DNA from: Planctomycetales bacterium | GTDB taxonomy: Bacteria; Planctomycetota; Planctomycetia; Planctomycetales; Planctomycetaceae | Assembly: GCA_026400835.1 (NCBI GenBank) | Contig: JAPLOA010000098.1 | Coordinates: 1-64,000 of the forward strand | DNA length: 64,000 bases | Reading direction: 5' to 3' | Shown: piece by piece, positions 1 to 64,000 of the stretch | Numbering within the stretch: the first letter of the stretch is position 1 | Layout of the letters: each line of letters begins with the position of its first letter | Translations under genes and position numbers: made by a program | Notes under the pieces: generated by a model | Told to the model about the DNA's origin: nothing | The model's database searches: none | The model's input: only the letters and a program-made list of their open reading frames with translations

Positions 1-122
1 ACAAACCTTGAATCATTCTGTTCAATCCAACAAAGCTACAGCTCGATTCGTCTGATTCCCCCCGTCTTGAAATTCTTGACCGCTGAAACTCATTCAGATT
101 GCCCCAGACGGTATTTCTTCAC

Positions 123-140
123 GGCCTCGGAGGGTCGACA
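123..140. repeat. REP-like repeat, left of transposase remnant
   Basis: An 18-bp sequence ending GGAGGGTCGACA. Its reverse complement recurs at 341-358 with two mismatches and at 410-427 with further differences. The copies at 123 and 341 bracket the transposase remnant in inverted orientation. This is the arrangement known for RAYT transposases and their REP sequences. Confidence 0.6.
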
Positions 141-167
141 ACGCTTTGCGGTTGAAGAACGCTTAGA

Positions 168-338
168 AGTACACATCAGCAACTCCTGTATCACATTGTC
201 TTCAGCACAAAGAATCGTCAGCGCTGGTTGACGTGGAAACAGACAGCGCATCATGCCGACCACTCGTATGAAGATGAGCATTTGCACCTTCTGAAGAAGC
301 ACGAAGTGGAATACGATCCACGATATGTTTGGGATTGA
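168..338 (+). pseudogene. IS200-like (Y1/RAYT-type) transposase remnant, internally deleted
   Basis: One frame reads STHQQLLYHIVFSTKNRQ, then a short junction, then YEDEHLHLLKKHEVEYDP and RYVWD followed by a stop. The first part resembles the N-terminal strand of Y1_Tnp (IS200/IS605-like) transposases, and the last part their characteristic C-terminus. The central segment that would carry the catalytic HUH motif and tyrosine is absent. No start codon is seen at the expected place; the upstream codons read Arg-Ser and an in-frame stop lies at 153-155. The product would be about 56 residues against roughly 150-200 in the family. I read it as a dead copy with an internal deletion. The inverted flanking repeats (123-140, 341-358) fit a RAYT/REP unit. 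The assignment rests on motif recognition only. Confidence 0.65.
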
Positions 339-340
339 TG

Positions 341-358
341 TGTCGACCCTCCGGGCCT
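341..358. repeat. REP-like repeat, right of transposase remnant
   Basis: TGTCGACCCTCCGGGCCT begins three bases after the stop of the transposase remnant. It is an inverted copy of 123-140. Confidence 0.6.
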
Positions 359-409
359 CTGGATCAACAGTCATTCGGTTCCGGGGCCTGACGAACCCGG
401 CAGAGGATA

Positions 410-427
410 TGTCAACCCTCCGGGCCT
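410..427. repeat. Third copy of the same REP-like repeat
   Basis: TGTCAACCCTCCGGGCCT differs from the copy at 341-358 by one base and has the same orientation. The sequence between the two copies has no gene I can support. Confidence 0.55.
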
Positions 428-521
428 GAGTCGCAGGGCACACTCCCACTTCGTGGAAGTGCAACCCTGCGTCTACCGATCTCCGCAAAGCATCCAAATC
501 CCATCCGCGTTGCTTGCTGGT

Positions 522-992
522 TCAGTCGATCTTAGCGTTTTCTTCATCCGTAGGAGTTTCACCGGCGTGCATCTTTGCGAGGTGTTCTTCCAGCGATTGC
601 AGCAGTCCATCAATCGTCAGCTCCTGGATCTCGTGGGGAGGATTCCACGGGAACCAACGAAACCCATGATGCTCTGTCAGCCTGATTTTGACCGGGTGTT
701 TTAACCAGGCTAGAAATACATAGAGCAATTTCTCAATGGAGCCTTCTCCACCGTATCGCTTTTCGTTCACAAGGTAGCGATTCTGAAAACGAAAATCCGG
801 ATCGACCTCGATGTCCTGTTCCGTGATTCCGGTTTCCTCAGCCAGTTCCCGCAAAGCGCACTGCAGTTCCGTTTCTCCTTCATCGACGTGTCCCTTTGGC
901 AGGTCCCATCGGTGCGGATGCTTCATCAGCAGAAAGGATTCGATTGGCTTGCCGCGTACGATGAGAAATCCACATGAGATCGGTTTTTTCAT
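522..992 (-). CDS. Nudix hydrolase (diadenosine tetraphosphatase-like)
   Basis: A 156-residue cytosolic protein with a perfect Nudix box (Gx5Ex7REUxEExGU) at residues 34-56, including the metal-binding REL-x-EE core. The preceding stretch HPHRWDLPKGHVDEGE is typical of the bis(5'-nucleosyl)-tetraphosphatase (Ap4A hydrolase) branch, which also matches the small single-domain size. Such enzymes cleave dinucleoside polyphosphates or other nucleoside diphosphate-linked compounds with Mg2+. The true substrate cannot be read from sequence. The gene stands alone: its upstream neighbour is divergent and no operon partner is visible. Confidence 0.88.
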   Translation of the reverse strand: MKKPISCGFLIVRGKPIESFLLMKHPHRWDLPKGHVDEGETELQCALRELAEETGITEQDIEVDPDFRFQNRYLVNEKRYGGEGSIEKLLYVFLAWLKHPVKIRLTEHHGFRWFPWNPPHEIQELTIDGLLQSLEEHLAKMHAGETPTDEENAKID

Positions 993-1325
993 ATTACGGT
1001 GTCCTCCGTGATTCGCGGCCAGCTACGGCAAACCGACACGCAGCCAGACCGAGGTATGATGCAGTCCTATGAGCATTTTCACAATCGCAAGACTTCCGTC
1101 ACCTCAACGTATCCAGTTCTTTTCAGAAGCTCGCTGGCGGCGGGTTTTCATTTGATCCTGGCCCGCAGCCTCAGCGAGGGATTGTTGCTGAAAACGCAGC
1201 AACTTTATCCCTCACTGGCGTTTCGGATTGCGAAAATCCATTAAATCGACAACCCGCTGGCATCGGGATCGTATTGCGATAAAAAACACTCTCAAAGCAA
1301 CTCCGTTTTACGACAGGAATTCAAT
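993..1325. other. Intergenic region with a decayed palindromic repeat
   Basis: This 333-bp gap lies between divergent genes (Nudix minus, Gfo/Idh plus) and must hold both promoters. I see no convincing promoter boxes. The one recognisable structure is the palindromic repeat at 1165-1231. Confidence 0.6.
1165..1231. repeat. Palindromic repeat, family A (degenerate copy)
   Basis: The left arm contains CAGCGAGGGA (1172-1181). The right arm, TCCCTCACTGGCGTTTCGGA, starts at 1208. An inner hairpin GTTGCTG/CAGCAAC lies at 1184-1203. The arms match those of the better copies at 3405-3490 and 60342-60427, but the left arm is poorly conserved here. Confidence 0.6.
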
Positions 1326-2372
1326 ATGAGCACAGGGTTTGGAATTGTTGGCACGGGCATGATCGCGCACTTTCATGCGAAGGCGATTCAGGCCATGCCA
1401 GGCGGGCAGGTCGTTGCGTGCTTCAATCAGAATGTCGACAAGGCTAATGCTTTCGCAGCTGAGTACGGATGCAAAGCCTACTCAACGCTGGACGAACTGC
1501 TTGCCGATCCGAACGTGGGGATTGTCACAATTTGCACTCCCAGCGGTGCTCACCGCGATCCCGCGATTGCTGCAGCAGAGGCTGGAAAACATGTGGTCGT
1601 GGAGAAGCCTCTGGAGATTACTCTGGAACGCTGTGATGACATTATCAACGCCTGTACTAAGTACGGTGTTAAGCTCTGCACAATTTTTCCATCACGGTTC
1701 AGTGCTGCGAATGTCGCGTTGAAAGCTGCGATTGATGGCGGACGTTTCGGCCGAATCACGCTGGCTGATACTTATGTAAAGTGGTGGAGGACTCAGGAGT
1801 ATTACGACGGCGGTGGCTGGCGTGGCACGTGGGCTCTGGACGGCGGCGGAGCTTACATGAATCAGGCGATTCACAACGTGGATCTGTTGTGCTGGCTGAT
1901 GGGCGACGTGGCCGAGATCGCTGGTTTCACGGGAACACTGGCTCATGAACGCATCGAAGTCGAAGATGTGGGAGTCGCCTGCCTGAAGTTTGCCAATGGG
2001 GCCATCGGGGTGATGGAAGCCACGACAGCCGCCTGGCCCGGCCTGTTGAAGAAGACCGAAATTCACGGTAGCCGTGGCACGGTTATCGTCGAACAGGACT
2101 CCATTTTGCGATGGGAATTCGCGGATGAGAAACCAGAAGACGCTGAGATCAGGGCTAAGCTCGGCGCGGGTTCAGCAACCTCCGGTGGTGCATCAGATCC
2201 AAAGGCGATTTCATTCGTCGGGCATCAACTGCAGCTTGAAGATTTTGTCGATGCGATCAAGACCGGACGACAACCTCGCGTTGACGGCGCGGAGGGACGT
2301 AAAAGCGTTGAGATCATCCTGGCGATCTATGAAGCATCGCGAACCGGTCAGAGTCAGAAACTACCGCGCTAG
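1326..2372 (+). CDS. Gfo/Idh/MocA family oxidoreductase
   Basis: A 348-residue NAD(P)-dependent sugar or polyol dehydrogenase. The N-terminal Rossmann fold starts with GIVGTGMIAHFHAKAI (residues 6-21), and the family-typical EKP motif (VVVEKPLEI) lies near residue 95. The C-terminal alpha/beta dimerisation domain includes GGGAYMNQAIHNVDLL, where H and D match the usual catalytic region of MocA-type enzymes. There is no signal peptide, so it is cytosolic, unlike the many Tat-exported relatives in planctomycetes. The ATG at 1326 has an AGGA-type ribosome site just upstream. An EamA transporter starts 63 bp downstream on the same strand, so co-transcription is likely. Substrate unknown. Confidence 0.9.
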   Translation: MSTGFGIVGTGMIAHFHAKAIQAMPGGQVVACFNQNVDKANAFAAEYGCKAYSTLDELLADPNVGIVTICTPSGAHRDPAIAAAEAGKHVVVEKPLEITLERCDDIINACTKYGVKLCTIFPSRFSAANVALKAAIDGGRFGRITLADTYVKWWRTQEYYDGGGWRGTWALDGGGAYMNQAIHNVDLLCWLMGDVAEIAGFTGTLAHERIEVEDVGVACLKFANGAIGVMEATTAAWPGLLKKTEIHGSRGTVIVEQDSILRWEFADEKPEDAEIRAKLGAGSATSGGASDPKAISFVGHQLQLEDFVDAIKTGRQPRVDGAEGRKSVEIILAIYEASRTGQSQKLPR

Positions 2373-2435
2373 ATGCATTGAGCCAGACTTCATAATGAGA
2401 TCGCTCGGCAGAGCGGCGGAGGGAATTCTTCTTCA

Positions 2436-3365
2436 GTGAATGGAATCATCGGAATCGGAGAACTCGCAGGCCTTTCTGCCGCTGCGTTATGGGCCTGCTC
2501 CAGCTTGTTTTATGGCCGAACAAAACTGTCTGCCTGGCAGATCAACTTCGGCAAGAACTTTCTGGCGTCGATCATCCTCTGCCTGCACCTTGCCGTTGTC
2601 ACTGGCCTTGCCGGGCGATCGATGTTCGAAGCGGATCGCAACACGTGGCTGCTGCTCATCGTCAGCAGCGTCATTGGGATACTGATTGGCGATACGTTCT
2701 ACTTCCGCAGCCTGCAAATCCTGGGGCCTCGCCGTGCATTGATCGTGTCGATGACATCGCCTCTGTTCGGAGCCATCATCGGCTGGAGCGTGTTGCAGGA
2801 ATCTCTGTCGCTTCTCAGCATTTCCGGGATCCTGCTGACGTTGTTCGGCATTGCGATTGTTGTCACGGAACGAGGATCGGCCGCCGAGACGCCCGGATAT
2901 TTTCCGGCTTCGATGTCTCGTGGCGTTGCGATGGGACTGCTGGCGTCTTTGTGCAATGCGTGCGGCGGAACCTTCAGTCGTCTGGGAACGTTCGGCAGTG
3001 AGAAGCTTTCCGCGGGCGGATGCGATCCCCTGGAAGCGACAGTGATTCGAGTTTGTGTAGCATCGGTCTTTTGTATTCTTATTGCGATCGTCACCGGGCA
3101 ACTCCTCAGTACCGCTCGCAAATCTTTCGATCCGTCGGCCTTGAAATCTTATCTGCCGGCCGTGATCTGCGGTCCCTGGCTGGGGATCTGGATGAGTCAG
3201 ATTGCGTACAAGAATTCCTATCTGGCGATCGTCCTGACGCTGACTTGTACCACGCCGCTGTTCGTGATGCCGATGTTGCGAATCGCGTATGGCTATCAGA
3301 TTACAGTCCGAGCGATCATCGGCACTCTGGTGGCGTTGACAGGCGTGTATCTGACGGTTGCTTGA
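2436..3365 (+). CDS. EamA/DMT-family transporter
   Basis: A 309-residue integral membrane protein with about ten hydrophobic segments arranged as two tandem EamA repeats, the standard drug/metabolite transporter architecture. A GTG start at 2436 is preceded by GGAGGG at 2418-2423. The first segment (GELAGLSAAALWACSSLFYG) is the usual EamA opening, and the residues around 80-100 (IGDTFYFRSLQILGPRRA) are the conserved loop after helix 3. The family exports or imports small metabolites; specificity is not visible. Its position 63 bp after the Gfo/Idh/MocA gene suggests transport of a related compound, which is inference only. Confidence 0.85.
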   Translation: MNGIIGIGELAGLSAAALWACSSLFYGRTKLSAWQINFGKNFLASIILCLHLAVVTGLAGRSMFEADRNTWLLLIVSSVIGILIGDTFYFRSLQILGPRRALIVSMTSPLFGAIIGWSVLQESLSLLSISGILLTLFGIAIVVTERGSAAETPGYFPASMSRGVAMGLLASLCNACGGTFSRLGTFGSEKLSAGGCDPLEATVIRVCVASVFCILIAIVTGQLLSTARKSFDPSALKSYLPAVICGPWLGIWMSQIAYKNSYLAIVLTLTCTTPLFVMPMLRIAYGYQITVRAIIGTLVALTGVYLTVA

Positions 3366-3404
3366 AGCGGTATGCGAGAATGAGTTGCTGACTTAATGTG
3401 TCTT

Positions 3405-3490
3405 CACAACCCGAAGCGTGAGCGAGGGATTTCGAGGGAAAACGTTTCGAACACGAAATCGCTATCCCTAACTGACGTTTCGGGTTGGGA
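3405..3490. repeat. Palindromic repeat, family A
   Basis: The left arm CACAACCCGAAGCGTGAGCG (from 3405) pairs imperfectly with the right arm TCCCTAACTGACGTTTCGGG (from 3465). The element is about 86 bp and lies downstream of the transporter gene, between convergent genes. Related copies are at 1165-1231 and 60342-60427. Confidence 0.75.
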
Positions 3491-3560
3491 TAGTCGCAAA
3501 TGCGCAACTTCAAAAATCACGCGTCGGGTTGTGATGAGAGTTTCTCGTTTAGCCCACTCG

Positions 3561-4700
3561 CTACTTCGGCAGGCCTTCGTTGAGCGGCTGCAGATCCTTC
3601 GGGATGAAGAAGCCATCTTTACGAATCAGCTCTCCGTCGAACCAGATTTCGCCGCCGCCATAGTCGGCCCGCTGAATCAGAACAAGGTCCCAGTGAACTC
3701 GACTGCGATTGCCGTTGTCGGCTTCTTCGTAAGCATTGCCCGGCGTGAAGTGAAATGATCCGCCAATCTTTTCATCAAACAACGTGTCCAGCATTGGATG
3801 CAGAATGCGATTGTTCGTCCCGAAAGACCATTCACCAATGTAACGAGCACCATCATCGGAATCCAAAACCTGATTCAGTCGCTCGGGAGCATTTCGGCAC
3901 GTGGCGTTGATGATCTTGCCATCCTTCAGTTCGAAGCGAATCCCATCAAACACAGTTCCCTGGTAGCGTGACGATGTGTTAAACAGAATCGTTCCGTTGA
4001 CGCTGTCTCGTACGGGAGCTGTGAAGCATTCACCATCAGGAATATTGGATTCGCCAGCACAAGGAACGACCGGAATATCTTTGATGGAGAAGCGAAGATC
4101 GGTTCCCGGAGCCATGATATGGACCTGATCGGCCGCTTCCATCCGAGCTTTCAACGGCAACAGATCCTGAGCCATCTTTGCGTAGTCGGCGGTGCAGACG
4201 TCGAAGTAGAAATCTTCAAATTGCTCGCAGCTTTTACTGGCCGCTTGAGCCATCGACGGAGTCGGGTACCGCAGGACAACCCAGCGAGTTTTCGGGACGC
4301 GAATCTGCACATGCACCGGCTGCCACCAATGTTGCTGATAGAGATCCATACTGGTCCCGGCGACATCAGCGAATTCATTGGAGTTGGCTGAACCGCGAAT
4401 GCCAATGTAGGCACTCATCTCGGTCATTACGGCCGCTTCAAATTTCCCGGCCAGTGACATGCTTTCGGCAGTTGCACCTCGATAGAGACTTCGCAGTACC
4501 GCATTATTCTTCATCGAAACAACAGGCGTCGCGCCGACGCGATAGGCTTCTTCAATCAGACGGCAGACCAGATTGGGTTCCGGCAGATCGAAGGCTTCAA
4601 TCAGAACTTTTTGCCCCGGCTGCAGACGACAGCTATGATGAATCAAGACCTGAGCAAGGCGGTCAATTCTGGGATCCTGCATAACGAATTTCTTTGCCAA
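3561..4700 (-). CDS. M29-family aminopeptidase
   Basis: A 379-residue cytosolic metallopeptidase of the AmpS/PepS (thermophilic aminopeptidase, M29) family, whose usual length is 370-410. The expected metal-ligand regions occur in order: GESNIPDGE, GEWSFGTN, GGSFHFTPGNAY (histidine) and RVHWDLV (His and Asp two residues apart). These correspond to the Glu, Glu, His, His, Asp set of the family. It removes N-terminal residues from peptides. Translation may begin at the first Met or at Met7 (MQDPRID). The gene is convergent with the transporter and the element at 3405-3490 lies between them. No operon partner is visible. Confidence 0.88.
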   Translation of the reverse strand: MAKKFVMQDPRIDRLAQVLIHHSCRLQPGQKVLIEAFDLPEPNLVCRLIEEAYRVGATPVVSMKNNAVLRSLYRGATAESMSLAGKFEAAVMTEMSAYIGIRGSANSNEFADVAGTSMDLYQQHWWQPVHVQIRVPKTRWVVLRYPTPSMAQAASKSCEQFEDFYFDVCTADYAKMAQDLLPLKARMEAADQVHIMAPGTDLRFSIKDIPVVPCAGESNIPDGECFTAPVRDSVNGTILFNTSSRYQGTVFDGIRFELKDGKIINATCRNAPERLNQVLDSDDGARYIGEWSFGTNNRILHPMLDTLFDEKIGGSFHFTPGNAYEEADNGNRSRVHWDLVLIQRADYGGGEIWFDGELIRKDGFFIPKDLQPLNEGLPK

Positions 4701-4932
4701 AATTATACGGTTGGAGAAATCTCCGGATGATCAATTCGGCCGAAAGGTGGGGTCGCCTCAACCTGTTTACAAACAAGGAGACAAACATTTTCGAAGGACA
4801 GGTCAGCTCGAAATTAGCGATAGTCCTTGACACTACACGGCTCTACAGGCCGCATTCTGCCGAGTTGGTCAGCTCCTGACAACTGGTGCTCAGTTCCGAT
4901 GCCCAATCCCGGCAATGCCCTCCTTGCCGGGA

Positions 4933-7695
4933 TCATCCAGTGGTACGCATACCGGCGGCAATTCCCTGAACCGAAAGCCTTAAGAGATCTCGTAAACGCT
5001 GAAGATCGCTTTCATCGACTGCGCTGTCCAGCTTTCGGCGTCTTCGCAGCAGCTCAATCTGGATCAGATTCAGCGGATCAATATCAGGGTTTCGCACTTC
5101 GATCGATCCCTGAAACCAGGGTGTTGTCGCAAGCAGTTCTGAACCACCCACAAGATCCAGAATGGTCTGTCGAGACCGATCTCGCTCGCTGGCAATCAGC
5201 TTCCAGATCTGTCCCCGCTGCTCCTCATCGCTGCACAACTCTGAATAGCACTGCCCAACGTACATATCGGTCTTTGCCAGCGCGGTCGCTGCATTATCGA
5301 TCGTGGCCTGAAAGAATGGCCATTGACGATACATTTCCAGAATGCGTTGCCAGCCCGAGCGATTACTGTACTTCACTTCCGATAAGGCTGTCCCCAGTCC
5401 ATACCAGGCGGGAATCAGGCATCGATTCTGAGTCCAGGCGAAGACCCAGGGGATAGCTCGCAGATCATTCAGCGTTCGCTGGCCTGTTCGACGAGAAGGC
5501 CGTGACGCGATCGGCAGGTTTTCGATTTCTTCGATCGGTGTCGCTTCACCGAAGAATTCTATAAAGCCTGGCGTATCCACCAGTTGGCGATACGCCTTCA
5601 GAGACTGATCAGCCAGTGATTCCATCAACTCGCGCCATTCGGCATGGACAACCGGGCGAGGAACATTGCTGGCGACGAGCGTGGCAAAAGTAACCTGTTC
5701 CAGATGACGATACGCCACCTGAGTATCATCGTATCGCTCAGCAAGAACTTCCCCCTGCTCCGTGAGTCGCAAAGAACCGCCCAACGCGTCAGGAGGCAGA
5801 GAAAGAATCCCCCGCGCGGCCGGACCACCACCACGTCCCAGCGAACCGCCACGACCGTGGAAGAATGTCATCCGAATCCCGCGAGCTGCTGCGACCTGAT
5901 GCAACAGGTCCTGTGCTCGGTCGAGCCCACAACAGGCTGCCAGATAGCCGCCGTCTTTCGTGCTGTCGGAATAACCAACCATCACGATCTGTCGATTATT
6001 CTGAGCCTTCAAATGTTCCGCAAAAACAGGCTGATCCAGAATGTCTGACATGACAGCCGGAGCAGCCTTCAGATCACCAATTTTTTCGAACAACGGGATG
6101 ATTCGCAACGTGTGCGTTGGCACTGTCGTTGTCGCCGCCCCGGATGCCTGTAACTCCGAACAGGCGCGGCGCCAAAGCCAGAGTACCGTCAACATGTCTG
6201 ACGGCCAGCGAGTCATACTGATAATGTGCCCGCCCAGGCAGTTTGGTCCGAATCGCATAATGGCCTGCAACAGCAGCCGAAACAAAGACAGTGTTTCACG
6301 TGTCAGCGGCGCCAATGCTGATTCGTCCAGCGGCTTCGCTGTTCCCATGCTCCGGATCAGCACGGCCTGACGCTCCGGTTCGCTGAGCGTCGCAAAGTTG
6401 CCACAGTCGCCGGTCACCTTCAGCAATTCGGCCATGACTTCTCGATAGCGTCCGGCATCCTGGCGAACATCCAATCGAGTCAGATTCAGCCCAAAAACTC
6501 GCGTCAGATCAAACCAACGCTGAACTTCTGCAGCCAACGCCTTTTGACCATGGCATTGTCGCAGACTGACGATCAACGCATCGACATCATGCTCCAGTTC
6601 CTGACCATCACAATAGGCCCCGTCCAGAGCAGGCTGCGTCATGCTGGGGCAGCGGGACTGTTTCAGTCGCCATTCAATCAGTCGGATCCATCGTCGATAG
6701 ATCTCATGCGGTGCGACTCGGGCGAGTGTTTCTGAAAACTCAGGCCATCGAGTCTCAGCGATCGACAAAGCGTTGGGAAGATCGTTTTTCAGAGTCACTT
6801 CATTGCGTGACACAGACAGGAAATCGTACAACCTGTGGCACCAGTCAAGATGTCGATCAATGGCCGTATCACGGAGCCAGATTAAAGTCCGTTCCGTAAT
6901 ATCCCAGGTGACTCCCGGATGACCATCGCGGTCACCACCCATCCACGAACCAAATCGCAGAAAGCGGGGAATTGTGAATTCGAATTGAGGAAACTCTCTG
7001 GCCAGCGCCATACGGAGAGACTGGTAGATCTCGGGAACGACTTCCCACAAACGTGGCATGATCGAAAGACCGCGCTCAACTTCTTCCAGTACCGATGGTC
7101 TCATCGGACGCAGGAACTCAGTCTGCCACAATACTGTCAATTCGGCCGCCAGTCGAGATCGCACACCGTCCCGCTCACGCGGCAGAAGATCCTGTCGATC
7201 CATCTCCACGAGGCAATGGCGCATGCGACGCAGTTTGGAGCGAATCGAGCGCCGCTTTGCTTCGCTGGGATGAGCTGTGAAGACCAATTCGACATCCAGC
7301 AGATTCAGCGCCTGCTGAACCCCTTCTGCGTCGAAACCAGCCGCTTTCAGCTGTTGAATTGACGCACCAATTGATTCACTGATCGGATCCGGATGACGAG
7401 CCTGTTCCCGATGACGCAGCACACGAACTCGTTGGCGATCTTCAGCAAGGTTGGCCAGATCAAAGAAGATACTCAGGGAACGCGCTACCAGACGAACTTG
7501 ATCTTCACTCAGGCCCTGAATTTTTTTGGCCAGAACTGTTTCCGCGCCTGGCACATTGGCTCGACGGTCGCGAGCTAATTGGCGAATCTCGGAAACCAAA
7601 TGAACGGCTTCAATTCCCTCATCCTCTGCAACAACATGCTCCAGCAATTCCTCCAGAAGACACATGTCGCGGTGAAGTTGATCATTGTCGATCAT
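4933..7695 (-). CDS. ppc: Phosphoenolpyruvate carboxylase
   Basis: A 920-residue enzyme that carboxylates PEP with bicarbonate to oxaloacetate, the anaplerotic supply to the TCA cycle. Diagnostic motifs are VFTAHPSEAKRRSI with the catalytic His at about residue 142 (the usual form is TAHPT), FFHGRGGSLGRGGGP, and RLTEQGEVLAERY. The C-terminus ends GMRTTG, close to the classic MRNTG tail that forms part of the active site. Length matches the bacterial family (880-960). PPDK (30526-33270) and malate dehydrogenase (59025-60014) in the same window supply its substrate and use its product. Upstream lie 161 bp and then the DUF1552 gene on the same strand. Confidence 0.96.
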   Translation of the reverse strand: MIDNDQLHRDMCLLEELLEHVVAEDEGIEAVHLVSEIRQLARDRRANVPGAETVLAKKIQGLSEDQVRLVARSLSIFFDLANLAEDRQRVRVLRHREQARHPDPISESIGASIQQLKAAGFDAEGVQQALNLLDVELVFTAHPSEAKRRSIRSKLRRMRHCLVEMDRQDLLPRERDGVRSRLAAELTVLWQTEFLRPMRPSVLEEVERGLSIMPRLWEVVPEIYQSLRMALAREFPQFEFTIPRFLRFGSWMGGDRDGHPGVTWDITERTLIWLRDTAIDRHLDWCHRLYDFLSVSRNEVTLKNDLPNALSIAETRWPEFSETLARVAPHEIYRRWIRLIEWRLKQSRCPSMTQPALDGAYCDGQELEHDVDALIVSLRQCHGQKALAAEVQRWFDLTRVFGLNLTRLDVRQDAGRYREVMAELLKVTGDCGNFATLSEPERQAVLIRSMGTAKPLDESALAPLTRETLSLFRLLLQAIMRFGPNCLGGHIISMTRWPSDMLTVLWLWRRACSELQASGAATTTVPTHTLRIIPLFEKIGDLKAAPAVMSDILDQPVFAEHLKAQNNRQIVMVGYSDSTKDGGYLAACCGLDRAQDLLHQVAAARGIRMTFFHGRGGSLGRGGGPAARGILSLPPDALGGSLRLTEQGEVLAERYDDTQVAYRHLEQVTFATLVASNVPRPVVHAEWRELMESLADQSLKAYRQLVDTPGFIEFFGEATPIEEIENLPIASRPSRRTGQRTLNDLRAIPWVFAWTQNRCLIPAWYGLGTALSEVKYSNRSGWQRILEMYRQWPFFQATIDNAATALAKTDMYVGQCYSELCSDEEQRGQIWKLIASERDRSRQTILDLVGGSELLATTPWFQGSIEVRNPDIDPLNLIQIELLRRRRKLDSAVDESDLQRLRDLLRLSVQGIAAGMRTTG

Positions 7696-7856
7696 AAAAT
7701 GTGCAAATGCCTTGTTCTTAAACGCTTAAAGTTTCTACCGCTGCACTGCTGCACAGTTTGTGCCAATGAGCGGCGAGTTCTCGTCTGTCCTCCACAGGGT
7801 GATGAGTCGCCTGACACGGAGCAACTCCGGATCTATTTTTTAAGGGCAGTATTCAA

Positions 7857-9266
7857 TCATGCCGGATCACTCAACAGCTCTTTGACCAGCCCGTCACTAT
7901 CTGCAAAGGTTTCGGTCGGCACATCCAGTTGCCGCAGCATGGTGGCGAAGATGTTGGACAGGGGTTTGTCTTCTTTCCTGACTTCCAACTGCCACGGTTC
8001 AGTGCCGCCATCCCAGGCGCCGGCCTGAGGATCGGCGCCAGCGTTGTTGATATACTGGCCATGATAGAAGCCCATATTCTGACCACCGGCGAGCACCAGC
8101 GGATAGTTACGCGACAGATGAAAGGCACTGGACGCAGATCCGAAGAACACGATCGTATTCTCAAGCATGTTCCCCTTGCCCGCGGGTTCCGGCGTCTGCT
8201 GCAGGCGTGTAACGAAGCGAGCAAACTCTTCGTTCAGGAACTGACAGTAGATTCCCAGACGCTTCCATCCGTCGGGATTCTTTGTCTCATGAGTCAGCGA
8301 ATGGGCCAAAGTATATCCGACGGCTCTGGCCAGATGATCGCTGATACCAAATCCGTTTTCTCGACCAATCTGATATGTCGCGACACGAGTTGAATCGGTT
8401 TTGAACGCCAGATAGATCAGCTCAAACATCGTCTGCACATAGGCTCGAGGTTCATCCGGAGTGATGTCCAGCTTCAAGTGATCCTCTTTGACAACCGGCA
8501 GTGGCGTATTAATCCAGTGCCTCGCCTTTTCGACTCGTCGTTCCGCTTCACGCACCGATTCCAGATATTCATCGAGACTGTGTTGATCGGAGGAGTTGAG
8601 TTTCCGGCGCAGCGATGCCGCATCTTCCATCAGATCATCCAGCGCGCTCTTGCTGAGAGCCAAACGACGTGCGGCATCTTCGTCGCTGCTGACAAACAGC
8701 ATATCGAAAACTCGCTTCGGACGATTCTCTGCAGGAATCGCGCGGCCGTTATGATCGAAGGAAAGTGTTTGTGCTCCTCGAGGAGTCCCGGTACCGCCGT
8801 CGGTCGACATCACGATCGATGAGAATCGTGTTTGGTCGCCGACATGAGTTGCGTAGACCTGATCCAAAGAAATCGAATTCTGATAGGGTCCGCCTGTTCC
8901 TGTTGAAGCGGCCGTCAGGAACTGATCGGCATTGCAGTGCCCGTGAACTTTACGAACGGCGGGATGCGAAAACCCCGACAGGATCGTGAGATCCTTCCGC
9001 AGCGGCTCGAATGGTTCACCGCATTTTGAAAACGTGAACTCGGTGCCGTTCCCATGCGGAAACCATGACCAGTCTTTGTACGACGGATCTTCCGGCAGCG
9101 GCATCCCGACGCCATCCGGAAAATAGATGCACGCCAGTCGCTTGATGGAATTGGGCTCGTCATTCGCTCGCAACCCTGACGAAGCGACGCACTCAAGCAA
9201 CGGCAAAGCCAAAGCCACGCCCGTACCACGAAGAAATCGTCGACGATCCAGATGGTTCAGGTTCAT
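7857..9266 (-). CDS. DUF1552 Tat-exported protein
   Basis: A 469-residue protein starting MNLNHLDRRRFLRGTG, a twin-arginine signal followed by a hydrophobic stretch ending near LRAND. The open frame extends upstream to 9374, but the Tat start at 9266 with AAGGG a few bases before it is the better start. The rest matches the DUF1552 family found in planctomycetes and verrucomicrobia: SIKRLACIYFPDGVGM, LTILSGFSHP and NTIVFFGSASSAFHLSRNYP resemble the alkaline-phosphatase-like DUF1501 proteins. No catalytic function is established. It follows the DUF1592 gene by 108 bp, the usual pairing, so both products probably act together outside the cytoplasm. Confidence 0.85.
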   Translation of the reverse strand: MNLNHLDRRRFLRGTGVALALPLLECVASSGLRANDEPNSIKRLACIYFPDGVGMPLPEDPSYKDWSWFPHGNGTEFTFSKCGEPFEPLRKDLTILSGFSHPAVRKVHGHCNADQFLTAASTGTGGPYQNSISLDQVYATHVGDQTRFSSIVMSTDGGTGTPRGAQTLSFDHNGRAIPAENRPKRVFDMLFVSSDEDAARRLALSKSALDDLMEDAASLRRKLNSSDQHSLDEYLESVREAERRVEKARHWINTPLPVVKEDHLKLDITPDEPRAYVQTMFELIYLAFKTDSTRVATYQIGRENGFGISDHLARAVGYTLAHSLTHETKNPDGWKRLGIYCQFLNEEFARFVTRLQQTPEPAGKGNMLENTIVFFGSASSAFHLSRNYPLVLAGGQNMGFYHGQYINNAGADPQAGAWDGGTEPWQLEVRKEDKPLSNIFATMLRQLDVPTETFADSDGLVKELLSDPA

Positions 9267-9374
9267 GTTTGTTGCCCTTATGGTCAGAAAAGGATCTTTT
9301 ACGTTTGCTCGCGTGGGTACGCGATCTTCGGATTGCCGCGAGTTGGCATTGAACTGCTGTCCTGACGACCTCAA

Positions 9375-12098
9375 CTACTTCGTTTGAAACAATTCACTGG
9401 CCACGATGCCGTTGATCATGGTTGCCAGGCCGTCTCCCTGCTGGCGAACTTGTGCTGTGATGCTGTCGATGTCAGCATGATCGCTGAAGGTCAGCGGGCG
9501 TCCAAGTGCAAATGTTGCAAGTTTATGCACCATCGCTCGAACGAACTGATCCTGTCGGTTCTGCAGAAGAAATCGTTTCAGGCCATCGGCTCCCTTCAAT
9601 TCCTGCTGATTGAACAACATGCTGGAGGCATCAACAGGCACGCCGTTGATCTGATCACGCCAGCGCCCAAGGGCGTCGTAGTTTTCGAAGGCGATTCCCC
9701 ATGGATCGATTTTGGCGTGACAGGAAAAACACGCGGCCTGGTTACGATGATTCTCAATCCGCTGTTTCAGGGTCATCTTCATGATCTCGGGATCCGCCAG
9801 GTCGATAATCGGAACTGCGGCCGGTGGCGGTGGAGGCGGATCGTTGAGCAAGGACTTCAACAACCAGACACCACGTTTCAGAGGATGCGAATCGGCACCG
9901 TTGGAATTCATCGCCATCAGTCCGGACTGAGTCAGCAAGCCGCCACGATGTTGACTTCCATTCAGTGCAACACGTCGGAAACTGTTGCCTCGCACATTTG
10001 GCAACCCGCAATGCACCGCCAATCGTTCGTCAGCCATCATGTAGTCAGCATGAATAAAGTTGAGTACGCTTTCATTGTGACGCAGCATTTCATGAAAGAA
10101 CGCGACAGGCTCTTTCTGCATCGATTCCTTGAGTTCCGGTTCTTCGTTCTTCAGTGTGAGGAAGTCCAGCAGTTGCATGTCGAGCCATTGATGGACGAAC
10201 TGTTCCGCAAACCGTTCCGCTCGCGGATCCTGCAGCATGCGATCAACCTCCTGACGCAGGATGATTGCATCGGCAAGTTCTCCACTGGAGGCACGCTTCC
10301 GCAACATGTCATCCGGAATGCTGCACCACAGCATCAACGATAACCGTGATGCAAGTTCATCGGATGGCAGCCGAGCTGCCGCAGCAGATGAGCCTGAGTC
10401 TTTTCCGGCTTCATGATCTTCATGGACAATGTACAGAAATTTCGGAGACGACAATACGGCGGCAAGAACTTCCAGCATCGCGTCTTCAAAGCTGTCGCAT
10501 TGACCGCGGATCGCATGGAACAGCTTCAACTTCTGCTGGATTTCTTCGTCGCTTAGGTCACGCCGCCAGGCACGCGTCATAAACTGAGTCAGCACTTCTT
10601 TGGCATAGATCGCTTCATCGGCTCGATGCTCACTGTCGAAGAAGATCTGCTTGTGAGTTCGCGGAGGCCATTCTTCATAGAACGGAGCCAGCACCTGCAC
10701 ATAGTCAATCTGAATCGCCCCATGTCCGCCTTGAGGAACCGAACTGTTGATGAAGCGGATGTACTCCGAAGGGCTCGGCAGATCGCCCATCTTTGATTCG
10801 CGACGAAATGCGTTGCGCGGATAGATTTCTCCCAGCGGCACATCCCATTCGTAGATCGCCGAAGCATCAGCCGTCGCGGTAATCGGAGTATCCGCAGTGC
10901 TCACGCGAATCTCAGCGCGGCCTTCATTGCTGGCCTGAAAACCAAACTCAAGCTGTAAACTGGGAACGCGATTCTCTTCGGTGGCTTCTTTTGAGGCCCG
11001 CACTCGAACTCGCATGATTCCTTCGTCAGGAATTGTGTCACCGAGTTCAACCGTCAGTTCCTGATTGCGTCCGGAAGGAATGACCGCGACATGATCAAAG
11101 GAATCCGGAAACTTCGGTTCGGCGCCCTCGGGGTCAAACGCATACTTCGCACCACCGTAGTCCCACGCCGCGCGGGCCGTGTCACCACTTGAGAGTTCTC
11201 GATAAAACGGTCGATCGTGAGGCTGCTTAAAGCTGTCTGTCAGTCGATCCACTTCCTGTTGCAGCTTGACCGGATCATCCTTGAACTGCTCTTTGGCTTT
11301 TGCAAGCTGCTCCTGCTGCTTCGGCCATTCTCGATCGGCCGCTTCCTCCATTGAGATGCCCCAATGAATCACCAGCGGCCGCTCACCTCGCACGGTGACT
11401 CGACGCAGCGCGGTCAAAGCGATTTGGCGATAAGATTCCAGTTGCCCGACGGACATATGCAGCAACTCAGAGCTGTTCTGGAAGCCATCGTCGGAATGAG
11501 ATTCGGGCGGCAGATCCTTCGCAAAGTTCCACTTCACGCCCAGCAGATCCTGCAGAGCGTAATTGTATTCGTATCGCGTCAGGCGACGAAACGACGAATG
11601 CCCGCCGGTTTCACGTCGTATCTTCGATGCTCGCTGAATTTCTTCTGCCAGCCATTCAACGACCAGGGCGCGATCACTATCCTTGAGTTTTTCAGCGTCC
11701 GGCGGAGGCATCTCACCGTTGCTGAGCACGGCCTGAACTTCCAGCCACCAGTGCGAGTCCGATCCGTTCACAAGGTCAGGATTCAGCGTATCGATCCGAA
11801 TGTTGCCTTCGACATGATCCGGCCCGTGACACTGCACACAAGCTTCTTTCAGCACCGGTTTAATGATCTGTTCGAATGCAGCGACAGTGTCCTTCGTCTG
11901 AGTTTCTTTGCCCGCCGAAGGAGCCTCATTGTGTTGCCGATATCGCGACTTTGCAGCCCCTTCAGCCTTAAGCTGTTCCAGCGTGAGCGTCGCCGATGCA
12001 CCAGCCACGACGCCGTCCTGAGCAACGCTGGGCTGAGAGCCTGTGCAATAGATCAAAATGAGCAGCAGGGCGAACCTGACCATGTTCTGAATGTTCAT
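9375..12098 (-). CDS. DUF1592/1588/1585/1587 protein with cytochrome-type CxxCH
   Basis: A 907-residue exported protein. A signal peptide (MVRFALLLILIYCTG) is followed by a planctomycete-type haem site ACVQCHGPDHVEG near residue 85 and the typical SNGEMPPPDAEKLKDSD. The DUF1587 signature FRRLTRYEYNYALQDLLG comes next. A beta-sandwich-like central part precedes the DUF1595/1592 regions, the DUF1588 segment RGGLLTQSGLMAMNSNG, and a C-terminal DUF1585 domain with HKLATFALGRPLTF. The start at 12098 is preferred over the open extension to 12146 because it places the signal peptide at the N-terminus. These proteins are thought to be extracytoplasmic redox enzymes acting on complex organic matter; that role is inference. 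It is the upstream partner of the DUF1552 gene. Confidence 0.85.
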   Translation of the reverse strand: MNIQNMVRFALLLILIYCTGSQPSVAQDGVVAGASATLTLEQLKAEGAAKSRYRQHNEAPSAGKETQTKDTVAAFEQIIKPVLKEACVQCHGPDHVEGNIRIDTLNPDLVNGSDSHWWLEVQAVLSNGEMPPPDAEKLKDSDRALVVEWLAEEIQRASKIRRETGGHSSFRRLTRYEYNYALQDLLGVKWNFAKDLPPESHSDDGFQNSSELLHMSVGQLESYRQIALTALRRVTVRGERPLVIHWGISMEEAADREWPKQQEQLAKAKEQFKDDPVKLQQEVDRLTDSFKQPHDRPFYRELSSGDTARAAWDYGGAKYAFDPEGAEPKFPDSFDHVAVIPSGRNQELTVELGDTIPDEGIMRVRVRASKEATEENRVPSLQLEFGFQASNEGRAEIRVSTADTPITATADASAIYEWDVPLGEIYPRNAFRRESKMGDLPSPSEYIRFINSSVPQGGHGAIQIDYVQVLAPFYEEWPPRTHKQIFFDSEHRADEAIYAKEVLTQFMTRAWRRDLSDEEIQQKLKLFHAIRGQCDSFEDAMLEVLAAVLSSPKFLYIVHEDHEAGKDSGSSAAAARLPSDELASRLSLMLWCSIPDDMLRKRASSGELADAIILRQEVDRMLQDPRAERFAEQFVHQWLDMQLLDFLTLKNEEPELKESMQKEPVAFFHEMLRHNESVLNFIHADYMMADERLAVHCGLPNVRGNSFRRVALNGSQHRGGLLTQSGLMAMNSNGADSHPLKRGVWLLKSLLNDPPPPPPAAVPIIDLADPEIMKMTLKQRIENHRNQAACFSCHAKIDPWGIAFENYDALGRWRDQINGVPVDASSMLFNQQELKGADGLKRFLLQNRQDQFVRAMVHKLATFALGRPLTFSDHADIDSITAQVRQQGDGLATMINGIVASELFQTK

Positions 12099-12169
12099 AG
12101 CTCGTGAACTTTCCGAATTGTCAACAGGCAGGAATTCAGCAGACACGGCACTTGCAGTAAGAAAGTCCT

Positions 12170-13003
12170 CTAACCCAACGGCCGACTGATCACGCCTTCT
12201 GTTGGGCTGGAAGCCGTGGCGTAAAGCTTACGAGGAATCCGGCCTGAAAGGACTGCGTTGCGACCGGCTTCGCACGCTTGTTTCATCGCGATTGCCATCC
12301 GCAACGGATTGGCCGCGCTGGCAATGGCGGTGTTCAGCAACACGCCGTCGCATCCGAGTTCCATCGCAAAGGCCACGTCGCTGGCGGTGCCGACGCCGGC
12401 ATCAATGATCACGGGATAGTCCGGATCGTTCTCTTTGAGATACTCCAGACAGATGCGAATGTTGTTGGCATTCAGAACACCCTGACCGCTGCCGATCGGA
12501 CTCCCGGCTGGCATCACCGAGGTGGCCCCGGCGGCTTTCAAACGGCGAGCCGTAATCGGGTCATCTGATGTATAGCACAGCACCTGAAATCCATCATCAA
12601 CCAGTTCCTTGCACGCTTCGACGGTCGCAATGGGATCTGGAAGCAGCGTGCGAGTATCCGCGAGCACTTCCAGCTTCACCCAGTCTGCGCCGGGGTTCTC
12701 GAGTCCTCGCAGAATTTCTCGCCCCAGACGAGCCACTCGGATGGCGTCTTCGGTGTTAAAGCATCCGGCCGTATTGGGCAGGATTGTGTATCGTTTAAGA
12801 TCGATGAAGTCCAGAATATTGCGTCCGGACGCATCGACCAGACGCTCACGTCGCACGGCAACCGTGATCACGTCGGAGCCGCTGGCTTCCAGACACTCCT
12901 GCATGAGTTCAAGCGTCGCATACTTTCCCGTTCCAACGATCAGGCGAGACTTCAACGCGTGAGTTCCCAGGACGAGCGGTTTGTCAGGAGGAAGTGCGGT
13001 CAT
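12170..13003 (-). CDS. thiG: Thiazole synthase
   Basis: A 277-residue TIM-barrel enzyme that makes the thiazole phosphate moiety of thiamine from deoxyxylulose phosphate, dehydroglycine and ThiS thiocarboxylate. It reads as ThiG throughout: [16 protein letters not shown], the Schiff-base lysine in ADWVKLEV (Lys110), [16 protein letters not shown] and [19 protein letters not shown]. Length and motif order are normal. No ThiS, ThiO/H or ThiE lies nearby and I see no TPP riboswitch in the 65 bp upstream. Its gene therefore stands apart from the rest of the pathway, inside a minus-strand run with an amidohydrolase and moeA. Confidence 0.95.
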
Positions 13004-13068
13004 TGTTCTGGTGCTTTCGGAGACGGATCATTGACAAGTCGACGGTAGTGTAGCCATTCACCGATTGT

Positions 13069-13908
13069 CTACACCTGCAGCCGATAAAAGCGTTTGGCGG
13101 TTTCCCCGAAGATCAGATTCTGTTCTGAAGCGGATAGTGTTTGCGTGAGTTCTCGCAGAGTAGAAAAGACCGTTTCGTAGGAACCCGCCAGTTCGCAGAC
13201 CGGCCAGTCAGATCCAAACATGCAGCGTTCCGGACCGAACGCTTTCAGGGCAATCTCCACGTAAGGTTTTAAATCGGCTGTCTTCCAGTTTCTCCAGTCG
13301 GCCTCCGTCACCATGCCGCTCAGCTTGCAAAAGACATTCGGAAAGGTCGCCGCGCGGCGAAGATCAAGACTCCAGTCGTGAATATTCTGATCCTTGATTT
13401 TCGGCTTGGACAAATGATCAATCACCATCGGTAGTTCCGGCAACGTTGCCGCCAGCGTCGCTGCATGTTTCAGATGCTGCGTAAAGAACAACAGGTCAAA
13501 CGGGACCTGATGCTTCTGCAGCACCTTAAGGCCTCGAATGATGTCCGGCCGAACAATAAAGTTGTCGTCCGGCTCAGCCTGAGTCACGTGACGAATTCCA
13601 ACAAACTTCGGATTACCGAGGAACTCACTGAGCTGTTCTTCACAGGACTCGCTGGCGAGATCGACCCAGCCCACGACTCCGGCGATGAAGTCATGGTCTT
13701 TGGTCATCTCCAGCACCCAGCGATTTTCTGCGACGTTATGCTGTGTCTGCACGAAGACAGTTTTTGTGACACCTGTCGCCTGCAGATGCGTCTTCAGATC
13801 TGTCGGCAGGAAATCTCGACAGATGGGTTTGTGCTGTGGTTCATGCAACCAGCCATACTCAAACGGCAGATCAAGTTTCCAGAAGTGCTGATGGGAGTCA
13901 ATAACCAT
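13069..13908 (-). CDS. Amidohydrolase-2 family (lactonase-like) hydrolase
   Basis: A 279-residue TIM-barrel metal-dependent hydrolase. The N-terminal MVIDSHQHFW gives the HxH metal site, MVIDHLSKP near residue 160 supplies the next His, and MFGSDWPVCE near the C-terminus supplies the catalytic Asp. This set is typical of PF04909 members such as L-fucono-1,5-lactonase and 2-pyrone-4,6-dicarboxylate hydrolase. The closest reading is a sugar-lactone hydrolase, but the substrate is not determinable. It follows moeA by 36 bp on the same strand and precedes thiG by 65 bp, so these genes may share a transcript, with no obvious metabolic link. Confidence 0.85.
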   Translation of the reverse strand: MVIDSHQHFWKLDLPFEYGWLHEPQHKPICRDFLPTDLKTHLQATGVTKTVFVQTQHNVAENRWVLEMTKDHDFIAGVVGWVDLASESCEEQLSEFLGNPKFVGIRHVTQAEPDDNFIVRPDIIRGLKVLQKHQVPFDLLFFTQHLKHAATLAATLPELPMVIDHLSKPKIKDQNIHDWSLDLRRAATFPNVFCKLSGMVTEADWRNWKTADLKPYVEIALKAFGPERCMFGSDWPVCELAGSYETVFSTLRELTQTLSASEQNLIFGETAKRFYRLQV

Positions 13909-13944
13909 GAGTGTTCCGAGTTTGAATTGGTCTATCCACTGGCT

Positions 13945-15159
13945 CTAATCATAGCAAAAAACGTCGACCGTCGAATTCGCCGCAAAACCTTCGCTGTTCG
14001 CAGGGATGATCATAAAGCCGTCCGCCTGCGTGGTTGATGACAACACTGACGCACCGCTCACGGCAATCGGCTCGGCAGCAGTGCCGTCCAGTTTGACACG
14101 AGCATAGTCGACACGGCCGACTGTTGAGACAATCCTGCGAGTTAGCGTGGCCGTGATCCTGCGATACGGCCAATTTTCATTGCGACCGCCCAGAGCCCGG
14201 ATGACTCGGCCTGCAAAAAAATCATACGCACAGAGACATGAAACCGGATTGCCGGGCAGCAAGAATACAAACGCTCCGTTCAGGATTCCCATTCCGGCAG
14301 GACTGCCGGGACGCATCGCAATTCCATGAATCGCCAATGTGCCATGCTGAGCCAGAATTTGAGGAGCGTGATCTTCCTCGCCAACGCTGGAACCGCCAGA
14401 GACAAGAATCACATCCGCAGGTTCCAGCATCGCCGCCTGCAACTGGTCACGATTATCGTGGATCAATGGAGGCATGTCCGCAATACCGCCATCACGATTG
14501 ACCAGAGAATACAACATTGGACCATTCGCGTCCGCAATCTGAAAGCCTTCAGGACTTGTCCCCGCTGGCAACAATTCATTGCCCGTGATCAGAATTCTGA
14601 CGAGCGGTCGCTTAATCACCGGGATCGTTCCGCGACCAATCGATGAGAGAACTCCCAGATCCTGAGGACGCAGTGTTCGTCCTGCCGTCAGAATCCTGGC
14701 TCCCACGGCAACGTCTTCGCCGATGACGCCAACGTGTTTGCCGATGGAAACCTCGGACATTGCCAACATCATGTCATTCTGAATTTCCGTGCCTTCCACC
14801 GGCAATACGGCAGTGGCCCCATCCGGCATTGGCGCACCGGTCATGATGCGAACGGCTGATCCGAGAGTCACAATTCCTGTGAACGGCTGTCCCGGAAGGC
14901 TGGTGCCGATGATGTTGAACGCCAAGGCATTATACGAAGTCGCCCCATAGGTTTCCTCGGCGCGCAATGCATAGCCATCCATCATGGACCGATTGAATCC
15001 CGGGACATTGACTTCGCTGATGATATCCTCGGCCAGAATTCGACCGGCAGCATCTTTCAGTGAAATCACTTCAATGGAATTGCGGGAGCCTGCAGGGAGC
15101 GTCGAGCCAATCCAGGCCCACGCATCGTCCACTGTTGTACGCGTCAGAAAGCCCTTCAT
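13945..15159 (-). CDS. moeA: Molybdopterin molybdotransferase
   Basis: A roughly 404-residue MoeA that inserts molybdate into adenylylated molybdopterin in the last step of molybdenum cofactor synthesis. Motifs in order are PGFNRSMMDGYAL, IMTGAPMPDGA, RILITGNELLPAG, SGGSSVGEEDH and FLLPGNPVSCL. The frame stays open to a TTG at 15249, with ATGs at 15201 and 15159. I chose 15159 because TTVDDAWAWI then falls where MoeA N-termini usually begin, but no good ribosome site separates the options. A strong terminator (15285-15316) isolates it from the DUF1080 gene upstream. No other moa/moe gene is present in the window. Confidence 0.92.
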   Translation of the reverse strand: MKGFLTRTTVDDAWAWIGSTLPAGSRNSIEVISLKDAAGRILAEDIISEVNVPGFNRSMMDGYALRAEETYGATSYNALAFNIIGTSLPGQPFTGIVTLGSAVRIMTGAPMPDGATAVLPVEGTEIQNDMMLAMSEVSIGKHVGVIGEDVAVGARILTAGRTLRPQDLGVLSSIGRGTIPVIKRPLVRILITGNELLPAGTSPEGFQIADANGPMLYSLVNRDGGIADMPPLIHDNRDQLQAAMLEPADVILVSGGSSVGEEDHAPQILAQHGTLAIHGIAMRPGSPAGMGILNGAFVFLLPGNPVSCLCAYDFFAGRVIRALGGRNENWPYRRITATLTRRIVSTVGRVDYARVKLDGTAAEPIAVSGASVLSSTTQADGFMIIPANSEGFAANSTVDVFCYD

Positions 15160-15284
15160 GCGAACGTCTGCATTAGGGGAATTCAGATTTCGCAGGTTCA
15201 TAAGAAAGTCCAGTATACGCTGAGCCACCAATTGAAATTCAGGCTGCAATTGCCAACCTGACAGCGATCACTCATCGAAAGCCG

Positions 15285-15316
15285 AAAGCCCGACCAACAG
15301 GGATTGGTCGGGCTTT
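15285..15316. terminator. Perfect hairpin terminator between DUF1080 and moeA
   Basis: AAAGCCCGACCAA (15285-15297) and TTGGTCGGGCTTT (15304-15316) form a perfect 13-bp stem with a 6-nt loop. Read on the minus strand it follows the DUF1080 stop by about 37 bp and ends in TTT, so it should end that transcript before moeA. Confidence 0.8.
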
Positions 15317-15352
15317 GCTCCGAGAGAAATCCTGAAGTTCGCACTGATCCCG

Positions 15353-16162
15353 CTACTCTTCCAGCACCATGATCTCGACCTTGCGGAAGTCAATGGGATG
15401 ACTTTCGGACTGCAGTGAAATCGTGCCGCCAGTGATCAACAGGTCGTCGCCCTTGATCAGCTTTTTTGCATTCTCATCACGCTTGTCGAGCTGTGGTTTT
15501 TGATATTCGAGCACAACTTCGCCATCAAGCAGATGCTTGATAATCTCACTGTTGTGGACTTCTGTTTCAGAGACGACCCATTGTTCGCCATGATAGGTCT
15601 TCGATGATGAACTGATGCAGTGCTGGAGTTTCAGTTCACCATTCATCACAACGTTTGTGCCCGGCGTACAGAGATTCGACGTCGTGCGTGGATCCTTGCC
15701 ATTGCCTCCGAGGAACTGAACTTCGATCGAAACCGGGAAATCCTGATCTTTGGTCATCGTCTTTGGATCCTGCCCGTGAACCATCACCCCGCTGTTGCGA
15801 GTTGCCCAGCCCGGGCCGCCCGGACATTGCTCATCCACGAATCGATATTCGATACGCAGGCGATAACTGGAGAAAGTGTCCTTGAAAAACAAGTGGCCAA
15901 ATCGCTCGTCGAACTTCTCGTAGCCGCCACCGTCATAGCGTACTTTCAGAATTCCATCTTCGACTCGATAAGTGTTCCCAAAGTTCTCGCCGACTTCGCA
16001 GTGGCGAATCTTCGGGGTCCAGCCCGTCAAATCCTTGCCATTAAACAATGAGACCCATTCGCCTTTGGGATAGTCTTCACGATTCGGCTCGGCTGCAAAT
16101 ACGACTGCAGAACTATGCACGCAGGTCAGTGCGAGCAGCAGTGACAAAACAAAAGTCTTCAT
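15353..16162 (-). CDS. DUF1080 (3-keto-disaccharide hydrolase-like) exported protein
   Basis: A 269-residue protein with a Sec signal peptide (MKTFVLSLLLALTCVHSSAV, cleavage near VFA-AEP). One DUF1080 domain begins at the hallmark WVSLFNGKDLTGW. The concanavalin-like beta-sandwich continues through NSGVMVHGQDP and FPVSIEVQFLGGNG to HPIDFRKVEIMVLEE at the C-terminus. The family includes hydrolases of 3-keto-glycosides and sugar-binding modules. It lies 46 bp downstream of the haem-domain dehydrogenase on the same strand, a common planctomycete pairing, so a joint role in extracytoplasmic carbohydrate breakdown is plausible. Confidence 0.88.
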   Translation of the reverse strand: MKTFVLSLLLALTCVHSSAVVFAAEPNREDYPKGEWVSLFNGKDLTGWTPKIRHCEVGENFGNTYRVEDGILKVRYDGGGYEKFDERFGHLFFKDTFSSYRLRIEYRFVDEQCPGGPGWATRNSGVMVHGQDPKTMTKDQDFPVSIEVQFLGGNGKDPRTTSNLCTPGTNVVMNGELKLQHCISSSSKTYHGEQWVVSETEVHNSEIIKHLLDGEVVLEYQKPQLDKRDENAKKLIKGDDLLITGGTISLQSESHPIDFRKVEIMVLEE

Positions 16163-16208
16163 TCAGGATTTCCTTGCGGACAATAATCATGGGGGGTAGG
16201 AAAAACGG

Positions 16209-19200
16209 CTACTTGCGGAACATCGCGTTGCCTTTGTCGCCGCGTGATAACAAGTAGGCCAACAGGTCAAGGACTTCATCCTGATTCAGTGGCTTCAGCA
16301 GATCCATCGGCATGATTGAAACCGACGACGGTTGCAACTCTTCAATTTCAGACTTGGAAATTTCCGAGATCTTCGTAGGGTCCTCCGGGCTGGTCAGAAC
16401 TCGGATCAGTTCATCATTTTCGCCGACGATGCGACCACTGTAAGACTTCCCGGACGTCGTGACGACAGTCGTTCCCTTGTACTGATCACTGATGACTTTG
16501 CTGGGCACCATGATGGCTTCAGTGAGATCATTCAGGTTGAAGCGGCCGGCCAGTTGCGTCAAATCAGGACCCGTCGCACCGCCGTCTCCGCCGAAACGAT
16601 GACAGATCACACAGCGAGTTGCCGCATACATTTTCTGGCCGTTATCAAAGTCGCGTCCCTTGAGCCCATCGGTCGCAAGAAGACGAACTTCTTCCAAAGT
16701 CCAGTCCTTGCCGGGACCCACAGGCTTTGGAATCTCAGGCAGAGTGTACGGCTTACGCGCACCGCTCGCTTCAATCAGAAGTCGTTCTTTCTCACTGGCA
16801 TTCTCAAAACATTCGCGTTCAATATTTCTCAGGAAGCCATGATAACTGGCTCCTCCGGCCCACTGATGAGCGCGTTCAAACCATGCGAAGTAGATCTTTC
16901 TCTCGTCCATCTTCCAGCCATCTTTGGCATTTCGTAAACAGAACGCGTACCACGTCTGCTGCTGGTCCGGAGCTTTCGCAACTGACTCAGCAATTGCGCC
17001 GCCGTAGCCGCGATTTCGAGCCAGCAAGTCCTTCATATCGTCCGTCACTGTCGGCTTTGAAGGAGCTTCCAGCAGCTTCACGGTCTTCGCAATCACAGTC
17101 GGTGAATTCAGGTAAACCAGCATCTGGCAGAGTTCCCGATCCAACTCATCATCGCCCGATGGAAATGCGTCGTCGATGCGTCCGACGAACTCCTGACGAA
17201 CAGCATCATCCGGAGCGCCGAGTCGTAAAAACACGAGGCTCAAGGCTCGAAGGTATCCCAGATGCTGTTCACGCGAAATGCTGCTCCACGACATTGATCG
17301 CAGGGTATTCAGACAGACCCTTTGAAAATCTGATTTCATCGAAATGACAGCAGTGTCGGCCGGATCCGCTGACTGGAGTGGAGTCTTTGCAAGGGTAATA
17401 ACGACACCCAGCTTTTCATCCGGTTCACCTTTTGTGAAATCTGCCTGCTTGATCACTTCCGTCTTCATCACGATGTCAAACAAGGCAGAATGATAAAACG
17501 CGTTTCTCGAAGCCGCCTTCAGGAAACGATCGTTTGTGCGAATATCGCCTTGAAGATCCTTCATAAAGGTCTCCGCATCCATTGGCGACTGTTTGCCATT
17601 TGGCCCAACGCCAGCGTGGCCAGCTTCCAGAACTTTCCTGCGTGATCGAGCCCCCGCCTGTGAGGAATCGCGAAGCTCGGCTGGCTCTGTGGATTCCTTA
17701 CCTGCGTAAGTGACTCGAAACAATTCAGACTGAGTTCCACGACCACCGACAGTGAAATACATGGCTCCGTCAGGTCCGGCCACGACATCAGTCAGGGGTA
17801 GCGGCGTGCGAGACAGGAACTCTTCTTTGGTGGCTGTGTAACTGCTCATTCTGGGTTGCGTGTGGATGGCGTACATGGTGCCGAAAGTCCAGTCGCAGAT
17901 GAACAACGCCTTTTGATACCTGGCCGGGAACCTGAGGTTGTAACCAAACTCGACTCCGACCGGACAACCCGGACCAATATTCACCATCGGTGGCAGGCTG
18001 TCGAGATAATGATTCGGCCATTTGCCGCTGCCACTTCGCCAGCCGAACTCACTGCCACTTGTTGCATGCACGACGCGTGTTGGGCGATACCATGGCATAC
18101 CAACATCCCATTCCATGTCTGCGTCGTATGCGAACAGTTCGCCGTCTGCATTGAAAGCCATGTCATAAGGATTTCGGTATCCCATCGACCAGATGTCCCA
18201 TGTTTTTCCATCGGGATCAGTACTGGCGATCCAGCCGCCCGGAGCCAGAATTCCAACCGCATGACCATTCGCGTCCCACATCCTCGGCAGCAGATGATCT
18301 TCGGCCCAGTTCGTAGGAATGCGACTTGTGTAGTTCGGATTCTTCAGCTCTTCACCTTCGTCAAACGGTGGTCGAGTATGGTTGCCGGCGATCAGAAAGA
18401 TTCGTTTTCCGTCTGGTGAAAGTCGCAGAGCATGAGGACCGTGTTCACCACCGCCTCGAAGATCTTTCAGCTTCACGCATTCATCAAACTGGTCGTCGCC
18501 GTCTGTGTCGCGCGCCCGATACAATCCACTGCCGGGACCACCGTTACAGCAGATATAGAGCGAATTAAACGCCCACAGCATTCCCTGCGCGCCGCTCGGC
18601 TTGATTTCGCACTTCGAGAAATCAAGCGGTTCGACACGGACGCCTCCTTCACCGTTGACCGGCGGAAGAGTGATACGAAACAGTCCTTTGTCGCCCTGAT
18701 CACTGGCCAGCAGGCGGCCCTTATTGTCGAATGTGATGCAGACCCATGAGCCCAGTTCGTCTTTCGGAACGGTATAAAGTTTATCGACCTGAAATCCGGG
18801 CAGAACTTCAAAGACCCCGGCTGGGACTCGTCCCGGCATCGCCGCGTTGTTGAAGACCAGCCCCCACGGACCGTCACCGTATTCGCCACGCAGATGGACT
18901 GAATCTTTTGAATCCGTATCTCGCTTTGTGCTCCAGGTCCACGTTTCACTGGTCACGACTTCGATCGCATCGCCAGCGGCAGTTTGCACGATCAGTTTGA
19001 GGACGAACGCTGCAACGCCACCCTGATTTTCAACTTCGGCTTCAATGACATTCCTGCCTTTGACCAAAGCAGACGCGACATCCGCATCAATGGGCTCCTG
19101 CCACTCACTGCTGCCGCCAACACGTTTCCCGTTGATAAACACAGTACCCACGTTATCGCATGACGCTCGCAGTCGCGCGGCTTTGATGTCCTGTAACTCA

Positions 19201-19439
19201 ACCGTTGTTCGCAGGACATAGTGGGAGTTGTTGTCAGGTCCCCAGATCCACTTTGGAACCGTGCCGCCGGAGAAGGCTGAATCAGAAATGCCCGCGATAT
19301 CTTTGTCCGCCGGCTCCGCGATATCCTGACTACGTTCAACGACTGGCTGACGTTCGACAGTCTGTGTCCAGGTCTTCTGAGCCAGCAGGAGATCGGGCGA
19401 AAAGAGGACGATCAGTGCAATCAGGGGAACTCTGGACAT
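16209..19439 (-). CDS. Haem-domain membrane-bound dehydrogenase-like protein (Pirellula/Verrucomicrobium type)
   Basis: A 1076-residue exported protein. A signal peptide (MSRVPLIALIVLFSPDLLLA) precedes a galactose-binding-like beta-sandwich (about residues 50-170, with WIWGPDNNSHYVLRTTVE). Then comes a glucose/sorbosone-dehydrogenase-like beta-propeller (FEVLPGFQVDKLYTVP, DKGLFRITLPP, GYRNPYDMAFNADGELFAYD), a helical repeat region, and a C-terminal cytochrome-type domain. That domain has CVICHRFGGDGGATGPDL and the family-typical SGKSYSGRIVGENDELI. This matches the paired membrane-bound dehydrogenase and CxxCH domains described for planctomycetes and verrucomicrobia. It probably oxidises sugars outside the cytoplasm and passes electrons to its c-type haem; the substrate is unknown. 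The frame is open upstream to 19514, but 19439 puts the signal peptide first. Confidence 0.85.
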   Translation of the reverse strand: MSRVPLIALIVLFSPDLLLAQKTWTQTVERQPVVERSQDIAEPADKDIAGISDSAFSGGTVPKWIWGPDNNSHYVLRTTVELQDIKAARLRASCDNVGTVFINGKRVGGSSEWQEPIDADVASALVKGRNVIEAEVENQGGVAAFVLKLIVQTAAGDAIEVVTSETWTWSTKRDTDSKDSVHLRGEYGDGPWGLVFNNAAMPGRVPAGVFEVLPGFQVDKLYTVPKDELGSWVCITFDNKGRLLASDQGDKGLFRITLPPVNGEGGVRVEPLDFSKCEIKPSGAQGMLWAFNSLYICCNGGPGSGLYRARDTDGDDQFDECVKLKDLRGGGEHGPHALRLSPDGKRIFLIAGNHTRPPFDEGEELKNPNYTSRIPTNWAEDHLLPRMWDANGHAVGILAPGGWIASTDPDGKTWDIWSMGYRNPYDMAFNADGELFAYDADMEWDVGMPWYRPTRVVHATSGSEFGWRSGSGKWPNHYLDSLPPMVNIGPGCPVGVEFGYNLRFPARYQKALFICDWTFGTMYAIHTQPRMSSYTATKEEFLSRTPLPLTDVVAGPDGAMYFTVGGRGTQSELFRVTYAGKESTEPAELRDSSQAGARSRRKVLEAGHAGVGPNGKQSPMDAETFMKDLQGDIRTNDRFLKAASRNAFYHSALFDIVMKTEVIKQADFTKGEPDEKLGVVITLAKTPLQSADPADTAVISMKSDFQRVCLNTLRSMSWSSISREQHLGYLRALSLVFLRLGAPDDAVRQEFVGRIDDAFPSGDDELDRELCQMLVYLNSPTVIAKTVKLLEAPSKPTVTDDMKDLLARNRGYGGAIAESVAKAPDQQQTWYAFCLRNAKDGWKMDERKIYFAWFERAHQWAGGASYHGFLRNIERECFENASEKERLLIEASGARKPYTLPEIPKPVGPGKDWTLEEVRLLATDGLKGRDFDNGQKMYAATRCVICHRFGGDGGATGPDLTQLAGRFNLNDLTEAIMVPSKVISDQYKGTTVVTTSGKSYSGRIVGENDELIRVLTSPEDPTKISEISKSEIEELQPSSVSIMPMDLLKPLNQDEVLDLLAYLLSRGDKGNAMFRK

Positions 19440-19567
19440 GGGCAGGAATCCAATGTGGCGGGACAATGTGGCGGGACTAGAGACCGCAGGAAAGCGGCTC
19501 ATGGTAGGAGCCAATCCGAAGACCGTCCAGCAACACGCAACTGCCCCACATGTCAGCCAGCGACTGA

Positions 19568-20326
19568 TCAGGACGCGTCAGGGATCAATTCCGTCAGTGT
19601 CCGCATTTGGCGAGTCGAAATGGCTGCCTGCTCATCTTCCGACCCAAACATGGCTCCGGGACGTTCTCCCTTGCGATCAATCCAGGCTGTCGCCATCCCC
19701 GCCTGCTTCGCGCCGTGAATATCGTTGATCAAATCGTCGCCGACGAACAGAATTTCTTCGGGGCGGCAGTTGGTCTGCTGACAGACAATGTCAAAGAACG
19801 TCGGAGCCGGTTTTCTCCAGCCGACTTCCGAAGAAATGATCACGCTGGAAATCCCCTGCAGTTCCTCAAGTCCCGTGCAGACTGCATTCAATCGTTCATC
19901 GAAATTTGAAGCGAGTACGAGCTGAAGCCCGGCGGACTTCAGAGCATTGAGTGTACCGGCCACATCGTGATAGCATCGCCAGTTGGAAGCGATGCCGAAA
20001 TGACGGTAGAGCGAGTCAAAACAGGCGTCAACGCGATTCGCATCGGGAACCAGCTCGGCAATCAGGTCATACCAGTACTGTCTTTCAGAGTCTTCATTGG
20101 TCCGCAGATTCTCGTGACTTGAGCGTTCTGCCAGACGTATCCCCAGAACCCTGCGGACAAAAGATTCATCGACCGGGCTTCCGCTCAGTTCATTCAGAAC
20201 TCGGCAATAAGTTGCTGTGACGGATGGCTCCGCATAAATCAATGTGCCCACGGCATCAAAGGCCACAACTTTGATCAATGATCCAACGGGGGGATGCTTG
20301 TCTTGCGCGTCGATGGGTTTCGTCAT
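19568..20326 (-). CDS. HAD-superfamily hydrolase (HDHD3-like)
   Basis: A 252-residue HAD protein starting MTKPIDAQD at 20326; the frame extends upstream to 20422 without a plausible N-terminus. Motif I is VVAFDAVGTLIY: the nucleophile Asp is present, but the second Asp of DxD, the usual general acid/base, is Val. Motif II is VLASNFDERL, motif III is the Lys in GWRKPAPTFFD, and motif IV is FVGDDLINDIHGAKQAG. The DAVGT form is common in the HDHD3/REG-2 branch, so it may be ancestral there rather than a lesion. Activity is uncertain. It follows ftr by 125 bp on the same strand and may be its operon partner. Confidence 0.82.
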   Translation of the reverse strand: MTKPIDAQDKHPPVGSLIKVVAFDAVGTLIYAEPSVTATYCRVLNELSGSPVDESFVRRVLGIRLAERSSHENLRTNEDSERQYWYDLIAELVPDANRVDACFDSLYRHFGIASNWRCYHDVAGTLNALKSAGLQLVLASNFDERLNAVCTGLEELQGISSVIISSEVGWRKPAPTFFDIVCQQTNCRPEEILFVGDDLINDIHGAKQAGMATAWIDRKGERPGAMFGSEDEQAAISTRQMRTLTELIPDAS

Positions 20327-20451
20327 AACGAACAGATGATTCAAGCAGGCCAGAGCCGCCAATGGCGGATGCCTCTGGTTTTTAGAAACACGATGCGATT
20401 GCTGGAGTTCATAGAACGGCAAATCAACGCGTACTTCGCGTCCTTTCCGAA

Positions 20452-21390
20452 TCAGGCTTCCTGATGATTTTCCGGAATCAGCCAGACCCAGGCTTTGCCC
20501 AGCCGACCGCCGTAATTCCCAGCCGTGATTTTTTCGACACCCGGAACAACGGCCGCCGCTTTAATCGCCGCCTGAGTCGCCGCGCTGACGGTGGCCAGAT
20601 CGTGGCCGTTGATAATGATCTCCATCACAGACTTGATCCCATCCGGAATTTGTGAATTGACTCCCGGACGACCTTTTAACGTCGGACAGAACGGATGATT
20701 TGTGCTGGCGAATAAAAACTTGTGCTTACTGCCAGCCTTGGATCCGCTGGAGGCAACTCCACCTGGGAACGGAGTAATCACTCCGGGAACATGCTGACAG
20801 GCTTCAACAGCTCGTTCAGCCGCTTCCAGCGATGCGTCTTCGCTGGTGGCCATGAACCAAAGATTTCCGCCCATGACTCCGTCGTGATATCCGAAACGGC
20901 GATCGATACAGAATTCGCCACCCATCGTCGGCACAACCCACATTTTGCGTCCGAAGCGGTCCTCAACCTGTTCGTAGCCATCACCGAAAAACGACAGTTT
21001 TCGGCCCAGGCGATAATAGGGTTCTGACTGGCTGAGTGAAAAACAGGCCGTCGTCGCACACGTCAGGACGTTTTGGCAAACACGGGCCAGGAGAGCTTTC
21101 TCCAGAGCTTCGACGCGATGTTTCCAGAAGCGAGGTACGTGAAGCTGGCAGATGGCTCCCGGGCGACCATCGGGAGTCACAAATGATTCGTCTCCGCCCG
21201 GCCCTACGTAACGATCGAGTCCCGCTTCGCAATCACACATGATCGTTGACGAACCATAGCCGGTCGCTGCATTGATGGCATGATCCAGCCACTTGCGATC
21301 GCGTGCGGTGATCAGAAACTCCACATACAGACTGCGAAAGGCTTCGGCGTATGTGTCTTCAATCACACAATTCGAACCGGCACTGGTCAT
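20452..21390 (-). CDS. ftr: Formylmethanofuran--tetrahydromethanopterin formyltransferase
   Basis: A 312-residue protein that matches Ftr/FhcD across its length. It begins VIEDTYAEAFRSLYVEFLIT, and continues with FPGGVASSGSKAGSKHKFL and VMEIIINGHDLATVSAA to the C-terminal GNYGGRLGK. The enzyme moves a formyl group between N-formylmethanofuran and tetrahydromethanopterin, giving 5-formyl-H4MPT. This archaeal C1 module is known in planctomycetes and methylotrophs, where it serves formaldehyde oxidation. Its ATG overlaps the stop of the upstream cyclo-ligase gene by 4 bp (ATGA), so the two are translationally coupled. The other H4MPT genes (mch, fae, mtdB, fhcA-C) are not in the window. Confidence 0.93.
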   Translation of the reverse strand: MTSAGSNCVIEDTYAEAFRSLYVEFLITARDRKWLDHAINAATGYGSSTIMCDCEAGLDRYVGPGGDESFVTPDGRPGAICQLHVPRFWKHRVEALEKALLARVCQNVLTCATTACFSLSQSEPYYRLGRKLSFFGDGYEQVEDRFGRKMWVVPTMGGEFCIDRRFGYHDGVMGGNLWFMATSEDASLEAAERAVEACQHVPGVITPFPGGVASSGSKAGSKHKFLFASTNHPFCPTLKGRPGVNSQIPDGIKSVMEIIINGHDLATVSAATQAAIKAAAVVPGVEKITAGNYGGRLGKAWVWLIPENHQEA

Positions 21391-21989
21391 CGACCTTTTC
21401 CCTGATACACGTGATCTTCAGTGATGATCTTGTCCATGAAAATGTCGTGGTGAGCGACCGGGATTTCATCAAACAACTGACACTCAAATGCCAGCGCGAC
21501 CAGCGGTGTGTCGCGGCGAGCGTGCTGCAGCAGTTTGTCGTAGTAACCTTTACCGTGGCCCATGCGAGCACCTCGGCGATCAAACCCAACGCCAGGCACC
21601 ATAATCAGATCCAGCGACTCAACATCGACCTGTTTCTCCGGCAGAGTTCGCAATTCAGCCCTGGGCTCCAGAATGCGATACATCCCAAGTTCCAGTTCGT
21701 CCATGCTGTCGAGACGAAACAGTTCGAGTTCGCCTTCTGCGTTGCACCATGGAACAACGAGCGTCTTGCCTGACTTCAAAGCCAGTTCCAGATCCAGTCG
21801 AGTGCGGACTTCGCTGCGAACGTCAATGTAGAACATCACAACTTCAGCGGTTGCGTATTCCGGCAGAGCCATGAAAGCTCCGACAATACGGCGGCTCAGG
21901 TCATCCTTGTTTTCCTGAGCATTTCGGTTCGCATGCGCCTGCTTTCGCAGCAGGTCTTTTTTTTCACGGATTGCTGACTCTGACATCAT
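21387..21989 (-). CDS. 5-formyltetrahydrofolate cyclo-ligase family protein
   Basis: A 200-residue protein of the 5-FCL/MTHFS family, which uses ATP to convert 5-formyl-tetrahydrofolate to 5,10-methenyl-tetrahydrofolate. The signature VPGVGFDRRGARMGHGKGYY (ATP- and substrate-binding region, near residues 130-150) is complete, and an Arg/Lys-rich helix lies at the N-terminus. Length is normal. The last four bases overlap the start of ftr, whose product is 5-formyl-H4MPT, the pterin analogue of this enzyme's usual substrate. It may act in the folate pool, or on the H4MPT-linked intermediate; the sequence alone does not decide. Confidence 0.88.
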   Translation of the reverse strand: MMSESAIREKKDLLRKQAHANRNAQENKDDLSRRIVGAFMALPEYATAEVVMFYIDVRSEVRTRLDLELALKSGKTLVVPWCNAEGELELFRLDSMDELELGMYRILEPRAELRTLPEKQVDVESLDLIMVPGVGFDRRGARMGHGKGYYDKLLQHARRDTPLVALAFECQLFDEIPVAHHDIFMDKIITEDHVYQGKGR

Positions 21990-22445
21990 CTAAAATCACC
22001 CTTTTCTCATGCCGAACCGTAATGAGTTGAGTCAGACTACTCTGTCGCCGGGCCATTGAAAGTGAACGAAGCCCCACGTAACAGAACTATGGCCGACGCA
22101 TTCAGGAGTTTTATCGCGTAGTTGCCGATTTTCTCCTGACACATTGCGGCTTTTAACCGGATAACCGCCTCGCTTCAACCGGCGACGGCTTCCGTTCCGA
22201 CTGTTCTTTCTGAATGGAACTCACCTGAACAGTCATCCTGTGCTGCAGGAGCCGTTCGCTTCGGCGACCGCAAAGAAACTCCAGCAAAACCGTAACAGGA
22301 CATGTCCAATCTTCTTTCTGCATATTATTGAGTTACCCGTCGGCCAGCCCCGGTTTTGTTTGGCGTACTGAGTCTCTTGCATTCCCGCCATGGATGCACC
22401 ACGATGCCAGCCCGCCAATTCTGCTTACCTGCCCGGAGGTTGCTT
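21990..22445. other. Divergent intergenic region
   Basis: This gap of about 456 bp lies between the cyclo-ligase gene (minus) and the PQQ-like gene (plus). It must contain two promoters. I see no RNA gene, repeat or clear operator. The ribosome site of the downstream gene is at 22435-22440. Confidence 0.5.
22435..22440 (+). promoter_or_regulatory. Shine-Dalgarno site fixing the start at 22446
   Basis: GGAGGT lies 5 bp before the ATG at 22446. The frame is open further upstream (ATGs at 22356 and 22404), but only this start combines a strong ribosome site with an N-terminal signal peptide. Confidence 0.8.
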
Positions 22446-23690
22446 ATGTGCCGATGCTTGCTTGTCCTGTTGTGCGTGGTTTGTGTTTCAGAAACTCAGG
22501 CGGCCGACTGGCCTCAGTTTCGTGGTCCCGGCGGGCAGGGGCATTCTGATGCTACAAATCTCCCGTTGACGTGGAGCGAAACGGAGAACATTACATGGAA
22601 GGTCCCGGTCGCTGGTTTGGGTTGGTCTTCTCCGGCGATTCAGGGCGATCAGATCTGGATTACAACGGCGATCGATGAAGGCAAAAAACTGCACGCGATC
22701 GCACTTGATCGAGCCACTGGAAAGTCACTGCATGATGTGACGATTTTTGAACTCGCCGAACCGGGCCCGGTCCATTCCAAGAACAGTCACGCTTCGCCCA
22801 CACCACTGATTGAAGGCGATCGCGTCTATGTTCACTATGGTGCTCACGGCACCGCCTGCCTCAAGACAGATGGCACTGTCGTCTGGAAGACTCAGGACCT
22901 CAAACACGATCATCGCCACGGCCCCGGCGGATCGCCGGTGATTTTCGAAGACCTGCTGATTCTCAACTGCGATGGTTCCGACATTCAGTTTGTCGTCGCT
23001 CTGGACAAGAACACGGGAGAAATCCGCTGGAAGAAAAAACGCGAACATATCGGAGAAGATCGACTCACGGGAAAATCCAACGTCCCGATGTCCTATACGA
23101 CGCCGCTCCTGACAGAGATCAATGGCACAATCCAGTTGCTCAGCAGCGGAGCTGACAGCATCGTGTCGTACAATCCTCGCAACGGCGAAGAGTATTGGTG
23201 GTTCCGCTACGATGGTTACTCAAACGTGCCTCGCCCGGTTGTCGGCAAAGGTCTGGTCTTCATCAGCTCCGGCTATGATCAGCCCGAGTTCTATGCTGTG
23301 AAAGTCGATGGCACTGGCGACGTCACAGAATCTCATCTCGGCTGGAACATGAAGAAGGCGGCTCCGCTAAATCCATCGCCATTGCTTGTCGGCGATGAAC
23401 TTTATCTTATCAGCGACAACGGCATCGCGACATGCCTGGACGCGGTCAGCGGGACTAAGCATTGGCAGGAGCGAATCGGCGGTAACTTCTCTGCATCACC
23501 AACTCTGGCGGATGGGAAGATTTATCTGCTGGATGAAGACGGCAAGACGACAGTTCTTGCCCCGGGAAAGAAGTACGAAGTCCTTGCCACCAACACTTTG
23601 GAAGGCCGCACGCTGGCAACTCCGGCCATGGTTGATCACTCCGTCTTTCTTCGAACGGACACACATCTTTACCGTCTTGAGAAGAAGTAA
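22446..23690 (+). CDS. Secreted PQQ-like beta-propeller protein
   Basis: A 414-residue protein beginning with a Sec signal peptide (MCRCLLVLLCVVCVSETQA, cleavage before ADWPQFRGP). The WPQFRGPGGQG motif followed by repeated blade sequences (KLHAIALDRATGK, FVVALDKNTGEIRWK, TCLDAVSGTKHW, GKIYLLDEDGKT) marks the PQQ-like/PQQ_2 propeller family, with about seven or eight blades. These large planctomycete families resemble quinoprotein dehydrogenases and BamB, but usually lack an assigned substrate, and PQQ binding is not shown by the sequence. A paralogue with the same N-terminal motif lies at 35821-37077. The gene is convergent with the Tat protein at 23734. Confidence 0.87.
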   Translation: MCRCLLVLLCVVCVSETQAADWPQFRGPGGQGHSDATNLPLTWSETENITWKVPVAGLGWSSPAIQGDQIWITTAIDEGKKLHAIALDRATGKSLHDVTIFELAEPGPVHSKNSHASPTPLIEGDRVYVHYGAHGTACLKTDGTVVWKTQDLKHDHRHGPGGSPVIFEDLLILNCDGSDIQFVVALDKNTGEIRWKKKREHIGEDRLTGKSNVPMSYTTPLLTEINGTIQLLSSGADSIVSYNPRNGEEYWWFRYDGYSNVPRPVVGKGLVFISSGYDQPEFYAVKVDGTGDVTESHLGWNMKKAAPLNPSPLLVGDELYLISDNGIATCLDAVSGTKHWQERIGGNFSASPTLADGKIYLLDEDGKTTVLAPGKKYEVLATNTLEGRTLATPAMVDHSVFLRTDTHLYRLEKK

Positions 23691-23733
23691 AGATCTCGTC
23701 TTCTTCGGGGCTTTGAGTTGCGTGTACTGTGTT

Positions 23734-24999
23734 CTAACGCATGCAGGCCGAGTCCTGGTTCTCATTTGCGAACGGCCAGTCGGTCGGCGAGTATTCAATC
23801 GCCAATTCCGGTGTTTCGATCCGCCGACCATCCTGAGCCAGGCTCTGCATGACTCGATCAAGAATCCCCGTGGTCAGCAGAGTTCGCTCGACCGGGTACG
23901 CAACTTGACCTGTCTGAAATGTTTTATCGATGGCCCGCAGAAGGCACGCAAAATGGCCAAAGGGTGGTTCTTCCTGCAGCCGGAACCACGTGCCCACTGG
24001 TTTATTCTGCCCCTTGATCTTTACTGCAATCGTAAACTGATCCGCAAGACCGTTCGCCATAATGACGGCCGATTTCAAGCCATCCTGATGCTCCAGCAAG
24101 TAGACGGCCGAGTTTTCTCCGGGCTTCCAGCCAGCTGTATCTTCCGGATGACCGGGCATCAGCCGACGAGCGGTTGCGAAAAGTTCCGTCGACCATTCTC
24201 CGGCCGCTTCCGCCTGCCGAATCTGATCGCCCTTTAACGCTCGCACGGCTGCGATTCCTGTCGCGCCGGCGCTTCGTTTTTCCAGCAGGCACTGGTGGGC
24301 TTCCAGAGCATGAAAGCCATAATCTTCAAAACCGCCGTAACCAATTGAAAGAGCAGCTTCGATTTCTGTGCCCGTCGCCAGTTCCAGCGAAGGCTCTCGC
24401 CACGCGACAGGAAGAGAAGACCCCGCCAGGAACGGAATGCGGAGTTCCTGAGCGGTATCGTACATCGCCTTCGCGTCATCCCAGCGATACGACAGATGTT
24501 TATCATTGAAGACCGGGACCACCTGATCACATCTGCGGAAAACTCGCACGACTTCATCGAAGAATCGACGACGAGGATACATCCGCTGGCCTGTCTCCGG
24601 AGTCAGTTCATATTGTCCATGTTCGGCAATACAGAGAACTCCTGCGACCTGCAGCCGATCCGTTCCGAAAGTCAGCGCGTCGTCGACGGTTTTGGAAATC
24701 CTGAAACCATGCAACTTCGCCTTCTCACGACTCATGTCCTGCGAGGGAACCTGATCGGTGAACAGGGAAACAAGTTCAAGGTCCGGACCGACTCCACCAT
24801 CCTGGTGATACCCCTCCAGGATCTTGCCTGCGATGACGTCAGCATGACTGTTCGGTGTATAAACAGAAACCACCGCAGCTACCGGCAACTTATGCCTCGC
24901 TCCAGCGGCTTTAAGAGAAGGCAGCGCCCATGCGTGCGGAATGGCTGATCCCACAAAGCCCGTCAACCCAGCCTTTAGAATCGATCGCCGTGTTCTCAT
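23734..24999 (-). CDS. Tat-exported protein of unknown function
   Basis: A 421-residue protein with a twin-arginine-like signal (MRTRRSILKAGLTGFVG, cleavage likely after AWA). I do not recognise a catalytic family. Visible features are an alpha/beta start (KLPVAAVVSVYTPNSHADVI), DRLQVAGVLCIAEHGQYELT, VFNDKHLSYRWDDAKAMYD, an acidic region with EIEAALSIGYGGFEDYGFHALE, and a C-terminal half with strands such as KSAVIMANGLADQFTIAVKI. The alternation of VxGVL-type strands with helices suggests a Rossmann-like or oxidoreductase-like fold. Export and absence of transmembrane helices beyond the signal place it in the periplasm. It sits between convergent and co-directional neighbours with no informative operon; the ZIP gene upstream ends 29 bp before its start and could be co-transcribed. 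Confidence 0.7.
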   Translation of the reverse strand: MRTRRSILKAGLTGFVGSAIPHAWALPSLKAAGARHKLPVAAVVSVYTPNSHADVIAGKILEGYHQDGGVGPDLELVSLFTDQVPSQDMSREKAKLHGFRISKTVDDALTFGTDRLQVAGVLCIAEHGQYELTPETGQRMYPRRRFFDEVVRVFRRCDQVVPVFNDKHLSYRWDDAKAMYDTAQELRIPFLAGSSLPVAWREPSLELATGTEIEAALSIGYGGFEDYGFHALEAHQCLLEKRSAGATGIAAVRALKGDQIRQAEAAGEWSTELFATARRLMPGHPEDTAGWKPGENSAVYLLEHQDGLKSAVIMANGLADQFTIAVKIKGQNKPVGTWFRLQEEPPFGHFACLLRAIDKTFQTGQVAYPVERTLLTTGILDRVMQSLAQDGRRIETPELAIEYSPTDWPFANENQDSACMR

Positions 25000-25028
25000 G
25001 TCGATAACCTGTTGCCTGGTGAATTGAG

Positions 25029-26267
25029 TTAGTGCAGATGACCGGGCTCAAGAAATGTTATTCCATACGCTAACAGGATTCCTGCCAGGAGAGCCGCGGT
25101 CAGGCGGACTCGATTGTGAGCATGGAACTCCATCTCGGGCAGCAGGTCACTGAGCGAAATGCACAGAAACACACCCGCTGAGAACGCTAAAGAGGAACTG
25201 ACAAATTCGTCCTGATATTGGCCGAACAAAGAAATCCCAAAGCGAAACAGCAGAGCACCCATCGGGCACATCGTTGAAAAAACAATGCTGACCAATAACC
25301 GTGAACGAGTCGACCAGCCGGCGCCGGCCATCAGTGAGGTGATCGAGACCGCATCCAGCGGCTTGTGCAGCATAATGGCCAGAAAAGTACCGAGGCCCGA
25401 AACCAGCGTAACGTTACGGAACGTTGACTCCGCCTGAACACTCGCAGCCAGTGCCATGCCATCGATCAGAGTATGCAGGGACAGCCCCAGGGTAATCCCA
25501 AGCCAGCTCAACTGATGGGCGTGATGGCAGTGAGGCTGCGGCGAACTTTGCGGCGACGGAATCGGAGTAGCGCTGAGTATCTTCAGTGGTGATTTCTGCG
25601 CATCATCATGATCGTGGTCATGCGAATGATCGTGATCGTGTCGGCCATGGTCATGGGAGTGGTCATGGTCGTGACCGCGATGGCTGGCACAGGGATCCTC
25701 TTCTGCTGTTGAAATCTCCAGCGGACCATGATGATGAAAGTGGAAGCAGCGGATCAGCAGGAACATCGTGATAATCCCGGCCATCATCCACCACGCGGAA
25801 TCATCGGCCGATTGACTGCCATGAATGGAATGCGGAAATAGATGGAAGACTGCAATCCCCAGCATCAGTCCGCCGACGAAGCTGATAATCGTCTGCATTC
25901 GGGTATGCGTCAGGTTCACTAACGAAGGCAGCCAGCCTCCACCGATAGAGGCGATGACAATCGCCGTGCAGTAGGCGACCAGCAGCCAGCCAGAATCGCC
26001 TCGACCAGCAGCCGCCGCGGATCGCTTGATCTGCTCATCAAGAAACTCTTCCGCCTCCGAATTTGCAGACTTCCCGGAGTCCTCAAGGCGGGGGGATTCT
26101 TCCCGCGAGGCCGTTAATCCCTCCGTCGACTGCGGTACCGCAGCCGCGAACGGTACCTTCAACCGAACGCTGGATGTTTGCTCTGCGCCGGCCCGGGATT
26201 CGGGTAGAACGGTGCTGGCGAAAAGAATGGCCAGCAGGACAGGCAGCATCATACGAACAGTGATCAT
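25029..26267 (-). CDS. ZIP-family metal transporter with histidine-rich loop
   Basis: A 412-residue transporter. An N-terminal signal-like segment (MITVRMMLPVLLAILFAS) and a polar region of about 80 residues precede the first ZIP helix (LLVAYCTAIVIASIGGGWLP). ZIP motifs include LGITLGLSLHTLIDGMAL with the HxxxD/G metal site in the fourth helix, and ATIMLHKPLDAVS-like LAIMLHKPLDAVSITSLMAG with its HK pair in the fifth. Between helices 3 and 4 a loop carries about fifteen His alternating with Asp, a classic Zn-binding loop. It probably moves Zn2+ or related divalent ions into the cytosol. The upstream extension to 26390 lacks a good start. The long N-terminal domain is unusual for a bacterial ZIP. 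Confidence 0.87.
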   Translation of the reverse strand: MITVRMMLPVLLAILFASTVLPESRAGAEQTSSVRLKVPFAAAVPQSTEGLTASREESPRLEDSGKSANSEAEEFLDEQIKRSAAAAGRGDSGWLLVAYCTAIVIASIGGGWLPSLVNLTHTRMQTIISFVGGLMLGIAVFHLFPHSIHGSQSADDSAWWMMAGIITMFLLIRCFHFHHHGPLEISTAEEDPCASHRGHDHDHSHDHGRHDHDHSHDHDHDDAQKSPLKILSATPIPSPQSSPQPHCHHAHQLSWLGITLGLSLHTLIDGMALAASVQAESTFRNVTLVSGLGTFLAIMLHKPLDAVSITSLMAGAGWSTRSRLLVSIVFSTMCPMGALLFRFGISLFGQYQDEFVSSSLAFSAGVFLCISLSDLLPEMEFHAHNRVRLTAALLAGILLAYGITFLEPGHLH

Positions 26268-26701
26268 GACCGAACCTGGGGTGAACGTTTTAGTCTTCAA
26301 GGTGGAACGATAGGTTTTCACAACTCCAGTTGCGAATTCCGAGCGTCTCCATTCGCCAGATTCCTGAAGACCTTTTCGGCCACGTTTCAAACTCGTTCCC
26401 TGACAAACTTATCGGGAACTCGCCCAAAATTCTGAGCAAACCGAAGAACCCCGGGGGAGAAATTGGGCGGGATGGAGCGCTACCATGAACGTTTCGGGAC
26501 CGAGGGAAAGCTGAAGGTCAATTCCCTGCAGGATCACTACGACCGAAACAAACAGATCCATGACACTGTCCTGAAATGCAAGATTCGAATCATGAATGCA
26601 ACACACCACGAAATCCCGAACTACGGTTCTTTTGCCCGCTCCTGATGTTCCCGTGACATGAGCAGTTGACCATCGACTCTCTCTCTGGCAGAGTGATTCT
26701 T
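26268..26701. other. Divergent intergenic region with a small inverted repeat
   Basis: This 434-bp gap lies between the ZIP gene (minus) and the DHH gene (plus). CGCCCAAAATTCT (26421-26433) and AGAAATTGGGCG (26458-26469) can form an imperfect 12-bp stem. No gene or RNA is supported here. Confidence 0.5.
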
Positions 26702-27685
26702 ATGCCCCTGCAGACTTTCAATTATCGCCTCATTACTCGCAGTGACTTCGACGGCCTCGTCAGTGCCGCGCTGCTGCGTGAACTTCAGATGCTCGACGAC
26801 ATTATGTTCGTGCATCCAAAGGATATGCAGGACGGACTCATTGAGGTCAATTCGCGTGACATTATCACGAATCTCCCTTACGTCGCCAGTTGCCATCTTT
26901 GCTTTGATCATCATGCCAGCGAAGCGATTCGTAACGGCCAGACAATTCGCCAGAACTACATTCTCGACCCTGACGCCGATTCAGCCGCTCGCGTCGTCTA
27001 TAACTATTTCGGCGGGGCGGCTCGCTTCCGACATATCAGCACAGAGATGATGGAAGCGGTCGACAAGTGTGACTCCGGCCGATTCTCTCGTGAAGACATT
27101 CTGTCCCCAAAGCGATGGGACCTGCTGAATTTTGTGATGGATCCACGAACCGGACTTGGTCGATTCCGGGATTTTCGGATCTCCAACTATCAACTGATGA
27201 TGGCTCTGGTGGATTACTGCCGCAGTCACACAATCGAAGACATTCTGCATCTTCAGGACGTACGGGAACGAGTAGACCTTTATAACAGTCAGCGATCTGA
27301 TTACTGCGACCAGGTGGCTCGCAGTTCCGGAATCTACGGCAACGTAGCGGTGATCGACCTTCGCTTTGAAGAAGTGATCTACTGTGGTAACCGATTCCTG
27401 TCTTATGCCCTGCTGCCCGAGTGCAATGTGTCAGTGCATCTGCTGAGAAGCCGGCAGCCCGGCATGACCGTGCTGGCCGTTGGCAAGTCGATCCTGAATC
27501 GCACCAATCCTGTTGAAGTCGGCAAACTGATGCTGAAACATGGCGGCGGCGGTCACTCTGCAGCCGGAACATGTCAGATTCCATCGGATGATGCCGATGC
27601 ATTGCTGCCGGAAATCGTCGAGGCCCTGAATCAGAGCATTGACATTATTGCGGAGAATTCCCGGATTGCGGCATTGGCCCGATAA
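26702..27685 (+). CDS. DHH/DHHA1-family phosphoesterase
   Basis: A 327-residue protein starting MPLQTFNYRLITRSDFDGLV. DxDG (SDFDG) at residues 12-16, DHH in LCFDHHASE near residue 70, and the DHHA1 glycine motif KHGGGGHSAAG near residue 290 form the complete two-domain set. This architecture is shared by RecJ-like nucleases, NrnA oligoribonucleases, cyclic-dinucleotide phosphodiesterases and exopolyphosphatase-like enzymes, all Mn2+-dependent. The size suits NrnA/exopolyphosphatase-like proteins rather than RecJ. Substrate cannot be told from sequence. The frame extends 12 codons upstream, but ATG 26702 is the better start. It converges with glnA and a terminator lies between them. Confidence 0.87.
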   Translation: MPLQTFNYRLITRSDFDGLVSAALLRELQMLDDIMFVHPKDMQDGLIEVNSRDIITNLPYVASCHLCFDHHASEAIRNGQTIRQNYILDPDADSAARVVYNYFGGAARFRHISTEMMEAVDKCDSGRFSREDILSPKRWDLLNFVMDPRTGLGRFRDFRISNYQLMMALVDYCRSHTIEDILHLQDVRERVDLYNSQRSDYCDQVARSSGIYGNVAVIDLRFEEVIYCGNRFLSYALLPECNVSVHLLRSRQPGMTVLAVGKSILNRTNPVEVGKLMLKHGGGGHSAAGTCQIPSDDADALLPEIVEALNQSIDIIAENSRIAALAR

Positions 27686-27694
27686 CACCAGCGC

Positions 27695-27731
27695 ATAAAA
27701 AACGGCTGTCCGACGTTGCCATCGGACAGCC
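27695..27731 (-). terminator. Intrinsic terminator of glnA
   Basis: The stem GGCTGTCCGA (27704-27713) / TCGGACAGCC (27722-27731) is a perfect 10 bp. On the minus strand it is followed by G and six T, a textbook rho-independent terminator about 120 bp after the glnA stop. On the plus strand it follows the DHH gene but lacks a T-run. Confidence 0.88.
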
Positions 27732-27847
27732 TGGGAGGATTGATCAGTGGATCGCTCCAAAGATCAGCAGTGACTCCCGATCCAGTCACCTCCTGACGAG
27801 GCAGATGAACCGCACCGTTTCGGGATGACTGGCTCAATTGAAATCAA

Positions 27848-28861
27848 TCAGATCTTTACAGCCTTGACGGTGCGAATGATCTCAGCAGCAACCTTGTAAG
27901 GGTCAGCGTTAGACGCTGGGCGTCGATCTTCGAGCCAGCCCTTCCAGCCATTCTGAACAGTCGCTACCGGAATACGGATCGAAGCACCACGGTCAGAAAC
28001 GCCGAAGCTGAACTTGTCGATAGACTGAGTTTCATGCTTGCCGGTCAAGCGCATGTGGTTGTCAGCACCGTAGACGGAGATGTGCTCTTTGATTCGTGGA
28101 GCAAATCCGCCGCAGATCTTCTCGTAGGTTTCCTTGCTGCCACATGTCCGCAGTACGGTGTTTGAGAAGTTGGCGTGCATGCCGGAACCGTTCCAGTCCG
28201 AATCACCCAGTGGCTTGCAGTGCCAGTTGATGGACAAGTCATACTTTTCAGCAGTTCGCTCAAGCAGGTAGCGAGCAACCCAGACTTCGTCTCCAGCGCG
28301 CTTGGCACCCTTGGCGAAGACCTGGAATTCCCACTGTCCTGTCGCAACTTCTGCGTTGATACCTTCAACATTCAAACCGGCCTGAAGGCACAGGTCGAGA
28401 TGTTCTTCGATCAGCTCTCGGCCAAAGGCATTCTTCGCACCGACTGAGCAATAGTATGGACCCTGTGGAGCTGGATATCCGCCAACCGGGAAGCCAAGTG
28501 GCAAATTGGTTTCGCGATCCCACAGGAAGTATTCCTGCTCAAAGCCGAACCAGAAATCGTCGTCATCGTCTTCGATCGTTGCACGACCGTTAGAGTCATG
28601 AACGGAGCTATCTGGATTCAGAACTTCTGTCATGACCAGAAACGCGTCGGAGCGGCCTGGATCTTCAAAGATTGCGACTGGCTTCAGCAGGCAGTCAGAT
28701 GATCCACCTGGAGCCTGATTTGTTGAACTGCCGTCGAAGCACCAAACTGGACACTCTTCGAGCGTACCACCAAAGTCCTTGACAATCTTGGTCTTGGAAC
28801 GCAGTACCTGAGTAGGCTTTGTTCCGTCCAGCCAGATGTATTCTAATTTTGATTTCGCCAT
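27848..28861 (-). CDS. glnII: Glutamine synthetase, type II (eukaryotic type)
   Basis: A 337-residue glutamine synthetase that condenses ammonia and glutamate with ATP. Size and sequence are those of GSII, not the 470-residue bacterial GSI. Shared landmarks are VWCFDGSSTNQAPG, FGFEQEYFLW (metal-binding Glu), INAEVATGQWEFQV, GSGMHANFS and DRGASIRIP. There is no adenylylation loop as in GSI. GSII is widespread in eukaryotes and known in rhizobia, Frankia, streptomycetes and planctomycetes. A ribosome site GGAGGA lies about 11 bp before the ATG. The 643-bp upstream region is long and probably regulatory. A terminator follows at 27695-27731. Confidence 0.94.
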   Translation of the reverse strand: MAKSKLEYIWLDGTKPTQVLRSKTKIVKDFGGTLEECPVWCFDGSSTNQAPGGSSDCLLKPVAIFEDPGRSDAFLVMTEVLNPDSSVHDSNGRATIEDDDDDFWFGFEQEYFLWDRETNLPLGFPVGGYPAPQGPYYCSVGAKNAFGRELIEEHLDLCLQAGLNVEGINAEVATGQWEFQVFAKGAKRAGDEVWVARYLLERTAEKYDLSINWHCKPLGDSDWNGSGMHANFSNTVLRTCGSKETYEKICGGFAPRIKEHISVYGADNHMRLTGKHETQSIDKFSFGVSDRGASIRIPVATVQNGWKGWLEDRRPASNADPYKVAAEIIRTVKAVKI

Positions 28862-29504
28862 TCTCTGCTTACTCCTCCCGGAAAAACCTGTGACGTTACG
28901 GCTCTCTTAAATCGTCGGTCACTGCGGACAGAACAACAGCGTTCTGCTTCCTCCGACAACCGCGCACTACTCTTGCTTCCCGTAACTGAAGCGACCTCCT
29001 GATCAGGACCTCCGGGCGGTGCCTTACGCCGACACCAAAAACGTTCTCGCCCGTTCTTAATCATTGCAACCAGACGTTCCTCTCGGATCGCCTCGCTGCA
29101 GGGATTCCCAGCAGCCGTGCCAATTATTTGAGCAGCACTCCCGCAATTATCGTGGTTAACTGCGAGTTCCCGCATTTTTAGCATCCGCTATGCCAATTGC
29201 ACGCTGACTGGCGGCTTGTTCCGAACAAAGATCGAATCTGCTGGACTCCATCGACACTGAACCGCTGAATAGCTTGGAATCCCGATCAAATTCGCAGCAG
29301 GAGGAATTTTGGGAATTCGGAAGTACCCTACCGCTGTGTCGAGAATGCACTGTCGAATGTTGGTCACGTGTTGTGCGCCAATGTTTAGTGGCGAGTCGCA
29401 GTCGAGGGTGAAATCGCGGCGACGCTGCGGCTTGCCGTTAGCCGATTAAATCAACTGACTGCCCGCGGAGCGAGTTCCAGCATTTCTCCGAGTACCACAT
29501 CTTT
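28862..29504. other. Long leader/intergenic region upstream of glutamine synthetase
   Basis: This 643-bp gap between aroH and glnII, both minus strand, has no supportable gene. It must hold the glnII promoter. The stretch CGGCTTGCCGTTAGC near 29428-29442 resembles one arm of the repeat at 55131-55198. No complete RNA structure is recognisable by eye. Confidence 0.45.
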
Positions 29505-29876
29505 TCACTGTGCACTCTTCAGATCTGGCCGCAGCTTTTGGGCATCGCGGAGATAAACGTGCTCAATTTCCTTCGGCGTTCGCTCAGAGTTGATATGCAG
29601 AAGCACGCGAATGCAGCGCGACATAGAACCCGGAACAGGAATTTCCTGAGCACACAAGAGCGGAACCTGACTCATCCCCATCGCCCGCGCGGCTTCCGCG
29701 GGGAAGGCGGAGCAGAGGTCCTGAGTCGTCGTGAAAACTGCTGAGATCACTTCGTCAAAGTCAGTGATCTGATTACGACGAAGCAGTTCTTCCATCAATT
29801 CCCGTGCCGCCGCACGAATCAAGGCCGGATCGTCAGACTCAACAGTGGTTGCCCCACGTACGCCACGAACCGCCAT
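29505..29876 (-). CDS. aroH: Chorismate mutase, AroH type
   Basis: A 123-residue monofunctional chorismate mutase that rearranges chorismate to prephenate for Phe/Tyr synthesis. It aligns with the Bacillus subtilis AroH enzyme so closely that catalytic positions keep the same numbers: Arg7 (RGVRGATTVE), Cys75 and Glu78 (CAQE), Arg90 (CIRVLL) and Tyr in HVYL near 108. The trimeric AroH fold is distinct from the helical AroQ type. No signal peptide, so cytosolic. No other shikimate-pathway gene is adjacent. Confidence 0.95.
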   Translation of the reverse strand: MAVRGVRGATTVESDDPALIRAAARELMEELLRRNQITDFDEVISAVFTTTQDLCSAFPAEAARAMGMSQVPLLCAQEIPVPGSMSRCIRVLLHINSERTPKEIEHVYLRDAQKLRPDLKSAQ

Positions 29877-30525
29877 GAACCGATGCTCCGGTATGATAAC
29901 GCGAAAAACTCAGTATGATGGGGAGCCTGAATCCCCCAGGCAAAGCTACCTCTGACTTCATCATGCAGGCTGCGGGATTCTGATGAATTGCTCAAAAGCC
30001 GCAAGTTCGAGAAGCAAAAAGCCCCTGAAATCCCTGAGTTCCGGACACCCGGCGAGCGGTTAAGTGTCAGCCCTCCGTGTCTTTTGTCAACGGCCGCAAC
30101 ATCCCATCCCGCGTCACGTCGCGATGGATTGTCGATTCGCTCATCAACAATCATGCAGGGCCAACTCTCTGAAAACGCCGTCAACGGAGGGCTTACGCCG
30201 CGCCGCTCACCGCGACGATGTTTGGGTCTCAAGTTTGCGGGGTTTTAGAGCGGCTGAGGAACGAACTTGCAGTTTATAGGTGCCATTGCTACCGTGCCCG
30301 CTCGCTTGTCCGCCGCACCGGTCTCCGGTTGCGGTGCGCGCCGCGAGCGGTCAGTTCTGGCCGTGGATTTTGGGGGCTCTGTAACGAGAATGTCTCGGGC
30401 AGATTTCGCCTCGTCGAATTGGGGGCTCGGTGCTGAAAGGTTTCAGTGATCGGCGTCGCCTGATTCGCCTTTCAACGTCGGCTGTGACGGGTCTCAGCCT
30501 ATCTAAATTCTTGAGGTTCAATTCG
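29877..30525. other. Divergent intergenic region with short inverted repeat
   Basis: This 649-bp gap lies between aroH (minus) and ppdK (plus). AGCCCTCCGT (30069-30078) and ACGGAGGGCT (30184-30193) are perfect inverted 10-mers about 105 bp apart. They resemble a pair of REP-like halves. A GC-rich, hairpin-prone stretch lies at 30290-30350. No gene is supported. Confidence 0.5.
30513..30517 (+). promoter_or_regulatory. Shine-Dalgarno site fixing the PPDK start
   Basis: GAGGT lies 8 bp before the ATG at 30526. It supports that start over the open extension to 30430, whose N-terminus has no counterpart in the family. Confidence 0.7.
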
Positions 30526-33270
30526 ATGGCAAAAGCAAAGTACGTTTACACTTGGGGTGATGGCAAGGCGGATGGCGACGGCTCAATGAAAGCGTTGCTC
30601 GGCGGCAAGGGCGCGAATCTCGCGGAAATGACCCGCATCAATCTCCCAGTGCCTCCCGGATTCACCATCACGACCGAAGTTTGCACCTATTACTATGCCA
30701 ACAAGAAGTCCTACCCGAAGGAACTTCAGGCTCAGATGGAAGCCGGCATCAAGAACATGGAAAAGATCATGGGCTGCAAGTTCGGCGATGCCAAAGGCAT
30801 GCCGCTGCTTGTTGCTGTTCGTTCCGGTGCTCGCGACTCCATGCCGGGCATGATGGACACAATTCTGAACCTCGGTCTTAACGACGAGACCGTTCTGTCG
30901 CTGGTTGCTGCCACGAAGAACGAGCGATTCGCGTGGGACTGCTACCGCCGCTTTATCCAGATGTACGGCGACGTCGTTCTGGGCGTGCAGAAGCGCGAAG
31001 GCGAAGATCATGAGCCATTCGAAGTTGTGATTGAAGAGTTCAAGCACAAGAAGTATCACAAAGACATTGTCGACAGCGATCTCACTGCCGACGATCAGAA
31101 GGAACTGGTCAAGCGATTCAAGGCACTTGTTAAAGAGCGTACCGGCAAAGTGTTTCCGAACGATCCGTGGGATCAGCTTCGCGGAGCAGCCGGAGCTGTC
31201 TTCGGCTCATGGATGAATGACCGTGCGATTGTTTATCGCCGCAAGTACAACATTCCAGCCGAGTGGGGCACTGCTGTTAACGTCCAGGCGATGGTTTACG
31301 GTAACACTGGCGACGATTCCGGTTCCGGCGTGGCGTTCACACGCAATCCGGCGAACGGTGCTAATGAGTTCTACGGTGAGTTCCTGATCAACGCACAGGG
31401 CGAAGACGTTGTTGCCGGCGTGCGAACACCAGAGCCTGTGGCGAAGCTCGAAAAGGCAATGCCAAAGGCATTCGCCGAGCTGATGAAAGTTCGCGCGACT
31501 CTGGAGAAGCACTTTAAGGACGTTCAGGACGTCGAGTTCACAATTCAGCAGGGCAAGTTGTTCATGCTGCAGACTCGTAACGGCAAGCGTACTGCCGCCG
31601 CAGCTCTGAAGTTCAGCATGGACATGGTCAAAGAAAAGCTCATCGACTGGGAAACCGCGATCATGCGTAACCCGGCTGACCAGCTCGAGCAGCTTCTTGC
31701 TCCGGACTTCGACCTCGCGGAAATCAAGAAGGCCAGGGTTCTTGCGACCGGTCTTCCTGCTGGTCCAGGTGCTGCGTCCGGCGTCATCTATCTGAACGCT
31801 GACCGCGCGGCCGCTGCTGCCGAAAAGGGCGAAAGCGTTCTGCTCGTTCGCAACGAAACCTCACCGGAAGACCTCCGTGGGATGATCGCGGCCGTCGGTA
31901 TTTTGACAGCCAAGGGCGGTGTGTCTTCACACGCAGCTCTTGTCGCTCGTCAGATGGGTAAAGTCTGTATCTGCGGCGCTAGCGCTGTAGAGATCGACTA
32001 CAACAAAAAGACCGTCAAGATTGCTGGCCAGACCTTCAAAGAAGGTGTGGACCATCTGAGCATCGACGGTACTGCTGGCACGATCTACGGTGGTAAGGTC
32101 AAGACTGGTCCATCCAGCATCGTGATGGGTCTGCTCTTCGGTGACAAGGCAGCAGCCAAGACCGAAAAATTTCTCGCCTTCAAGCAGCTGATGGAATGGT
32201 GCTCGAAGGTCACTCGCCTGGCTGTTCGAACCAATGCGGACAATCCGGAGCAGACCGAACAGGCTATCGCCTTCGGCGCTCAGGGTATTGGTCTGACACG
32301 AACCGAGCACATGTTCTTCGAAGGCGATCGTATTGACGCCGTTCGAGAAATGATTCTCGCCGACAATCTGGAAGACCGTAAGAAGGCTCTTGCGAAGCTT
32401 CTGCCTTATCAGCGCGAAGATTTCACAGGTATCTTCAAGGCTCTGAAGGGTCTGCCAGCCACGATCCGACTGCTCGATCCACCGCTGCATGAATTCGTTC
32501 CGCATGACGACAAGGCTCAGGCCGACCTCGCCAGGAAGATGGGCGTGAAGCCGGACAAGGTGAAGGCTCGCGTTGCTCAGTTGCACGAGTTCAACCCGAT
32601 GCTCGGTCACCGCGGTTGCCGTCTGGGTATTGCGTATCCGGAAATCACGGAGATGCAGGCTCGAGCAATCTTCGAAGCGGCTGCTGACGTCGCCAGGAAG
32701 AAGATTCCAGTGAATCCTGAAGTGATGGTTCCGCTGGTTGGCTTCAAGAAGGAACTCGACCTGCAGGTTGAGATCATTCATCGCGTGGCGAAGGAAGTGA
32801 TGTCTGAGAAAAAGATCACTTTCAATTACATGGTCGGCACGATGATTGAAGTTCCTCGTGGTGCCCTCACCGCTGACGAAATCGCAAACACTGCGGAGTT
32901 CTTCAGCTTCGGCACGAACGACCTGACTCAGACCGCTCTCGGCATCAGCCGCGACGACATGGGTAACTTCCTGTTGCCATATACCGAGAACGAGATCTTC
33001 AAGAAGAACCCGTTCGCGACGCTGGATCAGGTTGGCGTCGGCCAGTTGATGCAGATGGCTGTTGAGAAGGGCCGCAAGTCACGTCCGGACATTAAGCTCG
33101 GCATCTGCGGCGAACACGGCGGTGACCCGGAGAGCGTGAAGTTCTGCCACAAGATCGGCCTGAACTACGTGAGCTGCAGTCCATACCGCGTTCCAGTTGC
33201 TCGTCTTGCAGCTGCTCAGGCAGCTCTTGAAGAAGCGAAAGCATCTGAAACGAAGAAAAGCAAGAAGTAG
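30526..33270 (+). CDS. ppdK: Pyruvate, phosphate dikinase
   Basis: A 914-residue enzyme that interconverts pyruvate + ATP + Pi and PEP + AMP + PPi. The N-terminal ATP-grasp domain starts at [12 protein letters not shown] and [12 protein letters not shown]. The swivelling domain carries the phosphorylated His in [16 protein letters not shown] (about His469). The C-terminal TIM barrel shows [23 protein letters not shown] and the catalytic Cys in [11 protein letters not shown] (about Cys861). Length matches the bacterial family (870-950). The lysine-rich tail ends KKSKK. With PEP carboxylase and malate dehydrogenase in the window it supports a pyruvate-to-oxaloacetate route. A terminator follows 51 bp after the stop. 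Confidence 0.96.
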
Positions 33271-33321
33271 TCTTCAATCGCAGGATGGGCGTTGCTGTCC
33301 GTCTTGATTGACTGATTCAGA

Positions 33322-33352
33322 AGCCCGGCATCGCAAGGTGCCGGGCTTTTTT
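33322..33352 (+). terminator. Intrinsic terminator of ppdK
   Basis: AGCCCGGCA and TGCCGGGCT form a perfect 9-bp stem with a 9-nt loop followed by a run of T. It lies about 50 bp after the PPDK stop, just before the repeat array. Confidence 0.9.
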
Positions 33353-33373
33353 CGTCTTTCGTTGTGCTTGTTT

Positions 33374-33543
33374 GTCCACAGATGAACGCAGATAAACACA
33401 GATAAGTGCAATGCAAGAGACGGACGACATTGCCGCTAGGCTAATTCATTGAGAAACGCTGTTGATTCAGCAGGCGTGGATTTAAGTTTTCATGCCAGCA
33501 AGACTGCGACTCTATCCGTGTTTATCTGCGTTCATCTGTGGAC
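33374..33543. repeat. 170-bp palindromic element, copy 1 of 3
   Basis: It begins GTCCACAGATGAACGCAGAT and ends ATCTGCGTTCATCTGTGGAC. The terminal 31 bp are inverted repeats with a single mismatch. The middle is about 108 bp. Two further copies of exactly the same length follow at 33635 and 33896. No transposase is encoded inside, so it is MITE-like in form. Confidence 0.9.
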
Positions 33544-33634
33544 TAATTGCGTTTACTACTCAGATCATGAGTCACGGCGGAATCGGACTTCGAAAAGATC
33601 ATCGACTGCGTCTTCCGTTGTGACGAGAGTGATT
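33544..33634 (+). pseudogene. Relic of the 5' end of a GxxExxY gene, copy 1
   Basis: These 91 bp align without gaps to the leader of the intact gene at 34097 (TTTACT.CTCAG, then a 16-bp segment of equal length, then GAATC), but the start codon is ACG instead of ATG. A 13-bp deletion follows, and 33592-33621 encodes EKIIDCVFRC against EKIIGCAFRV in the intact protein. The relic is cut off by the next 170-bp element. Confidence 0.75.
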
Positions 33635-33804
33635 GTCCACAGATGAACGCAGATGAACACGGATAAGAGCAAATCAAGAGACCGACGACATGGTCGCGCA
33701 ATGAATTCATTGGGAAACGCTGTTGATTCAGCAGTCGTTGATTTAAGGTTCGGTGCCATCAACACTGCGATTTCATCCGTGTTTATCTGCGTTCATCTGT
33801 GGAC
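33635..33804. repeat. 170-bp palindromic element, copy 2 of 3
   Basis: Same length, termini and interior as copy 1. It starts exactly 261 bp after copy 1. Confidence 0.9.
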
Positions 33805-33895
33805 TAATTGCGTTTACTGCTCGGATGATGAGTCCTGGCAGAATCTGACTTCGAAAAGATCATCGACTGCGTCTTCCGTTGTGACGAGAGTGATT
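33805..33895 (+). pseudogene. Relic of the 5' end of a GxxExxY gene, copy 2
   Basis: It shares the 13-bp deletion of relic 1 and encodes the same EKIIDCVFRC peptide (33853-33882). The position of the start codon reads CTG. The shared deletion shows that units 1 and 2 arose by duplication of one element-plus-relic unit. Confidence 0.75.
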
Positions 33896-34065
33896 GTCCA
33901 CCGATAAACGCAGATGAACACAGATAAGTGCAGGACAAGAGACGGACGACATTGCCGCGAAAGTAATACATTGGAAAACGCAGTTGATTCAGCAGCCGTG
34001 GATTTAAGGTTCCAGACCCGCAACACTGCGGCTCTATCCGTGTTTATCTGCGTTCATCTGTGGAC
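33896..34065. repeat. 170-bp palindromic element, copy 3 of 3
   Basis: It starts exactly 261 bp after copy 2 and ends 31 bp before the start of the intact GxxExxY gene. Its left end carries small changes (GTCCACCGATAAACGCAGAT). Confidence 0.9.
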
Positions 34066-34096
34066 CATTTTTGATTTACTTCTCAGGGTATTCGCT

Positions 34097-34489
34097 ATGT
34101 CAGAATCAGATGTGAACAAGATCACAGAAAAAATCATCGGCTGCGCATTTCGAGTAGCGAATACACTCGGTGCCGGGTTTCTGGAAAAGGTCTACGAGAA
34201 CGCCCTGGCCCATGAACTGCGGAAGAGTGGGGTAGCTGTTTTCCAGCAGCATCCAGTCGCCGTCTTCTACGATGATGTCGTTGTGGGTGAGTACTTCGCA
34301 GATCTGCTGGTCGAAGGATGTGTAATTGTGGAACTCAAGGCCCTTGCAAAGCTGGACGAATCTCATTTTGCACAAAGCCTGAACTATCTGAAGGCGACCG
34401 GCCAGCAATTCGGGCTCCTTCTAAACTTCGGCACTCCTCGTATTGAAGTTAAACGAGTCGTCGCCAGCTCGCAATGGAACGAAAAGTAA
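34097..34489 (+). CDS. GxxExxY family protein
   Basis: A 130-residue protein with the family signature GFLEKVY (residues about 26-32), preceded by ITEKIIGCAFRVANTLG and followed by YFADLLVEGCVIVELKALAK. The last segment, with D...ExK spacing, resembles the core of PD-(D/E)xK nucleases, to which the family has been related. Its function is unknown. The frame is open upstream through element 3 to 33914, but ATG 34097 is where family proteins start. Two 5' relics of the same gene family lie upstream between 170-bp palindromic elements. No toxin, antitoxin or helicase partner is adjacent. Expression presumably starts in or near element 3. Confidence 0.87.
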   Translation: MSESDVNKITEKIIGCAFRVANTLGAGFLEKVYENALAHELRKSGVAVFQQHPVAVFYDDVVVGEYFADLLVEGCVIVELKALAKLDESHFAQSLNYLKATGQQFGLLLNFGTPRIEVKRVVASSQWNEK

Positions 34490-34573
34490 ACCGCCGACGG
34501 CTTGCTGCAACGCTTCCAGCGAGAGTCGTTTGTCGTAACGGCTGCGACTATGTCCAAACGTCAAACAGTACGC

Positions 34574-34612
34574 GCAAAAAAAGCACCCGGGACCAAGCAG
34601 TCCCGGGTGCTT
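34574..34612 (-). terminator. Intrinsic terminator of the FKBP gene (possibly bidirectional)
   Basis: AAGCACCCGGGA (34581-34592) and TCCCGGGTGCTT (34601-34612) form a perfect 12-bp stem. On the minus strand it is followed by a seven-T run, 33 bp after the FKBP stop. On the plus strand only TTT follows, 92 bp after the GxxExxY stop. Confidence 0.9.
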
Positions 34613-34644
34613 TAGTGTTCAATAATCAGACGAATCAGAAGTCA

Positions 34645-35370
34645 TTACTCTTCTGAAGACAGCAAGTAGATCTCGAAGATCAGAGCCTGATTAGGACCGA
34701 TGGATGGTGGTCCATTTTCGCCGTAAGCCAGTTCGCTCGGGATGAACAGTCGGTAGTGAGAACCGACCTTCATCAATTGCAGAGCTTCGGTCCAGCCTTT
34801 GATAACCTGAGTCACTCCGAAGGAAACAGGAGCGTCGCCTTCAACTGGCTCTTTGCCTTCGTAAGAGCTGTCAAACTTGGTGCCATCAACCAGAGTGCCT
34901 CGGTAGTGAGTGCTGACGGTGCTGGCCTTGGTTGGAACGGCTCCGTCGCCTTCCTTGATGACCAGATACTGCAGGCCGGACTTCGTTACCTTGACGCCTT
35001 CTTTGGCCTTGTTCTCTTCCAGGAACTTCTTGCCGTTGGCGAGATTGGTTTCGCCCTTCCTTGCTTCCTTTGCGGCCATTTCTTCGCGAAGAGCAGCGAA
35101 GACTTCAGCAATCTGCTCTTCAGTCAGAGCAGATTCCTTGCCGGCGATGGAAGCAGCAATGCCTTCAGCAATGATTTTTGGATCGAGGTCAAGACCCTGA
35201 CGTTTCAGGTCTCTGCCAATATTGAAGCCAATGGCATAGCTGGCTTTGTCTTTGGTGGTTTCCAATTTCGGAGCTTCTTCTTTGGCAGGTGTTTCATCCT
35301 GCGCACTGACTGAGATGGCGGAAAGAACCAGAACGGCAGAACAGAGAACAAACAGCGGGCGAATCAACAT
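34645..35370 (-). CDS. Exported FKBP-type peptidyl-prolyl isomerase
   Basis: A 241-residue protein with a Sec signal peptide (MLIRPLFVLCSAVLVLSAIS, cleavage near VSA-QDE). An FKBP N-terminal dimerisation domain (KASYAIGFNIGRDLKRQGLD to FLEENKAKEGV) is followed by an FKBP_C catalytic domain (LQYLVIKEGDGAVPT, VSTHYRGTLVDGTKFDSSYE, VIKGWTEALQLMKVGSHYRL, PSELAYGENGPPSIGPNQAL, FEIYLL). This is the FkpA/Mip layout of periplasmic folding catalysts. The aromatic pocket residues of FKBP (Tyr, Phe/Asp, Trp, Tyr) are present. The start at 35370 is chosen because it opens the signal peptide; the frame runs on to 35463. A strong terminator follows. Confidence 0.93.
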   Translation of the reverse strand: MLIRPLFVLCSAVLVLSAISVSAQDETPAKEEAPKLETTKDKASYAIGFNIGRDLKRQGLDLDPKIIAEGIAASIAGKESALTEEQIAEVFAALREEMAAKEARKGETNLANGKKFLEENKAKEGVKVTKSGLQYLVIKEGDGAVPTKASTVSTHYRGTLVDGTKFDSSYEGKEPVEGDAPVSFGVTQVIKGWTEALQLMKVGSHYRLFIPSELAYGENGPPSIGPNQALIFEIYLLSSEE

Positions 35371-35820
35371 GATCCAGAGAACTCCAACAGCGCGGATACT
35401 CACTATCGAAATGACAGCGCAAAGCAGTTCCGCAAGTGGCATTAGGGGGCAGATTGGCGACAAGAAGCCAAACTGTGCAGTCGAAGCATCGGACGGGGAA
35501 GCAGAGGCAGGAGCCGCAGGATCCTCTCGAAGGAAAACCGCAGAATCTCCCCACTATGACGAATTTCCGAGGGCTTTCAATTCCGGACTCTTTCAAATTG
35601 CGGACGATCTCGAAGTCAAAAGACAACTTTGAAACCATCTGTTACATTTTTCCAACATTGCCAGGTCGCAGGAGCCGCCACCTCCAGTTCCAGGCAAGAA
35701 TTGTTCATCGAAGTTGCATTTGTGCAGGGTTATTCAGTGCGCGGCCACGAGTGAGGCGATGCTCCTGACGACATCTCCCACGAATGCCCTGGCAAAATTA
35801 TATCGAGTGGGAAAAAAATC
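35371..35820. other. Divergent intergenic region
   Basis: This gap of about 450 bp lies between the FKBP gene (minus) and the PQQ-like gene (plus). I see no gene, RNA or repeat in it. Confidence 0.45.
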
Positions 35821-37077
35821 ATGCGTTTTAAGGCGTTTTGTTCAATTGTTGGGCTTTTGATCATCTCCGGGGTCAGTGCGATTGCAGGGGACTGGCCGTC
35901 GTGGCGAGGCCCGAACCGCGATGATATTTCGACAGAAACCGGACTGCTGAAATCATGGCCTGAGGGTGGACCGACGAAGTTGTGGACTTCCCGGGACTGC
36001 GGACTTGGTTATTCCGGAGTCTCTATCGTCGGTGATGTGCTGTACACGATGGGTGCTGACGGGACGACTCCGGAGTCCCATGAATTCATCATCGCGATCG
36101 ATGTCAAAACCGGCAACAAAATCTGGCAGACCAATATCGGTCCGTATCTTGAAAACGGCTGGGGCGGCGGGCCACGTAGTACTCCGACAGTCTCGGAAGG
36201 ATTCGTTGTTGGAATCGGCGGCAAGGGTGACGTTGTTTGCCTCTCAACCGCTGACGGTTCAGAAAAGTGGAAAGCCAGCCTGACGGAAATGGGTGGAAGT
36301 ATCCCAAGCTGGGGTTTCTGCGAGTCCGCTTTGATTGATGGCCAAAAAGTTCTTGTAACACCAGGCGGCTCCAACGGAACTGTCGCTTGCCTGAATCTGA
36401 TGACTGGCGAGAAACTTTGGCAGTCCACGGAGATGACAACGAACGCTCATTATTCGTCGGTGATCGTTGTGGAACACTTCGGTCAGCGTCAATACATTCA
36501 GTTGACCGATTCCAAAGTGTTCGGCCTGAATGCTGCTGATGGCAAGCTTTTGTGGCAGGGTGATTTTCCGGGACGAGTTGCGGTGATCCCAACTCCGATC
36601 TACAAGGACGGTTCGGTCTATCTGACCGCCGGATACGGTGTGGGTTGCATGTTGTACAACATTACGGCCGACAACAAGGTTGAGAAGATTTACGAAAACA
36701 AAGTGATGAAGAACCATCACGGCGGGGCATTGCTGCTGGGTGAACACATTTATGGACACAGTGATGCCACCGGACTGGTCTGCCAGAACATGCTGACCGG
36801 CGAGCAGGTCTGGTCAGACGACCTCAAGAACAAGAGCAAAGGTGCGGTCGCTTATGCTGACGGCATGCTGTACTGCCTTGAAGAAGGCTCCGGAGACTGC
36901 TTCCTCGTCGAAGCAACTCCTGCGGGTTACAAGGAGGTCAGCCGCTTTAAAATGGATCCTCAGACGACACAGCGAAATCCTCAGGGACGAATCTGGACTC
37001 ATCCAGTGATCTCGAACGGCAAGCTGTACCTCCGTGATCAGGAGATCCTGTGCTGTTACGAGATTAAGCAGCAGTGA
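35821..37077 (+). CDS. Secreted PQQ-like beta-propeller protein
   Basis: A 418-residue protein with a Sec signal (MRFKAFCSIVGLLIISGVSA, cleavage after AIA) followed directly by GDWPSWRGPNRDD, the planctomycete PQQ-like opening motif. Blade sequences such as FIIAIDVKTGNKIWQ, VVCLSTADGSEKWK, VACLNLMTGEKLWQ and FGLNAADGKLLWQ repeat through the protein. It is a paralogue of 22446-23690 but of clearly different sequence. Likely periplasmic or outer-surface; substrate and cofactor unknown. A hairpin with a pyrimidine-rich tail (37138-37165) ends the transcript. Confidence 0.87.
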   Translation: MRFKAFCSIVGLLIISGVSAIAGDWPSWRGPNRDDISTETGLLKSWPEGGPTKLWTSRDCGLGYSGVSIVGDVLYTMGADGTTPESHEFIIAIDVKTGNKIWQTNIGPYLENGWGGGPRSTPTVSEGFVVGIGGKGDVVCLSTADGSEKWKASLTEMGGSIPSWGFCESALIDGQKVLVTPGGSNGTVACLNLMTGEKLWQSTEMTTNAHYSSVIVVEHFGQRQYIQLTDSKVFGLNAADGKLLWQGDFPGRVAVIPTPIYKDGSVYLTAGYGVGCMLYNITADNKVEKIYENKVMKNHHGGALLLGEHIYGHSDATGLVCQNMLTGEQVWSDDLKNKSKGAVAYADGMLYCLEEGSGDCFLVEATPAGYKEVSRFKMDPQTTQRNPQGRIWTHPVISNGKLYLRDQEILCCYEIKQQ

Positions 37078-37137
37078 TCTGCAGAGTGTAAACGCCGACT
37101 GCGATATATAACCGCTGAATGATCATCAGCCACTTTT

Positions 37138-37170
37138 GCGACTCGTTCCTTTCGGGACGAGTCGCTTCTT
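37138..37170 (+). terminator. Terminator between the PQQ-like and cyclase genes
   Basis: GCGACTCGTTCC (37138-37149) and GGGACGAGTCGC (37154-37165) form a 12-bp stem with one G-T pair and a 4-nt loop, followed by TTCTT. The upstream-extended start of the cyclase gene (37136) would fall inside it, which favours the start at 37193. Confidence 0.75.
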
Positions 37171-37192
37171 TGTCGCCGACGAAAGGGAAACC

Positions 37193-38917
37193 ATGAAATT
37201 GTCCGGACAAGGTCAGAAGCCGACAGGCTTCGCTCTGCTCATGGTCGTGATTGGCCTGCTGGTCACCGGGTCAGCAGTCAATGCACAGGAACAGGCCGAC
37301 AGCAGAACGCGGTTCGTTGATTGTTCATTATTGGTGGCGCCCGAGTATCCAGCGACGTGGCCGACTCATCCGTTTCCTCGCTTTCAACTTATTCATGAAC
37401 AGACCATCGGCCCCAATAGTCCCTTCAGTATTGACGTCCTTCTGATCGACGGAAACACGGGAACGCAGATGGATGTTCCACCACATTCCGTTGTGCGTCC
37501 GGAACTCAATCGCGAAAAGTCCGGACCACTTGGTCTGGCTTTCACGGACAAGATTGAAGCCTGGCAATTCGGCGGCGAAGCCTGCGTAGTGGATGTGCGA
37601 GAAATGCTCGACAAAGCTCCCAACGGCGTGAGTCCGCTCATTATGCCAGCTCAGGTGGAAGCCTTTGAGAAGCAGCATCGACAGCTCAGATTCGGCGACG
37701 TTGTGCTGTTTCGCAGTGACTATTCAGATAAGTACTATCGCCCGTTTCCGGATGGACATCGCTATATCGCTGATGTTGCCGATCGACTTGCTCCGGGATA
37801 TCCGGATCCGGGCCCCGAGACAATGGAGTTCCTGGCGACTCGCGGAGTCATGACTCTCGGCACCGACAGTGCCAGCATGGGGCCTATGCCGAATCTGGCC
37901 GAGCCAACTCATTACGCTGGCCTGCGTCATGGCATGATCTGGACCGAAGGTGCAACGAACCTGAGTCAGCTTCCGTCGACCGGAGCATTTTATTGTATGC
38001 TGAGTCCGAAACATGCAGACGGAATGTATTCTGAAACTCGCGTGTTTGCGATTGTTGGCGGTGAGTTGCCGAAGCGGTTGATTGAGTCGACTCGAAACAA
38101 GCGGGCTGTTGATTTATCGCCAACGCTGTCCATGAAGATGCCGGTGACCAATCCGGGAGCATTGGCTGGGCGACATCGCCAGGTCTACGTGAAGGTCGAT
38201 TTTTTGTATTCGCCCGATCTGGATTTATGGCATCACACGCATTTGATGGATGCGACGACCGGAACTCATTTGATTACACCATCGTTTGCCTTGCCACCGG
38301 AAGGAACGGCCGTCGAGTATTCGCCTCAGGTGCGAGGATGGCTCGAAGAATACGAAGCGCACTATGGCAAACGTGGAAGCAGTTCACGAACGACAGAACA
38401 AGTGCCGCTGGAATGGACATGCGGGGATGCAAGAGTTGTCGATGTGCGATCTTTGGTCGGGACAACGGATCGCACAAAGTGGCCTTCTTCACCGGAAGTG
38501 ACCGTTGACCATTTGAAGGCCTGGGAGAAGGCTCATGGGGAATTTACTCCGTGGCAGATCGTGATCTTTCAGACGGGACACATCGATACGTATTTGAAAC
38601 CAACTCCGGAGGATAAAGGAGTCTGGATCGATCCGCTCACTGGAAAATCGGAAGGCTGGCCGGCTCCGGGACCGGACGCCATTCAATACCTGCGCAGCAA
38701 GGGAATTCGGTGCGTTGCGACGGATGCTCCGGACCTGGGTGGCGTGGATCCACGACGAGCTTTGATGACCTATTGGGCGCTGGGAAGTGCCGACATGGTT
38801 GGGATTGAGTTCCTGAACAACGTCGGCAACGTTCCTGAAAAATCGTATTTCCTGTTTGCTCCGGTTCGCATTCGAGATGCTCACGCTGGTCCTGGCCGAG
38901 CGATCGTGTTGCATTAA
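37193..38917 (+). CDS. Exported protein with two tandem cyclase (kynurenine formamidase-like) domains
   Basis: A 574-residue protein. A signal-like segment (FALLMVVIGLLVTGSAVNA) is followed by two copies of the PF04199 cyclase fold (about residues 40-310 and 320-570), shown by repeated landmarks: VVDVREM / VVDVRSL, FGDVVLFRSDY / PWQIVIFQTGH, YPDPGPETMEFLATRG / WPAPGPDAIQYLRSKG. The family metal motif is HxGTHxDxPxH. Copy 1 reads NTGTQMDVPPH (both first His lost); copy 2 reads TTGTHLITPSF (most ligands lost). Neither site is therefore intact by the usual rule. Enzyme activity is doubtful, or the site is assembled differently. ATG 37193 has AGGGA upstream and avoids the terminator hairpin. Confidence 0.83.
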   Translation: MKLSGQGQKPTGFALLMVVIGLLVTGSAVNAQEQADSRTRFVDCSLLVAPEYPATWPTHPFPRFQLIHEQTIGPNSPFSIDVLLIDGNTGTQMDVPPHSVVRPELNREKSGPLGLAFTDKIEAWQFGGEACVVDVREMLDKAPNGVSPLIMPAQVEAFEKQHRQLRFGDVVLFRSDYSDKYYRPFPDGHRYIADVADRLAPGYPDPGPETMEFLATRGVMTLGTDSASMGPMPNLAEPTHYAGLRHGMIWTEGATNLSQLPSTGAFYCMLSPKHADGMYSETRVFAIVGGELPKRLIESTRNKRAVDLSPTLSMKMPVTNPGALAGRHRQVYVKVDFLYSPDLDLWHHTHLMDATTGTHLITPSFALPPEGTAVEYSPQVRGWLEEYEAHYGKRGSSSRTTEQVPLEWTCGDARVVDVRSLVGTTDRTKWPSSPEVTVDHLKAWEKAHGEFTPWQIVIFQTGHIDTYLKPTPEDKGVWIDPLTGKSEGWPAPGPDAIQYLRSKGIRCVATDAPDLGGVDPRRALMTYWALGSADMVGIEFLNNVGNVPEKSYFLFAPVRIRDAHAGPGRAIVLH

Positions 38918-39022
38918 CATATTCCGGAAAGAAGACCGCTCAAACCGTGCGGAGTAGTTAACAAACCCCAGCATTTTCGGGTTCTGGGGCGTAGGAGATG
39001 GTGAGTTCAGGGGTTTTTATTT

Positions 39023-39049
39023 GTAGGTCCTTTCTGCCGGAAAGGACTT
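39023..39049. repeat. Palindromic repeat, family C, copy 1
   Basis: GTAGGTCCTTTCTGCCGGAA plus AGGACTT forms a stem of about 10 bp around TGCC. Copy 2 at 39138-39164 is inverted and carries compensatory changes (TT/AA to GC/GC) in the stem. Confidence 0.7.
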
Positions 39050-39137
39050 TCGCCGATAGGCGAACCGTAGGTGCATGTCGTTTACAATTCCGCCGAATTT
39101 CGACTGTTCCAGTTTGTGCAAGTCGCGGCAAGCCGCT

Positions 39138-39164
39138 AAGTCCTGCCCGGCAGGCAGGACCTAC
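39138..39164. repeat. Palindromic repeat, family C, copy 2 (inverted)
   Basis: The reverse complement reads GTAGGTCCTGCCTGCCGGGC plus AGGACTT, matching copy 1 at all positions except the two paired stem dinucleotides. Confidence 0.7.
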
Positions 39165-39226
39165 CAGAACAGCGAGTCGCCACGAAAGTGACGCGAAACA
39201 ATAGATCTTTCAACACAGACGATATT

Positions 39227-40384
39227 ATGACTAACGAAACCAAGTTCACCATTGTTCGCAATCCGACTCGCCGCATTTCTGTTGGAGATCGCTTCATTGG
39301 TGGCGATGCTCCGATTGCGATTCAGAGCATGACTGCAACCAAGACCACGGACATTGATGCGACCGTTCGTCAGATTAATGATCTGGTAGCGGCTGGTGCG
39401 GATGTTGTCCGCGTCGCGATTGATAATCAAAAAGAAGCTGAAGCGCTGATGGAGATTCGGCGACAGGTCAAAGGCAACCTGTCGGTTGATCTCCAGGAGA
39501 ACTATCGTCTTGCCGAAGTGATCGCTCCGTATGTGGACAAGATTCGTTACAATCCCGGACACCTTTATCATCACGAACGTTCAAAACCATGGCAGGACAA
39601 AGTTCGGTATCTCGTGAAGGTTGCCCAGGACAATGACTGCGCAATGCGAGTTGGCGTGAACTGTGGTTCAGTTGACCCGGATGTGAAATCGAAATTTGAT
39701 GAGCACGATTCGATCTCGCCGATGCTGGAAAGTGCGTGGGAGCATTGTCAGTTGCTGGATGATCTCGGGTTCACTCGGTACTGCGTTTCCCTGAAGGACT
39801 CTGACCCGCAGAAGGTGATTGAAGTCAATCGGCGATTTGCAGAGAAGCGTTCGGATGTTCCTCTGCATCTGGGAGTCACCGAAGCCGGGATGCCACCGGA
39901 TGGCATCATTAAGACTCGCATTGCTTTTGAACAACTGATCAGTCGTGGCATTGGTGACACCATTCGAGTGTCTCTGACGGTTGCTAATAATCGTAAGGCT
40001 GAAGAGATCGTTGCTGGCAGAAAGATTCTGGATGACATTGCGGCCGGTCGAGTTCGCAGCTTCGTGGATTATGGCCTGAAGACGCTCAATATTATCAGTT
40101 GTCCGAGTTGCTCGCGGGTTGAGAACGAAGCGTTTATCGACTTGGCCGAGCAGGTTCGTGACATGACTCGCTATGCCGAACAGTACAAAATCACGATCGC
40201 GGTGATGGGATGTCGTGTCAATGGCCCGGGCGAGACCGATGACGCTGATCTCGGGCTTTGGTGCGGGCCGACTCACGTCAACCTCAAACGTGGCAAGGAT
40301 AGCCTGGGAGCCTTCCCGTACGATGAGATCCTGCCGAAACTGAGAGTCGAACTGGATCATTTGATCGCTCGCCAAAGCGGCTAA
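39227..40384 (+). CDS. ispG: 4-hydroxy-3-methylbut-2-enyl diphosphate synthase
   Basis: A 385-residue [4Fe-4S] enzyme of the MEP isoprenoid pathway that reduces MEcPP to HMBPP. It starts with [15 protein letters not shown] and [14 protein letters not shown], the standard IspG opening. Other landmarks are [28 protein letters not shown] (Cys292 and Cys295) and [10 protein letters not shown] (Cys329), giving the cluster ligands plus catalytic Glu. Length is that of the ordinary bacterial enzyme, without the large insert of the plant type. ATG 39227 is preferred; an in-frame start at 39188 adds 13 non-conserved residues. Isoprenoid supply also links to the squalene-cyclase-like gene at 54009, loosely. 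Confidence 0.95.
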
Positions 40385-40480
40385 GATTTCCGCCCTGAGA
40401 ACATGTCGCGGAGGAAGCTCTGTTATTCTATTCGCATTAGGCTTTAATCGGGTCATCGTGTCATCTAAGATCCTCCCCGC

Positions 40481-41890
40481 ATGTTTCGGCAAAGCGCAAA
40501 GACGAGATGGGAATTACCTCAGGGCATTCGGCTGGCGATCTGGCAAAAGATCACGCCGCCACAGATGTTCGTTGCATCGTTTGCGCTATTGATTGCGGCG
40601 GGCGGGGCTGCTCTGAAGCTCATCCCCGGCAATACGACCGAAGCTCCGCTGGGCTGGGTCGATGCCATGTTTATGTCCACCAGTGCCGTTTGCGTGACAG
40701 GTCTTGCGGTCGTCGATCCTGGGACAGTGCTCACTTTTCAGGGACAAGTCCTTCTTCTGCTGCTGGTACAGTTTGGAGGACTTGGCATTCTGACTTTTAC
40801 CAGTCTGATCATCGCCGCGTTGGGGAAGCGGTTGTCGCTGCGAGAAGAAGAGCTTTGCATTTTCACTCCGGATACGTCCCTGCATCTGACGGCCGGTCAG
40901 GTCACGATGAATATCGTGCGTTACACTCTGATCTTTGAGGCTGTCGGGGCTATCCTCCTATATGCGTTCTGGGTTCCGAAGCTTGGATGGCAGGGAGCAC
41001 TCTGGCCTGCCGTGTTTCATTCGATCAGTGCTTTCTGCAATGCCGGGTTCTCAACGTTCTCAGACAATTTGATGGGGTTTCAGCAGTCACCGATGATTTT
41101 GATCACCGTATCCGGGCTGATCGTGCTTGGAGGACTGGGCTTTCTGACTCACGAAGAATTATTGCAGATCGTGAAGTCTCGTCGTGCTAAAAAGGCTTAT
41201 CGGCTGTCGTTACAGAGCCGAATTGTGATCGTCACGACGGTGGTTTTGATTGTCGGCGGCTGGGTTGTACTGACAGTTCTGGAATGGGACAGAACACTCA
41301 ATGAACTGCCAGTTCATCATAAGATCGTGAATGGTCTGATGATGAGCGTGACGACTCGCACAGCCGGATTTAACTCGATCGACTACGGCAAGGCCGCAGA
41401 AAGTTCGAATCTGGTCACGATGTTGTTGATGGCCGTTGGAGGTTCACCAGGATCGACAGCGGGCGGAATTAAGACGACCACGCTGGCATTAATGATCATT
41501 ATGGCGTGGTCAAAACTGCGAGGTCAGCAGACGACATCGATCTGGTACCGTACTATTCCGGAAGAAACTTCGTCGCGTGCCGTGGGATTATTTACGATCG
41601 CTTCGGCGGTTTCGCTGCTGGGGATTCTGCTGCTGACAATGTCAGAAGGCCATCTTAAGCCTGACGGCAGCGTGCTTACTGAGTGCATGTTTGAAGCCAT
41701 CAGTGCTTTCAACACAGTCGGACTGTCGATGGGAATCACACCCAAGCTTTCTGTGGTCGGAAAATGGACCACGATTTTGCTGATGTTCTTTGGACGAGTC
41801 GGCCTGTTGACTCTCGCGGCAGCACTCACTGTGCCTCGCGCCGGGGCCAAAGATTTTCGATATGCTTATGAAGATGTTGTGGTGGGGTAA
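40481..41890 (+). CDS. ktrB: Potassium uptake membrane subunit (KtrB/TrkH family)
   Basis: A 469-residue membrane protein with about ten helices and four pore-loop repeats. Each carries the central filter Gly: TSAVCVTGLAVVDP, ISAFCNAGFSTFSDN, SVTTRTAGFNSIDYG and ISAFNTVGLSMGITP. This is the superfamily of K+ transporters, and the size fits KtrB rather than the larger TrkH. The cytoplasmic loop after the second repeat (VKSRRAKKAYRLSLQSR) is basic. The gene for the KtrA-type regulatory subunit follows after 3 bp, so the two are co-translated. K+ uptake is likely driven or gated with Na+ and nucleotide, as known for Ktr. Confidence 0.93.
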   Translation: MFRQSAKTRWELPQGIRLAIWQKITPPQMFVASFALLIAAGGAALKLIPGNTTEAPLGWVDAMFMSTSAVCVTGLAVVDPGTVLTFQGQVLLLLLVQFGGLGILTFTSLIIAALGKRLSLREEELCIFTPDTSLHLTAGQVTMNIVRYTLIFEAVGAILLYAFWVPKLGWQGALWPAVFHSISAFCNAGFSTFSDNLMGFQQSPMILITVSGLIVLGGLGFLTHEELLQIVKSRRAKKAYRLSLQSRIVIVTTVVLIVGGWVVLTVLEWDRTLNELPVHHKIVNGLMMSVTTRTAGFNSIDYGKAAESSNLVTMLLMAVGGSPGSTAGGIKTTTLALMIIMAWSKLRGQQTTSIWYRTIPEETSSRAVGLFTIASAVSLLGILLLTMSEGHLKPDGSVLTECMFEAISAFNTVGLSMGITPKLSVVGKWTTILLMFFGRVGLLTLAAALTVPRAGAKDFRYAYEDVVVG

Positions 41891-41893
41891 GTG

Positions 41894-42550
41894 ATGAAAC
41901 GATTCGTTGTGGTAGGACTGGGGAACTTCGGTTCCAGCGTGGCAGAATCTCTGTTTTCGCAGCGGCATGAAGTCATCGCCATCGATATGAACGAGGAGTC
42001 CGTCGATCGAGTCGCTCCGTATGTATCCCGTGCGGCTGTTGGCGACGCTAAGAACATTCACACTCTCGAACGTCTGGGCGTCAAAGGCTCGGATGCGGCT
42101 GTTGTCAGTACGGGCGACGATATTACGGCCAGCATTCTCACGACAATGGCTTTGCATGATCTGGGTATTCGTGATGTGTACGTAAAAGTCATTTCTCGGG
42201 ACCATGCGCGAGTTATGGAGCGGCTGGGTGTTTCCGAAACGATTTTTCCTGAACGTGAATCCGCATTGAGCCTCGGTAAACGCATGTCAGGGGTCGGCCT
42301 GCTGAACTATGTTTCGATAGGCACAGGCTTCAGTATTCAGGAAATGGGTGTGCCTTCCAGTTGGAATGGCAAATCGTTGCGAGTTCTGGCTCTGAGGCAA
42401 AACTACGGGATCACTGTTGTGGCGATTCACGATGTTCTGTCAGACAAAATGTCATTCACATCAGACCCGGATACCGTCCTGAAGGAATCTGACGCGCTGA
42501 TTGTCGCTGGCAATGACGAAGATCTCGCCAGAGCTGCCGAAGTTGTTTGA
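41894..42550 (+). CDS. ktrA: Potassium uptake regulatory subunit (KtrA/TrkA family)
   Basis: A 218-residue cytosolic RCK protein. The N-terminal RCK_N Rossmann domain has RFVVVGLGNFGSSVAESL (GxGxxG) and the acidic end of strand 2 (EVIAIDMNEE), which binds ATP/ADP or NAD(H). A linker at residue 135 or so leads to a C-terminal RCK_C domain with VPSSWNGKSLRVLALRQNYG. It forms the gating ring of the KtrB channel. The GTG at 41891 directly before this ATG is an alternative start. The gene lies 3 bp after ktrB, a clear two-gene operon. Confidence 0.93.
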   Translation: MKRFVVVGLGNFGSSVAESLFSQRHEVIAIDMNEESVDRVAPYVSRAAVGDAKNIHTLERLGVKGSDAAVVSTGDDITASILTTMALHDLGIRDVYVKVISRDHARVMERLGVSETIFPERESALSLGKRMSGVGLLNYVSIGTGFSIQEMGVPSSWNGKSLRVLALRQNYGITVVAIHDVLSDKMSFTSDPDTVLKESDALIVAGNDEDLARAAEVV

Positions 42551-42878
42551 TGCCGGGGCAGTCGTTGAAAGTGCTGTCGTTTAGCCCTGAGCCACCACGT
42601 ACTCATTGAACACTTTCTGCTGAAGAGAAATTCTGCCGCAAATCAAACCTGTGCGCACAAGCCACTGACAGGGACAGGCAGGGGCGAGAAAAAATGGCCT
42701 CAGGTGACACGCTCATGAAGAATCCGCAACTGGGCCCATGAAGTCTTGATTGCTTCGTTCTGATTGACGGCGTTCCGGTTCCATGGTGCAATGCTCGCAT
42801 GTCTTTCCACAGGCGCGCTTTAAATATGCCTGTCACCGAAAGTGCGAACCGCATTTTTTGAGTCGGGGAGTTGTTTCT
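42551..42878. other. Intergenic region before the DUF1501 gene
   Basis: This 328-bp gap holds a ribosome site (GGGGAG) for the gene at 42879 near its end. I see no repeat, RNA or gene in it. Confidence 0.45.
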
Positions 42879-44288
42879 ATGGACCTGCAGCCCAGACTGA
42901 ATCGTCGCGCTATCCTTCAGAGCTCTGCCTTTGGATTTGGCTCGATCGCTTTAAGTCAGATGCTTGCCGCAGATGGACTCTCGTCGCCAATCACGGGGCC
43001 GCATTTTTCTCCTCGTGCGAAGAACGTCATTTTCATCTTTATGTCGGGCGGCCCCAGTCATCTGGACCTGTTTGATCCCAAACCCAAACTCAATCAACTC
43101 CACGGACAAGCGGTCCCGTCCTCGTTTCTTGAAACATTGGCGGACCCCGTGATCAAAGGCGATGCTCGCTGCTTTGGAAGCCCGCGCACGTTTCGACGTT
43201 ATGGGCAGTCGGGTATGCAGTTTTCGGATTATGCGCAGCATCTTGGTTCTTGTGCGGATGATCTCTGCATGGTCCGATCCATGTACACAACAACAAGCAA
43301 TCATGATCCCGGCCAGTTGTTGATGCAGTGCGGATCGACGCTGTTTGGCCATCCCTGCATGGGTTCATGGGTCACGTACGGCCTTGGCAGTGAATCTCAG
43401 AATCTGCCAGGCTTCGTGGTGCTGTTGTCCAATTCCGGCGAAGGCGTTGACGGCGGCACGGCACTGTGGAGCAACGGATTTCTGCCATCGAATTATCGCG
43501 GCGTCACATTCCGAAATCAGGGCGATCCGATTCTGCATTTGTCGAATCCGGATGGATTATCTTCCGAGATGCAGCGTCAACGGCTCAAGGCGATTACTCG
43601 ACTGAATTCAGCTCGATTCGAAAAGACGGGCGACCCGGAGATCACCGCGAGAATCGAAGCGTATGAACTCGCCTATCGCATGCAGTCGGCCGCACCAGAG
43701 CTGGTTGATTTTTCGAAGGAGACCGAAGCGACTCGAACGTTGTACGGTCTCGATCAGGACATGACGCGGCCGTTCGGATCGAACTGTTTGCTGGCTCGGA
43801 GAATGGTCGAACGTGGCGTGCGATTTGTGCAGTTGTATCATTCGACGTGGGACGATCATTCGGATCTGAATAACCATCTGAAAAAGAATACCGACATGAC
43901 CGATCTTCCGGCGGCCGGTTTGATTCAGGATCTGAAACAGCGAGGTCTCCTGGATGATACACTCGTCATTTGGGCCGGTGAGTTTGGGCGAACGCCGATG
44001 CATGAGATTCGACGAGGCGTCAATCCGGGGAAAGAGGGTCGAGACCATCATCCGTTCGGCTTCTCAATTCTGATGGCCGGGGGTGGCATCAAAGCAGGCA
44101 CGACAATTGGCAAGACCGACGAGTTGGGCTATCACGCGATCGAAGATCGGATCCACGTGCATGATCTGCAGGCGACGATTCTGCATTGTCTGGGTTTGGA
44201 TCATACGCGTCTGACCTATCGCCATCAGGGACGCGATTTTCGTCTGACTGACGTGGCGGGTAATGTCGTGGAGAAGCTGCTGGCGTAA
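42879..44288 (+). CDS. DUF1501 Tat-exported protein
   Basis: A 469-residue protein starting MDLQPRLNRRAILQSSAFGF, a twin-arginine signal. The DUF1501 family (alkaline-phosphatase-like fold, sulfatase relatives) is clear from KNVIFIFMSGGPSHLDLFDPKP, GIRFVQLYHS-like GVRFVQLYHSTWDDHSDL, VIWAGEFGRTPM and GRDHHPFGFSILMAGGGI. The order D...H...GEFGRTP...DHHP preserves candidate metal ligands. In planctomycetes such genes usually follow a DUF1553/DUF1549 cytochrome gene; here none is adjacent, so it stands alone. The product should be periplasmic; its substrate is unknown. It converges with the helicase gene, with 8 bp between stops. Confidence 0.88.
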   Translation: MDLQPRLNRRAILQSSAFGFGSIALSQMLAADGLSSPITGPHFSPRAKNVIFIFMSGGPSHLDLFDPKPKLNQLHGQAVPSSFLETLADPVIKGDARCFGSPRTFRRYGQSGMQFSDYAQHLGSCADDLCMVRSMYTTTSNHDPGQLLMQCGSTLFGHPCMGSWVTYGLGSESQNLPGFVVLLSNSGEGVDGGTALWSNGFLPSNYRGVTFRNQGDPILHLSNPDGLSSEMQRQRLKAITRLNSARFEKTGDPEITARIEAYELAYRMQSAAPELVDFSKETEATRTLYGLDQDMTRPFGSNCLLARRMVERGVRFVQLYHSTWDDHSDLNNHLKKNTDMTDLPAAGLIQDLKQRGLLDDTLVIWAGEFGRTPMHEIRRGVNPGKEGRDHHPFGFSILMAGGGIKAGTTIGKTDELGYHAIEDRIHVHDLQATILHCLGLDHTRLTYRHQGRDFRLTDVAGNVVEKLLA

Positions 44289-44296
44289 GTCTTCGT

Positions 44297-46636
44297 TTAC
44301 GGCAGGCCCACGGGTTGCAGCGGGCAGCGGCTGGCGACAAACGTGTGGGTCTGGCCATCGTTTTCGAATTGCACGCTGATCGTGGCTCGGCTTGAACCGC
44401 CGGAGAGTTCGGTCACAACTCCTCGACCATATCGAGGATGACGGACCTGCATGCCGGTTTGAAACTGAAATACTCCGGGTGAGTCCGTGGTGGCTGCGGC
44501 ATCGGGAAGACCTTTCTTTGCCGCCAATTCAGCCGCGGTCATAATCAGCTTGCGATCACCGATCTTCTGAGCTGCCTCAAACCTGCGCCGAGCCTGCTCA
44601 AGGCGTTCATCCAGCATCGCGGCGGTGATCGGAGGTGGTGTTGCCACGGACGCTTTGCGATCAATCACGCCATGCAGTTCCGCAATGAACGGGCTGGAAA
44701 TCGTCGTGCGCCGCATGCCGCGAAATGTTCGCTCCGACGTCTGCGTTAACGTCAGATTCTGCATGGCTCGAGTGATCCCGACGAACAGTAGTCGCCGTTC
44801 TTCTTCGAAACTGGAAACATTGCCATCCGTAACGGCACGTTCATGCGGAATCAGGCCACTCTCGATGCCGATGATATAAACCGACGGAAACTCAAGACCT
44901 TTCGATGCATGCAGAGTCATCAGCGTCACATTGCCCTGACTTGCATCCAGATTGTCAGTTTCATTGGCCAGCGTGGCGAGTTCCAGGAATCCCTGCAATG
45001 ACGTTCGATCGTCTTCGGCGAGAAACGCTGGCATTCCCGTTTCTTCTTTACGCTCTTCATCCAGATGTTCGGAGAGAGCGTCATAATGCCGGGCCGCTGA
45101 GATCAATTCGTGGACGTTGGCAGCTCGATCGACATCTGCTTCTTCGTCTTCTTCGTCTCGCCATAGCGACATGTAGTCGATGTCGGCGATTAATCGTTCG
45201 ATCAGCGGGGACACTCGGCCTTCAGCCGACTGTTCGTGCAGTTTGTTTATCAAATCGGTAAAGCCGTCCACGGCCTTGCGAACTCGAGCACTGATGCCTT
45301 CAACACTTCGAACTTCACGCGCCGCACTGAACAGGCTGATGCGATGCTTCTCTGCATAGTTTCGCAGCTTAAGCAGCGTTGTGTTTCCAATACCACGAGC
45401 CGGGCGATTGATGATTCGCTCCATCGCGGCATCATCCGACTCATTCTCGATCAGCCGCAAATAGGCAATCAGATCGCGAACCTCGGCCCGTTCGAAAAAT
45501 GAATAGCCAGCCGCAACCTGATAAGGAACCGCATGGCGACTCAACGCGGTTTCCAGCAGGCGTGACAGCGCGTTGACGCGGTAGAAGATGGCGAAATCGG
45601 AATACTTGTGAGCTCCGGATGCCACCTGAGCGGCAATCTCTTCCGCAATGCCGTCGGCTTCGGCATCGGGATTCTCAAACAACAACAGTCGAACCGGTTC
45701 ACCCTCCGGATTCTCGGTCATCAGCTTGCCGCGATGCGGTCGGCGATTGTTCGAGATCAACTGATCGGCACACTTCACGATGCGTTGTGTGCTGCGAAAG
45801 TTTTGATCGAGTGAGACGATATGGACGTCCGGAAAGTCTCGCTCAAAGGTGGAAATATTCCCCGGCCTCGCTCCTCGCCAACCGTAGATCGACTGATCCG
45901 GATCTCCCGTCGCGCACAGATTGGGATGAATCTGCGACATCGCATGCACGATGTGATATTGAGCAAGATTCGTATCCTGATACTCGTCGACCAGAATAAA
46001 GCGGAAGTAATGGTCCAGTTGCTCGCGGACGTTTGGCTCATCGTCCATCAGCCGCACGACATGCAGCAACAGATCGTCGAAGTCGACAGCGTTTTGTTGC
46101 CGGACGCGAGCTTCGTAGAGCGGGAAGACCTGATAGACGATGGCGTCCAGAGGATTTCCCGGACGCTGCTCAAACTGCTGCCGAAATTGTTCGGCGGTGA
46201 TCATTTCATTGCGAGCACGACTGATGCGCCCCAGAACTCGCCCGGGCTCATGAAACATTCCGTCCAGCTTTTCATCCTTCATGATCTGGCGGATGATGGA
46301 GACCTGATCGGAATGATCGAGGATCGTGAAGTTATTCTTCAGTCCCACATGTTCGGGAAATCGCCGCAGAATCCTGGAGCAGAAACGATGGAAGGTGCTG
46401 ACGCGGACTCGCAACCCGCCCAGCAGCTTTTCGACTCGCTCCTGCATCTCGCGAGCCGCCTTGTTGGTAAACGTCAGCGCGAGAATGTGTTCCGGCGCGA
46501 CGCCGCGTTCCAGCAGTCTAGCGATCCGATGCGTGATCACTCGGGTTTTTCCGGAACCAGGCCCGGCCAGCACCATCAGGGGCCCTTCGAAATGCTCCAC
46601 CGCTTCGTGTTGTGCGTCGGTGAGATTTGAAGGCAT
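44297..46636 (-). CDS. UvrD/PcrA-family DNA helicase
   Basis: A 779-residue superfamily-1 3'-5' helicase. Motifs are AGPGSGKTRVITHRI (Walker A, about residue 23), LTFTNKAAREM (Ia), FILVDEYQDTN (Walker B), GDPDQSIYGWRGA (III), LDQNFRST (IV), VTLMTLHASKGLEFPSVYI (V) and RRLLFVGITRAM (VI). The C-terminal tail (MQVRHPRYGRGVVTEL) is the Tudor-like PcrA/UvrD extension that contacts RNA polymerase. Length fits PcrA (about 720-780). Roles are nucleotide-excision repair and removal of stalled polymerase or RecA filaments. Confidence 0.94.
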   Translation of the reverse strand: MPSNLTDAQHEAVEHFEGPLMVLAGPGSGKTRVITHRIARLLERGVAPEHILALTFTNKAAREMQERVEKLLGGLRVRVSTFHRFCSRILRRFPEHVGLKNNFTILDHSDQVSIIRQIMKDEKLDGMFHEPGRVLGRISRARNEMITAEQFRQQFEQRPGNPLDAIVYQVFPLYEARVRQQNAVDFDDLLLHVVRLMDDEPNVREQLDHYFRFILVDEYQDTNLAQYHIVHAMSQIHPNLCATGDPDQSIYGWRGARPGNISTFERDFPDVHIVSLDQNFRSTQRIVKCADQLISNNRRPHRGKLMTENPEGEPVRLLLFENPDAEADGIAEEIAAQVASGAHKYSDFAIFYRVNALSRLLETALSRHAVPYQVAAGYSFFERAEVRDLIAYLRLIENESDDAAMERIINRPARGIGNTTLLKLRNYAEKHRISLFSAAREVRSVEGISARVRKAVDGFTDLINKLHEQSAEGRVSPLIERLIADIDYMSLWRDEEDEEADVDRAANVHELISAARHYDALSEHLDEERKEETGMPAFLAEDDRTSLQGFLELATLANETDNLDASQGNVTLMTLHASKGLEFPSVYIIGIESGLIPHERAVTDGNVSSFEEERRLLFVGITRAMQNLTLTQTSERTFRGMRRTTISSPFIAELHGVIDRKASVATPPPITAAMLDERLEQARRRFEAAQKIGDRKLIMTAAELAAKKGLPDAAATTDSPGVFQFQTGMQVRHPRYGRGVVTELSGGSSRATISVQFENDGQTHTFVASRCPLQPVGLP

Positions 46637-46851
46637 TGGGATGTCTAAAGCAAAACAGAACGGTTCAAAGAATCAGATTGCTGAAGTGTACGCAGGCCGA
46701 ACCAGATCGTCATCAGGGACGACCGAGATTTTTCGCCTACAAAACTGCAGCTTGAGCCACCACGACATCAAAATATAGCCTGACTCGTGAGAGTTCGGTA
46801 CCTTCTGAAGTCTCACGACTTCAGCTAAAAACTGTCACGCCTCAGAGAACA

Positions 46852-48705
46852 CTACTTCCCTGTCTTCAGGACCACCGTTCGCCACTGTGGCTGCTGGAGT
46901 TCGTGAATCTGCTTTTCGAGGTCCTGAATGAACGGGTCAAACCTGGCGATGTCAGCCGCGTTGTTTCCCTGCTCGTGCTTTCGGAAACCGAACAGATACG
47001 TAATGTTCTGTGGTCGCCAGCGATGAAAGTACAGTTCATTCTTCTTCAGCAACAGCTTGCGAATTGCTTCGTACTGAGGATTCACCTCAGTTGCAAAAGA
47101 TCGGCCCTGCTTGAATTGGCTGTCTTTTGCCGCAAGGAATGAACGCTGACGGAGTTCCTGCGACGTTTCACCCTGTGAGATCACTCCGCCGTTTAGTGCC
47201 ACATCTTTGGCACTTGCTGCCCCCGCACTGATGACCAAAGGCAGAGCCGACAACATCTTCTCCTGCACCTCAAAACTGACCATGGTGCTGTCGTCAGGAT
47301 TCCATTTTACGTTGCGGATTTCTGCATCCGTGCTGGTCACTGTTTTCGTCGAGCCATCCACGTCGACGACTGGCAGGTTCGCCGGGATGTTCAACAGGCG
47401 ATCTCGAAAAGTCAGTGAGGCACACGCATAACCATATTCGGTGAAATGCATGCCGTTTTCAGCCAATGAATGGTAAATCGAAGCCGTCAGTGAATCCGAC
47501 GATGCTGGCTTGGATTCCTGTTCCGGTGGCAGCTTGTAGCAGGAGTTAATGGCGTAATCGATGTCTCTCAACTGCTTCGTGAAGCCGCTGAAGACATCAA
47601 CAAACAACAGGCCACGTGATTGAGCGACACTGCCAGTTGTCTCAGAATAAACCTTGATTCTGGAATTGAACCGCGATGGCGACGGAATCGGAGGCGTTGC
47701 TGGCAGCAGTTCATGAGGTGACACCAGAACGCAGGCAATTCCGGATGCTGTGAGCTCATCCAACAACCGCCCGAGTTGATCCGCATACTGTTCGGGAGTC
47801 AAGCCGGCGATCAGAGCTTCGTTCTGACCATAGCAAATCAAAGCCACAGTCGGCTCTTCCGCACGAATATGTTCGACCATGCGGAGATAACCCACTTCCG
47901 GCCGATCAAAGATACCTCGTGAGTCCGCATAAGTCGTATCGGCACTCCAGCCGAGATTTCGAAATGTCACATGCTTATCACCCAGAGTGCCAGCTAATGT
48001 CGCTTCCAGATGTTCCGACAACTGAGCCCGCTCAAAGAATGTCGCACCCACGAAGACAACTCGGTCACCATCTTCGAACTGAAACGGGGCCGTGCGTGCC
48101 TTGGCTGGAATCACTGGAGCCGCGAAGGCCGTCGGCATTGAAACTTTGAAACGATTGCCCGGTTCATCCGCGACCGGTTTCACTTCCGGCCAGTCTCGAT
48201 CGTTAAAGTCGGTCTGCTGCCAGCCAACCGGTGGTATCGCAGGAGCTTTCTTCCAGCCTCCGCCAATGTTTCGCACATCATTGCCCTTACGAGCAATCAG
48301 AGACAGACCAAAGACGGCCACCTTGTCTTCCGAATTGAGTTCGACGGCAATCAGGTTACGTCCTTGTCGCAGCAAGGACTTCACGTTGTAGCCCGCAGCT
48401 TCAACATTTCCGTCTGCCTGTTTCAGAGCTACGTTCTTCAAGATTCGCTGGCCATTGACATAGAGCGAACAGTGTTCGTCGGTCACGATCGTCAGCTCAG
48501 CGGACTCGGAGTCCATGGCAGAAGGATCAATTGCCCAACGAAACTGTCCGCTCGCCGTTCCTTCGGTAACCTCGGCTCTAAACCACTGCAGAGCTGCCGC
48601 ATCCTGTGCAAACGCAGAAGTAACTCCCGCTGGCAGAAGGATGAAACCCGCGATCAGAAGCAATTGAGCAACGCGGCTACAAGCAGAAGAGTTTTCAAGA
48701 ACCAT
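46852..48705 (-). CDS. Exported SGNH-like protein with a degenerate catalytic Ser
   Basis: A 617-residue protein. The signal peptide (VAQLLLIAGFILLPAGVTSA, cleavage near AFA-QDA) precedes a galactose-binding-like beta-sandwich (about residues 40-170; SLYVNGQRILKN, GRNLIAVELNSED). The SGNH/GDSL fold follows: block I VVFVGATFFERAQL, block II NLGWSADT, block III ICYGQNEAL and block V ENGMHFTEYGY. In block I the usual GDS/GxS nucleophile reads GAT, and the block V Asp is missing, so ordinary esterase chemistry is unlikely. Related planctomycete proteins seem to share this. The ATG at 48705 is preceded by GGAG about 9 bp away. A 51-bp perfect palindrome (48741-48791) sits just upstream. Confidence 0.8.
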   Translation of the reverse strand: MVLENSSACSRVAQLLLIAGFILLPAGVTSAFAQDAAALQWFRAEVTEGTASGQFRWAIDPSAMDSESAELTIVTDEHCSLYVNGQRILKNVALKQADGNVEAAGYNVKSLLRQGRNLIAVELNSEDKVAVFGLSLIARKGNDVRNIGGGWKKAPAIPPVGWQQTDFNDRDWPEVKPVADEPGNRFKVSMPTAFAAPVIPAKARTAPFQFEDGDRVVFVGATFFERAQLSEHLEATLAGTLGDKHVTFRNLGWSADTTYADSRGIFDRPEVGYLRMVEHIRAEEPTVALICYGQNEALIAGLTPEQYADQLGRLLDELTASGIACVLVSPHELLPATPPIPSPSRFNSRIKVYSETTGSVAQSRGLLFVDVFSGFTKQLRDIDYAINSCYKLPPEQESKPASSDSLTASIYHSLAENGMHFTEYGYACASLTFRDRLLNIPANLPVVDVDGSTKTVTSTDAEIRNVKWNPDDSTMVSFEVQEKMLSALPLVISAGAASAKDVALNGGVISQGETSQELRQRSFLAAKDSQFKQGRSFATEVNPQYEAIRKLLLKKNELYFHRWRPQNITYLFGFRKHEQGNNAADIARFDPFIQDLEKQIHELQQPQWRTVVLKTGK

Positions 48706-48740
48706 TGATAAAGACTCCAGACGCACCCCAGCAGACCAAG

Positions 48741-48791
48741 CCCGTCGACGGAGCGACGGGTGTACCGTACGCCCGTCGCTCCGTCGACGGG
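48741..48791. repeat. 51-bp perfect palindrome, family B
   Basis: CCCGTCGACGGAGCGACGGG (48741-48760) and its exact reverse complement (48772-48791) flank an 11-nt loop TGTACCGTACG. A second copy of identical length is at 60612-60662. It lies between divergent genes. Confidence 0.88.
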
Positions 48792-48996
48792 AACTCCTCG
48801 AACGTCAGCCAAACCGCTGTTTGTAATTCCGGAGCCGACTGGAATCAATTGCCTCTCGAAGATTCCTGCACGCCCACTATGGTCGCTACCATAGGGGCTC
48901 CGCAGTCCCCGGGAAGTCATGACAACCTCAGACTTCGATAGTGGCCGTGAAACGCCGCCGATTATCTGCCTCAAAAAGACTCTATGGAGCAATTCT

Positions 48997-50169
48997 ATGT
49001 TTCGCCGTCTCCTGACGACCCCAACTGCAATTTTGCTTTCCTCTGCAACCGCACTGGCCGGCAATTTTCCGACCTTCACCGAGAAAGTCATTGACCCCAA
49101 TGTTGGCAAAGTCTGCTATGCGGTGACGATCGCAGACGTGGATAATGACAAAGATCAGGACATCGTGGCTCTGACGGAGAATCGAGTCGTCTGGTACGAA
49201 CAGCCCTCGTGGAAAGCTCATGTCATTCTGCAGGATCAGACTCCGCTCGATAACGTGTGCATTGCTCCTCACGATATCGATGGCGATGGCCAGGTGGATT
49301 TTGCAATCGGTGCCGGATGGACGAAGACGGGAACTCTGCATTGGATCCGTCGAACTGTAGACCCGAAAGCACTCTGGCAGGTCGCTGCCATCGGTGAAGA
49401 AACCAACGTCCATCGCATGCGTTGGGCTGATGTACTCGGCACCGGAAAACCTCAACTGGTGATTTCACCGCTCAACGCCAGCGTTGGTAACGGTGTGCGC
49501 TTGCTGGCCTATGAGATCCCTGCGAACCCCGCCACAGAACGATGGCCGGGAACTGTTCTGAATGGCGATCTGAACCGCATGCACAATCACTGGCACGTGG
49601 ATTTCGACGGCGACAAAACCATCGACACGATCACCGCCAGCCGAGAAGGCGTGTCGCTGGTGACTCGTTCAGGAAGCGACTGGACCGCGGCCCGACTGGG
49701 CGAAGGCATCACGGGTAACGCCGATCCAAATCTCAACGGAGCCGGTGAGGTGAAGATCGGTCGCCTCAGGAACGGTCAACGATTTTTGACATCCGTGGAA
49801 CCCATGCATGGAGATCATCTGGCGGTTTATCTGGAGCCCACGTCTGCTAACGGCAAATGGGAACGCAAAGTGATCGATCAGGGTTTTCGCCGAGGTCATG
49901 CGCTATGGACGGCCGATTTTGACGGCGATGGCTCCGACGACATTGCTTTCGGTCACAGTGATACACCTGAGAAATTCGGCGTGAGCGTCTACTCACCATC
50001 AGCAGATGGCACCGAATGGACTCGCTACATTCTGGATGCCGGTGGCATGGCCACCGAAGACCTGATCGTTGCTGACCTCACCGGCGACAACCGCCCCGAC
50101 ATCGTCGCCGGCGGCCGGGGAACTCATAACGTAAAGTTATATGTGAACCAGGGGCCGGTGGCGAAATAA
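48997..50169 (+). CDS. Exported VCBS/FG-GAP repeat protein
   Basis: A 390-residue protein with a Sec signal (MFRRLLTTPTAILLSSATAL, cleavage near ALA-GNF). It holds at least five Ca2+-binding-like DxDxDG-type segments typical of FG-GAP/VCBS propellers: DVDNDKDQDI, DIDGDGQVDF, DFDGDKTIDT, DFDGDGSDDI and DLTGDNRPDI, spaced through the protein. The arrangement fits a seven-bladed beta-propeller without another domain. Such secreted proteins are abundant in planctomycetes and are thought to bind polysaccharide or protein. ATG 48997 has GGAG upstream; the frame extends to 48919 without a family-like N-terminus. Confidence 0.85.
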   Translation: MFRRLLTTPTAILLSSATALAGNFPTFTEKVIDPNVGKVCYAVTIADVDNDKDQDIVALTENRVVWYEQPSWKAHVILQDQTPLDNVCIAPHDIDGDGQVDFAIGAGWTKTGTLHWIRRTVDPKALWQVAAIGEETNVHRMRWADVLGTGKPQLVISPLNASVGNGVRLLAYEIPANPATERWPGTVLNGDLNRMHNHWHVDFDGDKTIDTITASREGVSLVTRSGSDWTAARLGEGITGNADPNLNGAGEVKIGRLRNGQRFLTSVEPMHGDHLAVYLEPTSANGKWERKVIDQGFRRGHALWTADFDGDGSDDIAFGHSDTPEKFGVSVYSPSADGTEWTRYILDAGGMATEDLIVADLTGDNRPDIVAGGRGTHNVKLYVNQGPVAK

Positions 50170-50244
50170 ACTACGCCTAAACCGGACGCTCACTCGTTCG
50201 GGCTGATGAAGGCAGCCCCGGATTCAGATCAATTCTGGAAAAAT

Positions 50245-53200
50245 CTAAATCGGATCTTTCGGGGGCGTCACCGGCTTAGCCGGAGCGGCTTCAGGGGTGG
50301 GGCGTTTCCAGGTGCCGTCGAGAAGTTGCTGGATGGCGATCTGCATCGATTCGCCGCCGCCTTGCTGATAGCCAACGTGCACATCTTCAATCACATTGCC
50401 CTTTCCCAGAATTACGGTGTGCGGGATACCCGACACCTTGAACTGCTGCCCGATTGCTCCGCTGCGATCCAGAGCCACTATCGGCGACAGATTGCGTTCA
50501 GTCAGGAAGCCTCGAATCTGATCCGATGCTTCCTGCTGATTCACGGCCACGAAGATGACTTTCGACGAATCAAATTCGGAAGTCGCCGCGATGTAATCCG
50601 GCAGAGCAGCCACGCAGGGACCACACCACGTTGCCCAGAAATCCAGCACGACGATCTTGTCCGCATGGTCTTTCAATCGAAACTTTGAACCGTCCAGCAG
50701 CGACAGTTCAAAGTCATCCGCAACCTGGCCAATCATTGCGGCCCCTTCAGATGTACCACCGGACTCAGCCGCGATGTCCCAGTCCGGTTCCTGAGCATTC
50801 CGTGCGACCCATTGATCAAACGCGGCGATGTTTGTGCGGCTTGCTGGATCCCCAGGGAATAGTTCTCTGATCGTGGCGGCTGGAAAGGCACAATCGCCCA
50901 GCAGTTTCGAGTGGCCCTTGATCTGACCGTTCTCCAGTCGAGCAGGTGTCATCGTGATACTGAAGCCGTCGGCCAACAGGGCCTGCATGGAAGACTCATC
51001 TTCATCGCCCATCACAAAGCCGTTTTCCGAATCCTCTTCGACGGTGACTTCAGACACGACCGGTGCGACTTTGCTTTCGCCTTCGGAAGCAACAGCCTTC
51101 GCCTGATCGGAAGTCGTCGTGTCTGAGGCGGCTTTTTCAACTTTCTTTCCCGAATCTTTCTTCGGTGGATCAAGCCAGACAATCGCCGCGACTCGCGAAC
51201 GATCGATTCGCAATGTCTCGAGGCGGGATTCAAACTGCACGTCAGCTTCACGAATTGACTTCAACTGTCCTCGCAGCAGGTCTCCGTTGGCTGCGATCAT
51301 AACATTTGTGGGAGGATTGTCGCGTCGAAATCGAGGAACTGTCAGCGTCGCCAGACGAGCTTCCTCTTCGATAAACTGACGAATCGATGCCCCTGACATG
51401 TTATCGATCTCGAATTTCGAAATCTCAACGCCGTCACCGTTCGATTGCTGAACCATACCGTTCATGATGACTCGTCCTGTCATCGTGACATTCGCATTGA
51501 AGGCCAGTCCTTTTGATCCGGCTCCGTCGGGATTCAGCTTGATGGTTTTGACCTGTTTGCCATCAATCGAAATCAGCAGATTGCCATCGCGAGCGACGAG
51601 TTGCACGTCCACTTCACCACTGGCTGCGCGAATGATCTCTTCGGCATTCTGTCCGCCGAAGCCTCGAAAGAACATCTGGTTCTGAGGCGGCAGTCGATCA
51701 AGAACCTGAAGATTGGTCTGCATCAGGGAGAAAGAAACATGTGTTGAACTTTCATCTTTGCGAGTTCCCGTACCGAACAATGAAACCGTCATATTCGCAT
51801 AGGATTGCACCGGCCATTTCATATGAAAGCGAACCGTGTCGCCTGTCAAAATTGACGGATGAGAAGCCGATGCGTTGCCACGCAGAACGATGGATTCCAC
51901 CATCCCGGGCTTCTCATGATCCGCCACGGCTGGTCGGTCTTTCGCTGGTGGCTTGTCTGACATCGCAGGCCTTTCCGTTGACGCGGCCTCGTCAGTCTTC
52001 CCGGACTTCTCATGATCCGCCACGGCTTTCTTCGGTACCTTCTGCGAAGCCACGCCGCGCCAGCCTTCGGCTCCGAATCCTCTCTGATGAATTCGCCCGG
52101 TTCCGGAAAGCTCGACCGCCTTGATATGTTCTCGAGCAAACGACTTCACGTCACTAAATGGCAGTGCGAGTTGAACCTGATCCTCAGTGCAACTCTCAAC
52201 ACGGCACGGCAGTACGTCATTGTTTTTCAGATAGATGACGTCCGGAAAGCTGGCCAGCATTTCGGGATTCTCTGAAAAGTGCTTCATGCCCTCGGCTCGC
52301 ACAAATCGTGCATCGCCACCATTCTTCAGCGTTGAAGCGTTCAGGCCCCCCAGTGGCTTCCATTGGATCGGTGTGTCAGCCTCGCCATCAACCACCAGAC
52401 TTCCCTGCAGCGAGCCACCCGCATGAAACAGCCGATCTGATTGAGCAGATTCCTTCTGGCCCGGAGTTAGCCCCAGTCGCAGAATATTGTTGAGATCACA
52501 ACTCAATGGCGACTCGGAATACGAAGGTCGCAACACGGCGCGACCATCCGCAATCGAAACCAACGTGCCCGACACAAAGCCCCCGTCAGCCCAGGCCAGA
52601 TGAGTTGCACCACGGGCTGCGATTGGAGCATTCTCATCAACCGCAAGGACAAGTGATGCAACCTGATCAACTGGCAGTGCCAGCTCAGCCTCGTTCTTCA
52701 TAATGACCAGACTGGAAGTCTCTGCCGAAAAGCTTTTGATCGCACCGAAGTGCACCGTGCCGTCGGCCATCTGGACTCGATTCTCTTTGCCAGCTGCAAA
52801 GCGAGGTTCGCTGCCATCCCAGTTGCTGACTCGTAATCGGCGCAGGCTCAAATCCCACTCGCCATTGCGCAGCAGGATCCCCTCGGCACCACCACGAAGT
52901 CCGGTGATGGCGACTTCGCCCAGTTTCTGACCAGCCGGGTTGTAAACCTGCATTTTCTTTTTCGTGTAATCGACAAAGACGTGGACGTGCAGGAAGTGGT
53001 CTTTTTCCGATATCTGCTGCAGCGAGGCAAACTTATTTCCGTTGGCTGCCACCAGCACATCCACCCATGATTCCAGACGCAAACCGGCTTTGGCATCGCG
53101 TCCAATTGCCAAAGCAAACGACAGTGTCTTTTTCGAATGCAGCTCAATTTCGAGTTCGAATTTCTGAGGCAGCTTTTGAGGCAGAAACAAAGCGGCATCT

Positions 53201-53793
53201 GCGCGATTGGTCATGATGCCACCTTCCGGGTCCTCTGACCAGGACGTTGGCTTCTCCGGGTCTTTGTTGGCTACCGGTTTTTCGGCCATACCCGGACGTG
53301 CAATGCGAACAGCCCCCGGGACTCGGCCATTCTCTTCTGTCTCACGTCGGAACGCAGGCTGCCATCCATCAAGTCCTCGAGGACCAGAATAGATCACGCC
53401 GCCTGAACCGCCAGCACCATGCAGACTGACCAGTTGATTCCGAGGAATCTCGAAGGTCCCAAATCGAGAACTCTCAAAGGTCAGTGCTGTGTCGTTGGCT
53501 GACTTTAATGTCCCAAACAGCAGGTCACCGTTTCTCGTCAGTATGCGAAAGCCTGCCGGTGGCGTTACTGGCTCGGAGACTTCCGGATACTTCAGCAAGG
53601 AGAGATGCTCAATCTGAATCTGCAGCGGGTCATTAAATAGTGGCGATTCCCAGACAACGACTTTGTCATCTGCTCGCAGCAGCTTTCCATTCAGACTATC
53701 GCCGTTGCTCCAGACGAGAGTCGATTCATCTGCGGAATGACAAACGCTGCACAGAATCAACAAGGCAGTGATCGGCAGGAAGGCTTTGATCAT
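50245..53793 (-). CDS. Large exported protein: seven beta-repeats, two jelly-roll-like regions, C-terminal thioredoxin domain
   Basis: A 1182-residue protein. The signal peptide is MIKAFLPITALLILCSVCHS. A ~40-residue motif, NGDxLxGxLxS...LxFxS...IxxxxVxxL, recurs about seven times (approximate residues 28-68, 86-126, 342-382, 401-441, 520-563, 833-873, 939-979). Two segments (about 195-320 and 640-800) look like concanavalin/LamG-type jelly rolls. The C-terminal TlpA/ResA-like thioredoxin domain has VLDFWATWCGPCVAALP (Cys1057, Cys1060) and the cis-Pro motif VSGIPHTVILG. Linkers rich in Lys/Glu/Pro separate the parts; one carries two near-identical VADHEKxG units whose coding DNA repeats 21 bp exactly. 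The likely site is the periplasm. No assigned function for the whole. Confidence 0.82.
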   Translation of the reverse strand: MIKAFLPITALLILCSVCHSADESTLVWSNGDSLNGKLLRADDKVVVWESPLFNDPLQIQIEHLSLLKYPEVSEPVTPPAGFRILTRNGDLLFGTLKSANDTALTFESSRFGTFEIPRNQLVSLHGAGGSGGVIYSGPRGLDGWQPAFRRETEENGRVPGAVRIARPGMAEKPVANKDPEKPTSWSEDPEGGIMTNRADAALFLPQKLPQKFELEIELHSKKTLSFALAIGRDAKAGLRLESWVDVLVAANGNKFASLQQISEKDHFLHVHVFVDYTKKKMQVYNPAGQKLGEVAITGLRGGAEGILLRNGEWDLSLRRLRVSNWDGSEPRFAAGKENRVQMADGTVHFGAIKSFSAETSSLVIMKNEAELALPVDQVASLVLAVDENAPIAARGATHLAWADGGFVSGTLVSIADGRAVLRPSYSESPLSCDLNNILRLGLTPGQKESAQSDRLFHAGGSLQGSLVVDGEADTPIQWKPLGGLNASTLKNGGDARFVRAEGMKHFSENPEMLASFPDVIYLKNNDVLPCRVESCTEDQVQLALPFSDVKSFAREHIKAVELSGTGRIHQRGFGAEGWRGVASQKVPKKAVADHEKSGKTDEAASTERPAMSDKPPAKDRPAVADHEKPGMVESIVLRGNASASHPSILTGDTVRFHMKWPVQSYANMTVSLFGTGTRKDESSTHVSFSLMQTNLQVLDRLPPQNQMFFRGFGGQNAEEIIRAASGEVDVQLVARDGNLLISIDGKQVKTIKLNPDGAGSKGLAFNANVTMTGRVIMNGMVQQSNGDGVEISKFEIDNMSGASIRQFIEEEARLATLTVPRFRRDNPPTNVMIAANGDLLRGQLKSIREADVQFESRLETLRIDRSRVAAIVWLDPPKKDSGKKVEKAASDTTTSDQAKAVASEGESKVAPVVSEVTVEEDSENGFVMGDEDESSMQALLADGFSITMTPARLENGQIKGHSKLLGDCAFPAATIRELFPGDPASRTNIAAFDQWVARNAQEPDWDIAAESGGTSEGAAMIGQVADDFELSLLDGSKFRLKDHADKIVVLDFWATWCGPCVAALPDYIAATSEFDSSKVIFVAVNQQEASDQIRGFLTERNLSPIVALDRSGAIGQQFKVSGIPHTVILGKGNVIEDVHVGYQQGGGESMQIAIQQLLDGTWKRPTPEAAPAKPVTPPKDPI

Positions 53794-53896
53794 GAAGTTC
53801 ACTTGTCCGAGAGAAGAGTCACTGCTTCTGGTTCTTAGTTTTGCATGATCAGCCGACATGCGTTAGCGCCTGGTTAATTTCGTCGTCAGTCCATCT

Positions 53897-53919
53897 GTAG
53901 TGCTGGCTTCAGCCGGCAT
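53897..53919. repeat. Palindromic repeat, family D, copy 1
   Basis: GTAGTGCTGGCTTCAGCCGG then CAT: an 8-bp stem around TC. Copy 2 (53942-53964) is inverted, and its differences fall at paired stem positions. Confidence 0.7.
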
Positions 53920-53941
53920 TACATCAGCCACACCAGTAGTC

Positions 53942-53964
53942 ATGCCGACTGAAGTCGGCACTAC
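53942..53964. repeat. Palindromic repeat, family D, copy 2 (inverted)
   Basis: The reverse complement reads GTAGTGCCGACTTCAGTCGG then CAT. It pairs with copy 1 as an inverted doublet 22 bp apart, a REPIN-like layout, between the promoter side of the 1182-residue gene and the next gene's end. Confidence 0.7.
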
Positions 53965-54008
53965 GAATTCAAACAACAGGCAGCTAACACACTACCCAAC
54001 CAAAATCA

Positions 54009-55055
54009 TCATCGTTCATATATCGGCAGGAACCGATAGTTCAGAGCCATCGCCAACAGCGACATTCCGGTCCCGTAGGCCGGTCCGTGCTGGCTTTGAA
54101 AACTGCCATCATCGCTCTGCAGATCTTTTAGCTGTTTAGCAGTCTTCAGGTTCCACTTGTTCCACGCTTCGAAGTCGCCCTGAAACAAAGCCTGAGCCGT
54201 ATAGTAACGAAAGTATTCCGGATAGCTGTACTCTTCGTGTTCCAGATTGACGGTGATGGCTCCGAGCACACCTTTGTACTCTTTCCAGTCTTTCCGCTTC
54301 CCGATGGAATAGACAAGAGCTGCGATCGCTTTGAGATTGGCTGAGCCACCGCCACCGATTCCGGAATAGCCAACCTCGCCGCGATTGGTGGTCATCGTCT
54401 TGAAATAATCCAGTGCCTGATCGATGGCTTCATCAGGCACTTTGACACCAGCATTGCGAGCCGCCAGGAGTCCCATCAGGACAGCTCCGGAGACTGAAGT
54501 ATCAGCATCGGTCGCTTCAGGACCATATCGCCACGCATGAAACGGATTGTTCTTTTGAGATGTCACAGCAGCTCGCACGGCGAGTTCCAGAGATTCTCCG
54601 ATACTGCGTCGCTCGTCGGCCTTGGTTTCAGCATCCCACAAGGTGTCTTCATCCAGCACACCGTAAACTTCCGAAATGCCCAACATGGCAAATCCGTGAT
54701 GATACATGCTGCTGTGACCCATGTTGCCACCAAAGAAGCCGGTCGCTTCTGTCTGTCCCTTAATCATGCTGCGAACCGCACGTCGGATGTTCTCGCTGTA
54801 GCGCCCAAAGTTCGGATCCTCGCCGCTCGCCAGAAACGCCATGATGCACATGCCCGTGATTCCCGGACCGCTGTCGCCACCTTGCCAGATTCCTTCGGGC
54901 GTCTGATTCGTGGCGAGCCACTCGAGACCACGCTCATAGATCTGCTCCACATCTCGAGGCACATCGGTTCCGAATCGCACCTGATTCTCCTGCGCGGAAC
55001 AGGCAGCAGACAGCGACAGGATCGAGAGCAAACAAGCGGCCAGGGTTTTCAGCAC
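54009..55055 (-). CDS. Exported prenyltransferase/squalene-cyclase-repeat protein
   Basis: A 348-residue protein. It starts at GTG 55055, with GGAG about 7 bp upstream. The signal peptide is MLKTLAACLLSILSLSAACS. Tandem alpha/alpha-hairpin repeats of the prenyltransferase/squalene oxidase type follow: GLEWLATNQTPEGIWQGGDSGPGITGM, AVTSQKNNPFHAWRYGP, and the C-terminal LKDLQSDDGSFQSQHGPAYGTGMSLLAM. The DGSF-type QW-like motifs are present, but the DxDD cyclase acid motif is not seen, and export makes cyclisation of squalene unlikely. Many planctomycetes have such secreted alpha-barrel proteins of unknown role. Its operon partner could be the downstream 1182-residue protein. Confidence 0.82.
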   Translation of the reverse strand: MLKTLAACLLSILSLSAACSAQENQVRFGTDVPRDVEQIYERGLEWLATNQTPEGIWQGGDSGPGITGMCIMAFLASGEDPNFGRYSENIRRAVRSMIKGQTEATGFFGGNMGHSSMYHHGFAMLGISEVYGVLDEDTLWDAETKADERRSIGESLELAVRAAVTSQKNNPFHAWRYGPEATDADTSVSGAVLMGLLAARNAGVKVPDEAIDQALDYFKTMTTNRGEVGYSGIGGGGSANLKAIAALVYSIGKRKDWKEYKGVLGAITVNLEHEEYSYPEYFRYYTAQALFQGDFEAWNKWNLKTAKQLKDLQSDDGSFQSQHGPAYGTGMSLLAMALNYRFLPIYER

Positions 55056-55130
55056 ACGGAGTCTCCAGGATTGTCGTAGATTTCTTCGGTTAGGGCTCGG
55101 AACAACATCCGAGCGACCAGCGAGAAGTAC

Positions 55131-55198
55131 TCGTTTAACGCCAAGCCGCAGGCGACTGAGTTTGTGTGCACCGACGCCTCCGGCTTGCCGTTAAACGA
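55131..55198. repeat. Palindromic repeat, family E
   Basis: TCGTTTAACGCCAAGCCGCA plus GGCG (55131-55154) pairs with CGCCTCCGGCTTGCCGTTAA plus ACGA (55175-55198) at 22 of 24 positions. It lies between the 1090-residue protein gene and the gene at 54009. A related half-site occurs near 29428. Confidence 0.7.
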
Positions 55199-55213
55199 TT
55201 CATGCAGAGTCAA

Positions 55214-58200
55214 CTACTTCCTGTTCTCCAACGCGTTAAAGAACGCATCAATGCCGTCGCGAAACTCTGCAGGCGTCTGGTCATTGTTGGTTCCAGTGGC
55301 CTGACGGATTTCACGTCGTTCAATTTGAGCATTCGGATCTGAGCCGGGACCGTAGAGCTCCAAAGCCACCTGATCGGTATTGCCCTCGCCGCCGCCGCCG
55401 GGATTCGATCCGCCTCCACCGCCGCCTTTTGGATTCGCTCGTTTCGCCTGCAGCAGCAGTTCGATCACTTCCGTCTCCGCTGCAATCGCCTGCGGACCAG
55501 TATTTGGCTGGCTCAGAATCTGAGTCGCGTCCGTCATTGCATTTCCAGCAGCCGAAAGCAACTGAATTTCCTTCTCGAATTTCTCTTCTCCCAGCGGCAG
55601 CGAACGAATGTCTGTCACAACATTCTCCAGTCGGTCGAAGAGTTTTCGCTGTGTCTCCGACTGAGCTTCTGCCTTGTCCTGATAAGCCACCGCTTCTGTT
55701 TCTTCGCGGACCTGCTCCAGTGATCGAGTTTCCTCACGCAGGTCCATTTCGCCTTCCAGGATTCGCATCACTTCCAGCACGATCGATGGCGGCAAACTAT
55801 CTCCTTTGCAGCCTTTGCATTGGCCACACTTTGAGGCAGAAACGAGTTCCTCAGCCCAGCGATCAAGAGTATCACCCCAGAACTCCGCCTTTGCGATGGC
55901 TTCGCCGCTGCGATTATCCCGGACTCGATCTCCGAGGTCGTTCAGCTTGCTGACGATCTCGTACTCTTCCATCTCTTTCAGAATACGCTGGAACTTCTCT
56001 TCCTTGCGGCGATCGTAGTAAGCTTCCAGATCATCCTGGATCGTGCGAACTTTCTGACTTTGGCCCTGTTCGGTCGCGGCAATTCGTTCGGTCTGGTCTT
56101 TCTGTTTTTCGTCAAGCGACTTTTCGCTCACACCGAAACTGTCGAACAACGTGCGATTCAAAGCCGTGGCCACTTCAAGCTGCTCGCGAGATGCCGACTT
56201 CAAACGCTTAACGAACGTGCTGTCTTCCAGATCGTCCATGATCTTCTGCAGGTCTTCGCGGACCTTCTGGAATTCCGCCAGCAGATCGGTCTGCTCCTGC
56301 ACCGCTTCGTCGACCTTTTCTTCAGCCGGATTCTCAGGCTGTTTCTTTTTCTCCGGAGGTGGCCCACCCTGCAGAACCGTCGAAGGCAGTCCAAACTTGC
56401 CCTTGCCGGATTTCGACTCTTCCTTCTTTTCTGAGTCAGTATCTGCTGGATTCTGCTTGTTGAATCCGGATTCAGTATCAGTCAACTTTGGAACAGCTGG
56501 CTGCTCGGGACCGGGCTTTTTCGGCTCGCCAGGCTCACCAGTTTGAGAGCCCTTATTGTTTCCCGCCTGAGGCGAAGACTTCGCGTTGGCGGTTGAACTT
56601 GCAGGTTTCTTTCCGGGAGCCTTCGCACTTTGATTCAATAAATCAGCGACTGAGGGCATCCGGTTCTCACCGATGTTGCGAAGCTTCTGGAGGGCCCCCG
56701 CCCAGGTTTCCAGATGCCCGACCATCATCTCCGTATTTCGCAATGCCTGCTTGAGCAGTTGATCGCCCTGATCCGTCACGGACGTCAGTCGATCGCCGTT
56801 TGCTCGCTCTGCCGCTGCCTGCTGTTCAATTTCACGGCGAGTTTCCGGAGCGTTCAATTGATCCGGATCCATCTGACGAATCTCACGATTCTTGTCGTGC
56901 AGACGAACTTCTTCTTCATACACATCGTCCGCCATGCTCGACCAGCGACGCAGTTGCTCCATCATCCACACCGCATGCTGATCCGGAGTCATCACATGCA
57001 GCACATACGCCGGCGAGTAAACTCGACCGCGTTCTTTCAAGTAGTCTTCCACATAGGCTCGCACTTCGATCGTCTGAGCCGGCACTTTGTCGGTATCTGC
57101 ACAGAACGTCGCCCTGGCAGAGAGAATCTTCTTCTCCGGCGCGCCGCCTTCGACAAGTTTTTCTCCCGAATCCGGATTCGGATTGTGAACCGGATGCTCA
57201 ACACCCTTCCATTCCAATCCGATCTGACGCACACCGAAGTCATCTCGCGACTGCAGGTCGAACGTAATCACGTCCGTCGTAAGTACAACCTGCTGTGGCT
57301 CATCCTGTTGCAGCATTACACTTGGCTGACCGTCTTCGATTGCGTTGATCTTCAGGCTGAAGGCATCGCGAGAAGTCAGGCCCAGTTCATCTCGCCAACG
57401 GAAATCCAGAACGTCGGACTCGCCAACCGTCAGTGGTGACGGCTTCACTCGATTTTTCTCAACAGCAGCCGGCTGATTTTTCACAGTCGCTTCGGCAAGG
57501 TTACGACTGATCTCTGCTTCGAACTCGGCCACGGATCCCTTGAGCAGCGAGATGGCTCCGCCGCGCACGTCAGCTTTGATCGGTTCTTTGTATTGCAGAT
57601 ACGCAGGCAACGTGATTGACGCCGAAAGTGAACTCAATTCCGGTCGGTTTGCTACTTCAACGTTAACGCCTTTGGTCAGGTCGCCAACACGAACATTCAA
57701 CGTGCCCGTTTCCGTCTGCGGCGGCAACTTGAATTCGTAGTTCTGATTCTGCTTGCCAGCTTTCACGACCGGCTGGCCTTCAAATTTTGCAGAGGCTGAC
57801 GCTGGCGACCAGCGAGTTGACTCGGCCAGTTTTGCATCCAATGAGAAATCTTCGCCGTGCGGAACGACGATCTTATTCGGGAGTCCATCCACCTGAGCAA
57901 ACGTGTAACGATCTACGTTCCGCCAGGGCATCAGCCAGCGAGACATCGCGTTGAAGCCGGCTGCTGGCACGATCGCCAATGCAAGAATCGCCAACGCGGC
58001 CGGGACGGCGAGCGTCTTCGCCCAGAATCGATGCTTCGGTCGAGGAACCGCGTCGGAGAAATCTCGCTGTCGTACAACCGAATCGACCTGATCAATCGCG
58101 GCCTGAGCCAGACGAGTACTACTGCCCAGATCTTTGTCGCTGTGAGCCAGTTCGACGATGCCCAACAACTGATCACCCAGCGCGGGGAATCTATGCTTGA

Positions 58201-58486
58201 GCAGTCTTGCGACCTGCTCCATACTGCGAGTTCCCCAGACCCAGCGATGACACTTCAGAGGAAACAGGACTGCCAGTCCCACAGATCCCGACAATAACAG
58301 GCTCGTGCGAAACAAAGCGGACGTATCAATGAAGCGGTCGATGATAAACACAGCCAGATAGGACAGCACGAGTCCAAACAGGCCCGCCATAATTCCTTCG
58401 GCGATTTTGATGAGGCGAACACGCTGACGAAACTGTTCAAGTCGCTCACGTGTGGAATCCGGAAGGTTCAATCCTCGGGAACTCAT
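55214..58486 (-). CDS. Large membrane protein with coiled-coil region (DUF4175-like)
   Basis: A 1090-residue protein. Two N-terminal transmembrane helices (about residues 30-52 and 60-80) and a third (about 160-182) anchor it. A large extracytoplasmic part includes Ig-like beta regions (ADVRGGAISLLKGSVAEFEAEIS). A long acidic/basic, strongly helical section (about 500-1000) has repeated Glu/Lys/Gln heptad-like sequence, a Pro/Lys/Glu low-complexity linker (about 620-720), and a tail with Gly-rich GGGGGGSNPGGGGEGN. A cysteine pair CGQCKGCKG occurs near residue 887. The layout resembles DUF4175 proteins, which in other bacteria sit beside MoxR ATPase and DUF58 genes. No such partner lies in this window. 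Function unknown. Confidence 0.7.
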   Translation of the reverse strand: MSSRGLNLPDSTRERLEQFRQRVRLIKIAEGIMAGLFGLVLSYLAVFIIDRFIDTSALFRTSLLLSGSVGLAVLFPLKCHRWVWGTRSMEQVARLLKHRFPALGDQLLGIVELAHSDKDLGSSTRLAQAAIDQVDSVVRQRDFSDAVPRPKHRFWAKTLAVPAALAILALAIVPAAGFNAMSRWLMPWRNVDRYTFAQVDGLPNKIVVPHGEDFSLDAKLAESTRWSPASASAKFEGQPVVKAGKQNQNYEFKLPPQTETGTLNVRVGDLTKGVNVEVANRPELSSLSASITLPAYLQYKEPIKADVRGGAISLLKGSVAEFEAEISRNLAEATVKNQPAAVEKNRVKPSPLTVGESDVLDFRWRDELGLTSRDAFSLKINAIEDGQPSVMLQQDEPQQVVLTTDVITFDLQSRDDFGVRQIGLEWKGVEHPVHNPNPDSGEKLVEGGAPEKKILSARATFCADTDKVPAQTIEVRAYVEDYLKERGRVYSPAYVLHVMTPDQHAVWMMEQLRRWSSMADDVYEEEVRLHDKNREIRQMDPDQLNAPETRREIEQQAAAERANGDRLTSVTDQGDQLLKQALRNTEMMVGHLETWAGALQKLRNIGENRMPSVADLLNQSAKAPGKKPASSTANAKSSPQAGNNKGSQTGEPGEPKKPGPEQPAVPKLTDTESGFNKQNPADTDSEKKEESKSGKGKFGLPSTVLQGGPPPEKKKQPENPAEEKVDEAVQEQTDLLAEFQKVREDLQKIMDDLEDSTFVKRLKSASREQLEVATALNRTLFDSFGVSEKSLDEKQKDQTERIAATEQGQSQKVRTIQDDLEAYYDRRKEEKFQRILKEMEEYEIVSKLNDLGDRVRDNRSGEAIAKAEFWGDTLDRWAEELVSASKCGQCKGCKGDSLPPSIVLEVMRILEGEMDLREETRSLEQVREETEAVAYQDKAEAQSETQRKLFDRLENVVTDIRSLPLGEEKFEKEIQLLSAAGNAMTDATQILSQPNTGPQAIAAETEVIELLLQAKRANPKGGGGGGSNPGGGGEGNTDQVALELYGPGSDPNAQIERREIRQATGTNNDQTPAEFRDGIDAFFNALENRK

Positions 58487-59024
58487 AATGCGATTCTCCA
58501 GATCTCACACACACGACTTGAACACATCTATTTCTCATCGAAGACTGTTGCCAGACTCATCGACATGCCCGTTTTTGTCTTCCAAAATCCAGACTCTGTC
58601 ACACAGCGTCGCCAAAGTATACTCCTGTGGGATCGCCTTTGGGGAGTGGCAATCATTGCCCCGGAGCGATAAATCCCCGGTAAATGCGATGCCCTTCGTC
58701 TCCACAAAGTGCCCACATTATTCTCATTCCGCCGGCATTTCGTGATCAAAGACAAGGGAATTTTGTTCTCCCGGGCCCACTTCAAAACCTCATCCCAACT
58801 ACGACTTTAGCTGGCAAAACCGCACCAATTGAGGCTTTCGCGGCCATTTCCACTGACGAATCTCTCCTATCAGTCGTACCACGTTTGAAAAACCCGCAGG
58901 AATGATCGCGCTGGCGGTGTTTTGAACGCCGATCGTGTTTCACACTACACTGCGTCATCCCTTTCCATCCACTCCAGCGTTTTGTCGCTGGTCTTTTGTG
59001 TCTACCGAAAAAGGTGTGTGTTTC
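58487..59024. other. Divergent intergenic region upstream of mdh
   Basis: This 538-bp gap lies between the 1090-residue protein gene (minus) and mdh (plus). It holds both promoters. I see no RNA gene or repeat. Confidence 0.45.
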
Positions 59025-60014
59025 ATGGTGTCTCCGATTCGTGTTGCCGTCACTGGCGCGGCAGGCCAGATTGGTTATTCTCTGATCTATCGCATTGCAT
59101 CCGGAGAAGTCTTCGGGCCTGATCAGCCTGTGATCCTGCATCTGGTGGAAGTGCCTCCCGTCCTGAAAGCTCTGGACGGCGTTCACATGGAACTGGATGA
59201 CTGTGCGTTCCCGACGCTGGCCGGCGTTGTGAAGGCAGACAGTGATCATCTGGAAGACGGCTTCCGCGACTGTAACTGGGTTCTGTGCGTGGGCAGCGTG
59301 CCTCGCAAGGCCGGTATGGAACGAGGCGATCTGATCCGCATCAACGGCCCGATCTTCACCAGCACAGGCCGCGCGATTGCTGCCGCTGCAGCTCCCGATG
59401 TTCGAGTGCTCGTTGTTGGTAATCCCTGCAATACAAACTGCCTGATCGCGATGAACAATGCGAAGGGCGTTCCTTCTGATCGTTGGTTTGCGATGACCAT
59501 GCTGGATCAGAACCGAGCGACTTCACAGTTGGCTCAAAAGGCCGGTGTTCCGATCGCGGCTGTCAGCAATGTTGGTATCTGGGGTAATCACTCCGCGACA
59601 CAGTACCCTGACTTCTTTCATGCGAAGATCAACGGCAAGCCAGCTACTGAAGTTATCACTGATCATGAATGGCTGAAGGGCGACTTCATCTCCACCGTTC
59701 AGAAGCGTGGAGCTGCGGTCATCGCCGCTCGCGGCGCATCCAGCGCGGCGTCAGCAGCGAATGCTGTTCTGGATACTGTGAAGGGCGTGATTCGTCCAAC
59801 CGCAGCCGGCAGTTGTTTCAGCGCCGCGGTTTGCAGCGATGGCAGCTACGGCATTGAGCCAGGTCTGATCACCGGCTTCCCGCTGGTGAGTGATGGCAAG
59901 AAGGTTTCCATCGTGAAAGGCCAGACCCACAGTGAGTTCGCTCAGTCGAAGATCGACATCACGATCAACGAATTGCGCGAAGAACGTGAGTGCGTAAAGG
60001 ACCTGCTGAGCTAA
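59025..60014 (+). CDS. mdh: Malate dehydrogenase
   Basis: A 329-residue NAD-dependent malate dehydrogenase. [18 protein letters not shown] is the Rossmann opening; [35 protein letters not shown] (substrate Arg) and [14 protein letters not shown] (catalytic His) complete the active site. It belongs to the cytosolic type-2 MDH branch (closer to eukaryotic cytosolic and Thermus enzymes) rather than the LDH-like MDH. ATG 59025 has AAGGTG upstream; the frame is open to 58935 but that extension is not conserved. It completes PEP to oxaloacetate to malate with ppc. Confidence 0.95.
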
Positions 60015-60209
60015 TCGTTGAACAAAGAAAGCCCCGTACGCCACCGGGTTTACCCCGGTGTCGTGCACTTGCGCTGGACTTGTTCTGCGGTGTCCAAAAC
60101 TTGGTATTGCAAAGATTTTCAGTGGGACAAGTATTGTTTCGATTTCGCCTTGTAGAGGCAGCAGCAGGTAGCCCCAGGCTTTAGCCTGGGCGTTTGAAAA
60201 TTGATATTA

Positions 60210-60277
60210 AGCCGTGAAACGGCGACAGCAATCTGTTTATATCGTAAAAAAACAATCACTGTCGCCGTTTCACGGCT
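60210..60277. repeat. 19-bp perfect inverted repeat
   Basis: AGCCGTGAAACGGCGACAG (60210-60228) and CTGTCGCCGTTTCACGGCT (60259-60277) are exact complements 30 bp apart, with an A/T-rich middle. Confidence 0.85.
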
Positions 60278-60341
60278 GATGGGTTGTGTTTTAGCCTCCC
60301 ACCCCAAGCTGAAGCTTTTGAAGTTGCGCGTTTGTGGTCAT

Positions 60342-60427
60342 CCCAACCCGAAACGTAAGTGAGCGATTGTGCTTTTGCGTTTTACGCAGGGTTGCCGTAA
60401 ATCCCTCGCTGACGCTTCGGGTTGTGA
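60342..60427. repeat. Palindromic repeat, family A
   Basis: The left arm CCCAACCCGAAACGTAAGTG and right arm CTCGCTGACGCTTCGGGTTG match the copy at 3405-3490. It has the same outer size (86 bp). Confidence 0.8.
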
Positions 60428-60611
60428 TAAATCCCAGTGTTTCTCCGCAAGTGAACAACCTCAACGCCGAAACGCGCAACTTCAAAAGCTGAAGCCTGGG
60501 GCTAAATGCTGCCGCAGCTACGCAGCGAAACACAGCGAGAAACTTGTGCAAACCCACGCGATTTCAACCGCAAGTTTTTTTGATACACATTCAGCCGCTT
60601 GCAGAGGAAGT

Positions 60612-60662
60612 CCCGTCGGCGGAGCGACGGGTGTACGGTACCCCCGTCGCTCCGTCGACGGG
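60612..60662. repeat. 51-bp palindrome, family B
   Basis: CCCGTCGGCGGAGCGACGGG and CCCGTCGCTCCGTCGACGGG flank an 11-nt loop TGTACGGTACC. One base differs in the stem from the copy at 48741-48791. It lies 20 bp beyond the stop of the gene at 60683. Confidence 0.88.
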
Positions 60663-60682
60663 ATTTTCCGCTGTTGCAAGCT

Positions 60683-62083
60683 CTACAGCTTGCGAATCCC
60701 CTCCGTCAATTCATCGTCAATCGCTGGCTCGCAAAACGCGACGCTCACTTCGTAGCCGCCGTTTGGATAGGCTTCTTTGGTTGGAATGTACCACGGGCCA
60801 CCGTCGCCGTAAGCCGCCGTTGCCACGAAGCGGTCTTTGGAAAACTCCTGAGCACGCAACTGGTATTCGATAAAGCTCTCGGCGGGTAGGTGGAGCAACG
60901 TGATGTCATTAATTCGCAGTGAGCTGAGCAGGATCGGCATCTTCTTCTCGTGTCGCTTCAACCACGCCAGTTCATAAGCCGGACGATTGCGTCCCACGAC
61001 ATTGTTCTGTTTGTTGCTGATCGCAGCAGCTAATTGCTCAGCATTCAAGCTCACGCGAGCAGGCGGAAGGATTTCGGCCGTTCGCCATTCTGCATTCTCT
61101 ACCGGCTGTCGCTGAATACTCTGTTCTGACGCGACCATTCCGTCGTAGATTCGCTTCGTCAGAATAGGCCGCATCTCCTTCGTACCGTCGTTGTACTTGC
61201 CGGCTGAAATATTCCCCGCACAACCCGTGAAGTAAATATGAGTCGTCCCGGGCTCTTCCTGCTGACGTTGCTTGCGAGCCAACCCGGTGAAGTCGCTGGT
61301 TGCTCGTCCGTCACCGTAATAGCTCATCGGATGAGTCGCATAGTAGTGACAGGAAACCAGCTTCTTCTCGCCGTTATAATAGGCCACTGTTTTGAGATAA
61401 GGATCAATCAACCCTTCCGTCATCGCTCGCAGTTTGGGATCCGTACAGGCACTGCCACGCATGCCGAGAATTTTCCCGGTTTCATCGACGTAGATTCGTC
61501 GATTTGAGGCCACTTCGACGACTTTGCCCTGGCCATGTCCGACATGAGTCACAGGCTCAGCCTTCGGGAGACTCTCCTTAATAGCTTGCCGAGCCTTGTC
61601 GAGACATTCCCGGAAGAAGGCAACGTCCACAATGTGCGGCAGATCGCCTTCGGCAGCGACGAGGGCTTCGGCGTCGAGGCATGCCAATGGGGCGTTGTGC
61701 TGATGAACACAATGCACGGCGACGCGATCCGGAGTCGTCCCGGCCGCTTCCGCCATGGCCGTTCGCCACTCAAAATTAGCCTGATTCAGAATGCCGGTCC
61801 AGTCAACCGCGCAGACGACAACAGGATCACCGGCTCCCAGCAGGACATATCCAATCGCTTCCAGCGGATCATCAACCGCTTCGATCGGTTTGATCCAGCC
61901 TCCACAGCAGGAGTGTCCCATTGGCGGCGTGACATCAAAGCGAAACGGAGCAATTCGCAGGGACAAACCGCTTGCATTTGAGGCAACGGGCAGTGTTTCG
62001 GACAATGCCAGACTTCCCATGCCCAGCGCGACAGCACTGGCCGTGGAAGTTTGTAGAAATCGACGACGACGAAGTTTGGCCAT
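60683..62083 (-). CDS. Neutral/alkaline ceramidase-like Tat-exported protein
   Basis: A 466-residue protein beginning MAKLRRRRFLQTSTASAVAL, a twin-arginine signal. The rest is like the N-terminal catalytic domain of neutral/alkaline (non-lysosomal) ceramidases: IAPFRFDVTPPMG, VAVHCVHQHNAPLACLD (His-x-x-His region corresponding to the zinc site), VSCHYYATHPMSYYG (second His) and IYFTGCAGNISAGKYN. The C-terminal ceramidase domain is absent, as in many planctomycete relatives. Real substrate is unknown; it may be another amide or ester. The ribosome site at 62092-62097 fixes the start. Confidence 0.83.
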   Translation of the reverse strand: MAKLRRRRFLQTSTASAVALGMGSLALSETLPVASNASGLSLRIAPFRFDVTPPMGHSCCGGWIKPIEAVDDPLEAIGYVLLGAGDPVVVCAVDWTGILNQANFEWRTAMAEAAGTTPDRVAVHCVHQHNAPLACLDAEALVAAEGDLPHIVDVAFFRECLDKARQAIKESLPKAEPVTHVGHGQGKVVEVASNRRIYVDETGKILGMRGSACTDPKLRAMTEGLIDPYLKTVAYYNGEKKLVSCHYYATHPMSYYGDGRATSDFTGLARKQRQQEEPGTTHIYFTGCAGNISAGKYNDGTKEMRPILTKRIYDGMVASEQSIQRQPVENAEWRTAEILPPARVSLNAEQLAAAISNKQNNVVGRNRPAYELAWLKRHEKKMPILLSSLRINDITLLHLPAESFIEYQLRAQEFSKDRFVATAAYGDGGPWYIPTKEAYPNGGYEVSVAFCEPAIDDELTEGIRKL

Positions 62084-62091
62084 GATGGATT

Positions 62092-62097
62092 CTCCTT
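62092..62097 (-). promoter_or_regulatory. Shine-Dalgarno site fixing the start at 62083
   Basis: AAGGAG on the minus strand lies 8 bp before the ATG at 62083 and excludes the longer frame up to 62113. Confidence 0.8.
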
Positions 62098-62124
62098 CAG
62101 CCATTGAAATCAAGAGGCGGGATG

Positions 62125-62220
62125 CGGCCTCAGAAAAGGGGTCACGGCCTCAGAAAAGGGGTCAGGAACCAATAGTGCGGAGCACCCTGCGGGCCATTTG
62201 GCGATTGGTTCCTGACCCCT
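62125..62220. repeat. Tandem duplication plus inverted repeat, family F
   Basis: CGGCCTCAGAAAAGGGGTCA occurs twice in a row (62125-62144, 62145-62164). The second copy runs into AGGGGTCAGGAACCAAT (62157-62173), exactly complementary to ATTGGTTCCTGACCCCT (62204-62220). The AGGGGTCAGGAACCAA palindrome is a form I associate with RAYT-linked repeats, but no transposase is nearby. Confidence 0.85.
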
Positions 62221-62436
62221 GTTCTGAACCGCGACAGAACACAAGTGGCGGAATTGCATCGTGATCACTTCACCGCCATCTTGCAAGTCGCTGCGAAAAC
62301 TCGTAGCGTGTCATGGAATACAGACCGACACTGGTCTCGATGGTGTGATAACGTTCCTTGTTTAACCACAGACCACAGGCGTCGGCGCTCGCGAAATCTG
62401 AATTCCGAATTCTCATCGTCAGGGGCATCAACCACT

Positions 62437-63183
62437 ATGACTTCATCAACGCGGCGTGAGTTTCATCAGAAGACTCTGGGAGCATTGTTGACGTGGTCTC
62501 TTCTCGACACGTTGTTTGCCGGAGATGCGTTTGCCAGCGATGTTCGTCCGGTCGCATCTCAGTGGCTGGCAAAACTCAACACGATGAGTCTTGATCTGAA
62601 GGGGAAAAAGCTTGAACAATTGGAATGGCAGAAGCAGGTAGAAGAACTCTTCAGCCAGGTTGATCTTCCGGAGTTGCTGAAATTTATTGACTTCGAAAAG
62701 CTCACAGCCAACGTGAAATTCAAAGAGCGAGGCGAATTGAGTCTTCAGGCCACTTTGCCGGAAGTTGAGGGCTTGCCCACAAAACTTGTCTTCGGGCATC
62801 AGGTGTTTGCTCTGAACAAAGGTCGCTCGGTGGTTCCACATGGCCACGACAACATGGCCACTGCATTTTTGATTTTGAAAGGCAACTTCCACGGCCGTCA
62901 TTTTGATCGACTGGAAGACAACAAAGACCACATGATCGTGAAGCCAACAATCGATGGCTCATTCGCATCGGGATCTTATTCCACCGTGACTGACCTGAAG
63001 GACAATGTCCACTGGTTTACCGCCATGGATGACGGGGCGTTCATCTTCAACATTCACGTGATGAGCGTACAACCCGGACGAACCGGGCGAGTTTACATCG
63101 ATCCGGCTGGAGAAAAGCTGGCCGGAGACAAGCTCCGCTGCCGCAAGATTAATCATGCTCAGGCGGAAACGCTTTACGGTTAA
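62437..63183 (+). CDS. Exported cupin-like protein of unknown function
   Basis: A 248-residue protein starting MTSSTRREFHQKTLGALLTW, a Tat-like signal with RR and a hydrophobic stretch (LLTWSLLDTLFAGDA). The middle carries a probable cupin metal set: SVVPHGHDNMATAFLILKG then FHGRHFDRL, giving HxH and a further His, with beta-rich surroundings. The C-terminal half (VHWFTAMDDGAFIFNIHVM) also fits a cupin barrel. No catalytic family is recognised. Upstream starts in the same frame exist (62245), but 62437 places the signal first. The glycosyltransferase gene follows after about 110 bp on the same strand. Confidence 0.72.
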   Translation: MTSSTRREFHQKTLGALLTWSLLDTLFAGDAFASDVRPVASQWLAKLNTMSLDLKGKKLEQLEWQKQVEELFSQVDLPELLKFIDFEKLTANVKFKERGELSLQATLPEVEGLPTKLVFGHQVFALNKGRSVVPHGHDNMATAFLILKGNFHGRHFDRLEDNKDHMIVKPTIDGSFASGSYSTVTDLKDNVHWFTAMDDGAFIFNIHVMSVQPGRTGRVYIDPAGEKLAGDKLRCRKINHAQAETLYG

Positions 63184-63295
63184 TGCCGCAGTTGCAATCT
63201 GATGCCAGATGACTGATGTGACAGGAATCGCCTGCTACACTTCCCGGAGAATTGCAACCTGGCGAATCAGGCTCTCGGCATCGTTTGAAAGAAAT

Positions 63296-64000
63296 GTGTT
63301 GATCCGAATTGCTTTTGTCATCCCAACGCTGGATCAGTCCGGCGCTGAACGACAGCTCACTTTGCTGGCGATGGGGCTGGCACGGGATGAGTTTTCGGTT
63401 CATGTGATCGCGTTGAATCGAGGCGGCCCGTTTGCGGATGAATTGCGAGCCGCAGGGATCTCCGTGGAAGTTCTGGGGAAGCGATTCAGATTTGATCCAT
63501 TGACATATCTGCGTTTGCGGAATGCACTGCGAGCCTTCAAGCCGGATATTGTGCAGTCATTTCTCTTCGCTGCAAACTCGTACGTCAGGCTACCGGGAAT
63601 CGTACCTGCGAACTGTCGGGTCGTTGTGTCCGAACGCTGTGTTGATTCGTGGAAGAGCGGTTGGCAACTAATGCTGGACCGCAGACTCATAGGTCGCACG
63701 AACGCGATGACGGCAAACTCTGCCAGCGTGGCTTCGTTTTACGAAGCAGTGGGCGTCCCCGGAAGCTTAATTACCGTTATCCCGAATGCTATCCCCAGTG
63801 GGCCCGCGGGATATACTCGAGATCAGGCTCGAGAAATTCTTGGGTTACGTCCCGAAGATCGCGTCGTTGGATTTTCCGGTCGGTTGGCTCCACAGAAACG
63901 ATTGCCCGATCTGATCTGGGGATTTCAACTGCTGCATCAGGTCGTCGAGAATGCTCGCCTGGTAATCGTTGGTGAGGGTCCTGAACGTGATTCACTCACC
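63296..64000 (+). CDS. Family-4 glycosyltransferase, truncated by window end
   Basis: The first 235 codons of a GT-B glycosyltransferase; the frame runs off the window without a stop. It opens RIAFVIPTLDQSGAERQLTL, the usual GT4 start with the GAER motif. Continuing landmarks are FKPDIVQSFLFAANSYVRL, VVVSERC, ANSASVASFY, VIPNAIPSGP, VVGFSGRLAPQKRLPDLI and VIVGEGPERDSLT. The EGPER motif begins the C-terminal nucleotide-sugar domain. It probably transfers a sugar to a surface polysaccharide or lipid. Starts GTG 63296 or TTG 63299 are both possible; the upstream ATG at 63294 hits a stop at once. Confidence 0.88.
   Translation, partial: MLIRIAFVIPTLDQSGAERQLTLLAMGLARDEFSVHVIALNRGGPFADELRAAGISVEVLGKRFRFDPLTYLRLRNALRAFKPDIVQSFLFAANSYVRLPGIVPANCRVVVSERCVDSWKSGWQLMLDRRLIGRTNAMTANSASVASFYEAVGVPGSLITVIPNAIPSGPAGYTRDQAREILGLRPEDRVVGFSGRLAPQKRLPDLIWGFQLLHQVVENARLVIVGEGPERDSLT

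Follow-up and report, generated by a model that had tools for sequence, protein, structure and literature searches.

Palindromes that enclose GxxExxY genes suggest a previously undescribed class of mobile element

What are the palindromes that stand in a row before a GxxExxY gene of Planctomycetales bacterium (GCA_026400835.1), and do they belong with that gene? The window, by which we mean the whole 64,000-nucleotide stretch analysed (contig JAPLOA010000098.1, positions 1-64,000, forward strand), contains three gene-less palindromic units of exactly 170 bp on its forward strand, at 33374-33543, 33635-33804 and 33896-34065. They recur with periods of 261 and 261 bp and end in 31-bp inverted arms (33374-33404 and 33513-33543 around a 108-nt loop in the first copy, 33635-33665 and 33774-33804 in the second, 33896-33926 and 34035-34065 in the third). 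The original prediction had described three such elements with this spacing and with near-perfect inverted ends, and this description holds: the arms are complementary at 30/31, 29/31 and 27/31 positions in units 1, 2 and 3, and the units are pairwise 84-87% identical, their 108-nt loops 78-82%. The leader (34066-34096) and the intact gene (34097-34489, forward strand, 130 aa) follow the third unit. Both 91-bp spacers, at 33544-33634 and 33805-33895 on the same strand and near-identical to each other, match the gene at 34097 over its leader and first codons; the alignment scores 64.5, whereas 1000 shuffles scored 37.0 +/- 4.9 and the best shuffle 55.5, which confirms the further claim that they are relics of a GxxExxY leader and first codons whose start codon is lost. 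Though deleted in part, they still encode GAAAAGATCATCGACTGCGTCTTCC. The deletion common to both had been put at 13 bp; it is indeed a single one, but comes to 12 nt in our alignment, with ambiguous placement. Since both spacers carry it, they descend from one truncated copy that was tandemly duplicated.

A weak Rfam match to mir-4504 across units 1 and 2 lies below the gathering score and was taken as chance. Between 33914 and 34096 the GxxExxY frame continues without a stop codon back through the arm, which yields a spurious N-terminus (...SVFICVHLWTIFD), and automatic annotation of the gene could start too early there. A second palindrome family, CGGTGTGGCGTGAGCCCACCGAG, with 20 matches genome-wide, occurs at window positions 30050-30212, at G000:C35:133726-133868 and elsewhere. 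Immediately upstream of the pyruvate phosphate dikinase gene there is a degenerate copy of it, and on C35 one of its copies adjoins a lone window-type arm.

It is possible to read the locus as only the local tandem duplication of a chance inverted repeat beside an unrelated gene. The period of exactly 261 bp would fit, as would the outcome of a search of the whole 7.58-Mb genome, in which complete 170-bp units were absent outside the window and the window terminus recurred only as a few isolated arms. However, like arms, of a type specific to the protein clade, lie beside GxxExxY genes in other phyla. We therefore give this reading next to no credence, and it is refuted as a full account while being true as the local origin of the three window units.

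The wider association was examined at 80 GxxExxY relatives from public genomes, taken without further selection from Planctomycetota, Acidobacteriota, several proteobacterial groups, Cyanobacteria, Bacteroidota, Chloroflexi, Sumerlaeota, Armatimonadota, Spirochaetes, WOR-3, archaea and others. The 10-nt-period motif of the window arms, GATNNACNCNGAT, lies no more than 600 bp from the gene in 69/80 relatives, with 283 of its 363 matches within 300 bp, and four control patterns were found near the gene in 0/80. Loci from 294 Planctomycetota genomes were added, giving 174 distinct GxxExxY genes, and the motif was generalised to a degenerate heptamer, CRCNRAD, repeated with spacers of 1-3 nt, three in a row being counted as an array. 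Such a triple lies within 600 bp of 134/174 genes (290 of the matches within 300 bp) and is missing within that distance from the remaining 40; permuting the heptamer 20 times gave 0-12 loci, except for one purine-rich permutation at 29. A general best-inverted-repeat score gave weak enrichment only, because the arms are degenerate and, where an element bears a gene, too distant from each other for the scan, and the motif search was used instead. As the loci were picked either for their likeness to the window protein or for the best family score, these fractions are not family-wide rates, and the CRCNRAD pattern was generalised on some of the same loci that were later counted.

An independent check is provided by genome-level counts in the 294 Planctomycetota genomes, which are not corrected for host relatedness. 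The long GAT motif is present in 65/294 genomes, 57 of which have a GxxExxY gene (odds ratio 12.8, p 4e-14), and its reversed control was found in 0/294. The GAG motif is likewise associated with the gene (odds ratio 7.4, p 2e-11), its purine-rich control not being empty, and for either motif the odds ratio is 17. In the other eight genomes with the GAT motif no GxxExxY gene was detected; several of these genomes are incomplete. A lack of enrichment near GxxExxY genes had been named as the outcome that would refute a link between palindromes and gene; the opposite was found, in both counts of loci and in the odds ratio for the GAT motif.

The usual layout is an array, the gene and an inverted array, such that an inverted repeat encloses the gene: of the 158 genes with enough flank, 108 have an array upstream (+) and another downstream (-), and 18 have none. 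In loci read directly, the arms read (AA)CCRCNGATGAACRC... or CACAGAGA... and are separated from the gene by about 10 nt. They often follow immediately upon the stop codon of the preceding gene (median of 10 nt between upstream stop codon and array), and no other gene was seen inside the typical element. That palindromes and GxxExxY gene form one unit, as had been proposed, is thus borne out by their association, but not in the form foreseen, since in the usual element the palindrome encloses the gene and the two do not alternate. The window array is a tandem derivative of local origin. The window copy is atypical and, because its gene follows three gene-less units and lacks a right arm, may be a decayed or tandem-rearranged member. 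The orthologous site is uninformative, as pyruvate phosphate dikinase (left) and the FKBP-like gene (right) are not adjacent in the relatives examined. The source genome holds four canonical GxxExxY copies, the window's included, all flanked by palindromic or tandem repeats, each of its own sequence, and one divergent fifth. This fifth homologue (L015/L027, G000:C76:7439) is preceded by CTGAAATCTTTCGGTCA units of 16-17 bp repeated in tandem. In Geothrix, a different palindrome, CATGGGGGGCGCCAGGGCCGCGA, stands in direct orientation on either side of each of two GxxExxY genes (L065, L107), a possible switch of arm sequence.

It is possible that the palindromes are independent repeats moved by another transposase, for example a RAYT, and that GxxExxY genes merely sit or insert there. 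Arms without a gene exist, the eight genomes with a GAT motif and no GxxExxY gene could be explained in this way, and one four-helix-bundle gene (L218) is also found between such arms. However, a third-party mover would not cause arm type to track the GxxExxY clade within one phylum and within single genomes. In a tree of the 174 proteins, a clade of 61 (support 100) has GAG/AAG heptamers with spacers of 1-2 nt, and a group of 92 has mostly GAT heptamers with spacers of 3 nt; arm type changes 44 times on the tree versus 88 with shuffled labels, and 127 of 128 two-sided loci have one arm type on both sides. Within Planctomycetota the clade of 61 comprises 55 xAG, 0 GAT and 6 untyped loci, and the genes outside it 25 GAT-like, 0 xAG and 8 untyped. 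Both kinds of element occur in six genomes (G000, G012, G055, G166, G185, G277), each with its own arms. Host ancestry therefore does not explain arm type. The absence of any other gene from the typical element also speaks against another mover, as do the four-helix-bundle genes themselves: heptamer arrays were found at 1/30 of these control loci, and the idea that such genes share the GxxExxY arms was rejected, 29/30 lacking them. In sum we regard another mover as unlikely, though not negligible. L218, the only one of the 30 between GAG-type heptamer arms, is perhaps a captured passenger.

At the variable heptamer positions, arms of the same element match more than arms of different loci (0.855 vs 0.717; 0.901 vs 0.646), and this agreement within an element is weaker at the spacers. 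This pattern favours recognition of the heptamers over base pairing between the arms as the only constraint. On these comparisons of sequence, arm type coevolves with the GxxExxY protein.

The arms could also be sites (operators, terminators or for mRNA processing) by which a resident nuclease gene that does not move regulates itself. They lie about 10 nt from a gene that is mostly co-oriented with its neighbours (46 '++' vs 6 '--'), and they could fold in the mRNA. However, many arm pairs stand without a gene. In one genome (G041) there are 190 GAT matches and one GxxExxY gene, so that most arrays there must be gene-less, and at another locus (L328) an intact element lies within 11 kb of three gene-less arm pairs. 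Other elements are internally deleted to differing extents (L285, L286, L287, L289), and the gene itself is scattered, occurring in 139/294 genomes. Neither these copies nor this distribution is expected of a resident regulatory site, and the insertion sites described below are not expected either; we thus hold this explanation to be improbable. As far as can be judged from their sequences, the internally deleted and gene-less copies are stages leading to units like those of the window.

One operon gap could be compared across a single genus. In G348 it has no insert and the flanking genes overlap by ATGA, and what is missing is exactly the GAG-type element with gene that fills the gap in G122, G344, G217 and G049. 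G345, G346 and G349 have a GAT-type element there with a gene of another clade, and in G153, G070 and G347 this GAT-type element is decayed. As two element types occur in it, the gap has been filled on at least two occasions and by different types, but we cannot say whether the empty site of G348 was never filled or reflects an exact loss. Comparing empty with filled sites, as had been proposed, thus yielded one exact empty site and no consistent target duplication, the latter in the element flanks read and at this one site only. Together with the array-gene-array layout, the empty site supports the earlier suggestion that the gene is carried by the palindromes. The argG-argH gap of genus g103 (L316-L321) is a hot spot for palindromes: two genomes have a GxxExxY element there and others have unrelated palindromic repeats. 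No clean empty site was found at argG-argH because relatives hold other palindromes.

The sole gene of the element encodes a predicted nuclease. The window protein meets the criterion for GxxExxY membership, scoring above the curated cut-offs of TIGR04256 (E=1.3e-42, 144.8 bits, cut-off 35) and PF13366 (E=1.3e-40, 138.8 bits, cut-off 22). Glu30, Tyr33, Asp69, Glu79, Lys81, Gln93 and Tyr97 are invariant in an alignment of 57 sequences, and Glu, Asp, ExK and QxxxY are kept in 99-100% of the 174 GxxExxY sequences. No noteworthy sequence relative was found in the PDB. A structure model (pLDDT 94.3) has lambda exonuclease, LHK-Exo, MGME1 and Cas4 SSO0001 as nearest PDB folds, at modest scores with only one match at E<=0.001. 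With the catalytic D and ExK and with the fold, the criterion for the PD-(D/E)xK superfamily is met. The original prediction of a possible PD-(D/E)xK nuclease thus agrees with alignment and model, and the protein is predicted to be such an enzyme with its catalytic residues kept, while nuclease activity itself is inferred.

Since the closest folds include Cas4 and phage exonucleases, and since the distribution is patchy, it might be asked if the gene is a defence or addiction module, with arms that label the host's own DNA and a nuclease directed against invading DNA, or against DNA that lacks, or that bears, the heptamers. Yet the element has no partner gene, and the protein was absent from the 50,697 phage records searched and present on only 8 of 72,556 plasmids. 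GxxExxY genes occur in many bacterial phyla and in some archaea. Internally deleted copies and exact insertion would also be left unexplained, and a defence role thus appears very improbable to us. Likeness to PD-(D/E)xK exonucleases and Cas4/RecB-type proteins is confined to the predicted fold and catalytic residues, including the QxxxY motif; the GxxExxY protein stands alone with 130 aa and has palindromes of its own, and its element lacks a helicase, Cas1/2 or a phage partner.

The GxxExxY elements are closer to REP/RAYT systems (TnpA-REP, REPtrons; REPINs), in which an enzyme gene is flanked by inverted palindromes, gene-less copies are dispersed, enzyme and repeat type are paired, and occurrence extends to distant phyla (PMC2817692, PMC3116915, PMC8266576, PMC3733652). 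All of this has a counterpart here, with 108/158 genes flanked in this way and gene-less copies in intergenic gaps. However, the RAYT is a HuH single-tyrosine transposase and the GxxExxY protein a predicted PD-(D/E)xK nuclease, and the REP is a 20-40 bp hairpin tagged GTAG, whereas the arms here are degenerate heptamer arrays with a period of 8-10 nt. No HuH tyrosine transposase was met between the palindromes, where the only gene is PF13366/TIGR04256, and inspection of the loci read, without a systematic scan, revealed no GTAG (or CGTC) tag beside a 20-40 bp hairpin. The element is thus REP/RAYT-like but does not satisfy the criteria that define that family, namely enzyme class and GTAG tag. 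Insertion sequences and MITEs share the single gene between terminal inverted repeats, the internally deleted copies and the one exact empty site, and the criterion of terminal inverted repeats with internally deleted copies is met. The known recombinase chemistries (DDE, HuH, serine, tyrosine) are not represented in the element, whose single gene encodes the PD-(D/E)xK protein; no consistent target duplication was seen in the flanks read or at the empty site, and the arms are iterated heptamers. Intervening sequences with four-helix-bundle proteins (TIGR02436) resemble the element in that a small gene can sit inside a palindrome, but the protein is another and 29/30 such loci lack GxxExxY-type arms. 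The open-access literature gave no description for GxxExxY, PF13366, TIGR04256, PDDEXK with inverted repeats, or the repeat strings.

A more appealing scenario, which we consider quite likely, is that palindromes and GxxExxY gene are one family of small mobile elements whose nuclease recognises its own heptamers. What supports it is comparative: the association, the inverted layout, the coevolution, the one empty site, and the internally deleted and gene-less copies. Neither activity nor movement has been observed, so that of the earlier idea of a protein acting on palindromes as RAYTs act on REPs, the arrangement is supported and the cutting or moving remains inferred. The autonomous form would be about 450-500 bp long and consist of a left arm of two to four CRCNRAD heptamers, spaced by 1-3 nt and often starting with AACC, one gene for a nuclease of 125-130 aa, and a right arm of the same heptamers inverted. 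The nuclease would recognise its own heptamer type, probably in a single-stranded or hairpin form made by the two arms, and cut at the arms, and the element would be excised or copied into intergenic gaps without a clear target duplication; DNA cleavage, the single-strand substrate and transposition by this protein are all inferences. Internal deletion would remove the gene and leave arm-loop-arm palindromes, such as the 170-bp units of the window, that may be mobilisable in trans, which is likewise inferred. In the window, one gene-carrying unit may have been cut to its 5' piece and tandemly duplicated at the 261-bp period, the truncated units now standing before a unit with an intact gene. 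We also lean, with more reserve, towards the broader view that these are mobile palindromes that cross phyla, with a 130-aa PD-(D/E)xK protein as sole mobility enzyme, clade-specific ends and dispersal in trans, a REP/RAYT lifestyle invented independently.

Another nuclease gene was met beside palindromes. At L280 (G347:C1:1276600-1278500), a GxxExxY relic is interrupted by a gene for a GIY-YIG nuclease, with GTCATTCCCGC...GCGGGAATCCA palindromes on either side of that gene, and four of the five closest relatives of its protein (L336, L337, L339, L340) also adjoin such repeats. These palindromes resemble the CGTC-tagged REPs, which are said to lack a dedicated enzyme and have no known mover (PMC3733652), and because of this resemblance the GIY-YIG protein may be a candidate enzyme for them.

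Many short bacterial palindromes have no known mover, and one widespread set (CACAGATGAACACAGAT, CACAGAGACACAGAG, CGCAAAGACGCAAAG and their kin) can now be tied to TIGR04256, a named but uncharacterised family, for each protein of which our work predicts the repeat that it recognises. If true, this would add PD-(D/E)xK chemistry alone to the means by which single-gene elements move, for which we know of no precedent. It would also supply natural recognition-swap experiments and explain the spurious peptides that heptamer arrays create in annotation. The GxxExxY elements suggest a so far undescribed class of mobile palindromes, from which copies without the gene remain, such as those of the window.
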